A stretch of DNA of 64,000 bases from an uncultured Muribaculaceae bacterium. Its GTDB lineage: Bacteria > Bacteroidota > Bacteroidia > Bacteroidales > Muribaculaceae. The position numbers and the translations under genes are program-made. How positions within the stretch are numbered: position 1 is the stretch's first letter; the number at the start of each line of letters is the position of its first letter. Under the pieces are notes generated by a model. It saw only the letters and a list, made by a program, of their open reading frames with translations, searched no databases and was not told the origin of the DNA. The stretch is from positions 1-64,000 of the forward strand of contig CAMWIJ010000007.1 of NCBI GenBank assembly GCA_947174275.1. Reading direction: 5' to 3'. Shown piece after piece: positions 1 through 64,000 of the stretch.

Positions 1-33
1 AAACGTGGAATTTAGTCTTAAGTTAGTGACATT

Positions 34-101
34 GCACGGCTCGTGCGTCCGCCAATACATTGATTTTCAAATATCTGACTCAGACACACGGCTCGTGCGT
101 C
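34..101. repeat. Two copies of a short palindromic intergenic repeat (core GGACGCACG-AGC-CGTGCGTCC family)
   Basis: GCACGGCTCGTGCGTCCGCCAATACATTGATTTTC at 34-68 matches the reverse complement of sequence at about 25961-25995. A second, diverged copy (GACACACGGCTCGTGCGTC) lies at 83-101. Confidence 0.75.
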
Positions 102-200
102 AATACAATATCAGTGAATAAAAATATGCTGCGCTGTAACTATTTTCAATCACAGCGCAGCATCTTTTTATTTGTAACACTCTCGTTTGCGAGGGTGTGG

Positions 201-1214
201 TTATTTCACTTCCCAGGTTTCACCTGCAAGTATCATTGAGCGGAGTGTGTCGAAGCCTTTTTTGGCTCTTACTTCCTCTATCTGGGTGCTTACACCTTCG
301 TCGTAGGTGGGAGCTTCGACATCGCGTATCACGCCGATGGCGAGAGGGAGGTCGTAGCCGTCCATCATGGCAAGCTGCTGATGCAGGAAGTTGCTCTGAG
401 TGTGGGCGTCGTGCACGAGCACATCGTCGATTGTGTAGCCGTCCTGCCCTACTGTCACGGCTTTGAGGAGGAAGCCGTCGCGCACAAGACCCTTTTCCTT
501 GTCTTTGCCGAAGAGCATTTTCTCGCCGTGGACGAGGTGGATGGTGCGCTCGGCACGGAATTCACGGTCAGTGATGTAATTGTGTATTCCGTTGTTGAAG
601 ATGACACAGTTCTGGAGGATTTCGCATACAGACGTGCCGCGGTGACGGGCGGCAGCGACAAGTATTTCCTGCGATATCTGGAGCTCGACGTCGATTGAGC
701 GGGCGAAGAAGTTGCCACGCGCGCCAAACACGAGTTCTGCGGGCACGAAAGGATCTTCCGTGGTGCCGTAGGGTGATGATTTCGACACGAATCCACGGTC
801 GGAGGTGGGAGAATACTGACCCTTGGTCAGACCGTAGATTTTATTGTTGAAAAGAAGAATGTTGATGTCGATGTTACGGCGCACGGCGTGGATGAAGTGG
901 TTGCCGCCGATGGCGAGACCGTCACCGTCGCCCGATATCTGCCATACGGTCATTTCGGGGTTGGCCACCTTGAAGCCGGTTGCGATTGCGGCCGCGCGGC
1001 CGTGTATGGTGTGGAAGCCGTAGGTGTTCATGTAATACGGCAGACGCGAAGAGCAGCCTATGCCTGAAATGACGGCAGTCTTTGCGGGGTCGACCCCTAC
1101 CGTAGCCATTGCCTTGTGGAGGGAATTGAGGATGGCGTGGTCGCCACAACCCGGACACCAGCGCACGGGTGAGCCGTTTTTATAATCAGCTGCTGTATAT
1201 GTATTGTTTTCCAT
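201..1214 (-). CDS. korB: 2-oxoacid:ferredoxin oxidoreductase subunit beta (2-oxoglutarate type)
   Basis: 337 aa ORF with TPP-binding motifs (WCPGCGDHAIL, GDGDGLAIGGNHFIH) typical of OFOR beta subunits; adjacent to the alpha subunit. Confidence 0.9.
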   Translation of the reverse strand: MENNTYTAADYKNGSPVRWCPGCGDHAILNSLHKAMATVGVDPAKTAVISGIGCSSRLPYYMNTYGFHTIHGRAAAIATGFKVANPEMTVWQISGDGDGLAIGGNHFIHAVRRNIDINILLFNNKIYGLTKGQYSPTSDRGFVSKSSPYGTTEDPFVPAELVFGARGNFFARSIDVELQISQEILVAAARHRGTSVCEILQNCVIFNNGIHNYITDREFRAERTIHLVHGEKMLFGKDKEKGLVRDGFLLKAVTVGQDGYTIDDVLVHDAHTQSNFLHQQLAMMDGYDLPLAIGVIRDVEAPTYDEGVSTQIEEVRAKKGFDTLRSMILAGETWEVK

Positions 1215-1220
1215 AATTGC

Positions 1221-3068
1221 TTATTTGTTGATTATGTTGTTGACACCTTCTATTACTTCACTCACGAGGAAGGGCTGTCCCTGTATTTTGTTGATACGGT
1301 GGATTTCCACATCGGGGAATTTTGCCTGGAGGAAATCGGCGAACTGTCCGCAGTTGAGTTCGGCCACGATAACGCGGCGGTAACGGCGGAATATTTCGGC
1401 AGTGTTTGCAGGCAGGGGGTTGATGTAACGGAAATGAGCGAATGCTATCGGAGTGCCTGCGGCGTTAAGGTCGGCTGTAGCGGTCATGAGATGGCCGAAA
1501 GTGCCGCCCCAGCCTACAAGCAGAGTGTCGGCGTCGGGATTGCCGGCCACTTCGAGAGCGGGGATATCATTGGCAATGCGTGCCACTTTCTCACGGCGAA
1601 GGAGCACCATTTTCTCGTGGTTGACCGGGTCGGTCGATATGGCACCTGTTGCGGCGTCTTTCTCGAGGCCGCCGATACGGTGGGTCAGACCGGGAGTGCC
1701 CGGCACCGCCCAGTATCGTGCGAGAGTCTCGTCGTCACGTTTGTAGGGCGACCACTGCTCGCGGAGCGCTTCGGGCACGAAACGGGGCTTGATTTCAGGA
1801 TATTCGTCTGCTTCGGGAACGCGCCATGCCGACGAACCGTTACCGATGAACGCGTCGCTGAGCAGGATGACCGGAGTCATGTGCTCTATCGCTATGCGCG
1901 CTGCCTCGAAAGCCATAGTGAAGCAGTCGGTCGGGGTGGATGGAGCGACGACGCAGACGGGCGACTCGCCGTTGCGGCCGTAAAGCGCCTGGAGGAGGTC
2001 AGTCTGCTCTGTTTTGGTGGGAAGTCCGGTGGAGGGACCGCCTCGCTGCACGTCGATGACAACAAGCGGAAGCTCGGCTATGACAGCCAGACCGATGCCT
2101 TCGCTCTTGAGTGCGAGACCGGGGCCTGAAGTAGAAGTCACGGCAAGGTTTCCTGCGAAGGAGGCGCCGATTGCCGAACATACGCCGGCAATCTCATCTT
2201 CCATCTGGCAGGCCTTTACACCGAGGTCTTTGCGTTTTGCGAGTTCGTGGAGTATGTCGGTGGCCGGAGTGATGGGATATGATCCGAGGAAAAGCGGACG
2301 TCCGGATTTCTCGGAAGCCATTATAAGTCCCCATGCAGTGGCCGTGTTGCCGTTAAGGTCGGTATAAACGCCGGGGCGGGCTTCGTCGCTTTCGATGCGG
2401 TAGGTCGAGACAGATGCGTGAATATTGTGACCGTAGTCGTAGCCGGCCTGTATGACTTTTGCATTGGCTTCGAAAACAGCGGGCTTTTTGGCGAATTTGT
2501 TCTGCAGCATGCGGACAGCTGCGTCAAGCGGACGGTCGAAGAGCCAGCAGACGAGTCCGAGCGCGAATATATTTCGGCATTTGAGTATCGACTTGTTGTC
2601 CATGCCGGAGTCGGCAAGCGCGGCCTTAGTCATTGAAGTGACCGGCACTTCGACAATCTGCGCCGATATGCCGAGTTCCTTATATGGGTCGTCGGTGGTG
2701 AAAAGTGCTTTGTCGAGAGCTTCTTTTCTGAAAGAGTCGATATCGACGATGATGACACCGCCGGGTTTGAGAAACTTCACATTCTGTTTTAGGGCGGCCG
2801 GATTCATGGCAATGAGCACATCGCAGGCGTCGCCGGGAGTGTGCACGCCTGAGCCAACGCTGACCTGAAAGCCGGACACACCGCTCAGAGAACCTTGCGG
2901 AGCGCGGATTTCGGCGGGATAATCGGGAAAAGTCGAGACAGAGTTGCCCAATCCTGCCGATACATTGGTGAAGATATTGCCGGCGAGCTGCATTCCGTCG
3001 CCGGAGTCACCCGAGAAGCGTACCACCACTTTGTCGAGTGTTTTCACTTTTGGATTTTCCATTTGCAA
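1221..3068 (-). CDS. korA: 2-oxoacid:acceptor oxidoreductase subunit alpha (gamma-alpha fusion)
   Basis: 615 aa; N-terminal gamma-type domain (VVRFSGDSGDGMQLAG) followed by alpha domain (GSYPITPATDILHELAK, QMEDEIAG). Confidence 0.9.
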   Translation of the reverse strand: MQMENPKVKTLDKVVVRFSGDSGDGMQLAGNIFTNVSAGLGNSVSTFPDYPAEIRAPQGSLSGVSGFQVSVGSGVHTPGDACDVLIAMNPAALKQNVKFLKPGGVIIVDIDSFRKEALDKALFTTDDPYKELGISAQIVEVPVTSMTKAALADSGMDNKSILKCRNIFALGLVCWLFDRPLDAAVRMLQNKFAKKPAVFEANAKVIQAGYDYGHNIHASVSTYRIESDEARPGVYTDLNGNTATAWGLIMASEKSGRPLFLGSYPITPATDILHELAKRKDLGVKACQMEDEIAGVCSAIGASFAGNLAVTSTSGPGLALKSEGIGLAVIAELPLVVIDVQRGGPSTGLPTKTEQTDLLQALYGRNGESPVCVVAPSTPTDCFTMAFEAARIAIEHMTPVILLSDAFIGNGSSAWRVPEADEYPEIKPRFVPEALREQWSPYKRDDETLARYWAVPGTPGLTHRIGGLEKDAATGAISTDPVNHEKMVLLRREKVARIANDIPALEVAGNPDADTLLVGWGGTFGHLMTATADLNAAGTPIAFAHFRYINPLPANTAEIFRRYRRVIVAELNCGQFADFLQAKFPDVEIHRINKIQGQPFLVSEVIEGVNNIINK

Positions 3069-3091
3069 GATATTAACAATTTTTATATGCG

Positions 3092-3099
3092 CAAAGGTA
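3092..3099 (-). promoter_or_regulatory. Bacteroidetes-type -7 element (TACCTTTG) for korAB
   Basis: TAnnTTTG consensus on the minus strand, 24 bp upstream of the korA start. Confidence 0.5.
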
Positions 3100-3370
3100 G
3101 TATTTAAAAAGTTAAATAAAAAAATAAGACATCAATATTTTAGTATAAGGCAGCAATTATTGTCGATTTATAAGTCGGGCATGGTGTATTATTGCATAAA
3201 TATTTACAAAAAAGTGATGGCCGGAGATGTTGATGCATAACCAAGTGTCAAAAAAACTATACATATAAGAACCGGAGTCAAAAAAACCGTGATTGTCTCT
3301 TAATAAGTTTGCATTGAGGTTACTGCAAGTTAAAGGATATTTGAAATTTGGAAATCAGCCAAATAGTTCA

Positions 3371-3378
3371 TAACTTTG
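3371..3378 (+). promoter_or_regulatory. Bacteroidetes-type -7 element TAACTTTG upstream of the polysaccharide cassette
   Basis: Matches TAnnTTTG; followed by a ~320-350 nt leader. Confidence 0.5.
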
Positions 3379-3700
3379 CACCTGTCGGAGATTGGATTTA
3401 CTCGGCTTCGTGGCAAGAAGTAAGATCAGAAAAATCCGGTCGACCGAACCGACAGCGACATTTCCACATTATATATGTCGGTGCCGTCAGTCAGCATAAT
3501 GCAGCATTATAATCGGCTGTATAGCCGCAGGTTTTTCTTAATATTGACATATAATGTTGATTTGCACACATTTAAATTAATAAATTTATTACCGAGGAAA
3601 GCATATACAGAGGTTCTGACAGGAAGCGGCCTGAAATCGGCGTCGTTGATTAACTGCTGAACATTTTGTTTATACTCCGCCAACAAACTGAATATATTCT

Positions 3701-5272
3701 GTGACAGAAACTGCGTCGAATAATACAGAAAAAATGCCCGTATCGGATACCAATTATTCAAGAATAGCGAAAAACACAGTTTTCCTGTTCTTCAGAATGA
3801 TTTTGACGATGGGTATCGGTCTTTACACTTCGAGAGTCTTGCTCAACGCACTTGGAGTGGAAGACTACGGCATATACAATATTGTCGGGGGATTTGTCGC
3901 AATGTTTGCCATCGTGTCGGGAGCACTGACAAGCGCAATCAGCCGCTTCATAACCTTCGAGCTTGGAAGGGGCGACAGCGAAGCCATACACAAGACTTTT
4001 CAATGCTCTGTCACGGTAATGGTCGGCATAAGCGCCATAGTCATAATAATAGGCGAGACGGTAGGGTTATGGCTTCTTTACAACAAGCTTGTAATCCCGG
4101 AAGCGAGGCTTGACGCGGCATTCTGGGTGTTTCAGTTTGCGATTGCCACCTTTGTGCTCAATCTGCTGAGCACACCTTACAATGCCTGCATCATCTCACA
4201 TGAAAAGATGCAAGCTTTCGCATATATATCGATATTCGAGGCTGTCAGCAAACTTCTGATATGCTTCGCCATAATACATTCGCCGTTTGACAGGCTTGTG
4301 TTTTATGCGGTGCTTCTGTGTCTTGTCGGCGTCATAATCAGAGTGATATACGTGATTTACAGCAAGAAGAATTTCACAGAATGCCGTGGTCACATGATTT
4401 TTGACAAGAAGATAGTCAAAAGCATATTTCATTTCGCCGGATGGAGTTTCATAGGCTCTTCGGGGTGGATAATAAGAGGTCAGGGAGGCACAATACTTCT
4501 CAATCTGTTCGGCGGCCCTGTAGTCAACGCCGCAAATGCCATCGCAGTAAATCTCAGCGGCACAGTCTCCGGATTTGTCAACTGTTTCACCACGGCCGTC
4601 AATCCGCAGATAACCAAAAATTATGCCAACGGCAGCTTTCACGAGCTTAACAAACTGCTGATTTACGGGCCGAAGATTTCGTTCTATCTGCTTTTCATAA
4701 TAGTGTTGCCTGTGTTGCTCAACACAAAATTCATATTGTCGATATGGCTTGGCACAGTTCCCGAGCATACGGTTGAATTCGTAAGGCTCGTGCTTATAGT
4801 GTCGCTGATCGATGTCATCTCCATACCGCTGATGACGGCAAAAAATGCCACGGGAAGGATACGCAACTATCAGCTCATTGTTGGAGGAATACAGCTGCTG
4901 GCAGTGCCCCTGGCCTACGTTTTCCTTAAACTCGGAGCCAGAGTGGAGATGTTGTATGTCGCCTATATTATAGTTTCGGCAGGCTGCCTGCTGACCCGCA
5001 TATATATGCTTAACGGAGAGTTTCCCCACTGGTCATCGACTGCATTTCTTGTCAAAGTTTGTCTCAGCATCATCATAGTGTCGGCGATAGCCTCTGTGTT
5101 GCCCGCTCTGATAGCTTCGAAGATGCATGAAGGATGGATATGTCTTGGCGTGACTACAGCGGCATCAATCGTGTCGTGCGCAGCGACAATCTATTTTCTG
5201 GGTCTGGATAAAAACGAACGCAAAACCCTGACCTCAAAAATTCTTTTCTACGTAAAGAAATTCAAAAAATGA
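3701..5272 (+). CDS. Oligosaccharide flippase / polysaccharide biosynthesis membrane protein (MATE/Wzx-like)
   Basis: 523 aa multi-TM protein; the N-terminus RIAKNTVFLFFRMILTMGIGLYTSRVLLNALGVEDYGIYNIVGG is typical of Wzx-type flippases. GTG at 3701; an alternative ATG lies at 3734. Confidence 0.85.
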   Translation: MTETASNNTEKMPVSDTNYSRIAKNTVFLFFRMILTMGIGLYTSRVLLNALGVEDYGIYNIVGGFVAMFAIVSGALTSAISRFITFELGRGDSEAIHKTFQCSVTVMVGISAIVIIIGETVGLWLLYNKLVIPEARLDAAFWVFQFAIATFVLNLLSTPYNACIISHEKMQAFAYISIFEAVSKLLICFAIIHSPFDRLVFYAVLLCLVGVIIRVIYVIYSKKNFTECRGHMIFDKKIVKSIFHFAGWSFIGSSGWIIRGQGGTILLNLFGGPVVNAANAIAVNLSGTVSGFVNCFTTAVNPQITKNYANGSFHELNKLLIYGPKISFYLLFIIVLPVLLNTKFILSIWLGTVPEHTVEFVRLVLIVSLIDVISIPLMTAKNATGRIRNYQLIVGGIQLLAVPLAYVFLKLGARVEMLYVAYIIVSAGCLLTRIYMLNGEFPHWSSTAFLVKVCLSIIIVSAIASVLPALIASKMHEGWICLGVTTAASIVSCAATIYFLGLDKNERKTLTSKILFYVKKFKK

Positions 5273-6426
5273 CAAAAAACAACATATCAAAGCTGTCAGA
5301 CTGTTACGGCTGCGGCGTATGTTCCGCAGTCTGTCCGGTCAATATCATAGATATCAAAGAGAGCAAAGACGGATTTTACACCCCGGTGATAAATGATAAC
5401 GACCGGTGCATCAACTGCGGGCTATGTCTTAAAAGCTGCTCGTTTGACCGTGACATCCGCTATGACGGATCTGTCAAGGAGGCATTTGCTTCATGGAGCG
5501 ACAATCAGCAGGTGCGTTATGAGGCATCGTCGGGAGGAGCGGCGTTTGAGCTGGCAAAGGCGGCATTGAATGAGGGATATAAATTCTGCGGAGTCAGATA
5601 TGACGCCGGGAAACAGCGCGCAGAGCATTATATATGCTCAACGGAAGATGAGTTAAAAGCCTCTTTAGGCTCGAAATATATCCCGAGTTTTACCGAATAT
5701 GCCTTCAAGGAGTTATTGTCGCCGGCAGCCAAAAATGAGAAATATATGGTGGTGGGCACCCCGTGTCAGATCGCCTCGCTCCGGCTGGCTGTAAAACGAT
5801 TGAAACGAGAGGATAATTTCATACTTGTCGACTTTTTCTGTCACGGCGTCCCGTCACTCAAGGTGTGGGACAGATATCTTGCCGAAACCCCTTCGATACA
5901 GCATCTTGACTTCAGATGGAGAGACAAGAAAAACGGCTGGCATGATTCCTGGTATGTAATAGGCAATGACAATTCAGGAAAAGAACTTTACCGCTCGCCC
6001 GGCATGTCAAAGGATCTGTTTTACGCATTTTTCCTGCGCCATTATGCTTTGAGCCCGTGTTGTCTCAAATCATGCAAATTCAAAATAGCCAACTCATCGG
6101 CCGACATACGTATTGGCGACCTGTGGGGAGATAAATACAAGGACTGCAACGACGGCGTGAGCGGCATATTGTGCCTGACCGACAAAGGCCTGTCATTAGT
6201 CAGACAGACACCCCATCTGACCCTTACGGAAGAGACTCCCGGAATTGTCGCCCAGGGACAGATGTCGAAAAATGCCCGCAAGCCGGCATCATATCTGCTT
6301 GCACGTCAGTTGCTCAGACACACAAAGCTGAAACTGAAACATATCAAGATACTTATCGAGAAATATGATTTTGCCGCAAATCTTCCAGGCAAGATCATTT
6401 CTAAAATAAAACTGAACAAGAGATGA
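5269..6426 (+). CDS. Coenzyme F420 hydrogenase/dehydrogenase beta-subunit family protein with 2x[4Fe-4S] N-terminus
   Basis: CYGCGVCSAVCPVNII and CINCGLCLKSCSF ferredoxin motifs; VVGTPCQIASLRL and FFCHGVPSLKVWDRYL typical of the family. 4-bp ATGA overlap with the upstream gene. Confidence 0.85.
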   Translation: MTKNNISKLSDCYGCGVCSAVCPVNIIDIKESKDGFYTPVINDNDRCINCGLCLKSCSFDRDIRYDGSVKEAFASWSDNQQVRYEASSGGAAFELAKAALNEGYKFCGVRYDAGKQRAEHYICSTEDELKASLGSKYIPSFTEYAFKELLSPAAKNEKYMVVGTPCQIASLRLAVKRLKREDNFILVDFFCHGVPSLKVWDRYLAETPSIQHLDFRWRDKKNGWHDSWYVIGNDNSGKELYRSPGMSKDLFYAFFLRHYALSPCCLKSCKFKIANSSADIRIGDLWGDKYKDCNDGVSGILCLTDKGLSLVRQTPHLTLTEETPGIVAQGQMSKNARKPASYLLARQLLRHTKLKLKHIKILIEKYDFAANLPGKIISKIKLNKR

Positions 6427-7553
6427 AAATAGGCATTATAACTATGCATCGCGTGGCACATTTCGGCAGCGTGCTACAGGCGTATGCGCTACAGAAATTT
6501 TTATTTGACAACGGTCTTGACAATGAAATAATCGACTACGTCTACCCTAACAGGCAACACCTCAAGCCTCTGCGAAAAAGACTGCGCAGCATATTGGCTA
6601 AAAAATATCATGCCATTATCAATTTCCTGACCAACAGCAGCAAGGACAGCAAGTCGGAGACCATAGGATTTATACGCAACGAGCTCGTCAAAAGCAAAAA
6701 GAAATATAAATCGGCGGAGAAACTTGTAGCCGACTGTCCACGTTATGATATCTATCTGACCGGAAGCGACCAGGTGTGGAATACAGATTATCTCAATGGC
6801 GACACTTCGTTTTTCTGCAGCTTTGTCAACAACGGAGCTCCGAAATTATCGTATGCGGCCAGCTTCGGCCGGTTTACTTTCGAGGGTGATGACGCCAAGC
6901 GGTGGCTGAGCAATCTTTCATCATATAAAGCGCTATCTGTCAGGGAAAAGAATGCAAAAGAAATCATAAAGAAACATACCGGACTTGATGCCGAGCTCGT
7001 GGTCGACCCTACTTTGCTTCTATCGAAAAAAAGCTGGGGCGAATTTGCAGGCGAAAAGCCTATGGTCGAGGGCAAATATATACTCGTGTATATTCTGTCC
7101 TACGCCTGGAATCCATTCCCTTACGCTCTCGATACGGTAAGTCATTTCGAGAAACTGACAGGATGGAAGGTTGTGGTGATAGAACCGATATTCCGCCGCA
7201 GCGATTATCCGCAATGGCAATATACCGACAACCTTAGCCCGCACCAGTTTGTCAATCTCATAAACAACGCCGGGCTTGTTGTGACCAATTCATTTCACGG
7301 CACGTCATTCTCCATCAATCTCGAAACACCGTTCATATCGATCATCAACCGCAACAAGGTCAATGATGACCGCATCAAGTCGCTGTGCGAGACAGTCGGA
7401 TGTGACGACTCACTGCTGATGGCAGAGTCGCCGATGCCTGAGTTTCCATGCCATGATTTCTCGAAAAGCACCCGCAATCTGGAGGAAATCAGAAAAAAAT
7501 CAGCCGACTTCCTACTGTCAGCCATATCAGCCAACCGACCGGACAAGAATTGA
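6423..7553 (+). CDS. Polysaccharide pyruvyl transferase family protein
   Basis: MKIGIITMHRVAHFGSVLQAYALQKFL, YLTGSDQVWN and VVTNSFHGTSFSI motifs; 4-bp ATGA overlap with the upstream gene. Confidence 0.9.
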   Translation: MKIGIITMHRVAHFGSVLQAYALQKFLFDNGLDNEIIDYVYPNRQHLKPLRKRLRSILAKKYHAIINFLTNSSKDSKSETIGFIRNELVKSKKKYKSAEKLVADCPRYDIYLTGSDQVWNTDYLNGDTSFFCSFVNNGAPKLSYAASFGRFTFEGDDAKRWLSNLSSYKALSVREKNAKEIIKKHTGLDAELVVDPTLLLSKKSWGEFAGEKPMVEGKYILVYILSYAWNPFPYALDTVSHFEKLTGWKVVVIEPIFRRSDYPQWQYTDNLSPHQFVNLINNAGLVVTNSFHGTSFSINLETPFISIINRNKVNDDRIKSLCETVGCDDSLLMAESPMPEFPCHDFSKSTRNLEEIRKKSADFLLSAISANRPDKN

Positions 7554-7606
7554 TGCCGGTAAATGCAAATTAACAATATCTTACGGTATATGATGATATT
7601 TTTGCG

Positions 7607-7614
7607 TATATTTG
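7607..7614 (+). promoter_or_regulatory. Bacteroidetes -7 element TATATTTG for the lptD-like gene
   Basis: TAnnTTTG 26 bp upstream of the GTG start at 7640. Confidence 0.5.
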
Positions 7615-7639
7615 TGGCTTAAAACCAAGGATTATCAAG

Positions 7640-10426
7640 GTGAGAACCAGTCTCCGATTATATATAATACTGATATTCACAATGTTGTGTCTCACGGGCA
7701 TTGTCGGTGAAATCAAAGCCGACCAACAGCCCGGGCGTGACAGCCAGCAGTCTGCAGTAACGACATTGGCGACTGCCAGCAGAGACAGCATATCATCTTC
7801 AGCCATAGAGTTGTCAGACACGACAGCGGCCGACAGCATCAGCTTAAGGCCGACAGCGACAGCATCAACCCCGGCTGAAAACGCAAAGCCGTCGCGCATA
7901 CGCCGCGAAAAGGTTGATCTTGACAATCAGGTGGTGTTTTCGTCGGCAGACTCGATGGTGCTTGTCGGTCGCTCCAGCATGTATATGTATGGCGACGGGC
8001 AGGTTGATTACGGCGACCTTAAACTTGATGCCGCACGGATAGAGCTTGACCTCGACAAAAGCGAGGTATATGCCGTGGGACAGACCGACTCTATCGGCGA
8101 AGTGACCGGAAGCCCGGTTTTCGAGGAGGGCGGTTCAAGCTACGAGACCAAGACGATGCGGTATAACTTCAAGTCGAAACGCGGATTTATCACCGACGTA
8201 ATCACCGAACAGGGAGAAGGTTATCTGACCGGAGGCACGACCAAAAAGACCGAAGATGACTATTATTATCTGCAGAACGGACGCTACACGACGTGTGACG
8301 ACCATGAGCATCCCCACTTCTATTTTCAGCTTACACGTGCGAAGGTAAAACCCAAAAGCAATATCGTGACCGGTCCGGCATATATGGTGCTCGCCGGACT
8401 TCCGTTGCCTCTCGCTGTGCCTTTCGGTTATTTCCCATTTACCGACAAATATGCGTCGGGCATAATAGTGCCGTCGTTCGGCGACGACTATAACCGCGGA
8501 TTTTACCTGCGTGACGGCGGCTATTATTTCGCCATCAACGACAACATAGACCTGGCTCTGACAGGAGAAATATATACCCGCGGCTCGTGGGGACTGTCGG
8601 CACGCTCCACCTACGCCAAACGCTACAAGTATTCAGGCAATTTCAGCCTTAGCTATCTGAAATCGATCTATGGCGACAAGGGTCAGCCCGACTATTCGAA
8701 GCAGACCAACTTCCAGATTGTGTGGAGCCACTCTCAGGATGCGAAGTCAAACCCCAACATGAATCTTTCGGCGTCGGTCAATTTCACCACTTCGGGCTAT
8801 ACGCGCAATGACCTCAATTCATATTATTCGTCGGCATTCACGGAGAACACGAAGAGTTCGACCGTCAACATGACATATCGATTCCCGCAGTCGAAATGGT
8901 CGCTGTCGACAACGCTCAATGTGTCGCAACGCACTCAGGACTCGACGCTTTCGGTGTCGTTTCCCAATGTTACTCTGACGATGTCGCAGATCTACCCTTT
9001 CAAGCGTAAACGCTCGGTAGGCGATGAAAAGTGGTATGAAAAAATACGCATGTCGTATTCGGGTCAGCTGCAGAACTCGCTGACCGCCAAGCAGGATCAG
9101 TTCTTTCAAAAGAGTCTTGTAAAGGACTGGCGCAACGGCATGAAGCACAGCATACCTGTTTCCGCTACATTCAACCTGTTAAAATACTTCAATCTGACTC
9201 CGTCGGTGAGCCTCCGCGACCGTATGTACACATCGAAGGTGCGTCGCCAGTGGGATCCGAACGCCGCTGTCGAGGTGTGTGACACGACCTACAGTTTCTA
9301 CAATGTGTGGGACTTCGACGCATCGCTGTCGCTTGATACGAAAATCTATGGATTTTTCCAACCACTCCCCTTTCTCGGCGACAAGGTGAAGATGATACGC
9401 CACGTGCTCACTCCTACAGTGTCGCTGAATGCTTCGCCTGACTTCTCGTCACCGTTTTTCGGATATTACGGCACCTACGATTATGTGAATGCCCAGGGAG
9501 AGCAGGTGCAGCGGAAGTATTCGATGTTTCCAAACTCGCTGTTCGGAGTTCCCGGACAGGGAAAATCGGGAACGGTGTCGGTTTCTCTGGCCAACAACCT
9601 GGAGATGAAAGTGAAATCAGACAATGATTCCATCGGCGAGAAAAAGATATCGCTCATAGAGAATTTCTCGGTGTCGCAGAGCTATAATTTCGCGGCCGAC
9701 TCGCTCAACTGGAGCAATATCAACACGTCGATACTGCTCAGGCTTGTAAAGAATTTCAATCTCAATCTGTCGGCAGTGTGGGATGTATATACCTATCAGC
9801 TCAATTCAGCGGGCAACCCGGTGAGGGTCAATATACCACGCTGGAAGGCAGGCAAAGGGATAGGCCGATTGTCAAGCACCGGAACATCGTTTTCCTATAC
9901 TTTCAACAACAACACCTTCAAACGCAAGAAGGACAAGAAAGATACGAAAAACGGCAATGATGAAGATGATGACGAAACGCAGGGCACCCGCCGCCCGTCG
10001 GCACGTCGCAATCAGGACAATGACGAAAGCGATGTGACGGTAAGCGATGACGGATATATGAACTGGGAGGTGCCGTGGAGTCTTACATTCAATTACTCGA
10101 TAGGCTACAGCTACGGGGCGTTTAACAAACAAAAGATGGAGTATGACAGCAAGATAACGCAAAATCTTTCGTTTTCAGGAAATATACGTCCGACGGCCAA
10201 CTGGAATTTCTCGCTGTCGGCATCATATAACTTCGACACCCACAAGATCGCTTATATGAACTGTAACATATCGCGTGACCTGCACTGCTTCACGATGAGC
10301 GCGAGCTTCATACCTGTGGGGCCTTACAAAAGCTTCAATTTCCACATCTCGGCGAAATCGTCGATGCTCAGCGACCTGAAATATGACAAGCGGTCATCGC
10401 GCCAGAACGGTGTCACCTGGTATTGA
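7640..10426 (+). CDS. lptD: LptD/OstA-like outer-membrane LPS assembly protein
   Basis: 928 aa; OstA-like region (YGDGQVDYGDLKLDAARIELDLDKSEVYAVGQ) followed by an LptD beta-barrel-like region (PFGYFPFTDKYASGIIVPSFG). GTG start. Confidence 0.75.
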   Translation: MRTSLRLYIILIFTMLCLTGIVGEIKADQQPGRDSQQSAVTTLATASRDSISSSAIELSDTTAADSISLRPTATASTPAENAKPSRIRREKVDLDNQVVFSSADSMVLVGRSSMYMYGDGQVDYGDLKLDAARIELDLDKSEVYAVGQTDSIGEVTGSPVFEEGGSSYETKTMRYNFKSKRGFITDVITEQGEGYLTGGTTKKTEDDYYYLQNGRYTTCDDHEHPHFYFQLTRAKVKPKSNIVTGPAYMVLAGLPLPLAVPFGYFPFTDKYASGIIVPSFGDDYNRGFYLRDGGYYFAINDNIDLALTGEIYTRGSWGLSARSTYAKRYKYSGNFSLSYLKSIYGDKGQPDYSKQTNFQIVWSHSQDAKSNPNMNLSASVNFTTSGYTRNDLNSYYSSAFTENTKSSTVNMTYRFPQSKWSLSTTLNVSQRTQDSTLSVSFPNVTLTMSQIYPFKRKRSVGDEKWYEKIRMSYSGQLQNSLTAKQDQFFQKSLVKDWRNGMKHSIPVSATFNLLKYFNLTPSVSLRDRMYTSKVRRQWDPNAAVEVCDTTYSFYNVWDFDASLSLDTKIYGFFQPLPFLGDKVKMIRHVLTPTVSLNASPDFSSPFFGYYGTYDYVNAQGEQVQRKYSMFPNSLFGVPGQGKSGTVSVSLANNLEMKVKSDNDSIGEKKISLIENFSVSQSYNFAADSLNWSNINTSILLRLVKNFNLNLSAVWDVYTYQLNSAGNPVRVNIPRWKAGKGIGRLSSTGTSFSYTFNNNTFKRKKDKKDTKNGNDEDDDETQGTRRPSARRNQDNDESDVTVSDDGYMNWEVPWSLTFNYSIGYSYGAFNKQKMEYDSKITQNLSFSGNIRPTANWNFSLSASYNFDTHKIAYMNCNISRDLHCFTMSASFIPVGPYKSFNFHISAKSSMLSDLKYDKRSSRQNGVTWY

Positions 10427-10493
10427 TATCGGTAAAAACTTATATCGCAGTCAGATTGTTAACAATAAATCTGACAAAAGTCATAAAATTTAT

Positions 10494-10501
10494 TAACTTT
10501 G
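10494..10501 (+). promoter_or_regulatory. Bacteroidetes -7 element TAACTTTG for mscL
   Basis: TAnnTTTG ~110 bp upstream of the mscL start. Confidence 0.45.
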
Positions 10502-10611
10502 TGAAATCAGCCGTTGATGCTGACAACTCGGACCAATGGAAAGGAACGGCCTGAAGGTCTTTCCAATCATGAATATAGATATTATTAACGAAAACTAAAT
10601 ATCAAGGAACG

Positions 10612-11049
10612 ATGGGAAAATTCTTATCTGATTTCAAAGAGTTTGCCATGAAGGGCAACATTATCGACATGGCAGTCGGTGTAATCATCGGCGGAGCATT
10701 CGGCAAAATAGTATCTTCGCTTGTCAACGACATTATAATGCCTGTAATATCGGTTATAACCGGTGGTGAGGGGTATAAGAATCTCAAGTCTATTGTTCAA
10801 GAAGCAGTTAAAGATGACAATGGCAATGTGATAACTGAGGAGGTAGCTGTAAATTATGGAATATTTATCCAGAATATAGTTGACTTTATCATCATTGCAC
10901 TGAGTATCTTCATTGCTCTGCGTGTGATAATGAAATTCAAGAAAAAAGAGGAAGCGGCACCTGCGGCTCCCCCTGCCCCATCGGCTGAGGAGACATTGCT
11001 GACTGAAATCCGCGATCTCCTGAAAAAGGATATAGACAGCAAGAAATAA
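10612..11049 (+). CDS. mscL: Large-conductance mechanosensitive channel
   Basis: MGKFLSDFKEFAMKGNIIDMAVGVIIGGAFGKIVSSLVNDIIMP signature. Confidence 0.97.
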   Translation: MGKFLSDFKEFAMKGNIIDMAVGVIIGGAFGKIVSSLVNDIIMPVISVITGGEGYKNLKSIVQEAVKDDNGNVITEEVAVNYGIFIQNIVDFIIIALSIFIALRVIMKFKKKEEAAPAAPPAPSAEETLLTEIRDLLKKDIDSKK

Positions 11050-11573
11050 TGTCGCCGCTATTTCTCATAGGATATATGGGCTCGGGCAAGACTACGCTTG
11101 GACGCGGAGTCGAAGCCCGCGCCCATATACGGTTTATAGACCTTGATGAATATATCGAGGAGCGACAGGGGAAGTCGGTAAGCGAAATTTTCCGCGAATA
11201 TGGAGAAGATGAATTCCGCCGCATCGAACGTGAGAGTATCCGCGAGCTCGCAGCTAAAGATGACATACTTGTGGCATGCGGAGGAGGCACCCCCTGCTTT
11301 TTCGACAATATGGAGGTCATGAACAGCCGCGGCACTACAGTGTGGCTTGACGCATCGGTCGACACGCTGCACGCACGCCTTAAGGAAGGCAGGAGCCAAC
11401 GGCCACTTATTGCCTCACTCGATGATGACGGGCTGCGCAGGTTTATCATCAGCTCGCTGGAGAAAAGAAATCCGTATTACAGCCGGGCGAAGCGCCGTTT
11501 CGCAGCCGATGAACTTGACACTGCAGCACAACTCGACTCGTCGATTGAAAAGTTTATCAACGAGTATCTGTAG
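11049..11573 (+). CDS. aroK: Shikimate kinase
   Basis: Walker A GYMGSGKTTLGR, FIDLDEYIEERQGKSVSEIFREYGEDEFRRIE, CGGGTPC. Confidence 0.93.
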   Translation: MSPLFLIGYMGSGKTTLGRGVEARAHIRFIDLDEYIEERQGKSVSEIFREYGEDEFRRIERESIRELAAKDDILVACGGGTPCFFDNMEVMNSRGTTVWLDASVDTLHARLKEGRSQRPLIASLDDDGLRRFIISSLEKRNPYYSRAKRRFAADELDTAAQLDSSIEKFINEYL

Positions 11574-11608
11574 CGGGTAGCCAAAAAACAATCAAACCGT
11601 CACATATC

Positions 11609-12796
11609 ATGGACAGCAACTTATCATCAAACATAACTCCGGAGGAGCAACCGGTTGCGACCGCGACGTCGCGCAAGCGCATATCAATAGGACTACCGCG
11701 CAACACAGACGCATCGGAACGACGGTTTCCCCTTACTCCCGAGGGTGTAAGCCGGCTTATAGAAAAGGGGTATGCCGTGAAGATAGAGCACGAGGCAGCG
11801 TCTCCGATACATTACAGCGACAATGCGTATTCGCGTCAGGGAGCAGAGCTTTCCGACCGCCATGCGGCATTGTCGTGTGACATTGTCATCAATCTGTCGA
11901 CACTGCAGCCTGCTGACATCAGGAAGATGAGACGCGGGGCTATGTTGCTGACCCTGCTGTGTCCTGACAAACTGCATGCAGAGACAGTCAGGGAGATGCA
12001 ACGTATGGCTATAGTAGGGGTTGCTGTCAACAATATAGCCGACGAGCGGGGGAATATGCCGTTTGCCGATATTCTTTCCGAAATCGACGGACGGGCGGCG
12101 ATAGCGACGGCATCATCGCTTCTTGCCGACGCCAGTGCCGGCAAAGGAATATTGCTCGGAGGCATCGCCGGACTAAATCCATGTGAAGTGACTGTGATAG
12201 GCTCCGGTATAGCCGCAATCGCAGCGTCGCGTTCGGCACTTGGTCTGGGCGCTATAGTGAGGATGTTTGATGACGATGTGTATTCACTACGTGCGGCAGT
12301 GCGCGATCTCGGTCCGGGCGTGATAGCGTCGTCGCTTCATGAGAGAGTGCTTACATCGGCTCTGCGTACGGCAGATGTCGTGGTAGCGACTCCGGTGCAG
12401 ACGAAACTGACTGTCAGCGCTGATGATGTTGAAATAATGAAGAAGGGTGTCGTGATATTCGATCTTGACCAGGTGCACGGCCGAGTGTTTCCTTCGCTGC
12501 CAACAGTCGACCTTGCCGTCGCTATAGATGCTCCCGGCAAGGCCGAGGGCAAAAGAGTGTGTCATGTAAACGCCGGAAGCGCGGTGCCGCGCACGGCCGC
12601 GATGGCACTTAGCAATACATTCATAACGATGCTCGACTCCATCATCACCTGCGAAGGGCTTACCAATGCTCTCAAACTAACACCCGGACTGCGCCGCGGT
12701 GTGTTCACTTTCTTAGGAAAAATAACCAATCCGCAGGTGGCAAGAACAGCCGGCTGCCGATTTACCGACATCAACATATTTCTACAACTTTCATGA
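11609..12796 (+). CDS. Alanine dehydrogenase / pyridine nucleotide transhydrogenase (AlaDh/PNT) family protein
   Basis: ISIGLPRNTDASERRFPLTPEGVSRLIEKGYAVKIE N-terminal domain and VTVIGSGIAAIAASRSALGLGAIVRMFD NAD-binding domain. Confidence 0.75.
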   Translation: MDSNLSSNITPEEQPVATATSRKRISIGLPRNTDASERRFPLTPEGVSRLIEKGYAVKIEHEAASPIHYSDNAYSRQGAELSDRHAALSCDIVINLSTLQPADIRKMRRGAMLLTLLCPDKLHAETVREMQRMAIVGVAVNNIADERGNMPFADILSEIDGRAAIATASSLLADASAGKGILLGGIAGLNPCEVTVIGSGIAAIAASRSALGLGAIVRMFDDDVYSLRAAVRDLGPGVIASSLHERVLTSALRTADVVVATPVQTKLTVSADDVEIMKKGVVIFDLDQVHGRVFPSLPTVDLAVAIDAPGKAEGKRVCHVNAGSAVPRTAAMALSNTFITMLDSIITCEGLTNALKLTPGLRRGVFTFLGKITNPQVARTAGCRFTDINIFLQLS

Positions 12797-13431
12797 GCAG
12801 GAAATTTTACGTGGTTTGGAAAGGGTACAGTCCCGGCATCTATGATTCGTGGGAGGAGTGCAAACTGCAGGTTGAAGGTTTTGCCGGGGCGGAATACAAA
12901 TCATTCGGTTCGCAGGAAGCCGCGACCAAAGCTTATCGCGGCGATTATGAAGAGCAGGCCGGCCTCATACGTGCTATAGCGCGTCACCGCGGTGAAAGTG
13001 TCAACTATGAAGCCATACCCGAGATTATCAAAGACAGCATAGCTGTTGACGGGGCATGCTCAAAAAATCCGGGTCCGATGGAATATCGAGGGGTGGATGT
13101 CATGACAGGCGCGGAGATATTTCATGTAGGACCGCTTGACGACGGCACCAACAATGTGGCGGAGTATCTTGCGCTGATACATGCACTGGCTTTTCTCAAA
13201 AATACGGGCAACGAGACTACCGTGGTCTATTCCGACTCCCGCACAGCCCAGTCATGGCTCCGCAACCGCGGACATAAGTCGAAGCTGGCACGTACGGCCA
13301 AAAACGGAAAGATATTCGAGATGCTCGAACGAGCCGACCGATGGATACAGTCAAACCCTTATTATAACCGGGTGCTCAAATGGGACACGGAAAAATGGGG
13401 AGAGATACCGGCCGACTTCGACCGGAAATAA
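12793..13431 (+). CDS. Ribonuclease H with N-terminal RNase H1/viroplasmin domain
   Basis: KFYVVWKGYSPGIYDSWEECKLQVEGFAGAEYKSF viroplasmin-like domain, VDGACSKNPGPMEYRG, NNVAEYLALIHAL, YSDSRTAQSWL. Confidence 0.9.
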   Translation: MSRKFYVVWKGYSPGIYDSWEECKLQVEGFAGAEYKSFGSQEAATKAYRGDYEEQAGLIRAIARHRGESVNYEAIPEIIKDSIAVDGACSKNPGPMEYRGVDVMTGAEIFHVGPLDDGTNNVAEYLALIHALAFLKNTGNETTVVYSDSRTAQSWLRNRGHKSKLARTAKNGKIFEMLERADRWIQSNPYYNRVLKWDTEKWGEIPADFDRK

Positions 13432-13490
13432 ACGAATAAAACAAGGATTGTTTATGACACGAATGTGGTATTGAAAGATTACAAAACGAC

Positions 13491-14294
13491 ATGGCGAAGC
13501 TAATAGTAAAAGATACTGAGGTTAATATCCTAAAAGTCAACGGAGAGGATTATATCTGCCTTACCGATATGTTACGGGCTAAAGATGGAGATTTCTTCAT
13601 TACTGATTGGCTTCGTAATCGTAATACCTTGGAGTTTATCGGAATCTGGGAGAAGGTGTATAATCCCAATTTTAATTATGGCGAATTCGCCATAATTAGA
13701 AATCAGTCGGGACTTAATAGTTTCAAGATAAGCGTAAAAGAATTCGTTGCCCGAACTAATGCCATATCCGTTCAGGCAAAAGCCGGACGCTATGGAGGCA
13801 CATACGCCCATAAAGACATTGCATTTGAGTTTGCGATGTGGATAAGCCCCGAGTTCAAGGTTTATATTGTAAAGGAGTTCCAACGCTTAAAGGAAGAGGA
13901 ACAGAAGCAACTCGGCTGGTCTGCGAAACGTGAGTTGTCCAAAATAAATTATCGAATCCACACCGATGCCATCAAGCATAATCTCATACCTGCCGAGATT
14001 ACAAAGGCTCAGGCAAGTATCATATATGCCAATGAAGCCGATGTGCTGAATGTGGCTATGTTCGGCATGACAGCGAAACAGTGGCGTGATGCCAATCCCG
14101 ACCTCAAAGGCAATATCCGGGATTATGCCTCTATCAATGAACTTATATGCCTCTCCAATATGGAGAATCTCAATGCGGTGTTTATTGAACAGGGGATGCC
14201 ACAGCAGGAACGTCTGATCAAGCTCAATCAAATCGCCATCCATCAGATGAGCGTACTTGAAAGCGGTGACAACGATAGAAAATTGCTTAAATAG
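13491..14294 (+). CDS. KilA-N domain-containing protein
   Basis: DYICLTDMLRAKDGDFFITDWLRNRNTLEFIGIWE and GRYGGTYAHKDIAFEFAMWISPEFKVYIVKEFQRLKEEE are typical of KilA-N. Confidence 0.9.
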   Translation: MAKLIVKDTEVNILKVNGEDYICLTDMLRAKDGDFFITDWLRNRNTLEFIGIWEKVYNPNFNYGEFAIIRNQSGLNSFKISVKEFVARTNAISVQAKAGRYGGTYAHKDIAFEFAMWISPEFKVYIVKEFQRLKEEEQKQLGWSAKRELSKINYRIHTDAIKHNLIPAEITKAQASIIYANEADVLNVAMFGMTAKQWRDANPDLKGNIRDYASINELICLSNMENLNAVFIEQGMPQQERLIKLNQIAIHQMSVLESGDNDRKLLK

Positions 14295-14333
14295 CCCTTC
14301 AAAATCAGTTCCATAACGCATATTCGCCCTCGG

Positions 14334-14495
14334 AGGCTCAAAAAATTTGGATATTTCCGAGGTACAAATCAAACAAGACCCGACCGATGACAACAACTAC
14401 CGTCTTCATCTCGGCGGCAAGAGAGTCTTCCAATGGTTCAAAGAAAAGTGGCAATCACTGAAACAGACTTTCAAGAACAGTTTCAGAATAAGATG
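14334..14495 (+). pseudogene. Orphan C-terminal coding remnant (no start codon)
   Basis: An open frame after a TAA encodes ...LDISEVQIKQDPTDDNNYRLHLGGKRVFQWFKEKWQSLKQTFKNSFRIR-stop. Protein-like composition and a stop just before the terminator hairpin; no upstream ATG in frame. Confidence 0.45.
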
Positions 14496-14540
14496 ACAGA
14501 AAGGGAGCCACAGGCTGATCACTTGTGGCTCCCTTTCTGT
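14496..14540. terminator. Strong bidirectional hairpin between convergent genes
   Basis: ACAGAAAGGGAGCCACA / TGTGGCTCCCTTTCTGT, perfect 17-bp arms with an 11-nt loop. Confidence 0.8.
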
Positions 14541-14543
14541 ATT

Positions 14544-16247
14544 TTAGAAAAACTTTTTTTCAGTGGTTCCATCTGAATATCTAATGATATTTAGACCCTT
14601 TATGGGTTCTTTATGTAGTAATCCATTGATATCAAAGATTTCTATAGGATATTTTAGAGTAGGAACATTGATGGGAGTAATTGATGATGAAAAGTCAAAA
14701 CCTGCTATATTCCAAAAATTATCCCAAATTGGGGCAGATTTGTATATATCGAGGTAATCATTAGGTACTTTTAATGCAGAATGTAGATATGTGTTCTTTG
14801 TGAATTCTTGCTTAGTACACATAGGGGGAATAGTTGACTTTACAGTTATGTTTGATATATTATCATTTTTATCTAGATTCAGATAACTGATATCAGTAAC
14901 ATTTTCGCCAATTTCAAAATAGTCTAGGTCTGTGCAATGGTCGAAATAAGTGTTAACGCTATGGAAATTAACATAATCATATATGTATTTTGCTTCTAAA
15001 TCCCTTCCAAGTATGAGTGTGTTAAGATTAATCAGCCTAAATGGACTTCCTGAAACAACACCATAATCAATGTCTTCAAATATACAGAATAGAGGATCAT
15101 TTGATGGAAGGATTGTAAGTTTTAATATATTTTTTATTCCACCCAACAAACCAGAACCACTAATGAAACTCCCATTGAAATAACTTTTAGTTATTAGGTT
15201 TACTTTTGGTCCTATGGTAACAGAATCAATGTCTTGTTGGTCAAATATAGCATAATAGCCCTTTATTGCATTTGTAGTTTTAGGCTGAACTAATTGCCTA
15301 CCAATATAAACTATTTTAAGCTTGCTATCCCTAAAATCTCCTGCTATAAAATCAGTTGCTATGGGATTATAACGGTCTCCTCTTATTCCCCCATTAAATT
15401 TAAGTTCTTGATCTCCATCTGCAATGTATAATTCAGACAGGCTTATACATTTCGTAAATGCTTGATTTGGTATTTCAGTAAGTCCCTGCCCGATACTCAA
15501 TTTATATAGATTTGCACAATTCCAAAAAGAATAGCGTCCGATAGATTGAATATTATTAGTAAGATCAACCTCTGTAAGATATGTATATCCAACAAAGGCA
15601 CCTGGATTTATTTTCGATATGGATTCATCAAAATGTAAACTTGAAATCAACTCTCCATTTAAGAGTAGTTTTGCTTTCATGTTTGACAAAGGATTTGAGG
15701 TATATGTATCATTTAGATTATAACACCAACCAGCCTCAAAAGATATAGCACACCAAGCTTCTAAATCGCAAATATTCACGGAGTCAAGGTTCTCGCAATC
15801 TGAAAAGGCATATTCACCTATTTCAATTATAGATTTAGGAAGTGAAATTTCTTTCAGACCGCTACAGAACCCAAATGCGTGACGGCCTATTTTTGTTACA
15901 CCTTGTGGTATATTAATAGCCAAGAGCTTTGAGCATCTCCAGAAGGCACTCTGCCCTACTAAAACACACGTGCTTGGCAAACTAATATTCTCTATTAAAG
16001 ACTCTGCAAATGCAGAGTCTAGTATTTCAGTTACCGTTAATTCCTTACCTGCAAAAGAAATCTGTGCCGGTATTACGACATTGCCAGTGATATCTTTATC
16101 AATCAATCCGCTAACACCACAAGTTAGAGAAGCTGGATCTATGACATCATAACATATGCCATTGACTTCGAAATCATAAGCATATGTATTGATGGACCCC
16201 AAAACCGAGACCATCAGAATTACAAGTTTGGTGATAAGTTGTTTCAT
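14544..16247 (-). CDS. BspA-like leucine-rich repeat (LRR_5) protein with C-terminal sorting-like tail
   Basis: Signal peptide; repeats such as IPQGVTKIGRHAFGFCSGLKEISLPKSIIEIGEYAFSDCENLDSV; C-terminus YPIEIFDINGLLHKEPIKGLNIIRYSDGTTEKKFF. Confidence 0.88.
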   Translation of the reverse strand: MKQLITKLVILMVSVLGSINTYAYDFEVNGICYDVIDPASLTCGVSGLIDKDITGNVVIPAQISFAGKELTVTEILDSAFAESLIENISLPSTCVLVGQSAFWRCSKLLAINIPQGVTKIGRHAFGFCSGLKEISLPKSIIEIGEYAFSDCENLDSVNICDLEAWCAISFEAGWCYNLNDTYTSNPLSNMKAKLLLNGELISSLHFDESISKINPGAFVGYTYLTEVDLTNNIQSIGRYSFWNCANLYKLSIGQGLTEIPNQAFTKCISLSELYIADGDQELKFNGGIRGDRYNPIATDFIAGDFRDSKLKIVYIGRQLVQPKTTNAIKGYYAIFDQQDIDSVTIGPKVNLITKSYFNGSFISGSGLLGGIKNILKLTILPSNDPLFCIFEDIDYGVVSGSPFRLINLNTLILGRDLEAKYIYDYVNFHSVNTYFDHCTDLDYFEIGENVTDISYLNLDKNDNISNITVKSTIPPMCTKQEFTKNTYLHSALKVPNDYLDIYKSAPIWDNFWNIAGFDFSSSITPINVPTLKYPIEIFDINGLLHKEPIKGLNIIRYSDGTTEKKFF

Positions 16248-16576
16248 ATATTGGATTGTTTCATTTGGTCAATAGATACACGAAGGAGGCAAGTATCGCC
16301 GTGGACATCTGTTACGAAGAAAGCGACACCACAGAATATTACCTTGACATCATTACTTATCTTAGACGAAGGGTCCTGTTGGTGCACACGAGCATTCCCG
16401 TTGAATTGTACGGATCCATCTGGCAAGATGTTTATGGATTTGATCGGGATATCAATATCATAAATCCCGTTTATTTCAAATGCATATCCATCTATGGATA
16501 TTGTCTTTCTGTTATTCCCGTTCTTATTTAGGAAAGATGCGATAATTTGAACTAACTCTACCGAATTGTCAATCAT
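16244..16576 (-). CDS. Hypothetical protein, translationally coupled to the LRR gene
   Basis: 110 aa ORF; 4-bp ATGA overlap with the downstream LRR ORF on the same strand. Confidence 0.55.
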   Translation of the reverse strand: MIDNSVELVQIIASFLNKNGNNRKTISIDGYAFEINGIYDIDIPIKSINILPDGSVQFNGNARVHQQDPSSKISNDVKVIFCGVAFFVTDVHGDTCLLRVSIDQMKQSNI

Positions 16577-16945
16577 ATGTAAAGTATGCCTCGGTCATCC
16601 TCTCGTTGGCGTTTGTTGTTGTACGAAAAAAGCGCAGGAATCTGTATCTGTTGCCATCCTACTTTCCGAGGCTTCTCGCATTGCCCTTTAGATGTCGGAC
16701 GGCAACGCAGAAGCCCACGCTTGTATATGCAATCTTTGCGTCCGGCTATATTTCTCCCGAAATATCGTACCGAAAGCAAGATAATTACATATCCACGGGC
16801 ATCTACCGTTGCACAATCCTTGACATCTAAATGAATTTTGCGAGAATTCCGGAAAGTCAAGAATCAGCGCGGATAAACGCTTTTCATTATGTCTGCATCC
16901 CGCCGCTCGAACCCCGACCGGGCTTCTGCATAGCGGTCTACGAAT
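16575..16945 (-). ncRNA. Candidate structured RNA (stand-alone ncRNA or long structured 5' leader of the LRR operon)
   Basis: Nested perfect helices: 16661-16668/16850-16857 (8 bp), 16673-16680/16839-16846 (8 bp), 16687-16696/16822-16831 (10 bp), 16702-16707/16807-16812 (6 bp), 16725-16733/16784-16792 (9 bp, one G-U). Apical hairpin ATATTTC-GGGA-GAAATAT at 16748-16765. TAACTTTG promoter at 16947-16954 (-). Confidence 0.65.
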
Positions 16946-16946
16946 G

Positions 16947-16954
16947 CAAAGTTA
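16947..16954 (-). promoter_or_regulatory. Bacteroidetes -7 element TAACTTTG for the structured RNA/LRR operon
   Basis: CAAAGTTA on + (TAACTTTG on -), immediately upstream of the structured region. Confidence 0.5.
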
Positions 16955-17097
16955 AGCATTTTTTCTCAATTCCTTGCTATTCAAAATCTCAAATTTGGAG
17001 TGGTATTGCGAAAAAGAATCGAATTAAATATAACTAACGCCCCTTAAAAATCCGAAAATCGAGGATTCCATTTTCGATTTATCCAACTAATTAGTAT

Positions 17098-17125
17098 ACC
17101 ATCAGTACACCATCAGTACACCATC
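17098..17125 (+). repeat. 11-bp tandem repeat ACCATCAGTAC (x2, plus partial ACCATC)
   Basis: Direct reading: ACCATCAGTAC ACCATCAGTAC ACCATC. Confidence 0.9.
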
Positions 17126-17240
17126 TAATTTATAACATCCTCACTGTACAGTTATCTCTTACAACAGAAGATAAGGTATGTTTTCAATTACGACACAGCC
17201 TCTTCTTTTATATGATGAGACAGGATATTTACAGTTATTG

Positions 17241-17264
17241 ACAGTGTTGAAAACAGTGTTGAAA
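17241..17264 (+). repeat. 12-bp tandem repeat ACAGTGTTGAAA x2
   Basis: Direct reading: ACAGTGTTGAAA ACAGTGTTGAAA, immediately followed by GT TGTAGATAA (DnaA-box-like). Confidence 0.9.
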
Positions 17265-17266
17265 GT

Positions 17267-17586
17267 TGTAGATAATTATAAAAGAGTTTTTGATAAATAA
17301 ATTTGGATATTAAACATGAGGAGATTAATATATGATATATGCTTTCTCTCCAAATCAGTTATCAAAAAGATATTGGAGCATTTTTCAATGTTTATTTGTA
17401 ACTTTTTGAACACTTTTTTCTCAAAAAGTTATTAACTTTGCACTTTATAAACAGTGTGTAGATAACATATATAAGTGCTTTTATTTCATAGCTTAAGAGT
17501 GTTGATAAGATGAAAGTAACGCAAGCTATGCAATCAATAACTTAAAAAGCAAGAAAATCAGGGAAAAGTTATTGCCGTTATCAACA
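17267..17586. other. Cluster of DnaA-box-like 9-mers (TTATC[A/T]ACA) in an AT-rich intergenic region
   Basis: TGTAGATAA at 17267-17275 and 17457-17465, TGTTGATAA at 17500-17508, TTATCAACA at 17578-17586. Each is one mismatch from TTATCCACA or its complement. Confidence 0.5.
17433..17440 (+). promoter_or_regulatory. Bacteroidetes -7 element TAACTTTG for nadA
   Basis: TAnnTTTG ~208 bp upstream of nadA, preceded by a 10-bp inverted repeat (17400-17409/17421-17430). Confidence 0.5.
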
Positions 17587-17647
17587 TCTGTTATTATTAT
17601 TCTTTAGAAAAGAAAATTTTAAAAAAATTTCAAAATATAAAAATAAA

Positions 17648-18622
17648 ATGACTGTTGACAACAATGTAGCCGTTAGCAATGGCGACCCGCATGTAGAGGA
17701 TCTGAAAAGAGAAATAAACAGACTCAAGAAGGAGAAGGGTGCGGTCATTCTCGCGCATTATTATCAGAAAGGCGAGATACAGGATGTGGCTGATTATATC
17801 GGCGACTCACTGGCGCTGGCTCAGATCGCAGAAAAGATAGAGGAGCCGGTGATAGTGTTGTGCGGAGTCCATTTCATGGGAGAGACGGCCAAGATATTGT
17901 GTCCGGACAAAACGGTGCTTGTGCCAGACGAGAATGCGGGTTGCTCGCTTGCCGACAGTTGTGATGCCGAAGAGTTCGGTAAGTTTGTTTCGGCGCATCC
18001 CGACCACACGGTGATATCATACGTCAACACATCGGCGGCGGTGAAGGCTCTGACGGATGTGGTGGTGACATCATCGAACGCACGCGATATAGTTGAGACA
18101 TTTGACAAAGATGCCAAAATCATATTCGGGCCGGACAGAAATCTGGGGGGATATATCAACAGTATTACCGGACGGAGCATGCTTCTGTGGGACGGAGCAT
18201 GTCATGTGCATGAACAGTTCTCGCTCGAGAAGATAGTAGAGCTCAAGAAAGAGTATCCGGAGGCAAAGCTGCTTGTGCACCCGGAGTGCAAGAAGGTGAT
18301 CGTGATGCTTGCCGACAAGGTTGGATCGACGGCAGCTCTTCTCAATTATGCAAAGAGCAGCGATGCCAAGCAGTTTATTGTGGCAACGGAAAGCGGCATA
18401 TTGCATCAGATGCGCAAGGAGTGTCCGGATAAAGAATTCATAGCCGCTCCGCCTGTTGACTCGACCTGCGGTTGCAATGACTGCAATTTCATGAAGCTAA
18501 ACACGCTTGAGAAGTTGCGTGACTGTCTGCGAGACGGCAAGCCTGAGATATATGTTGACGCAGAGGTTGCCATGCGTGCCCGCAAGCCTATAGAGCGTAT
18601 GCTTGAACTAAGCAAGAAATAG
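17648..18622 (+). CDS. nadA: Quinolinate synthase A
   Basis: [70 protein letters not shown]. Confidence 0.97.
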
Positions 18623-18660
18623 AACACATACTTATAATAAAAGAAACAACAGATTACGAT

Positions 18661-21432
18661 ATGCAATATAATCACAAAGAAATAGAGCCGAAGTGGCAGC
18701 AGTATTGGAAAGATAACAACGTATATAAATGCGATATCAACAAGGATAAACCGAAATATTATGTGCTTGACATGTTTCCTTATCCTTCGGGAGCGGGACT
18801 GCATGTGGGTCATCCGTTAGGATATATCGCATCTGACATATATTCGCGCTACAAGCGTCTGAAGGGTTTCAATGTGCTTCATCCGATGGGTTATGACGCA
18901 TACGGACTTCCGGCGGAGCAGTATGCGATACAGACCGGTCAGCATCCGGAGATAACGACTCGCCAGAATATCGACCGTTATCGCTCGCAGCTTGACAAAA
19001 TCGGTTTTTCATACGACTGGAGCCGTCAGATCAGGACTTGCGATCCGGAATATTATAAATGGACCCAGTGGGCGTTCATAAAGATGTTTAATTCATATTA
19101 TGACACAGCAGCCGACAAGGCAATGCCTGTGGCCGACCTGATAGCGCGCTTTGAGAAAGAGGGAAGCAAGGGGCTGAAGGCAGCGTGCACGAAGGAACTT
19201 GACTTCAGCGCCGAGGAATGGAACGGCATGAGCGATAAGGAAAAGAGCGACACGCTGATGAACTATCGTCTGGCTTATCTGGGCAACACGATGGTTAACT
19301 GGTGCCCGAAGCTGGGCACTGTGCTTGCCAATGACGAGGTGAGCGAGGGTGTGTCGTTGCGCGGCGGATATCCTGTTGAGCAGAAGCTGATGTATCAGTG
19401 GTGTCTGCGAGTGTCGGCCTACGCCCAGCGTCTGCTTGACGGACTTCAGAATATAGACTGGACGGACTCACTCAAAGAGACACAGCGCAACTGGATAGGA
19501 CGTTCGGAGGGCGCGGAGATGCATTTCGGTATTGACGGCAGCGATGTGGATCTGGAGATATTCACGACGAGAGCCGATACGGTGTTCGGTGTCACATTCA
19601 TGGTGCTTGCCCCTGAAAGCAAGTATGTCGATATTGTGACTACGGCAGAGCAGCGTAAGGCAGTTGACGAGTATCTGGCTTCAATCAAGCACAAGACCGA
19701 GCGCGAGCGCATGATTGACAAGAAGGTGAGCGGAGTTTTTACCGGCGCATACGCAATCAATCCGTTAAGCGGAAAGAAGATACCTGTGTGGGTAAGCGAC
19801 TATGTGCTTGCCGGCTACGGAACCGGAGCCATCATGGCTGTTCCGGCGCATGATTCACGTGACTATGCTTTTGCCCGTCATTTCGATCTTCCGATAGTGC
19901 CGCTTATCGAGGGTGCTGATGTAAGCGAGGAGAGTTTTGACGCGAAAGAGGGTATAATCATCAACTCCGAGGGTGATGGTCTTAATCTGAACGGCATGCA
20001 GGTGGCTGATGCTATAGCCGCCACCAAGAAATATATAGAAGAGAAGGGTATAGGCAAGGTGAAGGTTAATTATCGTCTCCGTGACGCCATTTTCTCCCGT
20101 CAGCGCTACTGGGGAGAGCCGTTCCCTGTATATTACAAGGATGGAATACCGTATATGCTTGATGTGGAGAAGCTGCCTCTGGAGCTTCCGGAGGTTGACA
20201 AGTATCTGCCGACAGAGAGTGGCGAGCCCCCGCTGGGACGTGCCAAAAACTGGTGTACGGAAGAGGGCTGGGAGTTTGAGAAATGTACGATGCCGGGTTT
20301 TGCCGGTTCGTCGGCCTACTATCTCCGCTATATGGATCCGCATAACGGGGATGCACTCGTAGGACGTGAGGCAAACGATTACTGGCGAGATGTCGACCTT
20401 TATATAGGCGGTACGGAGCATGCTACCGGACATTTGATCTACAGCCGGTTCTGGAACAAGTTTCTGTATGACCTCGGCGAGGTGTGCAGTGATGAGCCGT
20501 TCCGCAAACTTATCAACCAGGGTATGATACAGGGCCGAAGTAATTTCGTATACCGCATAAAGGATACGAATACTTTTGTGTCGGCCGGTCTGAAGGGTCA
20601 GTATGATGTGACCCCGATACATGTTGATGTGAATATTGTGAGCAACGATGTGCTCGACACTGAGCGTTTCAAGGCATGGCGTCCGGAATTCAATACGGCC
20701 GAGTTTATACTTGAGGATGGAAAGTATGTGTGCGGATATGCTGTAGAGAAGATGTCGAAATCGATGTTCAATGTGGTAAATCCCGATGATATAGTTGAAA
20801 GTTACGGGGCTGACACGTTGCGACTGTATGAGATGTTCCTCGGACCGATTGAGCAGAGCAAACCGTGGGATACGAACGGTATAGACGGTGTTAGCCGTTT
20901 TATAAAGAAGCTGTGGAACCTGTTTTACCGCGACGGCAAGTTTATAGTCACAGACAGCGAGCCGTCGAAAGAAGCGCTCAAATCGATCCATAAGCTTATC
21001 AAGAAGGTGACTTCCGATATAGAAAATTTCTCATATAATACATCGATAAGCGCATTCATGATCTGTGTTAATGAACTTACATCGATGAAGTGCAGTTCAC
21101 GCGAGGTGCTTTCAGATCTTATTGTTCTGCTTGCTCCGTTTGCTCCGCATGTGTCGGAGGAGCTGTGGCATGCGCTCGGCAATGAGTCGACTGTATGCGA
21201 TGCCATCTGGCCTGTATGCAATGAGGAATATATCAAGGAGGACAATGTGACGTATGCAGTGTCGTTTAACGGTAAGGCGAGATTTAATATGACAGTTGCT
21301 GCCGGCACTGACTCAAAGGAGGTTGAACAACTTGCGATATCGTCGGAAAACTCTGCAAAATGGCTTGAAGGGAAGAATATTGTCAAGGTGATAGTGGTTC
21401 CTAACAAGATAGTCAATATTGTGGTAAAATAA
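18661..21432 (+). CDS. leuS: Leucyl-tRNA synthetase
   Basis: [22 protein letters not shown] (HIGH), [17 protein letters not shown] (KMSKS), 923 aa. Confidence 0.98.
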
Positions 21433-21522
21433 ATAAGCAGACAGGTGGAGTGAGTCGGTAATTGCGTCGGTTATCGCACCACCTGTTATATAATATTTTG
21501 ATATATCTTACGTTATAGATAC

Positions 21523-22116
21523 ATGACAGAAAAACTTAAAAAGCTTGTATTCGTAACAAACAATCCTCATAAACTTGAGGAAATCCGCAGCATAGCCGGA
21601 GATAAATTCAATATATGCTCGCTTAAGGATATCGGTTGTTTCGAGGAGATACCCGAGACAGCCAATACGATACGCGACAATGCGTTGATGAAAGCCCGTT
21701 ATGTTGCCGAGAAGTATGGTGTAGACTGTTTTGCGGATGATACGGGGCTTGAAGTCAAAGCTTTGGGAGGAGCTCCTGGAGTGCATACCGCCCGTTATGC
21801 TTCGGCGAGCGGTCATGATACGCGCGGCAATATGGAGCTTCTGCTGCATAATCTCGAGAATGCAACAGACCGTTCGGCCAGATTTGTTACCTGGATCGCG
21901 CTTTTTATGAATGGAGAGACGATGACATTTGAGGGTGTATGCAACGGAACTATCCTTGACAGCCAGTATGGCGACGGTGGTTTCGGTTATGACCCGGTGT
22001 TTCGTCCCGACGGTTTTGATGTCACTTTCGCACAGATGACCGGCGAAGAGAAGAACGAGGTCTCGCACCGAGGAAAAGCGACGCGTAAACTGCTTGATTA
22101 TCTTAATAATATATAA
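21523..22116 (+). CDS. rdgB: RdgB/HAM1 family non-canonical purine NTP pyrophosphatase
   Basis: LVFVTNNPHKLEEIRSI, ADDTGLEVKALGGAPGVHTARYA, GDGGFGYDPVFRPDG, SHRGKA. Confidence 0.96.
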   Translation: MTEKLKKLVFVTNNPHKLEEIRSIAGDKFNICSLKDIGCFEEIPETANTIRDNALMKARYVAEKYGVDCFADDTGLEVKALGGAPGVHTARYASASGHDTRGNMELLLHNLENATDRSARFVTWIALFMNGETMTFEGVCNGTILDSQYGDGGFGYDPVFRPDGFDVTFAQMTGEEKNEVSHRGKATRKLLDYLNNI

Positions 22117-22143
22117 ATCTCAATCCGAAAAAAACATATTGCA

Positions 22144-24582
22144 ATGATAAAAAGATTTTTCATACTATTAGTGGCATTATTGCCTTTATGCGTGAAGGCA
22201 CAGCGTGCGGTAGGCAGCTGGGAGGTATATGCCAATTTTCTTGCACCCGAGCAGATGCTTGAGACTCCGGACAAGGTTTTCTTCCTGTCATCGGGTTCGC
22301 TGTTTTCTTTTGACAAGGACAGTGAGGAGTTGTATCAATATGGTATCCACAATGTGCTGAGCGAGCCTACCATATCGAAAATATTCTATAATGGAAAGAA
22401 AGATTATATTGCTCTTGCATATAATTCCGGAAATATCGATATCATAAAGAATGACGGAAAGGTTGTCAATCTGCCTGATATCAGGGATGCCGTGCTGCAG
22501 TCAGACCGTACAATCAATGATATAAGTTTCGGCAACGGACGTATCTATGTCGCTACCAATTTCGGTATCGTGATCTATGACGACAGCCGATGGGAGGTTG
22601 TTGAGAGCGGTATATATGACAAACCTGTCAAGTATGTTGCCGCGACAGAAGATTATATAGGAGCATATTTTACAAATGAGCAGAAGATAGGTTTCATACC
22701 GACGGGCAAGACCATACGGTATTATGATAATTTTATATTGGCCAGCAGTATGAGCAGTACGAGCGGTAAGTATGATTGCACAGGTCTGCGTGGCCTTAAA
22801 GGTAATACATTCCTGGGTTCGGATTCGAAAACAGCTTTCAGTCCGAAACTTGTGGTGTTTAATCCGGAGACGAATAAAGTCAATTTTGACAAATATGTTG
22901 CCGACGGCAACTATACAGGTCCGTTTGAGAGCAAAAACGGCTATTATATATACAATACAGTGGCATCAGGAAGCAATATCGCCTGTATCAAGGAGTTTGA
23001 CGAGGATTATAATGTGACTGTGACTAATCTTCCGTCGGATTTTTCAGGTAAGTTGCTGTCGATGTGGGATAATCCTAACAAACTGTTTGTTTCGGACAGC
23101 AACGGATTGAGCGAATATTCATTTTCGGCAGACGGAACGCTCACGCTTCTACGCGACAGTTTCAAACCGGAAGCCATTACGTCGAAAGGTGTCGGCTATC
23201 TTACAGCTTCGAATTCAGGCAAGGTGTATGTATCGGCAAGAGGTAATAATGCATATTTTTCGGCAGATTGGCCGGCGTACGGCATATCGTATATAAATGT
23301 CATTGAAAACAACAGAATAAAGGATATAACCCCGTCAGGGCTTACATTTGCGGGAATATGGCAACAAAATGAGGAGGGTATCAAGGACGGAACATACCGT
23401 CTGTCAGACACCTATAATATAGTTGAGGATCCGGATGATCCGGATGCATATTTTGTGAGCACATTGTTTAACGGTGTATTCAAGATAAAGGATGGCAAAG
23501 AGGTGAATTACTATAATCACAAGAATGCTCCTTTTGTAACAGCCTGGGTATACTTTTTTACGCAGTCACTTGATATTGACGGTAAGGGAAATTTATGGAC
23601 GGGCGGCAATCAACGAATGTATATGCTTCCGTCGGACAAGCGCAAACTTAATACAGAGCCTCAAATATCGGACTGGGAGACAGATTTCCCGATGGCTACT
23701 AGCGGAGGACAGCAGTGTCCGGTAATTCTTGCCTGCAAGAAGAGCAATATGGTGCTTTATTCTTTCCGTGGAGGTCATGAGCTTATTTGTGTTGATACAA
23801 ACGGTACGGCTTCCACTACAGATGATGTATCATACAGATGGAAAACATTTCTTGATCAGGATGGCAAGGAGTGGGCGTTGCCTCCTTCTTCTTACATCTA
23901 CTGCATGATCGAGGATAATAACGGCCAGGTGTGGGTAGGCACTGACAAGGGTGTTTTCATAATACCCAATCCGAGCAAGCTTACTGATCCAAATATGCGT
24001 ATACAGCGAATAAAGGTGCCTCGCAATGACGGAACCAATTTTGCCGACTATCTTCTTGACGGTGAGCCTATCTTATCACTTGCAGTTGACGGTGTGAACA
24101 GAAAATGGATCGGTACGTCGAACTCCGGAGCTTATCTGGTGAGCGAGAACGGAAGCCAGATAATAGAGCAGTTCAATACCGAAAATTCGTATCTTCCGCT
24201 GAATAAGGTATATGCCATAGCATGCGATAAATTTTCAAATGCGGTGTATTTCGGAACCAAAGCCGGTCTCGTGAAGTATAATTCAGATGCGTCCCCTGCT
24301 TCAGATGATTACAGCAATGTTTATGCTTATCCCAATCCTGTGCGTCCGGAATATAACGGTTATATCACAGTTACCGGTCTTATGGATAATTCGCTTGTCA
24401 AGATTGCTGACGCGGCAGGCAATGTGTTCTTCCAGGGAACGTCGCAGGGAGGCATGATAACATGGGATGGCTGTGATGGTTCAGGCAACAGGGTCAAGAC
24501 CGGGGTATATTATGTGTTTGCCTCGCAAAACGGCAGCGGTGCGTCATCAGGTGCCGTAACCAAGATACTTGTCGTGAAGTAA
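22144..24582 (+). CDS. porZ: PorZ-like beta-propeller protein with T9SS type A sorting domain
   Basis: Signal peptide; propeller repeats (GQVWVGTDKGVFIIPNPSKL, NRKWIGTSNSGAYLVSENG); C-terminal VYAYPNPVRPEYNGYITVTGL...GVYYVFASQNG...KILVVK. Confidence 0.75.
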   Translation: MIKRFFILLVALLPLCVKAQRAVGSWEVYANFLAPEQMLETPDKVFFLSSGSLFSFDKDSEELYQYGIHNVLSEPTISKIFYNGKKDYIALAYNSGNIDIIKNDGKVVNLPDIRDAVLQSDRTINDISFGNGRIYVATNFGIVIYDDSRWEVVESGIYDKPVKYVAATEDYIGAYFTNEQKIGFIPTGKTIRYYDNFILASSMSSTSGKYDCTGLRGLKGNTFLGSDSKTAFSPKLVVFNPETNKVNFDKYVADGNYTGPFESKNGYYIYNTVASGSNIACIKEFDEDYNVTVTNLPSDFSGKLLSMWDNPNKLFVSDSNGLSEYSFSADGTLTLLRDSFKPEAITSKGVGYLTASNSGKVYVSARGNNAYFSADWPAYGISYINVIENNRIKDITPSGLTFAGIWQQNEEGIKDGTYRLSDTYNIVEDPDDPDAYFVSTLFNGVFKIKDGKEVNYYNHKNAPFVTAWVYFFTQSLDIDGKGNLWTGGNQRMYMLPSDKRKLNTEPQISDWETDFPMATSGGQQCPVILACKKSNMVLYSFRGGHELICVDTNGTASTTDDVSYRWKTFLDQDGKEWALPPSSYIYCMIEDNNGQVWVGTDKGVFIIPNPSKLTDPNMRIQRIKVPRNDGTNFADYLLDGEPILSLAVDGVNRKWIGTSNSGAYLVSENGSQIIEQFNTENSYLPLNKVYAIACDKFSNAVYFGTKAGLVKYNSDASPASDDYSNVYAYPNPVRPEYNGYITVTGLMDNSLVKIADAAGNVFFQGTSQGGMITWDGCDGSGNRVKTGVYYVFASQNGSGASSGAVTKILVVK

Positions 24583-24612
24583 GCTATAATTGAAAGAAGA
24601 ATAGTTTTACAG

Positions 24613-25134
24613 ATGAATTCAGCAGAGTGTTTGAAATATAAGGATGAAGGAGACCGAAGTTACGGTGTAGCCGGAATGGCATTGTCGGCCTTCATCCTTG
24701 ATTATGAAAAATATATATCATCGGTATCGGTTGAACGTCGAGGACTTGACAGTGTGGAGTTTACTCCGGAATTTTTTGTGACATCGGGAGAAGGAATATC
24801 GGCCAAGGCCTCATGGTCACATATTTTGGAGCAGTATCAGGTCATTGCCTCGATGCTTATATCAAATGTGATGTGCCGCAGAATGGTAAAAGACCGTACG
24901 GAGCCGGATATGTCGTTGCGTAGTGCGATGCTTGACGCTTTGTCAGATTATGCCGTGGAATGTCAGCTGGAATCAGACGAGGCTGCGGAATTGTTTGACA
25001 AGCATTATCTGTATTTTGACCGGGCTTATCGAAACAGCCGTCTGCACGCAGCTGCGAAGCGTCTGGCTGACGAATTGTCATCAAGGCATACGCTTAGTCA
25101 TTCAGAGTTGTGCGAGCTGTTAGGCGGCTTCTGA
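24613..25134 (+). CDS. Hypothetical protein
   Basis: 173 aa ORF on the same strand as, and closely downstream of, the porZ-like gene. Confidence 0.65.
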   Translation: MNSAECLKYKDEGDRSYGVAGMALSAFILDYEKYISSVSVERRGLDSVEFTPEFFVTSGEGISAKASWSHILEQYQVIASMLISNVMCRRMVKDRTEPDMSLRSAMLDALSDYAVECQLESDEAAELFDKHYLYFDRAYRNSRLHAAAKRLADELSSRHTLSHSELCELLGGF

Positions 25135-25139
25135 GAGGC

Positions 25140-25328
25140 ATGAGACTAAAGTATTTTATACTGACTGTTGTTATTGCGGCTCTATATGCCGGTGTAGTTG
25201 CATTGATAAATCAGTTTCTCAGGAAAAACGGTTATGTTTCAGTGTATACGACATCTGCTCTTGTTGCTAGCATGATATATGTATATTATAAGTTGTTCAG
25301 ATGGTTTTACCGTAAGCTTGAACTTTAA
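25140..25328 (+). CDS. Small membrane protein (two predicted TM segments)
   Basis: MRLKYFILTVVIAALYAGVVALINQFLRKNGYVSVYTTSALVASMIYVYYKLFRWFYRKLEL. ATG at 25140 chosen, 6 bp after the preceding stop. Confidence 0.6.
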   Translation: MRLKYFILTVVIAALYAGVVALINQFLRKNGYVSVYTTSALVASMIYVYYKLFRWFYRKLEL

Positions 25329-25494
25329 AGATTATCATTATCAGGAAAGTTATTGACTATAAAAAGGCTCAAGCCGAAATAACTATATATGGCAATATAA
25401 TAATTCAAAGCCCGGAATTGTTATATTGCCATACATTGTTATTTCGTTTTGTGATGTAAACCGGCGTCCTGCGGAAGCCTTTGTTTTATGCACT

Positions 25495-25567
25495 GTTGAC
25501 CCCGGAAGCTTCGCTGCGCTTGGCGTCCGGGGTTAAGCATAATCGGCGTCCTGCGGAAGCCGGGGTG
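25495..25567 (+). repeat. Dispersed repeat B (GACCCCGGAAGCTTCGCTGCGCTTGGCGTCCGGGGTTAAGCATAATCGGCGTCCTGCGGAAGCCGGGG)
   Basis: Highly similar inverted copy at 62177-62251. Confidence 0.85.
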
Positions 25568-25603
25568 TGGGCCGGGTGAGCGGATAGTGGAGGTGATGTC
25601 ACC

Positions 25604-25740
25604 GCGGGCGGTAGCCGGGACGGGGGCGTCTCGCCCCCGTGGTTATCTCTTCTGTTGGTTAATATCATATAATCAGTGGCATGCCACGCTCCCCGATGAC
25701 ATTCCGGGGGCGAGACGCCCCCGCCCCTGCTACCGCCCGC
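25604..25740. repeat. REPIN/MITE-like element A, single-unit form (137 bp)
   Basis: Outer TIR GCGGGCGGTAG / CTACCGCCCGC; inner hairpins CGGGGGCG-TCT-CGCCCCCG and CGGGGGCG-AGA-CGCCCCCG flank a ~70-bp spacer; the same spacer is found three times at 61.8 kb. Confidence 0.8.
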
Positions 25741-25914
25741 AGAGATACCCTCCCCACAGAGAGCCGTAGGCTCGGTGTTGTGATTAACCGGGGTTCGCAG
25801 ATCGCGGAGTGAGCGTAGACCCCGGCCACCCTTAGCCACTACGACATAAGCCCTGCGTGGTATATGACAAAGCCGTTAGAATAAAGGTGTTGCGACCTCG
25901 AGGTGATGCCGCCA

Positions 25915-26005
25915 AAACGTAGGGACGCACGAGCCGTGCGTCCGAATGTTTCGCCTGATAATCAATGTGTTGGCGGACGCACGAGCCGTGCGTCCCTACG
26001 TTTTG
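25915..26005. repeat. REPIN-like element D: two inverted palindromic repeats with a short spacer
   Basis: AAAACGTAGGGACGCACGAGCCGTGCGTCC ... GGACGCACGAGCCGTGCGTCCCTACGTTTT; palindromic cores at 25923-25943 and 25975-25995. Confidence 0.8.
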
Positions 26006-26143
26006 AGGCAATCTTTTGAGTTCTGCAACACGCTTGCAGCAATACTAAACTTAGACTGTAAAATGCACTGCAATTTAGGATTTAACAAATAAAAAAACAG
26101 CGGAAAATTTTTCCGCTGTTTTTTATTGTCTGTTTTTCAGAAA

Positions 26144-27745
26144 TCAGAGCTGGGGACCAGCAGCAACGAGTGCTTTACCGGCTTCGTTGTTCTCGAATTT
26201 CTTGAAGTTAGCGATAAACATTTCAGCAAGTTTGGTTGCTTTGGTGTTCCACTCTTCGGCGTTAGCGTAGGTGTCGCGGGGATCGAGGATTTTGGGATCA
26301 ACACCGGGAAGTTCGGTAGGAACGGTGAAGTCGAAGATAGGAATTTGTTTTGTGGGAGCTTTGAGGATAGCACCGTCAAGGATCGCGTCGATGATGCCGC
26401 GGGTATCTTTGATAGAGATACGTTTGCCGGTACCGTTCCAGCCGGTGTTGACGAGGTAAGCCTTAGCACCGCTCTTTTCCATTTTCTTAACGAGTTCTTC
26501 AGCATATTTTGTGGGGTGAAGCGAAAGGAACGCAGCACCGAAGCAAGCTGAGAAGGTGGGAGTGGGCTCAGTGATGCCGCGCTCTGTACCTGCGAGTTTC
26601 GAAGTAAATCCTGAGAGGAAGTAGTATTTTGTCTGCTCGGGAGTCAGGATAGAAACGGGAGGAAGCACGCCGAATGCGTCAGCTGAAAGGAAGATAACGT
26701 TCTTAGCAGCGGGACCGTGGCTTCCGGGGGCGATTTTCTCGATGTGGTTGATAGGATAAGAAACGCGGGTGTTTTCAGTCACGCTCTTGTCGGCGAAGTC
26801 GATTTTGCCGTCTTTGTCAACAGTAACGTTTTCGAGAAGAGCATCGCGGCGTATAGCTTTGTAGATGTCGGGCTCAGAGTCTTTGTCGAGGTTGATAACC
26901 TTAGCGTAGCAACCGCCTTCGAAGTTGAACACACCGTTGTCGTCCCAGCCGTGTTCGTCGTCACCGATGAGGAGACGTTTGGGGTCGGTAGAAAGGGTGG
27001 TTTTACCTGTGCCTGAAAGACCGAAGAAGATAGCGGTGTTTTCGCCGTTCATATCGGTGTTGGCAGAGCAATGCATTGAAGCCATGCCTTTGAGGGGGAG
27101 GTAGTAGTTCATGATAGAGAACATACCTTTCTTCATTTCGCCGCCATACCAGGTGTTGATGATGATCTGCATCTTTTCGGTGAGGTTGAATGCAACGCAA
27201 GTCTCAGAGTTGATGCCGAGTTCTTTCCAGTTTTCAACCTTAGCCTTAGAAGCGTTGAGCACTACGAAGTCGGGTTCGAAGTTTTCAAGTTCTTCTTTGG
27301 TGGGACGGATGAACATGTTGGTAACAAAGTGAGCCTGCCAAGCAACTTCAACGATGAAGCGAACAGCGAGACGGGTGTCGGGGTTTGTGCCGCAGAAAGC
27401 GTCAACAACATAGAGTTTTTTGTTAGAAAGCTCTTTGTCGGCGATTTCCTTGAGTGCTTTCCAAGCCTCGGGAGTGATGGGCTTGTTGTCGTTTTTATAT
27501 TCGTCAGAAGTCCACCAGATAGTATCTTTAGAAACGCTGTCTTCAACAAAGAATTTGTCTTTGGGTGAACGGCCGGTGTAGATACCTGTCATTACGTTAA
27601 CAGCGCCGAGTTCGGTGTCCTGTCCTTTTTCATAACCTTCGAGAGAAGGATTAACTTCGTCAATGAAGAGTTGATCCCAAGAGGGATTGTGGATAATCTC
27701 CGGAGTGCCGGTGATACCATAGCGGGTTAAATCAATCTTGCTCAT
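26144..27745 (-). CDS. pckA: Phosphoenolpyruvate carboxykinase (ATP)
   Basis: [42 protein letters not shown], 533 aa. Confidence 0.98.
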
Positions 27746-27883
27746 TTTTTTTGATTTAATAAAAATATAGTGTTATTTGTAAAATTCTGAAAAGTCCTAT
27801 TCTGTCGGGAGGTCATTGATTATTGCAGACCTGCCAATTAAGCGGAAACACACTAAAAACGTTCTAATGGCTTAATTTGATTG

Positions 27884-27891
27884 CAAATATA
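27884..27891 (-). promoter_or_regulatory. Bacteroidetes -7 element TATATTTG for pckA
   Basis: CAAATATA on +, ~140 bp upstream of the pckA start. Confidence 0.45.
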
Positions 27892-28063
27892 TATAGAATT
27901 TTTGAGATATTTATTGAAAATTAAAGAAATTTTTCCGTATTAATAAATTTTAAGCTACTGACATGTCAAAAATAACATCATATTGGAAAATGCGGCGAAT
28001 AATTATTAATTTTGAATTATAATTGGAAAAAGTGATACACATTTATGAGTAGATATTTTTATA

Positions 28064-28246
28064 TTGACAGCGTTGTCATACAATCCGTTTATTGTGTTGT
28101 CGTTTCCTTATTTTGCAGCTGTGGTGTGGGGATATATGAAGCGTGTGAGGTGGAGTGGTGTGATGCGTCGTTATGCGCATCACAGGATTGCCATGACGGG
28201 TTATGTGGTTATATTCTGCGTGTGGTGGGTTGTGAGAAACTTGTAG
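28064..28246 (+). pseudogene. Truncated DUF2752-like membrane protein remnant
   Basis: LTALSYNPFIVLSFPYFAAVVWGY... resembles the C-terminal half of DUF2752 proteins; the N-terminal CPGCG-containing half is missing, with an in-frame TGA at 28046-28048. Confidence 0.5.
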
Positions 28247-28319
28247 CCGGGAACGGACACAGAGAAGGGATAAAAAGTAAAAAATAGCTCAGTCAGTTGA
28301 CATTATCGGTGATAATTGC

Positions 28320-28327
28320 TATCTTTG
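28320..28327 (+). promoter_or_regulatory. Bacteroidetes promoter for lysS (TTG -20 bp- TATCTTTG)
   Basis: TTGACATTATCGGTGATAATTGCTATCTTTG: -33-like TTG, 20-bp spacer, -7 TATCTTTG. Confidence 0.6.
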
Positions 28328-28445
28328 CAGTTACTTGAATAGGTGCGTCGTCGTCGGTGCCGAAAGATTGCGACAATTGTCGCAAGATGAGGCAGGTTGC
28401 TACGATGTGACAGTTTATTTTTTGAAATAATAAAGAATTACAGAT

Positions 28446-29999
28446 ATGAATCCGCAAGAACTTAGCGAACAAGAAATAGTGCGCCGCGGCTCGATGGAAG
28501 AGATGCGCCGGCTTGGTATCGAACCTTATCCTGCAGCAGAGTATGTGGTGACGGGTCATGCCGATGAGATAATGTCGACATTTGAGGATGACGCGCCACA
28601 GCGCGAGGTTACAGTTGCTGGTCGTGTGATGAGCCGCCGTATCATGGGCAAGGCTTCGTTTATGGAGCTTCAGGATGCCACAGGCCGTGTGCAGGTTTAT
28701 GTCAACCGTGACGAGATATGCCCGGGAGAGGACAAGACTCTGTATAATTCGGTATTCAAGAAACTTCTTGATATCGGTGACTTTGTAGGTGTGAAGGGTT
28801 ATGTGTTCCGCACACAGACGGGTCAGGTTTCGGTGCATGCGAAGGAGCTTACGGTGCTCAGCAAGTCGTTACGTCCGTTGCCTATCGTAAAGATGAAAGA
28901 CGGCGTGGTTTATGATGCCTTCGATGATCCGGAGATGCGTTATCGCCGCCGTTATGTCGACCTTGTAGTGAATGACGGTGTAAAGGATATATTTGTAAAG
29001 CGCACGAAAGTGTTTAATTCGATGCGTCAGTATTTCAACAACCACGGATATATGGAGGTTGAGACCCCGATACTCCAGTCGATACCTGGCGGTGCGGCAG
29101 CACGTCCGTTTATCACGCATCACAACGCACTCGACATACCTCTGTATCTTCGTATCGCCGACGAGCTTTATCTGAAGCGTCTGATTGTAGGCGGTTTCGA
29201 GGGAGTGTATGAGTTCTCCAAGAATTTCCGCAACGAGGGCATGGACCGCACGCACAATCCGGAGTTCACCTGCATGGAGATATACGTTTCATATAAGGAC
29301 TACAAGTGGATGATGGAGTTTACCGAACGTCTGCTTGAGAAGATATGTCTTGATGTGAACGGCACGACTGAAGTCAAGGTAGGCGATAATGTTATATCGT
29401 TCAAGGCACCGTTCCGTCGTGTGACGATGATTGACGCAATCAAGGATTTCACCGGAATAGATATCACCGGCATGGGTGAAGAGGAGTTGCGTGACGTATG
29501 CCGCCGTCTTGACATCGAGGTTGATGCTTCGATGGGCAAAGGCAAACTTATCGACGAGATATTCGGAGAGAAGTGTGAAGGCAATTACATACAGCCGACT
29601 TTCATAATTGACTATCCTATAGAGATGTCGCCTCTGACAAAACGTCACCGCGACAATCCCGAACTTACGGAGCGTTTCGAACTTATGGTCAACGGCAAGG
29701 AGCTTGCCAACGCTTATTCGGAGCTCAATGACCCCATCGACCAGTATGAGCGCTTTGTCGAGCAGATGCGTCTGAGCGAGAAGGGTGATGACGAGGCCAT
29801 GATTATCGATGCCGACTTTATCCGCGCTCTTGAATATGGCATGCCTCCGACATCAGGCATGGGTATCGGCATGGACCGTCTCGTGATGCTCATGACAGGC
29901 CAGACCACTATCCAGGAGGTGCTTCTTTTCCCGCAGATGCGACCGGAGAAACGCCGTGTGAAGGATAGCGGGGAAGAGACTGAGGAAGCAGAAGCATAG
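28446..29999 (+). CDS. lysS: Lysyl-tRNA synthetase (class II)
   Basis: [26 protein letters not shown] and [21 protein letters not shown] class II motifs; OB-fold N-terminus. Confidence 0.97.
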
Positions 30000-30026
30000 G
30001 ATATTAAGTAAGTCATAACAGTTACC

Positions 30027-31022
30027 ATGGAATTTCCAGGAAACATTGCTGTGATGGGTGGTGGCAGCTGGGCTACCGCTCTGGCAAGTGTCTTGCTTAA
30101 GAATTGCGAGACAATCAACTGGTATATGCGCCGTGACGACCGTATAGAGGAGTTCAAGCGCATACGCCATAATCCCGCATATCTTACAGATATACAGTTT
30201 GAAACCGAACGTATCATATTTTCAAGCGACATCAACGAGGTGGTGGAGCAGAGTGATACGCTGCTTTTCGCTATGCCGTCGCCATATTTCAAAGACCATC
30301 TGTCGAAACTGACGGCAGATATATCAGGAAAGGCTATCGTCACCGCTATAAAAGGTATAGTGCCCGGAGAGAATATGCTGATTACAGACTATATGTCAGA
30401 GCGTTACGGCGTGGCTCCGTCAAGGGCACTGATAGTGTCGGGTCCGTGTCATGCAGAAGAGGTGGCGCTTGACCGACCTTCGTATCTTACAGTCGGAGGT
30501 CATGATATCAATATCGCCTCTCAGTTTGCCTCGGTGCTTGACTCGAAAAACGTGCATGCGATAGTATCGTCGGATGTGACGGGCATAGGCTATGCCGGAG
30601 TCCTCAAAAATGTATATGCGATAGCAGCGGGAATTGTGCACGGAATGAAGAAGGGTGATAACTTCCTTGCCATGCTGGTTTCGAATGCGATAAGAGAGAT
30701 GGAGAGATTTCTTGACGGTGTGGATTCTCGTCCGCGCCAGATATGTGACTCCGTCTATCTCGGCGACCTTCTTGTGACGGCCTATTCGCGGTTCTCGCGC
30801 AACCATAACTTCGGAGCCATGATAGGGCGCGGATATTCGGTCAAAGCGGCCAAAATGGAGATGGAGCAGGTGGCGGAAGGCTATTTCGGTGTGAAGTGCG
30901 TGCATGAAATCAACGAGGAATACCAGATGGCCATGCCTATACTTGAAGGTGTCTACGATATACTTTACCGCAGAGTATCGCCCGAATATGCCATATCGAC
31001 AATGGCGAAATCGTTTATATGA
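30027..31022 (+). CDS. gpsA: NAD(P)H-dependent glycerol-3-phosphate dehydrogenase
   Basis: [57 protein letters not shown]. Confidence 0.95.
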
Positions 31023-31672
31023 TACGTGCTGTAGACATACACAAGAGTTTCGACAACCTTGAGGTGCTCAAGGGTATAGATGTTACAGTCGACGATGGCG
31101 AGATAGTGGCTATAGTCGGACCGAGCGGTGCCGGCAAGACCACTCTGCTGCAGTTGCTCGGCACGCTTGACTCTCCCGACAGGGGAAATGTGTATTACGG
31201 CGACACCGACGTGTATACTCTGCGCGGCAAAGAGTTGGCCGCTTTCCGTGGAAAAAATATCGGTTTTGTATTTCAGTTTCATCAGCTTCTGCCAGAATTC
31301 AATGTGCTTGAAAACGTGGCTATGCCGGCTCTGATAGCCGGCGACCGCCGTGCCGATGCCTTTGAACGTGCCCGCAAACTGATTGACTATATGGGGCTCG
31401 GGCAGAGAAGCAGCCATCGACCCAACCAGCTTTCAGGCGGTGAACGGCAGCGTGCGGCTGTTGCGCGTGCTTTGGTCAACAATCCGTCGGTAGTGCTTGC
31501 CGACGAGCCGTCAGGGAGCCTTGATTCGGTCAACCGACGGGAGCTTCACAGGCTTTTCTTTGATCTCAGGCGCGATATGGGCACGACTTTTGTGATTGTG
31601 ACTCATGACAATACGCTTGCGTCAGAGGCTGACAGGGTGATAACGTTAAAAGATGGTGTGATAGCCGGATAA
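31019..31672 (+). CDS. ABC transporter ATP-binding protein (LolD/MacB type)
   Basis: [49 protein letters not shown]; 4-bp overlap with gpsA. Confidence 0.9.
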
Positions 31673-31677
31673 GAAAT

Positions 31678-32352
31678 ATGAAAGAGGCATTACGCATATT
31701 ATTTCTGATGTCGCTTATAACGGCTGTCATGACGGTTGTCACCGGCTGTTCGGATGGTGACGAGCCTTCGGAAGAAGCGATACTCTATGATATCGTATGT
31801 CTGGAAAAAGACTCCGGTGAGGGGTCGGTGTTCAGTGTGTGCAAGCCCGGCAATGACGAAAATATAATTCTGACAACGCCGCAACGCGTCGATACGCGTA
31901 TAGTGGCCGTAGGGGAACGCCTGTTGCTCATGTATGTGCCCCAAAGCGGTGTCGCATATCAGTCGGGGGCTGTGAGCGTCAGAGGCTACGGAAGGATTGT
32001 AAACGGAGAGCTTGCCGTGACTGAAGGGGAGGAAACAGCAGGCTGGGACCGTGATCCGGTGTATCTGCTGAGCGCATGGAGGGCCGGCAGATATCTCAAT
32101 ATACATGCACGTCTACCATACGACGAAAATCCACGGGCGTTCATGCTGGCAATGCCTGAGACTCAGGCTGACAGCCGATATCCTGACATATATCTTGTGC
32201 ATGCGCTTGAGGCGGATGTGACAACTTTTTCAAGAGCGTATTATGCTTCTTTTGATATATCGCAGATTATTGACGACCCTGATACAGAGGGTTTCACTCT
32301 GCATCTCAACAATTCAAATCTGCGTCTTGACGAAATCAGATTTGAAAAGTAG
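31678..32352 (+). CDS. Putative lipoprotein (NigD-like fold suspected)
   Basis: N-terminal lipobox-like ...VMTVVTGCSDGDEP; C-terminal SRAYYASFDISQ. Confidence 0.6.
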   Translation: MKEALRILFLMSLITAVMTVVTGCSDGDEPSEEAILYDIVCLEKDSGEGSVFSVCKPGNDENIILTTPQRVDTRIVAVGERLLLMYVPQSGVAYQSGAVSVRGYGRIVNGELAVTEGEETAGWDRDPVYLLSAWRAGRYLNIHARLPYDENPRAFMLAMPETQADSRYPDIYLVHALEADVTTFSRAYYASFDISQIIDDPDTEGFTLHLNNSNLRLDEIRFEK

Positions 32353-32458
32353 GAGTTATTTGACGGCATTCGTAATTGTTGCAGGCGATAAGTAACCGGT
32401 TGCAATTGTTTTGTAAGTTATTTTTCCTGTCTTGAACCTAACACCATAAAATACAGAT

Positions 32459-33934
32459 ATGAACAAACCTAAATTTTATCGTCCCGTAGTTATTGCGGCA
32501 GTGGCTGCAATGGTATTTTCGGGAGTAAACGCGACAGCCGGACCGTTATCTTCATCCGGGGGGTCATCGGAATTTTCGGCAGAGAGCAGAGAGTATGTGT
32601 GCCGCCGACCGGCCGTGTCTGACCGTCTCTTCGTGTCAAAAGCTGTAGAAGATGAAATAGCCCGCGTTAAGTCGCTTCTTACCAATAAAGAGCTGGCGTG
32701 GATGTTTGAGAACTGCTTTCCCAACACGCTTGACACGACAGTGCATTTCCGAATGCTTGACGGGAAGCCCGATACTTTTGTTTATACAGGTGACATTCAC
32801 GCCATGTGGCTTCGTGACAGCGGCGCGCAGGTGTGGCCTTACGTGCGTCTTGCCAACAGCGACGAGCAGTTGCGGCAGATGCTCGAGGGGGTGATACGCC
32901 GTCAGCTGATGTGTATCAATCTTGACCCGTATGCCAATGCTTTCAACGACGGCCCTACAGGCAGTTACTGGGAGTCTGACAATACCGACATGAAGCCGGA
33001 GCTGCATGAACGCAAGTGGGAAATCGACTCTCTGTGCTATGTGATACGTCTGGCATACCAATACTGGAAAGTCACGGGAGATGCCTCCGTATTTGATGAC
33101 GCATGGCTGAAGGCGGTCGACAATATATTGACCACATTTGTCGAGCAGCAGCGCAAGGAGGGAACCGGACCGTATCGTTTTTCGAGAAAGACCGACCGCG
33201 CCACCGACACTCTCAACAACAACGGACTGGGAGCGCCGGTCAATCCCGTAGGGCTCATCGTGTCGAGTTTCCGGCCGAGCGACGACGCCACGACTCTCCA
33301 GTTTCTCATACCTTCAAATCTCTTTGCCGTGACATCTCTGCGTAAGGCCGCAGAGATACTTTCGGAGGTCAACAGCGACAGAGATCGTGCAGCACGGTGC
33401 ACAGCGCTTGCCGACGAGGTGGAGGCTGCCGTGAAGAGTCACGGAGTCGTGGATCATCCGGAATACGGTCGGATATATGCGTTTGAGGTCGACGGCTTCG
33501 GAGGCAGAATGCTTATGGACGACGCCAACGTGCCGAGTCTGCTGGCTCTTCCGTATCTCGGTGATGTGGATGCATCTGATCCGGTCTACCGCAATACACG
33601 CCAATTCGTGTGGAGCGATTCCAACCCCTATTTCTTCAAAGGAACTGCAGGGGAGGGTATAGGCGGCCCGCACATAGGATATAACATGATATGGCCCATG
33701 AGCATAATGATGAGGGCTTTTACAAGCGATGACGATGCTGAAATCAAGCAGTGTGTAGAGATGCTTATGTCGACGCATGCAGGCACAGGTTTCATGCATG
33801 AATCATTTCACAAAGACAATCCTTCGGATTATACGCGCGACTGGTTTGCATGGCAGAATACACTCTTCGGTGAGCTTATACTGAAACTTGTCGATGATGG
33901 CAAAGTGGCGCTGCTCAACAGCATAGATATCTGA
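32459..33934 (+). CDS. Glycoside hydrolase family 125 (exo-alpha-1,6-mannosidase-like)
   Basis: DGKPDTFVYTGDIHAMWLRDSGAQVWPYV, GPTGSYWESDNTDMKPELHERKWEIDSLCYVIRLAYQYW, FVWSDSNPYFFKGTAGEGIGGPHIGYNMIWPMSI. Confidence 0.92.
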   Translation: MNKPKFYRPVVIAAVAAMVFSGVNATAGPLSSSGGSSEFSAESREYVCRRPAVSDRLFVSKAVEDEIARVKSLLTNKELAWMFENCFPNTLDTTVHFRMLDGKPDTFVYTGDIHAMWLRDSGAQVWPYVRLANSDEQLRQMLEGVIRRQLMCINLDPYANAFNDGPTGSYWESDNTDMKPELHERKWEIDSLCYVIRLAYQYWKVTGDASVFDDAWLKAVDNILTTFVEQQRKEGTGPYRFSRKTDRATDTLNNNGLGAPVNPVGLIVSSFRPSDDATTLQFLIPSNLFAVTSLRKAAEILSEVNSDRDRAARCTALADEVEAAVKSHGVVDHPEYGRIYAFEVDGFGGRMLMDDANVPSLLALPYLGDVDASDPVYRNTRQFVWSDSNPYFFKGTAGEGIGGPHIGYNMIWPMSIMMRAFTSDDDAEIKQCVEMLMSTHAGTGFMHESFHKDNPSDYTRDWFAWQNTLFGELILKLVDDGKVALLNSIDI

Positions 33935-33936
33935 CC

Positions 33937-35064
33937 GTGACAGACTGTAATAGTAATAACGCGCATGGCGACGCAATAAAACGCGGCCGTGCGCGTTTCC
34001 TTAATATGGAGTTCGCCGCACCGAAAAATATTCAGCAACCCAATAATTTCAATGCATTGCGCCTTATTCTGGCGTTATATGTGTTTTTGTGCCATTTTGT
34101 CGACCTGTCGGCGATTGACACCCCGTTGCTGTTTCTTGACGGGCCTGATGCCGTGCGCGGCTTTTTCGTTATTTCCGGTTTTCTTATTTATTCGAGCTAC
34201 TGCCGGTCATCGTCGCTGAAGTCTTATTTCATAAAGCGCGGTCGACGTATTTTTCCGAGCTATTTTTTTATCGTGATATTCTTTTCAGTGGCGCTGTTTT
34301 TTGTGTCGTCGCTGACTCTGTCGGAATATTTCGGTAAAGACTGGCTGAGGTATCTGCTGTCGAATATGGCGTTTTCAAACTTCATGCAACCGACGCTTCC
34401 GGGCGTTTTCGAAGGTAATCATATCGATGTGGTCAACGGTTCGCTGTGGACTATCAAGATAGAGCTGATGTGCTATATAGCGCTGCCGCTGCTGCTGTTT
34501 ATGTGCAGGAAGAGCCGATTAAATCCGTTTCTTTTTTTCGGCGGAGTTATAGTGCTTTCAATTGTGTATTCATTTGCATGCGATATGTTGCTGAGGTCGA
34601 CCGGCGATATCCGTTATGCGGTTTATGCCCGTCAGATAGCAGGACAGCTTGCATATTTTGTGATGGGCATGATGCTTTATGAGTTGCTGCATCTCGTGAT
34701 AATGCACAGGTATAAGCTTCTGGTGGCTGGAGTCGCACTTCTTGCCCTGGCTTATATGTTGCCTGCTGCGGGGAGCGCGATAAAGCCGTTTGCGATATCG
34801 TTTATCGTGCTGCCTGCGGCTTTTATCGGGAGATGGGGCTTCTGGCTGGGTTCTACAGATATATCTTACGATTTCTATCTGCTGCATTTTCCGGTGCTGC
34901 AGCTGTTTGTGCATTTCAAGGTTGCGGAGAGCACCGGAGTGGTGCCGGCTTTGTTTATCGCATTGGCTACAGTCACAGTGCTGTCACTCGCAAGCTGGCA
35001 TCTGGTGGGGAAGCGTTTTCTTGTGCGCCGTCGTCAGGCTGAGGTCGGTAATGCCGTAAGGTAA
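33937..35064 (+). CDS. Acyltransferase 3 family membrane protein
   Basis: NNFNALRLILALYVFLCHFVDLS, FFVISGFLIYSSY, YFIKRGRRIFPSYF. Confidence 0.9.
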   Translation: MTDCNSNNAHGDAIKRGRARFLNMEFAAPKNIQQPNNFNALRLILALYVFLCHFVDLSAIDTPLLFLDGPDAVRGFFVISGFLIYSSYCRSSSLKSYFIKRGRRIFPSYFFIVIFFSVALFFVSSLTLSEYFGKDWLRYLLSNMAFSNFMQPTLPGVFEGNHIDVVNGSLWTIKIELMCYIALPLLLFMCRKSRLNPFLFFGGVIVLSIVYSFACDMLLRSTGDIRYAVYARQIAGQLAYFVMGMMLYELLHLVIMHRYKLLVAGVALLALAYMLPAAGSAIKPFAISFIVLPAAFIGRWGFWLGSTDISYDFYLLHFPVLQLFVHFKVAESTGVVPALFIALATVTVLSLASWHLVGKRFLVRRRQAEVGNAVR

Positions 35065-35071
35065 CAGGCGT

Positions 35072-36241
35072 TTATTTCCGTTCGTTTTTAATTTCATCAA
35101 CAATGATTGCAGCGGCATTGGCAGCAGCGTCGGCATCGGTGAGTTTTTCCCTTATTTCCTTGTAGCCTTGCTGTTGCAGATCGTGAGCGGAGCCTCCGGG
35201 AAGCACTTCTGCAAGCCGGGCATCGACAGCGTCGGGGTTGCATAGGTGCACGAGCTGCTCGGCCACCACGGCCTTTCCGGCTATAAGATTGGGTAGCGAA
35301 ACGAACGGTATTTTCAGTATCCGCTTGAATATGTTGTAGGAAATGCGGCTTCCGTTGGCCCGGTAGCACACCACCTGCGGCACTCCGATAAGTGCCGCCT
35401 CAAGAGTGGCTGTTCCGGAGGTGACGAGAGCAGCGTCGGCGTGAGCCATAAGGCTGAAAGTATCGTTTTCGACCACCGGGAAATCGCAGTATTTACGGTA
35501 AATCTCAGTATCGACGGCCGGGGCGCCTGCCACTACCGGCAACATCGATGGGTGACGTCGCGCCACTTCGGACATCACAGGGAGGTTGTTGCGGATCTCA
35601 CCGATGCGGCTGCCGGGCACAAGGGCAAGGATGGGACGTCGGGGTTCAAGCCTGTGCCTGCGACGGAATGCGTCGTCATCGTCAAGCGATGCAAGGCGTT
35701 GGTCGACTTCGCGGACTGTGGGGTTTCCGACATAATCGATGTCATATCCGTGGCGGTCGCGGTAATATTCCTTTTCAAACGGCAATATCGACAGCATTCG
35801 TCTGACATACCGGCGTATTTTCTTCACGCGACCCTCTTTCCATGCCCATACCTTGGGTGATATGTAGTAGAATACCGGAATTTGGTGCTTTACGGCCTCT
35901 TTGGCGAGCTTCAGGTTGAATGACGGGTAGTCGACCAGTATGAGTGCATCGGGGCGCTCAGAGGCCACCGCACGCTTTGCTGTGCGCAGATTGTGGAGTA
36001 CCTTGTCGAGATGTCTTATCACTTCGCAAAACCCCATGAATGCCATGTCGCGGTAATGTATCAGAGGCGAAGAGCCCGAGGCCGCCGCCATAAGGTCGCC
36101 CCCGAGAAATGTAAAGCGCGCGTCAGTGTCAGTGATGCGCAGCTGTCTGATAAGCTCTGCGGCGTGAATGTCGCCGGAAGCTTCGCCTGCCGATATGAAA
36201 TAATGCATCTGAGAGTCTGTTTTTTCAAAAAATATATGCAA
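35072..36241 (-). CDS. lpxB: Lipid-A-disaccharide synthase
   Basis: MHYFISAGEASGDIHAAELIRQL, YYISPKVWAWKEGRVKKIRRYV, PGSRIGEIRNNLPVM. Confidence 0.95.
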   Translation of the reverse strand: MHIFFEKTDSQMHYFISAGEASGDIHAAELIRQLRITDTDARFTFLGGDLMAAASGSSPLIHYRDMAFMGFCEVIRHLDKVLHNLRTAKRAVASERPDALILVDYPSFNLKLAKEAVKHQIPVFYYISPKVWAWKEGRVKKIRRYVRRMLSILPFEKEYYRDRHGYDIDYVGNPTVREVDQRLASLDDDDAFRRRHRLEPRRPILALVPGSRIGEIRNNLPVMSEVARRHPSMLPVVAGAPAVDTEIYRKYCDFPVVENDTFSLMAHADAALVTSGTATLEAALIGVPQVVCYRANGSRISYNIFKRILKIPFVSLPNLIAGKAVVAEQLVHLCNPDAVDARLAEVLPGGSAHDLQQQGYKEIREKLTDADAAANAAAIIVDEIKNERK

Positions 36242-36246
36242 ATATA
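36239..36246 (-). promoter_or_regulatory. Bacteroidetes -7 element TATATTTG near lpxB
   Basis: CAAATATA on +. The longest ORF starts at 36241 and a downstream ATG (MHYFISAGEASGD) is probably the true start. Confidence 0.4.
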
Positions 36247-36338
36247 CATATAATGTTGAAATTTTTCCTTAACTTCGTTGGCAATGACAATATTATTTGT
36301 CCTTGCCATGGAATTATTAACTCCCATTACTATATTCT

Positions 36339-38060
36339 ATGTTTAAAAACCAACCAAAAGGATTGTATGTGCTTGCGCTTGCCAACACGGGCGAGCGTTT
36401 CGGCTACTACACTATGCTTGCGATATTGCTGCTGTTCCTGCAGGCTAAATTCGCGCTCCCGACCGCAACGGCGGGTACTATCTATTCGGTGTTTCTCGCT
36501 CTTGTCTATTTCATGCCGATGATCGGCGGTATAATCGCCGACAAATGGAATTTCCAGAAAACGGTTACGCTGGGTATAATTGTCATGTTCCTCGGATATT
36601 TCGTCATGGCTATACCGATGACGAAAGGGGAGGGGTCGGCATTCTCGTCGCCCGCATTCTATGTCATGATACTCGCGTTGTTGCTGATATCATGCGGAAC
36701 GGGTCTTTTCAAGGGTAACCTCCAGGTTATGGTGGGCGACCTTTACAACAACCCCAAGTATGAGTCGAAGCGTGATGTCGCTTTCTCGCTTTTCTACATG
36801 GCGATAAATATAGGCGCCATGTTCGCACCGTCAGTGACCGAGGCGCTTTGCTCGATGGCATTGAGCGCCAATGACCTGACCTACAATGCGGAAATTCCGG
36901 GAATATGCAACCAGCTCATAGCCGGTGATGCTGTCAAGCCCGAGAATATGGCTATTCTGACCTCATTCTCCGGTCTCGCAGAGGGCTCTCAGCAGCTTCT
37001 CGAGTGGTGCAAGACCTACGTAAGCTCTATTTCCACAGGTTATTCCTACGCTTTTGCCGTTGCATGTTTCTCGATGGTGATATCATTCCTGATCTACAAG
37101 CTCGGTCGCAAGACTTATCAGGGCACATCCGACTCAAAGGCGAAGAAAGGTCAGAATGTGGCGTCAAACGAGCCCGAGCTCACCAAAGAGCAGACAAAAT
37201 CGCGTATTGTGGCGCTTCTGCTTGTGTTTACCGTGGTTATTTTCTTCTGGATGGTATTCCATCAGAACGGACTGACGCTTACCAAATTCGCGCAGGAATT
37301 CACATCGCCCGAGGCCGGCGGCTTTACCCGCATCGGCTTTAACGTATGGGCATTGGCGCTGATTGTGGTGGTTGTGTATTCGGTGTTCAATCTTTTCCAG
37401 AGCAAATCGTCGAAAGCGCGCGGCATATCAGCAGTGCTGCTTGTGGCTTCACTTGTCGGCATCTATCTGATTTACTCAAATACCCCCAATCCTGTGTCAG
37501 GCATCCAGCCGCAGATCTATCAGCAGTTCAACCCGTTCTATGTTGTGGCTCTGACACCGTTCTCGGTAGCCATATTCTCATGGCTCGCCAAGAAGAAGAA
37601 AGAGCCGTCGGCACCTCGCAAAATCGGCTACGGCATGCTTGTGGCCGGTGTAGGCTTCGCAATCATGGCTATCGGATCTATCGGTCTTGGCGCGGTTGCA
37701 CAGAGCCAGAGTGTCACTCCCAATCTTCTTATCAGCACATATCTGGTGCTTACGTTTGCCGAGCTTCTGCTTTCGCCGATGGGCATCTCGTTTGTGTCGA
37801 AAGTGGCACCTCCCAAGTATAAGGGCATGATGATGGGCTGCTGGTTTGGCGCTACAGCCATCGGTAACCTTCTCACGGCTATTCCTGCGCTTCTCTGGGG
37901 CAAGCTCGATGTCGCGGTGATATGGATTATACTCGTTGTGCTTTGCGTGCTCTCAGCGCTGTTTATTTTCTCTATGATGAAGAAACTCGAGGCTGCTACA
38001 TCCGATACCCCCGCACCCGTAAAAGACCAGCTCGAAACTGTAGAAGACGACGCCATCTGA
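36339..38060 (+). CDS. POT family peptide MFS transporter
   Basis: LANTGERFGYYTMLAILLLFLQAKF, GTGLFKGNLQVMVGDLY, FSLFYMAINIGAMFAPSV. Confidence 0.93.
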   Translation: MFKNQPKGLYVLALANTGERFGYYTMLAILLLFLQAKFALPTATAGTIYSVFLALVYFMPMIGGIIADKWNFQKTVTLGIIVMFLGYFVMAIPMTKGEGSAFSSPAFYVMILALLLISCGTGLFKGNLQVMVGDLYNNPKYESKRDVAFSLFYMAINIGAMFAPSVTEALCSMALSANDLTYNAEIPGICNQLIAGDAVKPENMAILTSFSGLAEGSQQLLEWCKTYVSSISTGYSYAFAVACFSMVISFLIYKLGRKTYQGTSDSKAKKGQNVASNEPELTKEQTKSRIVALLLVFTVVIFFWMVFHQNGLTLTKFAQEFTSPEAGGFTRIGFNVWALALIVVVVYSVFNLFQSKSSKARGISAVLLVASLVGIYLIYSNTPNPVSGIQPQIYQQFNPFYVVALTPFSVAIFSWLAKKKKEPSAPRKIGYGMLVAGVGFAIMAIGSIGLGAVAQSQSVTPNLLISTYLVLTFAELLLSPMGISFVSKVAPPKYKGMMMGCWFGATAIGNLLTAIPALLWGKLDVAVIWIILVVLCVLSALFIFSMMKKLEAATSDTPAPVKDQLETVEDDAI

Positions 38061-38096
38061 CAATTGACTGACAGTCATAACTGACTTTGACAATAA

Positions 38097-38130
38097 ACCC
38101 CGCCTGCATTGATTTCGGATGCAGGCGGGG
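38097..38130. terminator. Terminator-like hairpin downstream of the POT transporter
   Basis: CCCCGCCTGCAT ... ATGCAGGCGGGG, 12-bp GC-rich stem. Confidence 0.7.
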
Positions 38131-38387
38131 TTGTATATTCTGTAGCTGTCAGCCGGGAGAGATGTCACTGTTACCAAATTAGGATAAAAGCTAAATAATA
38201 ATCTAAAATGACTTTTTAGGGTCGTTTCAGGGTGAAAAATGTGTCAAAAATGGCATTTTAACATTTTAAATTGACTTTTCCGGGTAGTTTCAGCCATTTT
38301 TTTGATTTTCCTTGATCGGTATACTTTATGAATATAAACAACAATATTGGGAGTTGGTGCTGCGGGGGTATTATTTGCGGGGTATAG

Positions 38388-38423
38388 CAGGAGGGTGTAT
38401 CAAAATTTTGATACACCCTCCTG
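38388..38423. repeat. 36-bp perfect palindrome between convergent genes
   Basis: CAGGAGGGTGTATCAAAATTTTGATACACCCTCCTG is its own reverse complement. Confidence 0.95.
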
Positions 38424-38477
38424 TATATATGAGTGTTTTACTTTATAGTGCAACACTCTTCTGATATAATTGTGAGA

Positions 38478-39176
38478 TCAGTTTCTGTCGCCGAAGAAGC
38501 GGAGCAGGTAGAGGAAGAGGTTGATGAAGTCGAGGTAGAGCGAGAGGGCACCGATTGTGGCGAGTTTGCCGAGGCTGTCGTCGGGAGCAGCTGATGCCAT
38601 CTGCTTGATTTTCTGGGTGTCCCATGCTGTCAGACCGAGGAATATCAGTACGCCGGCGAATGATATGATCCAGCCGAGAATGTCGCTGTCAGCGAAGTAG
38701 TTAACCACAGAGGCTATAATGAGGCCGATGAGCGCGAAGAAAAGGAAAGTGCCGATTTTCGTGAGGTCACGGTTGGTGAAGTAGCCGTAGACACTCATGG
38801 CGCCGAATGTGCCGGCCGTGATGAAGAATGTCTTGGTTATCGATCCGGGAGAATAGACGAAAAATATTATCGACAGCGTGAAGCCGTTGACGATGGCAAA
38901 CAGGAAGAAGAGAAGTGTGGCTGTCGATGAGCTAATTTTGTTGATGGCTGCTGTAATGGCTATTACGAGGCCGATTTCGACAATCGCGAGAATCCAGTAT
39001 ATCGATTTTGATGTCAGAAGCTGGTAGGCGATTGAGGGGCTGGATACCCACAGGGCTGTGAGCGCGGTCACCAGAAGCGCCAGGAACATTTTGAAGTAGA
39101 CACGTTTCATCACTTGTGATACCCTGACGTCAAGCGCACCGGTATACTGTGTGTCGGAATAGTTGGAGAAATTCAT
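38478..39176 (-). CDS. Bax inhibitor-1/YccA family membrane protein
   Basis: VYFKMFLALLVTALTALWVSSPSIAYQLL, GLTAWDTQKIKQMA, LSLYLDFINLFLYLLRFFG. Confidence 0.95.
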   Translation of the reverse strand: MNFSNYSDTQYTGALDVRVSQVMKRVYFKMFLALLVTALTALWVSSPSIAYQLLTSKSIYWILAIVEIGLVIAITAAINKISSSTATLLFFLFAIVNGFTLSIIFFVYSPGSITKTFFITAGTFGAMSVYGYFTNRDLTKIGTFLFFALIGLIIASVVNYFADSDILGWIISFAGVLIFLGLTAWDTQKIKQMASAAPDDSLGKLATIGALSLYLDFINLFLYLLRFFGDRN

Positions 39177-39286
39177 ATCTGATAAATTATTATAGATTAA
39201 TCTTTTATTATTTAATTCTGCAGGCGGCTGTGTAATAATTTGCCGCCTGTAGATTAGACTATATGTCAGGCCGATGGTTTAACCTC

Positions 39287-41074
39287 TTACATGCGTTCGG
39301 GCACCTTTATGCCGAGAAGAGACATTCCGGAAGCGATTACGCGTGCCGACATTTCGCTCAGGGCGAGACGCAGGGCGCGCACTCCGGCGTTTTCCTCGCG
39401 CATGATGGGGCAGTCGTGGTAGAACTGATTGTACTGTTTTACAAGTTCGTAGACGTAGTTGGCAATCACCGAGGGAGAGAATTTCTTGCCGGCATCGGCT
39501 ACGGTGGCGGGGAAGTCGGCAAGGGTCTGGATGAGAGCTATTTCCTTGTCGTTGGGTGTCACGCCGGTGTAGTCGAAGTCGGTGATGCCCTGTTCGGCGG
39601 CTTTGCGGAGCACCGAGCGGATGCGGGCGTAGGTGTACTGTATGAACGGACCTGTGTTGCCGTTGAAGTCGATTGACTCTTTTGGATTGAAAGTCATGTT
39701 CTTGCGCGGGTCGACTTTGAGGAGGAAGTATTTAAGTGCGCCCAGTCCCACTGTCTCGGCTATATCTTCGGCCTCGGCTTCGGTGAGTCCGTCGAGTTTG
39801 CCGAGTTCGCGTGACACTTCGCGGGCGGTGCCTACCATTTCGTCCATAAGGTCGTCGGCGTCAACGACAGTGCCTTCGCGGCTCTTCATCTTGCCTTCGG
39901 GGAGCTCGACCATGCCGTAGGAGAAATGCACGAGGTCTTTGCCCCATTTGAAGCCGAGCTTGTCGAGCAGGAGCGACAGCACCTGGAAGTGATAGTTTTG
40001 CTCGTTGCCTACGACATATACCATCTTGTCGATGGGATAGTCGTCGTAACGCAGTTTGGCGGTTCCGATATCCTGTGTCATGTAGACCGAAGTGCCGTCG
40101 GCGCGCAGAAGCAGTTTGTGGTCGAGTCCGTCGGCAGTAAGGTCGGCCCATACGGAGCCGTCGTCCTTGCGGTACATGATGCCTTTTTCAAGCCCTTCGA
40201 GCACTTTTTCCTTTCCTTCGAGGTAGGTGCTGCTCTCGTAGTAGATTTTATCGAAATCTACGCCCATGCGTTTGTAGGTCTCGTCAAAACCGGCGTAAAC
40301 CCAAGAGTTCATCATTTCCCAAAGTGCGCGTATCTCGGGGTCTTTCTGTTCCCAGCGCACGAGCATCTCACGGGCTTCGTTCATGAGAGGAGAGGCCGCT
40401 TTGGCTTCATCCTCGGTCATGCCTTTGTCCATGAGAGCATTGACTTCGGCCTTGAAATGCTTGTCGAAAAGCACGTAGAAGTCGCCGATGAGGTGGTCGC
40501 CTTTCTTGCCTGCCGATTCGGGAGTTGCGCCCTCGCCCCATTTTTTCCATGCGAGCATCGATTTGCAGATGTGTATGCCGCGGTCGTTGACGATGTTGGT
40601 CTTTACGACTCTGTTGCCGCAAGCTTTGAGTATCTCCGAGAGGCTGTAGCCAAGGAGGTTGTTGCGCACGTGGCCAAGATGGAGGGGTTTGTTGGTGTTG
40701 GGCGAGGAGTATTCGACCATATATAGGGGAGAGTCAGCAGTGGCTTCAGTGAAGCCGTAGTGAGGCGTTTCCTCGATGTGGCGGAGTACGGAGCACCAGA
40801 AGCCGGGCTCGATGACGATGTTGAGGAAGCCGTTGATTACATTGTAGCGGCTCACTGCGGGCTCGTTTTCAACCAGCCAGTCACCAATCTCCTTGCCGAC
40901 CACGGCGGGAGCCTTGCGGGCTGTCTTTACCCACGGAAATACGATTACGGTGAGATTGCCTTCAAACTCTTTCTTTGTGGTTTCGGGCACGATACCGGCT
41001 GCGTCGACATCAATGTTGTAGAGCTCTTTGAGAGCGTGCGCCACAGCCTGCGCTATAATCCTATCTATTGACAT
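39287..41074 (-). CDS. argS: Arginyl-tRNA synthetase
   Basis: VEYSSPNTNKPLHLGHVRNNLLGYSLSEIL, 595 aa, C-terminal anticodon-binding domain. Confidence 0.98.
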   Translation of the reverse strand: MSIDRIIAQAVAHALKELYNIDVDAAGIVPETTKKEFEGNLTVIVFPWVKTARKAPAVVGKEIGDWLVENEPAVSRYNVINGFLNIVIEPGFWCSVLRHIEETPHYGFTEATADSPLYMVEYSSPNTNKPLHLGHVRNNLLGYSLSEILKACGNRVVKTNIVNDRGIHICKSMLAWKKWGEGATPESAGKKGDHLIGDFYVLFDKHFKAEVNALMDKGMTEDEAKAASPLMNEAREMLVRWEQKDPEIRALWEMMNSWVYAGFDETYKRMGVDFDKIYYESSTYLEGKEKVLEGLEKGIMYRKDDGSVWADLTADGLDHKLLLRADGTSVYMTQDIGTAKLRYDDYPIDKMVYVVGNEQNYHFQVLSLLLDKLGFKWGKDLVHFSYGMVELPEGKMKSREGTVVDADDLMDEMVGTAREVSRELGKLDGLTEAEAEDIAETVGLGALKYFLLKVDPRKNMTFNPKESIDFNGNTGPFIQYTYARIRSVLRKAAEQGITDFDYTGVTPNDKEIALIQTLADFPATVADAGKKFSPSVIANYVYELVKQYNQFYHDCPIMREENAGVRALRLALSEMSARVIASGMSLLGIKVPERM

Positions 41075-41493
41075 TTTCTGTTTTGTATTTTGATAATTAA
41101 CAGTTTAAAGTTGTGTTATAATAACTATTCATCATCATTATGACAACACACCCGGTGAAATTGGACAGAAAAATAATCCGCAGGTCATATTGTCAAAATA
41201 AATTTGAGCAGTCACTTTATTTTTATCAGTAAATTATTGTAAAGCACAAAGATACAAAAAATAAACAATATGCACTGCAACACCGCCATATTTTAATTAT
41301 CTGTTTACTTATCCCGCCGGCATATTTGTCAGCATATTTGACCGTAAATCATAAAAATCACTCGCTGATAATATGAAAATAATTTCTACGACTGTAACTT
41401 TTTTGTTATTTTTGCGTCTAATAATCAACAGTATGTTATTAGAGAGCGGAAAATTAGTTTTGTAAATCACATAAAGTAGAATTTTTTAAGATT

Positions 41494-41901
41494 ATGAAGA
41501 AGATTTTAATGCTTATGATTGTGGCGCTGGCTACAATCTCAGTCAAGGCTATCAATGTAGACGAGGCTTACACCAAGCTCGCTGAAATTCCAGGCGCCGC
41601 TTTGTCGGATGTTCCCGAATATGACTGCACTAAAGAGGGTATGGACTGGGGTAAGGTAGTGATGTTTATCGGAGCTTCACCCGCAACTATAGCCGAGGTT
41701 GAGAAGGTTCTTGCAGAAATCACCGACCCCGTCGTGGTTGATGAGAAGGCTCAAGGCAACAACCACGTTGTCGGTTATGCCGCCAAGCAGGCCGATGGCC
41801 GCACTCGCGCTCTGGTTAGTGTCAATATGCCCGGCGCAGGTCTTGTAGTGGTATATGCCCAGGGTGGCGACGATGTTGTCTCAGGCATGAATATCAACTG
41901 A
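41494..41901 (+). CDS. Small secreted hypothetical protein
   Basis: MKKILMLMIVALATISVKA signal peptide; 135 aa; TATTTTTG promoter at 41407-41414; followed by a strong terminator. Confidence 0.7.
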   Translation: MKKILMLMIVALATISVKAINVDEAYTKLAEIPGAALSDVPEYDCTKEGMDWGKVVMFIGASPATIAEVEKVLAEITDPVVVDEKAQGNNHVVGYAAKQADGRTRALVSVNMPGAGLVVVYAQGGDDVVSGMNIN

Positions 41902-41907
41902 TAAGAC

Positions 41908-41975
41908 AGATAGTAAAAAACAAAAGAGTCATCATTTCCGAGCGGAAATGATGACTCTTTTGTTTTTTACTATCT
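41908..41975. terminator. Bidirectional intrinsic terminator (33-bp perfect inverted-repeat arms)
   Basis: AGATAGTAAAAAACAAAAGAGTCATCATTTCCG-AG-CGGAAATGATGACTCTTTTGTTTTTTACTATCT between convergent genes. Confidence 0.95.
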
Positions 41976-41978
41976 AAA

Positions 41979-42800
41979 TCAGTATTGTTCGTTTGCATTG
42001 GGGAAGTCGCCCTCTTTGACGTCGTTGATATAGCCTTTGACAGCCGAGTCAATGACGGTGGCGAGGTCGGCGTAGCGGCGCAGGAATTTAGGAGAGAATC
42101 CTTTGTTGATGCCGAGCATGTCGTGCATTACGAGCACCTGTCCGTCGCAGCCGTTGCCTGCTCCGATGCCTATTGTGGGTATTGTGAGTTCGGCAGAGAC
42201 TTTTGCGGCGAGTGTTGCGGGAATTTTCTCGAGCACGATGGCGAAGCAGCCGATTTCCTCAAGCATCTTTGCGTCGCTGATAAGTCGTTGGGCTTCAGCT
42301 TCCTCTTTTGCGCGCACTGCGTATGTGCCGAATTTGTTGATTGACTGCGGAGTCAGGCCGAGGTGTCCCATGACGGGAATGCCGGCGCAGAGTATGCGCT
42401 CGATAGATTCGCGTATTTCCGCTCCGCCCTCCATCTTCACGGCTTCGGCATGTGATTCTTTCATGATGCGGATTGCAGAGGCGAGAGCTTCCTTTGAGTT
42501 GCCCTGATATGTGCCGAACGGGAGGTCAACGACCACAAGCGCGCGGTTTACACCCTTGACTACGCTTTTCGCATGATATATCATCTGGTCGAGGGTCATC
42601 GGGAGCGTTGTTACGTTGCCCGCCATTACGTTTGAAGCAGAGTCGCCGACGAGTATCACGTCCATTCCGGCTTCGTCGATGAGACGCGCCATGGAGTAGT
42701 CGTAGGCTGTGAGCATTGCTATCTTTTCGTTGCGGTGCTTCATTTCGGTAAGCCGCAGTGTGGTGACTTTACGCTGGTTGTCAGTAGTGTTTGTTGACAT
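41979..42800 (-). CDS. panB: 3-methyl-2-oxobutanoate hydroxymethyltransferase
   Basis: [67 protein letters not shown]. Confidence 0.97.
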
Positions 42801-42980
42801 GATAATGTTTAATTTGACGGTTTATTGTAAAACGTGAATAAAACCTGTATATCGGGCACAAAGGTAATGCTTTTTAACAGATGAAAATTAAAAATCTGAA
42901 AAAATATGCGCGTAATCTACGATTACAGAGATAAAACCGCTATCTTTGGGGGAAACAACCCTTAAAACTGATTTACTCGT

Positions 42981-43634
42981 ATGAAAATAATAAATTTTGA
43001 CAAAGGAAATTCACTTATCAGCCAGTATATGTCGGAACTCCGCGATGTCACGATACAGAATGACCGTCTCCGCTTCCGTCGCAATCTGGAGCGTATAGGT
43101 CAGATCATGGCGTTTGAGATCTCGCGTACGCTGGAATACAGGGAGGTGGATGTCACCACTCCTCTTGGTGTGTCGAAGTGTCACCGCATAGACGACCCGG
43201 TGGTGCTTGCCACTATTTTTCGTGCGGGAGTGCCTTTCCATCAGGGATTTCTGGAATATTTCGACTATGCGGAGAATGCTTTCGTATCGGCCTACCGCAA
43301 ATATAAGGAGAAGGAAAATTTCGACATCTGCATCGAGTATCTCGCTTCGCCCAATCTTGAGGACAAGATTGTGGTGATAGCCGACCCGATGCTCGCCACC
43401 GGAGCTTCCATGGAATTGAGCTACAGGGCGTTGCTTACGAAAGGCAATCCGCGTCACATACATGTGGCTTCTGTCATAGCCTCGCAACGCGCAATCGACT
43501 ATATCGCCGAAACTTTCCCAAAGGAAAAGACCACAATATGGGTGGGCGCTGTCGACGAGCATATCAATGACCATTCCTATATAGTGCCGGGCCTCGGTGA
43601 TGCCGGCGACCTTGCCTACGGGGTGAAGGAATAA
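42981..43634 (+). CDS. upp: Uracil phosphoribosyltransferase
   Basis: ATIFRAGVPFHQGFLEYFD, IVVIADPMLATGASMELSYRALL, DAGDLAYG. Confidence 0.95.
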   Translation: MKIINFDKGNSLISQYMSELRDVTIQNDRLRFRRNLERIGQIMAFEISRTLEYREVDVTTPLGVSKCHRIDDPVVLATIFRAGVPFHQGFLEYFDYAENAFVSAYRKYKEKENFDICIEYLASPNLEDKIVVIADPMLATGASMELSYRALLTKGNPRHIHVASVIASQRAIDYIAETFPKEKTTIWVGAVDEHINDHSYIVPGLGDAGDLAYGVKE

Positions 43635-43682
43635 TCTGGATTTTCCCGAGTTCTGCAGCACCCGCATTCTGTTTGAATTTTT

Positions 43683-44594
43683 TCAGCGGGCGTTGCGGGG
43701 ATGGTGCTGCAGGATTTCGTTGCGCAAGAATGTGCGGTCGATGTGCAGATAGACTTCTGTTGTGGATATTGATTCGTGGCCGAGCATCTGCTGTATGGCG
43801 CGCAGATTGGCGCCTCCTTCAAGCAGGTGTGTGGCAAAGGAGTGGCGCATGGTGTGCGGCGATATTTCCTTGTTTACGCCGGCAGCTTCTGCCAGTCCGC
43901 TTACTATGTAATATACCATCATGCGGGTCAGACGCCGTCCGCGTCGGCTGACGAAAAGTATGTTGTCCTCGCCCGGTTTGATTGTGACGTCGCCGCGCAT
44001 CTCCATATAGTCTTTTATGGCGTCAAGTGTGGTCTGTGCCATGGGCACAAGCCGCTCCTTGTCGCCTTTGCCATGAACTATGATATATTGTTCGGCGGCA
44101 TATATGCGTGAAATCTCGAGATTTACAAGTTCTGACACGCGCAGTCCGCAGCCATAGAGAGTCTCCATTATTGCCCGGTTGCGCACGCCTTCGAATTTCG
44201 TCATGTCGATGGCATCGATCATGGCGTCGATTTCCTCTATCGATAGCACTTCGGGTAGTTTGCGTCCCACGCGTGGCCCTTCGAGAAGCTGTGTAGGGTC
44301 GGCATCGATATAATCTTCATGGATGAGCCAGTGGAAAAATGACTTTATGCCCGATATTATGCGTGCGAGGGTGCGTACGGCAATGCCGAGGTCATAACAA
44401 GCGGCGGCAAACTGCTGAAGGTCGGTCAATACGATACGGTCGACAGTCAGGCCTTCACTGCCGCAGTATATGAGCAGTTTCCTGACATCCTCGCGGTAGG
44501 CTTCAATGGTGTTGGCTGACATGCCGCGTTCGAGCGACAGATGCATGGTGTATCTGTCGAGCAGAATATCTCCGGATGGTAGTATGCGGCCCAA
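43683..44594 (-). CDS. xerD: Site-specific tyrosine recombinase (XerD-like)
   Basis: MSANTIEAYREDVRKLL, YGCGLRVSELVNL, SPHTMRHSFATHLLEGGANLRAIQQMLGHESISTTEVYLHI. Confidence 0.9.
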   Translation of the reverse strand: MGRILPSGDILLDRYTMHLSLERGMSANTIEAYREDVRKLLIYCGSEGLTVDRIVLTDLQQFAAACYDLGIAVRTLARIISGIKSFFHWLIHEDYIDADPTQLLEGPRVGRKLPEVLSIEEIDAMIDAIDMTKFEGVRNRAIMETLYGCGLRVSELVNLEISRIYAAEQYIIVHGKGDKERLVPMAQTTLDAIKDYMEMRGDVTIKPGEDNILFVSRRGRRLTRMMVYYIVSGLAEAAGVNKEISPHTMRHSFATHLLEGGANLRAIQQMLGHESISTTEVYLHIDRTFLRNEILQHHPRNAR

Positions 44595-44614
44595 TTGGGT
44601 TAATTTGTTGGTTG

Positions 44615-45151
44615 TTACTTGAATGCGATTTTAAACGACTGACGGGGGAGATGGCTGAAGCGGCATATTATGCCGGTGCGGCGGTCGGAGAAATCCATGC
44701 CGCGGGAGCAGCCTGACGTGAGCCGTTTCCATAGGTCTTTTGCCGGTGCACGGTCGATATTGCGTATGATATACACCGGAGCACCGTTATCGTGCGTGGG
44801 GGCGGCCTCCGGTGTGCGTACTATTGCCATGTCCGGTGTGATTGTGCTGTTGCCCGATATTATTTCGGCGTCAGGGGCTGTGAGGCCGACTATTTTTGTC
44901 AGTATCTCGTCGCCTGCGGGATATATGGCAATTTTTCCGGGACGGAAGTGGCTTATGCAACGGCATATAAGCGCCATGTCGCCGAAGCCGTCGCCGGTTG
45001 CAGCGGCTCGGAGTTCTTCGTCAATGCCGCCGCAGCCTCTTCTTGCAAGCACCTCTGTCACAAATGAGAAGGCAAAGGGGGAGTGTATGCCGAAGCCCTT
45101 TGCCCGCCAGCGTCGACGGGGCCATGTCATGGTTCGTCGCAGCGATATCAT
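44615..45151 (-). CDS. Hypothetical protein, SAM-methyltransferase-like N-terminal motif (GFGIHSPFAF)
   Basis: True start probably at ATG 45151 (MISLRRTMTWPRRRWRAKGFGIHSPFAFSFVTEVL), overlapping the YfhO stop by 4 bp (ATGA). The listed longer ORF is antisense/out of frame upstream of this point. Confidence 0.65.
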   Translation of the reverse strand: MISLRRTMTWPRRRWRAKGFGIHSPFAFSFVTEVLARRGCGGIDEELRAAATGDGFGDMALICRCISHFRPGKIAIYPAGDEILTKIVGLTAPDAEIISGNSTITPDMAIVRTPEAAPTHDNGAPVYIIRNIDRAPAKDLWKRLTSGCSRGMDFSDRRTGIICRFSHLPRQSFKIAFK

Positions 45152-47757
45152 TCCGTCTCCTTTCTGCATCCGGCAATGCCGCATGCGATAGCTGCAATCA
45201 CCAAAATATATATGATTATGACGGCAACGGTAGCGACAGTGACGGTGCTGTGAACCGACGCGGGGTTGAAGGTCATCACAATCTCGTGGCTGCCGGCGGG
45301 CACAACCAGAGCGCGGAGCACGTAGTTGACTCGCGCTATCTCGGCAGGTTGGCCGTCGATGGTTGCTTCCCAGCCCCACGGGAAGTAAACTTCAGAGAAT
45401 ACGGCCACCCGTGGTGTAGAAGTGGTCGACTTATATGTCAGGCGGTCAGGAGCGTATGAAGTCTCCACGATGGTGTCGGCGCTGTCGCCGGCAGTGGCGT
45501 CACCGAGTATTTTTTGCATTGAGCGGTCGGCCACGGCTTCGTGGTCGGGAGAGAGGGTGCGGAGGGCGTTGAGCTCTTCGTTGGCGTTGTTGACGTAGTT
45601 TATGTTGTCGATAAACCATGCGTTGCCCAGAGCCAGATCATTGGTGTAGAGCTGACCTCCGGCCACGATATAGCGGGCGTTGAGCATGTTGAGCACCGGT
45701 TCTGATGATATCAGTCCGGAGTTGATAAGGTCGTTGTATCGGCCGAGTTTGGCTGCGTGATATCCGCCGATTGTCTTGTGGAAATATGACGGTACGGCTT
45801 CACCGAAGCGGTCGAAGTCGGCCACGCGGTAGTTGGGATCGGTGTCGGCAAGTATCTCGCGGTCTATTGCCGTAGGCTCGATAACTGCGTCGGAGGCGGT
45901 GAGCTCTGGCACGAAGAAACTGTCGTGGCTCAGATAGCGCTTGTTGACCGAGTAGAGGTCAATCAGCACGAGCAGGCCGATTGCGCCTACCGATACAATC
46001 TTGCTGCCCTTGCGGTTTTTAAGCAGGTTGAACCGCCATACGCCGACGGCTCCGGCGCCTAAGATAAGGAAAATGAGCGACCTTTGGCAGTCTTTTTTGA
46101 CAAGCGAAAGGCGAAGTTCCTCCACAGCGCGTGACACATCTGGGTTGTCGATGCTCACCTGAGAGATAACTTCTTCGGGATAACCCTGGTGATGAAGCTG
46201 CTGCGCTATCATGTCGGAAGTGCGTGCCTCGCTCTCCATATTGTAGCCTGCCCCGAAAATTCCGGGGTTTAACACGCCGAGCAGGCAGATAAGTCCGACA
46301 ATGCCGAAACCGAAAGCGATTGCGGTGTCACCTTTGGCTTTGAGGAATTTCACAGGCTGGGCTTCAGCGGTGCCTTTCGTCGGTACGTTTGGCTGCAACG
46401 CAGTGTTATTGTTGTTATAGAGCCTGTATAGGCCGAGCACGGCGATAAGAGGTATGATGAATTCAGCCACGACGAGAATGCTCTCTACGGTGCGGAATTT
46501 GCTGTACATCGGCACTATGTCGATAAACAGGTCGGTGAACCACTGGCAGTTTCTTCCCCATGAAAGCATCACGGTGATAATCAGCACGAACACCAGTCCC
46601 CATTTCACCGGACCGCGCACGATGATGCATCCCATCACGAACAGGGCGAAGATGATGACGCCGACATATACCGGTCCGTTTGTCATCTCCGGTTCTCCAA
46701 AATATTGTGTCGAGTAGTTGAGGTAGAAATCTACGTAAGGATTGTCGGAAAAGCGTTCGGCGCCGCTGACATCGGCGAGTGACATCGGTGCCAGTTGCCC
46801 GCCTTCGGGTCGCACGGATGCGCCACCCTTTACGTTGGGTATAAACAGGGTGAAAGTCTCGCCGCGGCCGTAGGAATATTGCGTAATATAGGCGCGTTTG
46901 ATAGCGTCGGCCTGTTCGGGATTGTTGTTGTCGACCTCACTCTGTTCGCGCTGAGTCTCTTTCGCATATTTCGACGTGTGGTAGATTGACGGCAGATTTG
47001 CACAGACGGCGAGTCCGGCAGCCACGGCAAGCGAAGCCGTTGCGATGCCCCATCGTTTTACGTTTTTCTGACGGAGAGCCTGCACCAGGTAGGCTATAAC
47101 CAGTATGGCTATGACGAAACAGAAGTAGTAGGTCATCTGTATGTGATTGGCGTTGAGCTGCATCATGGCGAAAAAGGCAGCCATTGCAGCGCCCGCGAGG
47201 TAACGCCCGCGATAGGCGAGCACGATGCCGGCGATTGTCGGCGGGATGTAGGCGAGGGTTACGAATTTCCATATATGCCCGGCGCCGATGATGATTATGA
47301 AATATGTCGAGAAGCCCCATGCGATAGCGCCTATCAGGCCGTACTCCCAGCGCACCCGCATTGTCATCATCAGTATCATGAATCCGACCATCATCATGAA
47401 CAGCAGGTTGGAGGGGGAGGGCAGTCCGAGCCCGTAGACCTTGGTGAACCATGCGAACAGCGAATTTGACGGATAAGCCGGCGATATCTGGAATGTAGGC
47501 ATGCCTGAGAAGAGAGCGTTGGTCCATCTGCTCTGCTGACCTGTGGCCTCTTCATAGAGTTTGGTCTCCTGTCCGTTGGCCATGCCCTGCACCATGTCAT
47601 GCTGGCGAAGGTCGTTACCCTCGAAGTTGTCGGGATAGAAAAACGCAATGGATATGATGGCCATTATGACCACGGAAAACAGAAATCCGCGCGTCTGGCG
47701 GTCTTTTATAAATCTGACAAACCCGTCCTTGATTGCGGGCAACGACAATAACTGCAT
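45148..47757 (-). CDS. YfhO family membrane protein
   Basis: 869 aa multi-TM protein; FFYPDNFEGNDLRQHDMVQGMANGQE, SGMPTFQI, C-terminal FSEVYFPWGWEATIDGQPAEIARVNYVLRALVVPAGSHEIVMTFNP. Confidence 0.88.
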   Translation of the reverse strand: MQLLSLPAIKDGFVRFIKDRQTRGFLFSVVIMAIISIAFFYPDNFEGNDLRQHDMVQGMANGQETKLYEEATGQQSRWTNALFSGMPTFQISPAYPSNSLFAWFTKVYGLGLPSPSNLLFMMMVGFMILMMTMRVRWEYGLIGAIAWGFSTYFIIIIGAGHIWKFVTLAYIPPTIAGIVLAYRGRYLAGAAMAAFFAMMQLNANHIQMTYYFCFVIAILVIAYLVQALRQKNVKRWGIATASLAVAAGLAVCANLPSIYHTSKYAKETQREQSEVDNNNPEQADAIKRAYITQYSYGRGETFTLFIPNVKGGASVRPEGGQLAPMSLADVSGAERFSDNPYVDFYLNYSTQYFGEPEMTNGPVYVGVIIFALFVMGCIIVRGPVKWGLVFVLIITVMLSWGRNCQWFTDLFIDIVPMYSKFRTVESILVVAEFIIPLIAVLGLYRLYNNNNTALQPNVPTKGTAEAQPVKFLKAKGDTAIAFGFGIVGLICLLGVLNPGIFGAGYNMESEARTSDMIAQQLHHQGYPEEVISQVSIDNPDVSRAVEELRLSLVKKDCQRSLIFLILGAGAVGVWRFNLLKNRKGSKIVSVGAIGLLVLIDLYSVNKRYLSHDSFFVPELTASDAVIEPTAIDREILADTDPNYRVADFDRFGEAVPSYFHKTIGGYHAAKLGRYNDLINSGLISSEPVLNMLNARYIVAGGQLYTNDLALGNAWFIDNINYVNNANEELNALRTLSPDHEAVADRSMQKILGDATAGDSADTIVETSYAPDRLTYKSTTSTPRVAVFSEVYFPWGWEATIDGQPAEIARVNYVLRALVVPAGSHEIVMTFNPASVHSTVTVATVAVIIIYILVIAAIACGIAGCRKETE

Positions 47758-48072
47758 AATTAAAACTGTATATTGTATATATTATGTAGCAAAGTTACGA
47801 AAATTAGTTGACAGATAAATTCGTAAATGAAAAATAGTCGGTATTTTTTACCGGTCGCCGAAGATTGTCGGAAGTATATTTGTAACATGCCGTAGTGAAA
47901 TCATGATGAAGGAGTGGGTATATGGCATTAAAGTCGGTTTTGGCGGGAAGGGTGTTGTTGTTATTAATTCACGGTAGGGTAGGGGAGTGGTGCCGGATGT
48001 TTGTGTGATGGCTTGTGAAAATTGTCGTGATAAAATCGTGGATTATGAATTGCAATTGTCGGGGAGTTTTTT

Positions 48073-48080
48073 TATATTTG
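48073..48080 (+). promoter_or_regulatory. Bacteroidetes -7 element TATATTTG upstream of ybeY
   Basis: TAnnTTTG ~46 bp upstream of ATG 48127. Confidence 0.5.
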
Positions 48081-48126
48081 TCATTTGTTTTTAGCGGGGA
48101 TTGGTCTCCGCACAAATGGTCGTGTT

Positions 48127-48552
48127 ATGACAATTGAGATATTGACGCAGAATGTTGAGAAGCCATTGCTTGACTGGGAGAAGGTGGAGCGGTGGATTGT
48201 TGAGGTGGCGCACCGGCTGGGGCGTCGCACCGGTGCTCTTACTTATATCTTTTGCGATGACGAGCGCATTCTGGAAGTCAACCGGCAGTATCTCCAACAT
48301 GACTACTACACGGATATCATAACGTTTGACAATACGACCGGCAGGCTGATTCGCGGAGATATGTTCATCTCTCTCGACACTGTGGCCACGAATGCCGAGG
48401 CTGTAGGCGCTTCGTATGACGACGAGCTGTTGAGGGTGATAATTCACGGCGTGCTCCATCTCTGTGGCATCAACGACAAAGGCCCCGGCGAGCGCGAGAT
48501 TATGGAGGCGCATGAGAATGATGCTCTCGCGCTTTGGCGAGCGGGTTGCTGA
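48127..48552 (+). CDS. ybeY: rRNA maturation RNase YbeY
   Basis: VNRQYLQHDYYTDIITFDN, RVIIHGVLHLCGINDKGPGEREIMEAHE (H3xH5xH). ATG at 48127 preferred over the ORF start at 48085. Confidence 0.93.
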   Translation: MTIEILTQNVEKPLLDWEKVERWIVEVAHRLGRRTGALTYIFCDDERILEVNRQYLQHDYYTDIITFDNTTGRLIRGDMFISLDTVATNAEAVGASYDDELLRVIIHGVLHLCGINDKGPGEREIMEAHENDALALWRAGC

Positions 48553-48701
48553 GTGAGATATTTCCCTACAAGTTATCACGAAAATGCAAATATCGCACGG
48601 AAATCGCCTTAAAATCGGCCTTATGATTGGGTAAATATTTGAATATCAAATATATATGGCGAAAATTTGCTGACAATATTTTTGCGAAATATAAATTACA
48701 G

Positions 48702-50597
48702 ATGAAATACGAATTTGATGTCATAGTGGTTGGAGCCGGTCATGCCGGCTGTGAGGCGGCTCACGCTTCGGCATGTATAGGTGCTGACACGCTGCTTGTG
48801 ACGCTCGACATGAATAAAATTGCGCAGATGAGCTGCAATCCTGCCGTAGGTGGTATAGCCAAAGGGCAGATAGTCAGAGAGGTCGATGCGCTTGGCGGTA
48901 TGATGGGGGTTGTGACCGACAGTTCGGCCATACAGTTCCGCATGCTAAACCGCTCCAAAGGTCCGGCGATGTGGAGTCCGCGCTCACAGTGCGACCGAAT
49001 GAAATTCTCAGCAATGTGGCGTCATATACTTGAGAATACGCCTGACCTGTCGATGTGGCAGGATGATGTTGTAGATGTCATCGTAGAGGATGGTGTTATC
49101 AAAGGTGTTGTGACGGCTATGGGTGTCAGGTTTTATGCAAAAAGCGTGGTGCTCACAAACGGCACATTTCTCAACGGGCTGATGCATATCGGCCGCACTC
49201 AGATAGAGGGCGGACGTGTAGCCGAGCCGGCATCGTGCGGTCTTACCGCCTCGCTGCGCAATCTCGGTTTTGTCACAGACAGAATGAAAACCGGTACGCC
49301 TGTGCGTATAGACGGCCGTTCGGTCGACTTCTCGCTTACAGTTCCGCAGGATGGCGACGACGCGCTTGTCGACGGCGGAGATTTCCATAAATTCTCTTAC
49401 CTGCCGGGTGTGCATCGCACTCTCGAACAGCGCCTGTGTTTTGCTGTCTATACCTCTGAAGCCACCCATGAGGTGCTCCGCCGAGGGTTGCCTGACTCTC
49501 CGCTTTTCAATGGTCAGATACAAAGTATCGGTCCGCGCTATTGCCCTTCGATAGAGACAAAAATTGTGACCTTTGCCGACAAGACGGAGCATCAGCTTTT
49601 TCTTGAGCCCGAAGGTGAGGATACGCAGGAGTATTATCTCAACGGCTTCTCGTCATCGCTGCCTATTGACATTCAGGTTGAGGCTTTGCACACCATTCCG
49701 GCATTCCGCAATGTGCAGATCTATCGTCCGGGATATGCTATCGAATATGACTTTTTTGACCCTACCCAACTGCGCCACACTCTCGAGACAAAACTCGTGG
49801 GCGGTTTGTATTTCGCGGGGCAGATCAACGGCACCACTGGATATGAGGAGGCCGCCGGACAAGGTCTCGTGGCCGGAGCCAATGCGGCTCTTTCCGCACT
49901 CGGCCGTGAGCCGTTTACACTCGGCCGTGACGAAGCCTATATCGGGGTGCTGATTGATGACCTTGTCACCAAAGGTGTCGATGAGCCGTACCGCATGTTT
50001 ACATCGCGGGCCGAATACCGCATACTCCTGCGTCAGGATGATGCCGATGAGCGTCTCACTCCGCGTGGCCGTGAAATCGGACTTGTGGATGATGTGCGCT
50101 ATGAAGCTTACTCTGACAAGATGCGCCGCAAGGAAAGTCTGATTGACTTCATAAACGGTTTCTCTGTCAAGCCCGCTCTTATCAATGATTATCTTGTTTC
50201 GATAGGGGAGACGCCCATGCAGCAGGGCTGCAAACTGTCGCAGCTGCTTTTGCGTCCTGCGCTCGATCTGCGTAAGCTTGCGGCAGGAATAAAACCGCTT
50301 GAAGATTTCATAGCATCGCTCGGTGACGACCGCATCGACGAGATAATAGAGGCGGTGGAAATCATGATAAAATATCGCGGATATCTCGACCGTGAAAAGC
50401 AGCTCGCCGACAAGGCGCGCCGTCTTGAAGGGCTCGTGCTTGGCGATAAATTCGACTACTCGTCGCTCACATCGCTGTCGACCGAGGCCCGTCAGAAACT
50501 CGATAAAATACGACCTCTTACCGTGGGGCAGGCGTCACGTATCCCCGGAGTTTCGCCGTCCGATATCAACATCCTTCTCCTGTTGCTCGGAAGATAG
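48702..50597 (+). CDS. mnmG: tRNA uridine-5-carboxymethylaminomethyl(34) synthesis enzyme
   Basis: YEFDVIVVGAGHAGCEAAHASACIGADTLLVTLDMNKIAQMSCNPAVGGIAKGQIVREVDALGG. ATG at 48702 preferred. Confidence 0.97.
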   Translation: MKYEFDVIVVGAGHAGCEAAHASACIGADTLLVTLDMNKIAQMSCNPAVGGIAKGQIVREVDALGGMMGVVTDSSAIQFRMLNRSKGPAMWSPRSQCDRMKFSAMWRHILENTPDLSMWQDDVVDVIVEDGVIKGVVTAMGVRFYAKSVVLTNGTFLNGLMHIGRTQIEGGRVAEPASCGLTASLRNLGFVTDRMKTGTPVRIDGRSVDFSLTVPQDGDDALVDGGDFHKFSYLPGVHRTLEQRLCFAVYTSEATHEVLRRGLPDSPLFNGQIQSIGPRYCPSIETKIVTFADKTEHQLFLEPEGEDTQEYYLNGFSSSLPIDIQVEALHTIPAFRNVQIYRPGYAIEYDFFDPTQLRHTLETKLVGGLYFAGQINGTTGYEEAAGQGLVAGANAALSALGREPFTLGRDEAYIGVLIDDLVTKGVDEPYRMFTSRAEYRILLRQDDADERLTPRGREIGLVDDVRYEAYSDKMRRKESLIDFINGFSVKPALINDYLVSIGETPMQQGCKLSQLLLRPALDLRKLAAGIKPLEDFIASLGDDRIDEIIEAVEIMIKYRGYLDREKQLADKARRLEGLVLGDKFDYSSLTSLSTEARQKLDKIRPLTVGQASRIPGVSPSDINILLLLLGR

Positions 50598-50672
50598 AAA
50601 ATCAATGTTTCACGTGAAACATTTTTGCGCTAAACAATACTTTTACAATAACATAAACTTAAAAAACGAATC

Positions 50673-51191
50673 ATGGAATACATCAAACGACACATTCGCG
50701 ACGTTCAGGATTTTCCTCAGAAAGGTGTCCTCTTCAAGGACCTCACCACAGCGTTTAAAGACCCGCGTGCTCTTCATATCATCGGCTGGGATCTTGCGCA
50801 GCTTTACCGCGACAAAGGTGTCACAAAGGTTGTCGGCATTGAGTCGCGCGGATTTATCGGCGGGTCAATCCTCGCCTTTGAAATCGGTGCGGGCTTTGTG
50901 CCCGTGCGCAAGCCCGGCAAACTTCCTGCCGACACGCTTCAGGCCTCCTACGACAAGGAGTATGGCAAAGATGTGATAGAGATACACCGCGATGCAATCA
51001 CGCCTGATGATATCGTGGTGCTCCACGACGATGTCCTCGCCACAGGGGGCACCATGCGCGCTGCCTACGACCTCGTGAAAAGCATGAACCCGAAAAAGGT
51101 CTATGTCAATTTCATTATCGAACTGACTGCACTCGGCGGCCGTGCGAAACTTCCCGCCGACGCCGAAGTGACCTCCCTCATTCAGTATTGA
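50673..51191 (+). CDS. apt: Adenine phosphoribosyltransferase
   Basis: VGIESRGFIGGSILAFEIGAGFVPVRKPGKLP, VVLHDDVLATGGTMRA. Confidence 0.96.
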   Translation: MEYIKRHIRDVQDFPQKGVLFKDLTTAFKDPRALHIIGWDLAQLYRDKGVTKVVGIESRGFIGGSILAFEIGAGFVPVRKPGKLPADTLQASYDKEYGKDVIEIHRDAITPDDIVVLHDDVLATGGTMRAAYDLVKSMNPKKVYVNFIIELTALGGRAKLPADAEVTSLIQY

Positions 51192-51276
51192 TAAATATAA
51201 CTCGGGGAGGGTGTCAAAGGCGCGTCAAGGCGTTGCCGGCGGCACCCTCCCTGCATTTGTATAGGATATTATTGTT

Positions 51277-53097
51277 ATGGCAAAGCACGACAAAAGCGAA
51301 GCTCTCAAAGAGAAAATCTCGATACTTCCATCCACCCCCGGCGTATATACTTATTATGACGCCGAGGGTACGGTCATATATGTAGGCAAGGCAAAAAATC
51401 TCAAACGGCGCGTGTCGTCATATTTCAACCGCACGCACGACTCCGTGCGCACAAATCTCCTTGTCCGTGCAATCGCCGATATGTCGTATATCGTGGTGCC
51501 GACCGAGCAGGACGCGCTTAATCTGGAAAACTCCATGATTAAGGAATACAAGCCACGCTATAATGTGCTGCTCAAAGACGATAAATCCTATCCCTGGATA
51601 TGCGTGACAAAAGAGCATTATCCTCGGGTGTTTCTTACACGACACCGCATCAAGGACGGCTCGAAATATTATGGTCCCTACACCGAAGCGGGGGCTGCAA
51701 AGGCTGTGCTTTCGCTCATCGGGCAGCTCTATCCGCTGCGCACTTGCAGGCATCAGATAACACCGGAATATATCGCCCGCGGAAAGGGGAGCCTCTGCCT
51801 CGAATACCATCTGAAAAGGTGTCAGGGTTGCTGCAAAGGAATGGTGTCGGAGCAGGAATATGCGCGATATATCGAAAGCGTGAAACAGATACTCAACGGC
51901 GAGACACGCGAATTGATGGATTACCTGAAAAGCGAGATGAACGCGCGTGCCGAGGAGTTGAAATTCGAAGAGGCGCAACAGCTCAAGGAGCAGTATCAGC
52001 TTGTCGAGCGCTATCGTGCCAAAAGCGTCATTATATCGCAGGTGCTCGACGATATCGATGTGTTCGGTGTCGACGACGATGACCGGTGCGTCTATGTAAA
52101 CTATATGCATCTGCGTCGGGGGGCAGTAGTCAGAAGTGTCACGCTTCGTTATACGCGGCGCCTTGAAGAGACCGTTCCTGAAATTCTGGCTTACGCTCTC
52201 AATGAGGTCAGCCGGCGTTTCGGCGCGGTGTATGACGAGGTGGTAGTGCCTGAAATACCCGATGTGGAGTTTGACGGCGTTACATTCACTATCCCCCAGC
52301 GCGGTGACCGTGCGAAGCTGCTCGACGTATCAGTCCGCAATGCGCGCCAGGCCAAAATTGATTATCTGAAGCATCTCGAAAAGGTCGATCCGGAGCAGCG
52401 CACCGAGCGTCTGCTCGAGCGTATGAAAGCCGATTTCCGCCTTAAGGAGCTGCCCCGGCACATCGAATGTTTTGACAACTCCAACATACAGGGCACAAAT
52501 CCTGTCGCCTCGTGTGTGGTGTTTAAAAACGGCAAGCCGTCAAAAAGAGACTACCGCCATTTCAATATAAAAACTGTCGAAGGACCTGACGATTTCGCTT
52601 CAATGAAAGAGGTGCTGACACGCCGCTACACTCGCCTGATGAACGAGGGCGAACCGTTGCCTCAGCTCATCGTGGTCGATGGCGGCAAAGGTCAGCTTTC
52701 GTCGGCTGTGGAGGCTCTGGAGGAGATCGGGCTGAGGGGTGTGATAGCGGTGGTCGGCATCGCCAAGAGGCTTGAGGAAATTTATTTCCCGGGTGACTCT
52801 GTGCCCTTGTATATCGACAAGAATTCAGAGTCGCTGCGGGTGGTGCAGCATCTTCGTGACGAGGCTCACCGCTTCGGCATCACGCATCATCGCAACCGCC
52901 GCTCGAAGTCGCAGACGGTAAGTGTGCTCGACTCAATACCCGGAGTGGGAGAAGCCACGCGCACGACATTGATGAAGCATTTCCGCAGCGTAAAGAAAAT
53001 ATCGGAAGCTACCGAAGATGCTCTTGCCGAAGTGGTGGGCAAGGCAAAAGCCCGCGTGATACGCCAGTTTTTCGTCGACCGCGAGGCGCAGGCATGA
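51277..53097 (+). CDS. uvrC: Excinuclease ABC subunit C
   Basis: TPGVYTYYDAEGTVIYVGKAKNLKRRVSSYFNR, IECFDNSNIQGTNPVASCVVFKNGKPSKRDYRHFNIKTV. Confidence 0.97.
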   Translation: MAKHDKSEALKEKISILPSTPGVYTYYDAEGTVIYVGKAKNLKRRVSSYFNRTHDSVRTNLLVRAIADMSYIVVPTEQDALNLENSMIKEYKPRYNVLLKDDKSYPWICVTKEHYPRVFLTRHRIKDGSKYYGPYTEAGAAKAVLSLIGQLYPLRTCRHQITPEYIARGKGSLCLEYHLKRCQGCCKGMVSEQEYARYIESVKQILNGETRELMDYLKSEMNARAEELKFEEAQQLKEQYQLVERYRAKSVIISQVLDDIDVFGVDDDDRCVYVNYMHLRRGAVVRSVTLRYTRRLEETVPEILAYALNEVSRRFGAVYDEVVVPEIPDVEFDGVTFTIPQRGDRAKLLDVSVRNARQAKIDYLKHLEKVDPEQRTERLLERMKADFRLKELPRHIECFDNSNIQGTNPVASCVVFKNGKPSKRDYRHFNIKTVEGPDDFASMKEVLTRRYTRLMNEGEPLPQLIVVDGGKGQLSSAVEALEEIGLRGVIAVVGIAKRLEEIYFPGDSVPLYIDKNSESLRVVQHLRDEAHRFGITHHRNRRSKSQTVSVLDSIPGVGEATRTTLMKHFRSVKKISEATEDALAEVVGKAKARVIRQFFVDREAQA

Positions 53098-53106
53098 CAA
53101 TCGGGT

Positions 53107-53514
53107 TCAGGCTGAGATTGGGACGGTCTCGATATCGATTGTGAGCACGAAGCCGATCACGGTGCCGGAGAATATTATTTTCTCCGTTTCGGATATGGCC
53201 GCCTCTCCGCTGAATGCTATCCCTTTTCCGTCGGCTGTCTCGCTCAATTCTATTCCTGCGACGGTGACTGTGCCGTAGCCGGGTATTATATTTTTGATTT
53301 CAAATTTTCCGATTTTATTGTCGGGAGTCTCGAAAACCACCTCTCCGTCCTTTTCTGTAATTCTCACACCGTCGAGGGTGACGACAAGATTTTTGTCTCC
53401 GCCGATGCTGTAAGTTCCCGATTGCGGGTGTATGATCAATACCGGTTCATCCTCTTTGCAGCCGCAGAGCAATAAAATCATGACAAATGTGAAGATGTAG
53501 CTGAAACGTTTCAT
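53107..53514 (-). CDS. Putative small lipoprotein
   Basis: MKRFSYIFTFVMILLLCGCKEDEP lipobox; beta-rich 135 aa. Confidence 0.7.
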   Translation of the reverse strand: MKRFSYIFTFVMILLLCGCKEDEPVLIIHPQSGTYSIGGDKNLVVTLDGVRITEKDGEVVFETPDNKIGKFEIKNIIPGYGTVTVAGIELSETADGKGIAFSGEAAISETEKIIFSGTVIGFVLTIDIETVPISA

Positions 53515-53795
53515 AATTCATTTTTTAGATTAATTCTTACGGAATTGCTGTGAAATATATAACTGCATTGAGACTCAAATAGTTCACTGTTTTATATTAA
53601 CGTTTATTAACTCCGAGGCTCGAAAATTCATTTTTTCACGGCAATCCGTTCGTTAAAAATCGATTCTCTGCCATATCTTTCAGCATCCGTGATGCCGTTC
53701 CGCCGATGACATGACTTCAGAGCCGCTATTGGGGGCTTGTTTAAATTTAACGTTTATTGTTAAACCATTTTTCGGCTTATCTGTCATAATTATGT

Positions 53796-53803
53796 AATTT
53801 TGT
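53796..53803 (+). promoter_or_regulatory. Bacteroidetes -7 element TAATTTTG for rlmN
   Basis: TAnnTTTG 24 bp upstream of the rlmN ATG. Confidence 0.5.
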
Positions 53804-53826
53804 AAAATCGACAAAGAAATACATAT

Positions 53827-54861
53827 ATGTTAAAGAAACCGCTGATAGGTCTTACTCTCGAGCAGCTCCGTGACATTACCGACAGTGTAGGCTTGCGTCC
53901 GTTCGCCGCGAAGCAGATTGCATCATGGCTTTATGTCAAGCGAGCGAAATCAATATCCATGATGACCGACCTCCCCAAAGAGGCGCGCCAGCGTCTGAGT
54001 GATGAATATTGCATCGGGCTTGCCGAACCAAAGGATGCCGCGGTGTCGGCCGACGGCACGGTCAAATATCTTTTTGAAGGAGTCGGCGGCCGTGACATTG
54101 AGGCAGTGTATATTCCCGACGGCGAGCGTGCCACACTGTGCGTGTCGTCGCAGGCCGGCTGCAAGATGAACTGCCGTTTCTGCATGACCGGCCGAAATGG
54201 CTACAACGGAAATCTTACCGCCAACGCCATCATCAACCAGGTGCTCTCGATCCCGCAGTCGCGTTCGCTGACAAACATCGTGTTCATGGGCATGGGCGAG
54301 CCTCTCGACAATCTCCAGCCCGTGCTCAATGCAATTGAAATTCTGACAGCACAATGGGGGCTGGGATGGAGCCCGAAGCGCATCACGGTGAGTTCAATCG
54401 GAAAGCTCAAGGAACTGCGCACGTTGCTTGACACCACAAAGGTGCACATCGCTATCTCGCTGCACAATCCCTTCCCGGCCGAACGTGCCGACATTATGCC
54501 GGTCGAAAAGGCCTATCCGTTGCGCGACGTGATATCTCTGCTTTCAAACTATGATTTCAGCCATCAGCGACGTCTGTCGTTTGAATATATCATGTGGCGC
54601 GATGTCAACGACTCGCTCCGCTATGCCGAAGCGCTTGTGCGACTGATCGGGCGCCTTGACTGCCGCGTAAATCTCATCCGCTTCCATGCCATTCCCGGAA
54701 GCAGTCTGCTGCCGTCGACAACCGCAGCTATGGAACGTTTCCGCGACTGTCTCAACGACCACGGCATAACAGCCACCATACGCGCCTCACGCGGCGAAGA
54801 CATAATGGCTGCCTGCGGCATGCTCGCAGGCAAATCGTCGCAGCCGGAGCCGGCTTACTGA
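53827..54861 (+). CDS. rlmN: 23S rRNA (adenine2503-C2)-methyltransferase
   Basis: CVSSQAGCKMNCRFCMTGRNGYNGNLTANAIINQVL, NIVFMGMGEPLDNLQPVLNAI radical SAM motifs. Confidence 0.96.
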   Translation: MLKKPLIGLTLEQLRDITDSVGLRPFAAKQIASWLYVKRAKSISMMTDLPKEARQRLSDEYCIGLAEPKDAAVSADGTVKYLFEGVGGRDIEAVYIPDGERATLCVSSQAGCKMNCRFCMTGRNGYNGNLTANAIINQVLSIPQSRSLTNIVFMGMGEPLDNLQPVLNAIEILTAQWGLGWSPKRITVSSIGKLKELRTLLDTTKVHIAISLHNPFPAERADIMPVEKAYPLRDVISLLSNYDFSHQRRLSFEYIMWRDVNDSLRYAEALVRLIGRLDCRVNLIRFHAIPGSSLLPSTTAAMERFRDCLNDHGITATIRASRGEDIMAACGMLAGKSSQPEPAY

Positions 54862-54919
54862 TTTGCATCATGAAAAAGACGCCCGAAGCGCCATTTGTAA
54901 TATTAAAATTAAACAGACA

Positions 54920-55315
54920 ATGAAGAAACTTACGATATTCCTTACGATGCTTGTCATGGCTGTCGTTTCCGTATCTGCTCACGACAAGACTCCGTCGGTC
55001 AGTTTCGAGGAGACTTCCCACGACTTCGGCACTATAGCCGAGGAGGCCGGCCCCGTCACATGCACATTCTCTTTTGTCAACGAAGGAGAGGCTCCGCTGG
55101 TCATAATCTCGGCCACGGCGCAATGCGGCTGCACACGTCCGTCATTCCCGCAAAAACCAATAGCTCCGGGCAAGAAGGGCGAGATAAAAGTCACCTACAA
55201 TCCGCAGGGACGTCCCGGCGAGTTTGTAAAAGAGGTGAAGGTAAAAACCAACGACAAGAAACACCGCACCACCAAACTCAAAATCTCCGGCGTAGTGCTC
55301 CCTTATCGCCGCTGA
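54920..55315 (+). CDS. DUF1573 domain-containing secreted protein
   Basis: SFEETSHDFGTIAEEAGPVTCTFSFVNEGEAPLVIISATAQCGCTRPSFPQKPIAPGKKGEIKVTYNPQGRPG. ATG at 54920 (MKKLTIFLTM signal peptide). Confidence 0.9.
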   Translation: MKKLTIFLTMLVMAVVSVSAHDKTPSVSFEETSHDFGTIAEEAGPVTCTFSFVNEGEAPLVIISATAQCGCTRPSFPQKPIAPGKKGEIKVTYNPQGRPGEFVKEVKVKTNDKKHRTTKLKISGVVLPYRR

Positions 55316-55347
55316 CCTGAGAGTGTGTCTCAAAAAGTAGTTACGAC

Positions 55348-56424
55348 ATGAAATTCAGAACGACAATATCAGGCGTGTTTCTCGCCGTTGCGGCCGCGGC
55401 TACTGCCGCACCGCGCATTCAATGGATTAATCCCGACTTCGATTTCGGAGCCATAGCCGAAGCCGACGGTGTGGCTCGCGGCGAGTTCCGCTTTGTCAAT
55501 ACGGGTGACGCACCGGTCAGTGTGACCGGCGTACACACCTCATGCGGTTGCACCACCGCGCAGGTTCCCCGCGATGAAATCGCACCGGGCGACACGGCTG
55601 TCATCGCCGTGCAGTATGATCCGACCGGTCGTCCCGGAAAGTTTGAGAAAAAAGTCTCCGTCAACTTCTCCGACGATATTCCGCGCGCATCTCTGCGCGT
55701 ACACGGCGTAGTGATAGGCACGACAAAGACGTTGCAGACTCGCTATCCTGTCGATGCCGGTGTCATGCGTATCCACTCCTCTGTAATACCGTTCGGCGAG
55801 GTCAAGAAGAGCGGTGCCAAGAGCGATTTCCTCGAGGTCTACAACGCCTCGCGCGACACTATAGTGCCCGTGTGGAGCAATCTGCCGTCATATCTCAGCG
55901 TCGCCCCCGAAGAAAACCATATCGCCCCCGGGCAGCAGGCAGTCTACAATCTGATGTTCTCAGGTTACCGGTGTCCGCTCTACGGTCTTGTCACCGACAG
56001 CATCTACATTGCATCCGGAGCCGGAGCAGAACCGGTGAAAATCGACATCGTGGGCATCGTCAACGAGGATTTCTCGCGCATGTCGGCCGACGACCGTGCC
56101 AAGGCTCCTGTAATATCAGTCAGCACCGACCGCCTTGATTTCGGCTCATTCGATCCGTCAGCTCCCGTCACTGCGCAATTCACGATAACCAACAAAGGGA
56201 AAAACACGTTGCTGCTGCGACGTGTCTATACTGCCGACAAGGGCATCTCCCTGTCGGTCGACAAAGATAAAATCAAAAAAGGGAAACAGGCCACAGTCAC
56301 GGTTACTGTCACCCCTGAAGCTCTTGCCTCCGGTATTCTCAACGGCCGGATATCCGTTATTTCCAACGACCCCGACAACCCCTCGCTGACAGTGCGTGCC
56401 GTAGGGCTTCCCCAAGGTTTCTGA
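55348..56424 (+). CDS. DUF1573 domain-containing protein (longer paralogue)
   Basis: NPDFDFGAIAEADGVARGEFRFVNTGDAPVSVTGVHTSCGCTTAQVPRDEIAPGDTAVIAVQYDPTGRPGKF plus a second Ig-like C-terminal domain. Confidence 0.88.
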   Translation: MKFRTTISGVFLAVAAAATAAPRIQWINPDFDFGAIAEADGVARGEFRFVNTGDAPVSVTGVHTSCGCTTAQVPRDEIAPGDTAVIAVQYDPTGRPGKFEKKVSVNFSDDIPRASLRVHGVVIGTTKTLQTRYPVDAGVMRIHSSVIPFGEVKKSGAKSDFLEVYNASRDTIVPVWSNLPSYLSVAPEENHIAPGQQAVYNLMFSGYRCPLYGLVTDSIYIASGAGAEPVKIDIVGIVNEDFSRMSADDRAKAPVISVSTDRLDFGSFDPSAPVTAQFTITNKGKNTLLLRRVYTADKGISLSVDKDKIKKGKQATVTVTVTPEALASGILNGRISVISNDPDNPSLTVRAVGLPQGF

Positions 56425-56462
56425 CCCGAATTAACTTTTAAATCCTCCTAAAATACCTGTAT

Positions 56463-57551
56463 ATGGACCATCCTGAAAACGACGAAAAATATATCGGTCT
56501 GACCGTCAACTCCGGCGTGGCTCAGCCTCCGTCGGTCAATCCCTATCTCAAGCGTCACCGCCGTAAACCGCTCCCTACTGTCGCCGAGATGGTCGACGGC
56601 ATTGTCAAGGGCGATGTCACAATGCTGTCGCGCGCGGTCACTCTTGTGGAGAGCATACAGCCTGACCATTATGCCCTGGCGCAGGAGGTCATAGAGAAAT
56701 GTCTGCCCCATTCGGGCAATTCACGCCGCATAGGCATCACCGGTGTGCCCGGAGCAGGAAAAAGCACCTCTATAGATGTGTTCGGGCTTCATGTGCTGCG
56801 CGACGGCGGCAAGCTGGCAGTGCTTGCCATCGACCCTTCGAGCGAGCGCACACGCGGCTCTATCCTCGGCGACAAAACCCGCATGGAGAAACTGTCGCAA
56901 CACCCCGGTGCATTCATACGTCCCTCCCCGTCGGCCGGGTCGCTCGGCGGTGTGGCCCGCAAGACGCGCGAGACTATCGTGCTGTGTGAGGCCGCCGGCT
57001 ACAACAACATATTTGTCGAGACTGTAGGCGTGGGGCAGAGCGAGACTGCCGTTCATTCGATGGTCGACTTCTTCCTGCTTATACAGCTTGCCGGCACAGG
57101 CGATGAGCTGCAGGGCATAAAGCGCGGCATCATGGAGATGGCTGACGGCATCGTCATAAACAAAGCCGATGGCGACAACATCGGTCCGGCTCAGCTGGCT
57201 CAGGCTCAGTTCAAGTCGGCGTTGCATCTCTTCCCGCCGACAGAATCGGGCTGGTCGCCCGAGGTGCTGACATATTCGGGCTATTACGAACTCGGCATCG
57301 CCGAAGTGTGGGATATGATTGACCGCTACTTTGCATTTGTCAAAGAGAACGGTTATTTCGAGCGCAAACGCATGCAGCAGGCTCGCTACTGGATGTATGA
57401 GACAATCGACAGCCGTCTGCGTTCCAACTTCTACAACGACCCCGACATTGCGGCAATGCTTGCCGACCGCGAGCAGCTTGTGCTCTCCAACCGGCAGAGC
57501 TCATTCATCGCGGCCCGCGACATCCTCGACTATTACTTCAACAAAAAGTAA
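56463..57551 (+). CDS. meaB: Methylmalonyl-CoA mutase-associated GTPase MeaB/ArgK
   Basis: IGITGVPGAGKSTSIDVFGLHVL, LAIDPSSERTRGSILGDKTRMEKLSQHPGAFIRPSPSAGSLGGVARKTRE. Confidence 0.95.
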   Translation: MDHPENDEKYIGLTVNSGVAQPPSVNPYLKRHRRKPLPTVAEMVDGIVKGDVTMLSRAVTLVESIQPDHYALAQEVIEKCLPHSGNSRRIGITGVPGAGKSTSIDVFGLHVLRDGGKLAVLAIDPSSERTRGSILGDKTRMEKLSQHPGAFIRPSPSAGSLGGVARKTRETIVLCEAAGYNNIFVETVGVGQSETAVHSMVDFFLLIQLAGTGDELQGIKRGIMEMADGIVINKADGDNIGPAQLAQAQFKSALHLFPPTESGWSPEVLTYSGYYELGIAEVWDMIDRYFAFVKENGYFERKRMQQARYWMYETIDSRLRSNFYNDPDIAAMLADREQLVLSNRQSSFIAARDILDYYFNKK

Positions 57552-57614
57552 GCGGAAGAGGTCTTTTTATGGCAAAACCGGATTATAATATTGTCGTGAT
57601 TGGCAAAAATTTAC

Positions 57615-57622
57615 TATATTTG
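57615..57622 (+). promoter_or_regulatory. Bacteroidetes -7 element TATATTTG for argF'-proCBA
   Basis: TAnnTTTG 42 bp upstream of the argF' ATG. Confidence 0.55.
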
Positions 57623-57663
57623 CAATTCTGACAGTCTATTTGTAAGTAAAAAACAGAAATACT

Positions 57664-58617
57664 ATGCGTAATTTCACAACAGTCGCCGATATCGGTGACC
57701 TTAAAGGTGCGGTGAAGGAGGCTCTTGAAGTAAAGGCCGACCGTTTCGCCTGGCAACATCTCGGACGCAACAAGACTCTGATGATGATATTCTTCAACTC
57801 TTCGCTGCGCACACGTCTGTCGACACAGAAAGCAGCCATGAACCTGGGCATGAACACCATTGTGCTCGATGTGAACCAGGGCGCGTGGAAGCTCGAGACC
57901 GAACGCGGTGTGATCATGGACGGCGACAAGCCGGAGCACCTTCTTGAGGCAATTCCCGTGATGGGCTGTTACTGCGATGTGATCGGAGTGCGTTCGTTTG
58001 CCCGTTTCGAGTCAAAGGCTGATGATTATAACGAATTGATATTAAATCAGTTTATAAAATATTCCGGACGTCCGGTGTTCTCTATGGAGGCCGCCACACG
58101 TCATCCGCTCCAGTCGTTTGCCGACCTTATCACCATCGAGGAGTACAAGACGAAGGAGCGTCCGAAGGTGGTGCTCACGTGGGCGCCTCACCCCAAGGCG
58201 CTTCCGCAGGCTGTGCCCAACTCGTTTGCCGAATGGATGCGTGAGGCTGATGTCGACTTCGTGATTGCCAATCCTGAAGGCTACGATCTTGCCCCTGAGT
58301 TTGTCGGCGACACCAAGGTATATCACAATCAGGATGAAGCTCTCCGCGGCGCCGATTTTGTCTATGCCAAAAACTGGAGCGCCTACGACGACCCCAATTA
58401 CGGCAAGGTGCTGTCGACCGACAGGTCATGGACCGTGACCGCCGACAAGATGGCGCTCACCGACAACGCTTATTTCATGCACTGTCTGCCCGTGAGACGC
58501 AACATGATCGTGAGCGACGACGTCATCGAGTCGCCCCGTTCGCTTGTAATCCCCGAAGCGGCCAACCGCGAGATATCGGCCGAAGTAGTGCTCAAACGCA
58601 TACTTGAGTCACTATGA
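57664..58617 (+). CDS. argF': N-succinylornithine carbamoyltransferase-type transcarbamylase
   Basis: FFNSSLRTRLSTQKAAMNLGMNTIVLDVNQGAWKLETERGVIMDGDKPEHLLEAIPVMG, MHCLPVRRNMIVSDDVIESP. Confidence 0.93.
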   Translation: MRNFTTVADIGDLKGAVKEALEVKADRFAWQHLGRNKTLMMIFFNSSLRTRLSTQKAAMNLGMNTIVLDVNQGAWKLETERGVIMDGDKPEHLLEAIPVMGCYCDVIGVRSFARFESKADDYNELILNQFIKYSGRPVFSMEAATRHPLQSFADLITIEEYKTKERPKVVLTWAPHPKALPQAVPNSFAEWMREADVDFVIANPEGYDLAPEFVGDTKVYHNQDEALRGADFVYAKNWSAYDDPNYGKVLSTDRSWTVTADKMALTDNAYFMHCLPVRRNMIVSDDVIESPRSLVIPEAANREISAEVVLKRILESL

Positions 58618-59399
58618 AAGTTGCTGTAATCGGGGCCGGAAACATGGGCGGCGCCATTGCCCGCGCGCTTGCCGCCACCGGCCAATATGAAATAACTGTA
58701 GCCAACCCTACGGCTGCGAAACTTGAGGCTATCAAAGCCGAATATCCCTCAGTTGCCATCACATCCGACAATGTAGAGGCTGTGGTCGACGCCGATGTCA
58801 TCATTCTTGCCGTCAAGCCCTGGCTTCTGGCCGGCGTGCTGTCGCAGGTGATGCCGCGTCTCGTCTATCGCCGCAACATCATAGTCTCGCTTTCCGGTGG
58901 CGTGCCTCTCGACGCTATCGACAAGATGCTTCTGCGTGGCGACGAGCTGCCGGCTGTGTGCCGCGTAATTCCCGACACTGCTCTGTCGGTGGGCAAGTCG
59001 ATGACCTTCATTTCCGGTCGCCGTGCCTCTGACGGGGTAATGGCCGGAATTGAAAAAATGTTCCGCCACATGGGCGAGGTCGCGGTCATCGAGGAGCGCC
59101 TGATGGACGCTGCCACCGCTCTAAGTTCATGCGGCATAGCCTACGTGTATAAATTCATGCAGGCATGCGTGCAGGCCGGTGTTGAGATGGGCTTCCGTCC
59201 GTCTGATGCCCTGCGCTATGTCTGTGCCACTGTCGACGGAGCCGCCGCCATGTTGTCAGCTCCCGGCGCATCTCCGCAACTTGAGATTGACAAGGTCACA
59301 ACTCCCGGCGGCATGACAATCAAAGGTATAAACGCACTGGAACACAGCGGTTTCACTTCGGCTGTGATAAATGCAATATTAACTCCTGTCAGGAAATGA
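58614..59399 (+). CDS. proC: Pyrroline-5-carboxylate reductase
   Basis: MKVAVIGAGNMGGAIARALAATGQYEITVANP, ALSSCGIAYVYKFMQACVQAGVEMG, TTPGGMTIKGINALE. Confidence 0.96.
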   Translation: MKVAVIGAGNMGGAIARALAATGQYEITVANPTAAKLEAIKAEYPSVAITSDNVEAVVDADVIILAVKPWLLAGVLSQVMPRLVYRRNIIVSLSGGVPLDAIDKMLLRGDELPAVCRVIPDTALSVGKSMTFISGRRASDGVMAGIEKMFRHMGEVAVIEERLMDAATALSSCGIAYVYKFMQACVQAGVEMGFRPSDALRYVCATVDGAAAMLSAPGASPQLEIDKVTTPGGMTIKGINALEHSGFTSAVINAILTPVRK

Positions 59400-60481
59400 G
59401 ACAATACCGCAGAGTTACCATAAAAATCGGCAGCAATGTGCTGACCCGGGCCGACGGCACTCTCGATGTCACCCGCGTGTCGGCGCTTGTCGACCAGATA
59501 TGTCAGCTTCGTGCGCAAGGCATTGAGACTGTGCTGATATCATCGGGCGCTGTGGCCTGCGGTCGCTCCGAACTGCGAGGCATGGCGCTTCCGCAGCTCG
59601 ACAATGTCGATGCCCGTCAGCTTTTCTCCGCCGTGGGGCAGGTGAAGCTTATCAACAGGTATTACGATCTGTTTCGTGACCGCGGCATCAACGTAGGCCA
59701 GGTGCTGACCATGAAGGAGAGTTTCGCCACACGCCGCCACTATCTCAACCAGCGCAACTGCATGATGGTGATGCTGCGCAACGGCATTATACCGATTGTG
59801 AACGAGAACGATACGGTCAGCGTCACCGAACTGATGTTTACCGACAACGACGAGCTTTCCGGCCTTGTGGCCGCCATGCTCGACTGCGATGCTCTCATTA
59901 TCCTGAGCAATATCGACGGCATATACAACGGCAATCCCAAAACTCCCGGCGCCGAGGTCATACGACGTGTCGACCCCGATCTCGACCTCACTGACTACAT
60001 CATGACCGAGCGCTCCGGTTTCGGCCGCGGAGGCATGGTGACAAAATACCGCATCGCGCGCAAGGTCGCCGACGAGGGCATCGCCGTAATCATAGCCAAC
60101 GGAAAGCGTGACAACATACTGACCGATATTATTTTAGGCAATGGCGACACGCTCTGCACAGAGTTTGCTCCCGCCGCCGTACCCGCCTCGAGCCTCAAGC
60201 GCTGGATTGCCCACAGCGAGGGGTTTGCGAAAGGGGCGATTATGATAGATGACCGCGCTGTCGAAGCTGTCAACTCCGACCATGCTGCGTCTGTCCTCCC
60301 CATCGGCGTTACTTCGGTAACCGGCGATTTCGAGAAAGACGACCTTATAAAAGTGCTTGACAGCGGCGGCAACCTCGTTGCCATCGGCCGTTCATCTTAC
60401 AGCGCCTCCGAAGCCCGCGAGGCTGCCGGAAAGCATCGCCGCCGCCCTGTTATACATTATGACTACCTCTATGTCGAATAA
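59396..60481 (+). CDS. proB: Glutamate 5-kinase
   Basis: [67 protein letters not shown]. Confidence 0.96.
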
Positions 60482-61727
60482 TTATATGATTGAACAGCAA
60501 CTTATTGACGCACGCACTGCCTCCCGCCGGCTGCTGGGTCTGACTGATGACGAGACCAACGCTATCCTTGTCGAAACCGCCGACGCTCTTGTCGCCGCAA
60601 CTGACGATATCATTGCCGCCAACGCTCTCGACCTGAGCCGGATGGACCCTGCCAATCCCAAGTATGACCGGCTCAAGCTTACCCCTGACCGCATTGCCGG
60701 CATTGCCGCCGACATGCGCAACGTGGCCTCATTGCCCTCGCCGCGCGTAGAGCTCGACCGGCGTGTGCGTCCCAACGGACTTGTCATTTCGAGGGTTGCT
60801 GTGCCTTTCGGTGTCATCGGGGTGATATATGAGGCGCGTCCCAACGTGACAGCCGACGTTTTCTCGCTCTGCTTCAAAAGCGGAAACGTTGCCGTTTTGA
60901 AAGGGGGGCACGACGCCGACGACTCGTCCCGGGCTATTGTCGCTGTCATACATTCAGTGCTCCGCCGTCACGGCATCGATCCCGCCGTGGCGACACTGCT
61001 CCCCGCCACCCGCGAAGCCACCGACATATTGCTTTCCGCGCGCGGTCTCGTTGACCTTATCATACCCCGCGGCAGCAGCAGTCTAATCAACAGCGTCAGG
61101 GAAAAATCGCGTGTGCCGGTCATCGAGACCGGTGCCGGAGTGTGTCACTGCTACGTCGACGCATCGGCTGACCTCGCGATGGCGCGTGACATCATCAATA
61201 ACGCCAAGACACGCCGCGTAAGCGTTTGCAACGCTCTCGACTGCGCTATTGTCAACAGCTCGCTTCTGAGCGCTCTGCCGGCCCTCTGTGCGCCTCTGGA
61301 GGCTTCTGAGGTTGTTATCCATGCCGACGCTCGCGCCTTCGCGGCTCTCGACGGTCATTATCCCTCCCGTCTGCTTCGCAAAGCCTCTGACGATGATTTC
61401 GGCACGGAGTTCCTATCCTATGCAATGGCAATAAAGACGGTCGACTCTCTTGACGAAGCCATTGCGCATATCTCGCGCTACGGTTCGGGGCACAGCGAGT
61501 CGATTGTGACAGCCGACGACGAAGCAAAACGCCGTTTCGGCATGGAAGTCGACGCTGCCTGCGTCTACACCAACGCGCCGACATCATGGACCGACGGCGC
61601 TCAGTTCGGTCTCGGAGCTGAAATCGGCATCTCCACACAAAAAATGCATGCCCGCGGCCCTATGGCTCTCGAAGGACTCATGACCTACAAGTGGCTCATT
61701 TCCGGCAACGGCCAGATAAGAAACTGA
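60471..61727 (+). CDS. proA: Glutamate-5-semialdehyde dehydrogenase
   Basis: [67 protein letters not shown] at 60471 preferred over the ORF start at 60357. Confidence 0.95.
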
Positions 61728-61755
61728 AATTACGGCTCAAGCCGGTTATATCACC

Positions 61756-62073
61756 GCGGGCGGAAGCCGGGACGGGGGCGTCTCGCCCCCGTGGTTATCT
61801 CTTCTGTTGGTAAATATCATATAATCAGCGGCAAGCCACACTCCCCGGTGACATCCCGGGGCGGGGGCGTCTCGCCCCCGTGGTTATCTCTTCTGAGGGA
61901 AAATGTCATACAATCAGCGGCAAGCCACATTCCCCGATGACATCCCGGGGCGGGGGCGTCTCGCCCCCGTGGTTATCTCTTCTGTTAGTAAATATCATAC
62001 AATCACCGGCAAGCCACACTCCCCGGTGACATCCCGGGGGCGAGACGCCCCCGCCCCGGCTACTACCGCCCGC
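61756..62073. repeat. REPIN/MITE-like element A, triple-unit form (3 x 89-bp tandem units with terminal inverted repeat)
   Basis: CGGGGGCGTCTCGCCCCCGTGGTTATCTCTTCTG... units begin at 61773, 61862 and 61951 (89-bp period); closes with CGAGACGCCCCCG ... CTACTACCGCCCGC. Confidence 0.9.
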
Positions 62074-62176
62074 AGAGATACCATCCACACCCACCGGAGC
62101 CCTTATCCCCCCACACCTACCGTCCTCCCCGTCCGACCTGTCAGACCCGTCTGACTGGTCCGACTGATACCCATCA

Positions 62177-62251
62177 CCCCCCGGCTTCCGTAGGACGCCG
62201 ATTATGCGTAACCCCGGACGCCGTAGCGCAGCGAGGCTTCCGGGGGTTAAC
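62177..62251 (-). repeat. Dispersed repeat B, inverted copy
   Basis: Reverse complement closely matches 25495-25567. Confidence 0.85.
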
Positions 62252-62290
62252 CCGCAAATACAGCAAAGGCTTTCGCAATAAATTCATAGT

Positions 62291-62338
62291 AAGTTGACAA
62301 ATTTTTGCCAAAAATTCCGTCAAAAAATTTGTCAACTT
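62291..62338. repeat. AT-rich inverted repeat
   Basis: AAGTTGACAAATTTTT ... AAAAATTTGTCAACTT, 16-bp perfect arms. Confidence 0.85.
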
Positions 62339-62650
62339 AAAAATAATGTATAACTTAGCGACCTAAAATAGTGTGAGTAACCTTAATAAACCTTGATGAC
62401 CGATAGATTTTCTACAGTTTTCTACTTTTTTTGATTTCTCATACCATACTTACATAATAACTCTTTCACTATATTGCAGGCACAATACATACCATGACAT
62501 CAAAGTGTTTTGTTTATTGAATGCCGCACGTCCGGATTTCTCTGTGAAGCCGGTCGATAGTTTGGGCGAGTAACGTTTTACAGGAACAGACGATAATAAA
62601 CCATATTTATATATTTAACCTTAATTATTAACAATTTAACCAATTCATTC

Positions 62651-63874
62651 ATGAAAAAATTCTACTTTTTTCTTGTAGCTCTCGTGCTTGGCGTAGTTTC
62701 GGCAAGTGCAGCTGACTATTATCTCATCGGTGGCTTCAACGGCTGGAAATTAAAAGATGCCAGCGCTAAATTCACAGCTTCAGGCAACGGTGAATATGTG
62801 CTTGACTTTAAGGGTGAACTTACTTCAGGCTTCAAATTAAACGACGGTACCTGGGGTAACGATAATATCAACTTCGGTTCAAACGGCACCAATCTCAAAC
62901 TTGGCGAGGCTTATTCTTATGGCGTTGGCGGTTCTACCGGAAACATTAACCTTGCAGAGGGTGCGGTAAGCAATCCCCACATCGTTCTCAATCCCACTGC
63001 CGGAACTCTCACTATCACAGGTGAAGAAGCTGAAGTAAAAGTTACTTACGTACTCTGGGGCAACTTCCCCGACGGTGCTATCGATTGGTCAGCTATTGAC
63101 CTCGAAGACAAAGACAACGGTCTTTGGGTAGCTGAAAATGTAGTTCTTACCGGAGCTTGTGAGTTCGGTATCAAGGAAAACACCAACGGTGCTCAATCTG
63201 ACTGGTACGCTGCCTCAGGCAACTCTGCCATCACCGCAGCCGGTGTGTTCCCCTGCACTAATGCCGGTGGCTCTAACTTCTCTATCGCAGCAGGAACCTG
63301 GAACTTCTCCTTCAATACAAAATCATTGGAACTCGTTGTTACCGGCGGAGGCTCAGGTCCCGTTTCTAGCGCACCCGCCGCTCTCTACGTAATCGGTGAC
63401 TTCCCCGGCGATGAGACTACACACTGGAATCCCTCTTACGGTATCGCTCTCGAAAAAGAAGGTGATGTATTCACCGGTGAGATCGAAATCGAAACTGCAT
63501 TTGAGAACGATTACGGTTTCTTCAGCCTCTGCACCAAACTCGGTTCAAGCTCAGTTGACTGGAGCTTAGGCTCACGTTATGGCGCAACTACTCTTGATGC
63601 AGAAATTGTTTCGGGTGAGACTTACGATTTCGTTAAAGCTGCAGAGCCCAACGCTTGGAAAGTACTCCCCGGCACTTACGAAATCACTGTTGACTTCACC
63701 AACAACACCATCAAGCTCGTAGGTGAAACCAACGGTATAGCTGACGCTGAGATCGAAGATGCAAATGTCGCTCCCGTTTACTACAACCTCCAGGGTGTAC
63801 GCGTAGCAGAGCCCGCCAATGGTCTCTACATCGTGGTTCGTGGCGAAAAAGTAACCAAAGAACTCGTAAAATAA
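62651..63874 (+). CDS. Secreted multidomain beta-sandwich protein (SusE/CBM-like) with C-terminal sorting-like tail
   Basis: MKKFYFFLVALVLGVVSASA signal peptide; repeated YYLIGGFNGWK / ALYVIGDFPG modules; tail YYNLQGVRVAEPANGLYIVVRGEKVTKELVK. Confidence 0.75.
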   Translation: MKKFYFFLVALVLGVVSASAADYYLIGGFNGWKLKDASAKFTASGNGEYVLDFKGELTSGFKLNDGTWGNDNINFGSNGTNLKLGEAYSYGVGGSTGNINLAEGAVSNPHIVLNPTAGTLTITGEEAEVKVTYVLWGNFPDGAIDWSAIDLEDKDNGLWVAENVVLTGACEFGIKENTNGAQSDWYAASGNSAITAAGVFPCTNAGGSNFSIAAGTWNFSFNTKSLELVVTGGGSGPVSSAPAALYVIGDFPGDETTHWNPSYGIALEKEGDVFTGEIEIETAFENDYGFFSLCTKLGSSSVDWSLGSRYGATTLDAEIVSGETYDFVKAAEPNAWKVLPGTYEITVDFTNNTIKLVGETNGIADAEIEDANVAPVYYNLQGVRVAEPANGLYIVVRGEKVTKELVK

Positions 63875-63926
63875 TCGTCCGTACACTGACATGACACACA
63901 TGGCTGTCAGTTGTGACAGCCTGCCA

Positions 63927-63969
63927 CAATAAAAAAGCGATGGAGACCCGCTCCATCGCTTTTTTATTG
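63927..63969. terminator. Intrinsic terminator, potentially bidirectional
   Basis: CAATAAAAAAGCGATGGAG-ACCCG-CTCCATCGCTTTTTTATTG; preceded by a second hairpin GGCTGTCA-GTTG-TGACAGCC (63902-63921). Confidence 0.93.
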
Positions 63970-64000
63970 TTAAAGTTCATATTACAATCTCTCAGGTTCT

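Follow-up and report, generated by a model that had tools for sequence, protein, structure and literature searches.

In the 64,000-nt stretch of an uncultured Muribaculaceae genome analyzed here (contig CAMWIJ010000007.1, hereafter the window), the minus strand carries an operon of two genes, the second of which encodes a BspA-type leucine-rich repeat (LRR) protein, and this operon is preceded by a structured leader RNA of ~360 bases (Table 1). The original prediction had the two genes coupled, and their reading frames share 4 nt (16244-16247), so that the 110-aa gene and the LRR gene do look coupled. Just behind the LRR gene we observe an inverted repeat (GGGAGCCACAGG...CTTGTGGCTCCC, ~14500-14535) with T/A runs on both sides, which is probably a two-way terminator.

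The minus-strand 371 nt upstream of the operon fold with -133.8 kcal/mol, compared with -103.5 ± 5.1 kcal/mol for dinucleotide shuffles (z -5.9, 0/100). All five minus-strand helices of the original prediction are found in the sequence, as are the apical hairpin ATATTTC-GGGA-GAAATAT (16748-16765) and, just upstream of the RNA, the promoter TAACTTTG (16947-16954). The element runs beyond these helices to a U-tract and a last hairpin, and its parts are collected in Table 1.

Table 1. Features of the leader and its operon in the window
Feature	Position	Strand	Evidence
Promoter TTG...TTAACTTTG (Bacteroidetes -7 TAnnTTTG, -33 TTG)	16947..16969	-	sequence; motif in 110/121 copies
5' variable domain (TAGACCG...CGGTCGGGG and neighbours)	16885..16944	-	alignment; many sequence types
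Strand TTCTTGAC, partner GTCAAGGA 16817-16824; 5' hairpin, alternative to or bridging rod	16856..16863	-	covariation
Outer rod helix V1, 5' strand; partner CGGAAAGT 16661-16668	16850..16857	-	sequence check; covariation
Second rod helix	16839-16846/16673-16680	-	sequence check
CTCGCA, partner TGCGAG 16675-16680; also loop of small hairpin GAAATT/AATTTC	16839..16844	-	covarying pair types
Third rod helix V2, 5' strand; partner GACATCTAAA 16687-16696	16822..16831	-	sequence check; covariation
Antiterminator-type strand GCAACGGTAGATGCCC, partner GGGCTTCT-GCGTTGC 16702-16716	16797..16812	-	covariation
6-bp helix	16807-16812/16702-16707	-	sequence check
Apical helix ATATGTAAT/ATTGCATAT and variable apical hairpin	16725..16792	-	covariation
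9-bp helix, one G-U	16784-16792/16725-16733	-	sequence check
Shared strand GCGTGGGCTTCTGCGTTGC, used by rod or terminator-like hairpin	16702..16720	-	covariation
Terminator-like hairpin, base: CCTGCGC with GCGTGGG	16632-16638/16714-16720	-	covariation
Terminator-like hairpin, remainder: GTTGCCGTCC 16697-16706 with GGATGGCAAC 16650-16659	16632..16706	-	covariation, folding
U-tract immediately 3' of hairpin	16626..16631	-	T count over copies
Last hairpin before gene (GCCAACGAGAGGATGACCGAGGC); loop can pair with 3' strand of terminator-like hairpin (S2-S3)	16588..16610	-	covariation
Candidate binder contact places: CUUCUGC/CAGAU and GGUAGAUG region of leader			
First gene of operon, 110-aa protein, no Pfam match	16244..16576	-	ORF and Pfam
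Second gene, BspA-type LRR protein, 567 aa	14544..16247	-	PF13306, E 6.9e-43

A BLASTN search recovers the element, whole or partial, from 44 of 99 relatives and, ~10 times, from the 2.84-Mb genome of the window; within the same family (Muribaculaceae), 108 of 149 genomes have it. A covariance model (R1) built on the 3' 105 nt identifies 9 copies in the window's genome, 1-17 copies per positive genome of its family and further copies in a few other Bacteroidales families. Among the named hosts of the element are Duncaniella, Muribaculum, Paraprevotella clara, Hallella mizrahii, Phocaeicola oris and Barnesiella MAGs. The same model also gives weak antisense matches (25-29 bits) at many copies (L264-L323), a consequence of the partial likeness between the long hairpin and its reverse complement. 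Outside the order Bacteroidales, the covariance model matched 0 of 58 genomes of the class, and a 19-mer search of a phylum sample matched no genome except the window's own. Two loci from clostridial-titled MAGs (L066, L132) are more likely to be mis-binned contigs than a clostridial occurrence. The phage and plasmid collections searched gave no match and a single copy lies on a viral contig (L173, IMG/VR), and we rejected a phage or plasmid element on these grounds.

The original prediction recognized no RNase P, tmRNA, SRP or riboswitch motif, and the Rfam 15 covariance models at gathering threshold likewise assign no family to the window copy, to 16 divergent bacterial loci or to the one viral locus; a permissive search to E 10 returned chance matches only. 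We found no description of this RNA in the literature searched; the supplements of PMC8040213 give thousands of candidate motifs, among which a fragment may be listed. Judged by these searches, the leader RNA is an undescribed family across Bacteroidales. The overlapping 95-aa ORF, already doubted in the original prediction, is rejected as a gene, its frame being open in only 1 of 49 homologues and thus not conserved.

The rod formed by this RNA is well supported by covariation. Our helix test compared the score of the real partners with that of partners shuffled among copies, and demonstrated that V2 occurs as 94 different helices in 123 copies (20.9 versus 10.6 shuffled) and V1, with all four Watson-Crick pair types, as 100 different helices in 122 copies (19.55 versus 9.91 ± 0.22 shuffled). 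Both helices are hypervariable yet stay paired. Across 49 aligned copies, 94% of the cells of the rod are paired, with a covariation of 0.304 versus 0.093 shuffled (0/500), and this strong covariation, together with the homologues in relatives, bears out the structure first seen in a single sequence. The pair CTCGCA/TGCGAG, for example, also occurs as TTCGCA/TGCGAA, CTAGCA/TGCTAG, TTAGCA/TGCTAA and CTGGTA/TACCAG; we dropped the idea that it forms a separate kissing loop, since it is nested in the rod and the small flanking stem (GAAATT/AATTTC) covaries as well (z 11.4). On the promoter strand, G-U pairs are far more frequent than A-C (58:2, 40:2 and 6:0), which identifies the element as an RNA of that strand and not as a DNA structure.

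One strand of the rod is used twice. The sequence GCGTGGGCTTCTGCGTTGC pairs either with GCAACGGTAGATGCCC in the rod or, as GCGTGGG/CCYRCGC and GTTGCCGTCC/GGAYGGCAAC, in a long hairpin that is followed by U6. This terminator-like hairpin has about 98% of its cells paired in both alignments (98.5% in one), and the 3' segment of the window copy folds into it when taken alone (-39 kcal/mol, z -3.5); a simple terminator scan did not report it because its loop is long. Energy folding of the whole core prefers the rod; nearest-neighbour energies computed without pseudoknots put it 13.7 kcal/mol ahead of the terminator fold on average. With the rod favoured by ~14 kcal/mol, switching would need kinetics or a binder, and the default would otherwise be read-through.

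The copies in alignments A1 and A3 were chosen by an exact 19-mer, so that its invariance there is partly by construction, and we repeated the key pairing tests on 50 copies that lack this exact 19-mer and were picked up by the model. In these copies, covariation is seen for GCGTGGG/CCCACGC (z 8.6; e.g., GCGTGAG/CTCACGC and ACGTGGG/CCCACGT), for GTTGC with the downstream GCAAC (z 9.6), for the upstream pairing GCAACG/CGTTGC (z 4.6) and for AGATGCC/GGCTTCT (z 3.5). Three copies (L177, L179 and L292) have GTTGTC as the shared strand, and both the upstream GACAAC and the downstream GGACA.C have changed along with it, leaving one mismatch in L177 and one G-U in each of L179 and L292. The terminator-like and antiterminator-like pairings are thus mutually exclusive and both partners of the shared strand covary; one strand whose two partners both evolve with it, next to a U-tract, is how an attenuator is laid out. 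The covarying pairing TTCTTGAC/GTCAAGGA may bridge the rod instead of competing with it, in which case the two states would not fully exclude each other. For the 5' domain we dropped a simple H-type pseudoknot, because its connecting loop would have zero length.

A third competitor lies 3' of the U-tract, where the loop of a hairpin with a variable stem can base-pair with the terminator-like hairpin's 3' strand (S2-S3), as in L147 (ACAGTTCCCA/TGGGAACTGT) and L172 (AGATAACTC/GAGTTGTCT). This pairing covaries with z 8.1 outside the Muribaculaceae type and z 3.6 inside it; it is weak in Muribaculaceae copies and is reduced to AGGA/TCCT in the window copy.

Examination of the regions flanking each copy demonstrated that the motif TA-N2-4-TTTG is present at the 5' end of 110 of 121 copies, compared with 8 of 106 in a control window, and that a U-tract (at least 6 T in 10 nt) is present in 114 of 117. 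A co-directional ORF starts within 160 nt of 99 of 110 copies, at a median distance of 61 nt (IQR 55-75), versus 43 of 93 in an upstream control window; this 5'-UTR location, like the conserved core with covariation, is what is expected of a riboswitch or attenuator. A promoter-like motif occurs in 3 of the 97 linkers between leader and gene and is absent from 94. Since the linkers are mostly promoter-free and the leader has a promoter, the gene most likely depends on the leader promoter.

The genes behind the leader are diverse. The 109 downstream proteins form 63 unrelated clusters, the largest of which (n = 18) is BspA/LRR-like, and they represent 45 Pfam families, with LRR_5 (13 members) the commonest among the 25 commonest families listed. 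They include adhesins as well as PEGA, vWA, AbiGi (abortive infection), NucC-like and viperin-like proteins, a CXXX-repeat radical-SAM maturase, two members of a bacteriocin-like family and one UpxY, and 71 of the 109 have a hydrophobic N-terminus by a crude count. These appear to be accessory genes that serve in surface contact, rivalry and defence. At the viral locus L173, the copy lies before a gene for an EF-Tu-like GTPase followed by one for a HerA-like ATPase, possibly a defence operon or a bacterial flank. Locus L150 contains two copies, and the genes behind them belong to one family (MKRVF.../MKQVF...), which suggests that leader and gene were duplicated together.

At the locus in the window, a close relative with a 99% identical nadA product lacks positions 13444-17205 and has 44 nt instead, and a second relative lacks 14358-17150, that is, the leader and operon, and keeps the neighbouring KilA-N-like gene. 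Being missing from the same place in two close relatives, leader and operon behave as an accessory module, and on these comparisons the leader and its genes are gained or lost together. Seven of the nine own-genome copies (L175, L177-L182, L244-L248; contigs C81, C94, C20, C104, C16, C79 and C56) pass, directly after the CACG of the terminator-like hairpin, into the sequence TATTCTATGTTAATTTCCAAAT..., at which the contigs stop, and L004 starts at the other side of this repeat with GCTTTTTTCG. This has the appearance of a single collapsed repeat and may be an insertion element aimed at precisely this site. In another copy (L050:1745-1830), a different sequence, which has a long inverted repeat (TGAATACCATTC...GAATGGTATTCA), interrupts the element after ACGCTT.

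The original prediction of a new ncRNA or a long structured leader is supported, and between the two the evidence points to the leader. We consider it reasonably probable that the RNA represents a new family of cis-acting 5' leaders that determine whether RNA polymerase continues into the gene behind. It would be a transcription attenuator, riboswitch-like in design; termination at the U-tract, regulation of the switch and the identity of the on state are our inferences from the sequences. Transcription would start at the TAnnTTTG promoter, and the nascent RNA could adopt two mutually exclusive folds. In one, GCAACGGTAGATGCCC together with V1 and V2 would hold GCGTGGGCTTCTGCGTTGC within the long rod; in the other, GCGTGGGCTTCTGCGTTGC would pair with the downstream GGAYGRCAAC...CCYRCGC to give a long hairpin and U-tract, the shape of an intrinsic terminator. 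Where the rod wins, polymerase would read through, and the last hairpin could then capture the 3' strand of the terminator and keep it open. The winner would be set by a signal (a metabolite, a protein, an RNA or the speed of transcription) to which the conserved core and the variable 5' domain would respond.

The large and intricate fold, with its own promoter and a terminator-like end in nearly all copies, would also suit a free-standing, trans-acting ncRNA, 6S-like or a protein-binding scaffold, that ends at the U-tract, with the gene read by leakage or from its own promoter. We regard this as rather unlikely, given the near-constant distance to the start codon (median 61 nt) behind 99 of 110 copies, the 94 of 97 linkers without a promoter-like motif and the up to 17 diverged copies per genome; moreover, covariation links the 3' strand of the RNA to the last hairpin, which lies beyond the U-tract, so that RNA past the U-tract belongs to the structure. 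The 6S likeness, which the original prediction called superficial, indeed extends to the rod-like shape only: 6S RNA, including 6S-flavo of Bacteroidetes (RF01685), differs from the leader, which has no 6S or other Rfam match and occurs as many diverged copies directly before varied genes.

The position of the last hairpin just before the start codon, with a loop that covaries with the 3' strand of the core, could instead point to a leader that acts after transcription, on translation start or mRNA stability, with S2-S3 near the start codon as its output. PMC3155529 describes Bacteroidetes as generally without Shine-Dalgarno sites, and structure at the start should on that account matter. This reading accounts neither for the conserved U-tract (114/117) nor for the shared strand being used twice immediately before it, and we judge it quite improbable. 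Least probable by far is a DNA-level mobile or recombination element (a cassette end, a recombination site or an insertion target) that serves gene exchange: leader and operon are absent from the same locus in two relatives, the genes behind are unrelated accessory genes and seven own-genome copies enter the same repeat at one site, all as it would expect, but helix covariation admits G-U and not A-C, and does so on a single strand, promoter and U-tract are conserved, and no conserved partner site was noticed behind the gene in an unsystematic look.

Compared with known systems, the leader resembles riboswitches and attenuators with an intrinsic terminator in its 5' place, in its conserved structured core, in the U-tract before the gene and in the strand common to terminator-like and antiterminator-like pairings. 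It differs from them in its lack of homology to any Rfam class (the T-box model, for example, gives no match), in a core larger than usual, in the extra hairpin after the U-tract that pairs back, and in being placed before 63 unrelated gene groups, with as many as 17 copies in one genome. With so many copies before unrelated groups, no pathway points to a ligand, and no common pathway fitting one was found among the 63 clusters of the 109 proteins. In Bacteroides capsule operons, premature termination in a long 5' UTR is prevented by UpxY (PMC7315117), and these leaders, under NusG-type antitermination, likewise belong to surface-related operons of Bacteroidales with a long 5' UTR; they differ in that UpxY lies directly behind our leader in only 1 of 109 cases, the copy before an UpxY-family antiterminator gene in Hallella mizrahii (L096), and we found no report in the literature of UpxY acting on a folded RNA of this kind. 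Bacteroidales-1 (RF01693) and the other Bacteroidales motifs of Weinberg et al. 2010 (PMC2864571), which were found by comparison, are likewise order-restricted structured RNAs, and none of them gave a cmscan match in the window copy, the 16 divergent bacterial loci or the one viral locus. The OMEGA/HEARO model of Rfam also gave no match, the protein side being covered by the 25 commonest of the 45 Pfam families.

The leader probably switches all its genes by one common signal. More tentatively, and as a possibility that we would not yet put at even chances, it may represent a new class of very large switch RNAs that places many horizontally acquired, functionally unrelated genes of surface contact, rivalry and defence in a single gut bacterium under one signal, with the hypervariable helices perhaps tuning the copies or distinguishing them. 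Gut Bacteroidales carry many accessory adhesin, bacteriocin-like and defence genes. An order-wide leader that brings its own promoter would equip such genes, when newly gained, with a ready-made control module that moves along with them. As a large, well-covarying RNA with many natural variants and with cultured hosts (Duncaniella muris, Paraprevotella clara, Hallella mizrahii and Phocaeicola oris), its structure and function are directly testable, and its signal, once found, would show what the cell senses on deploying such genes.
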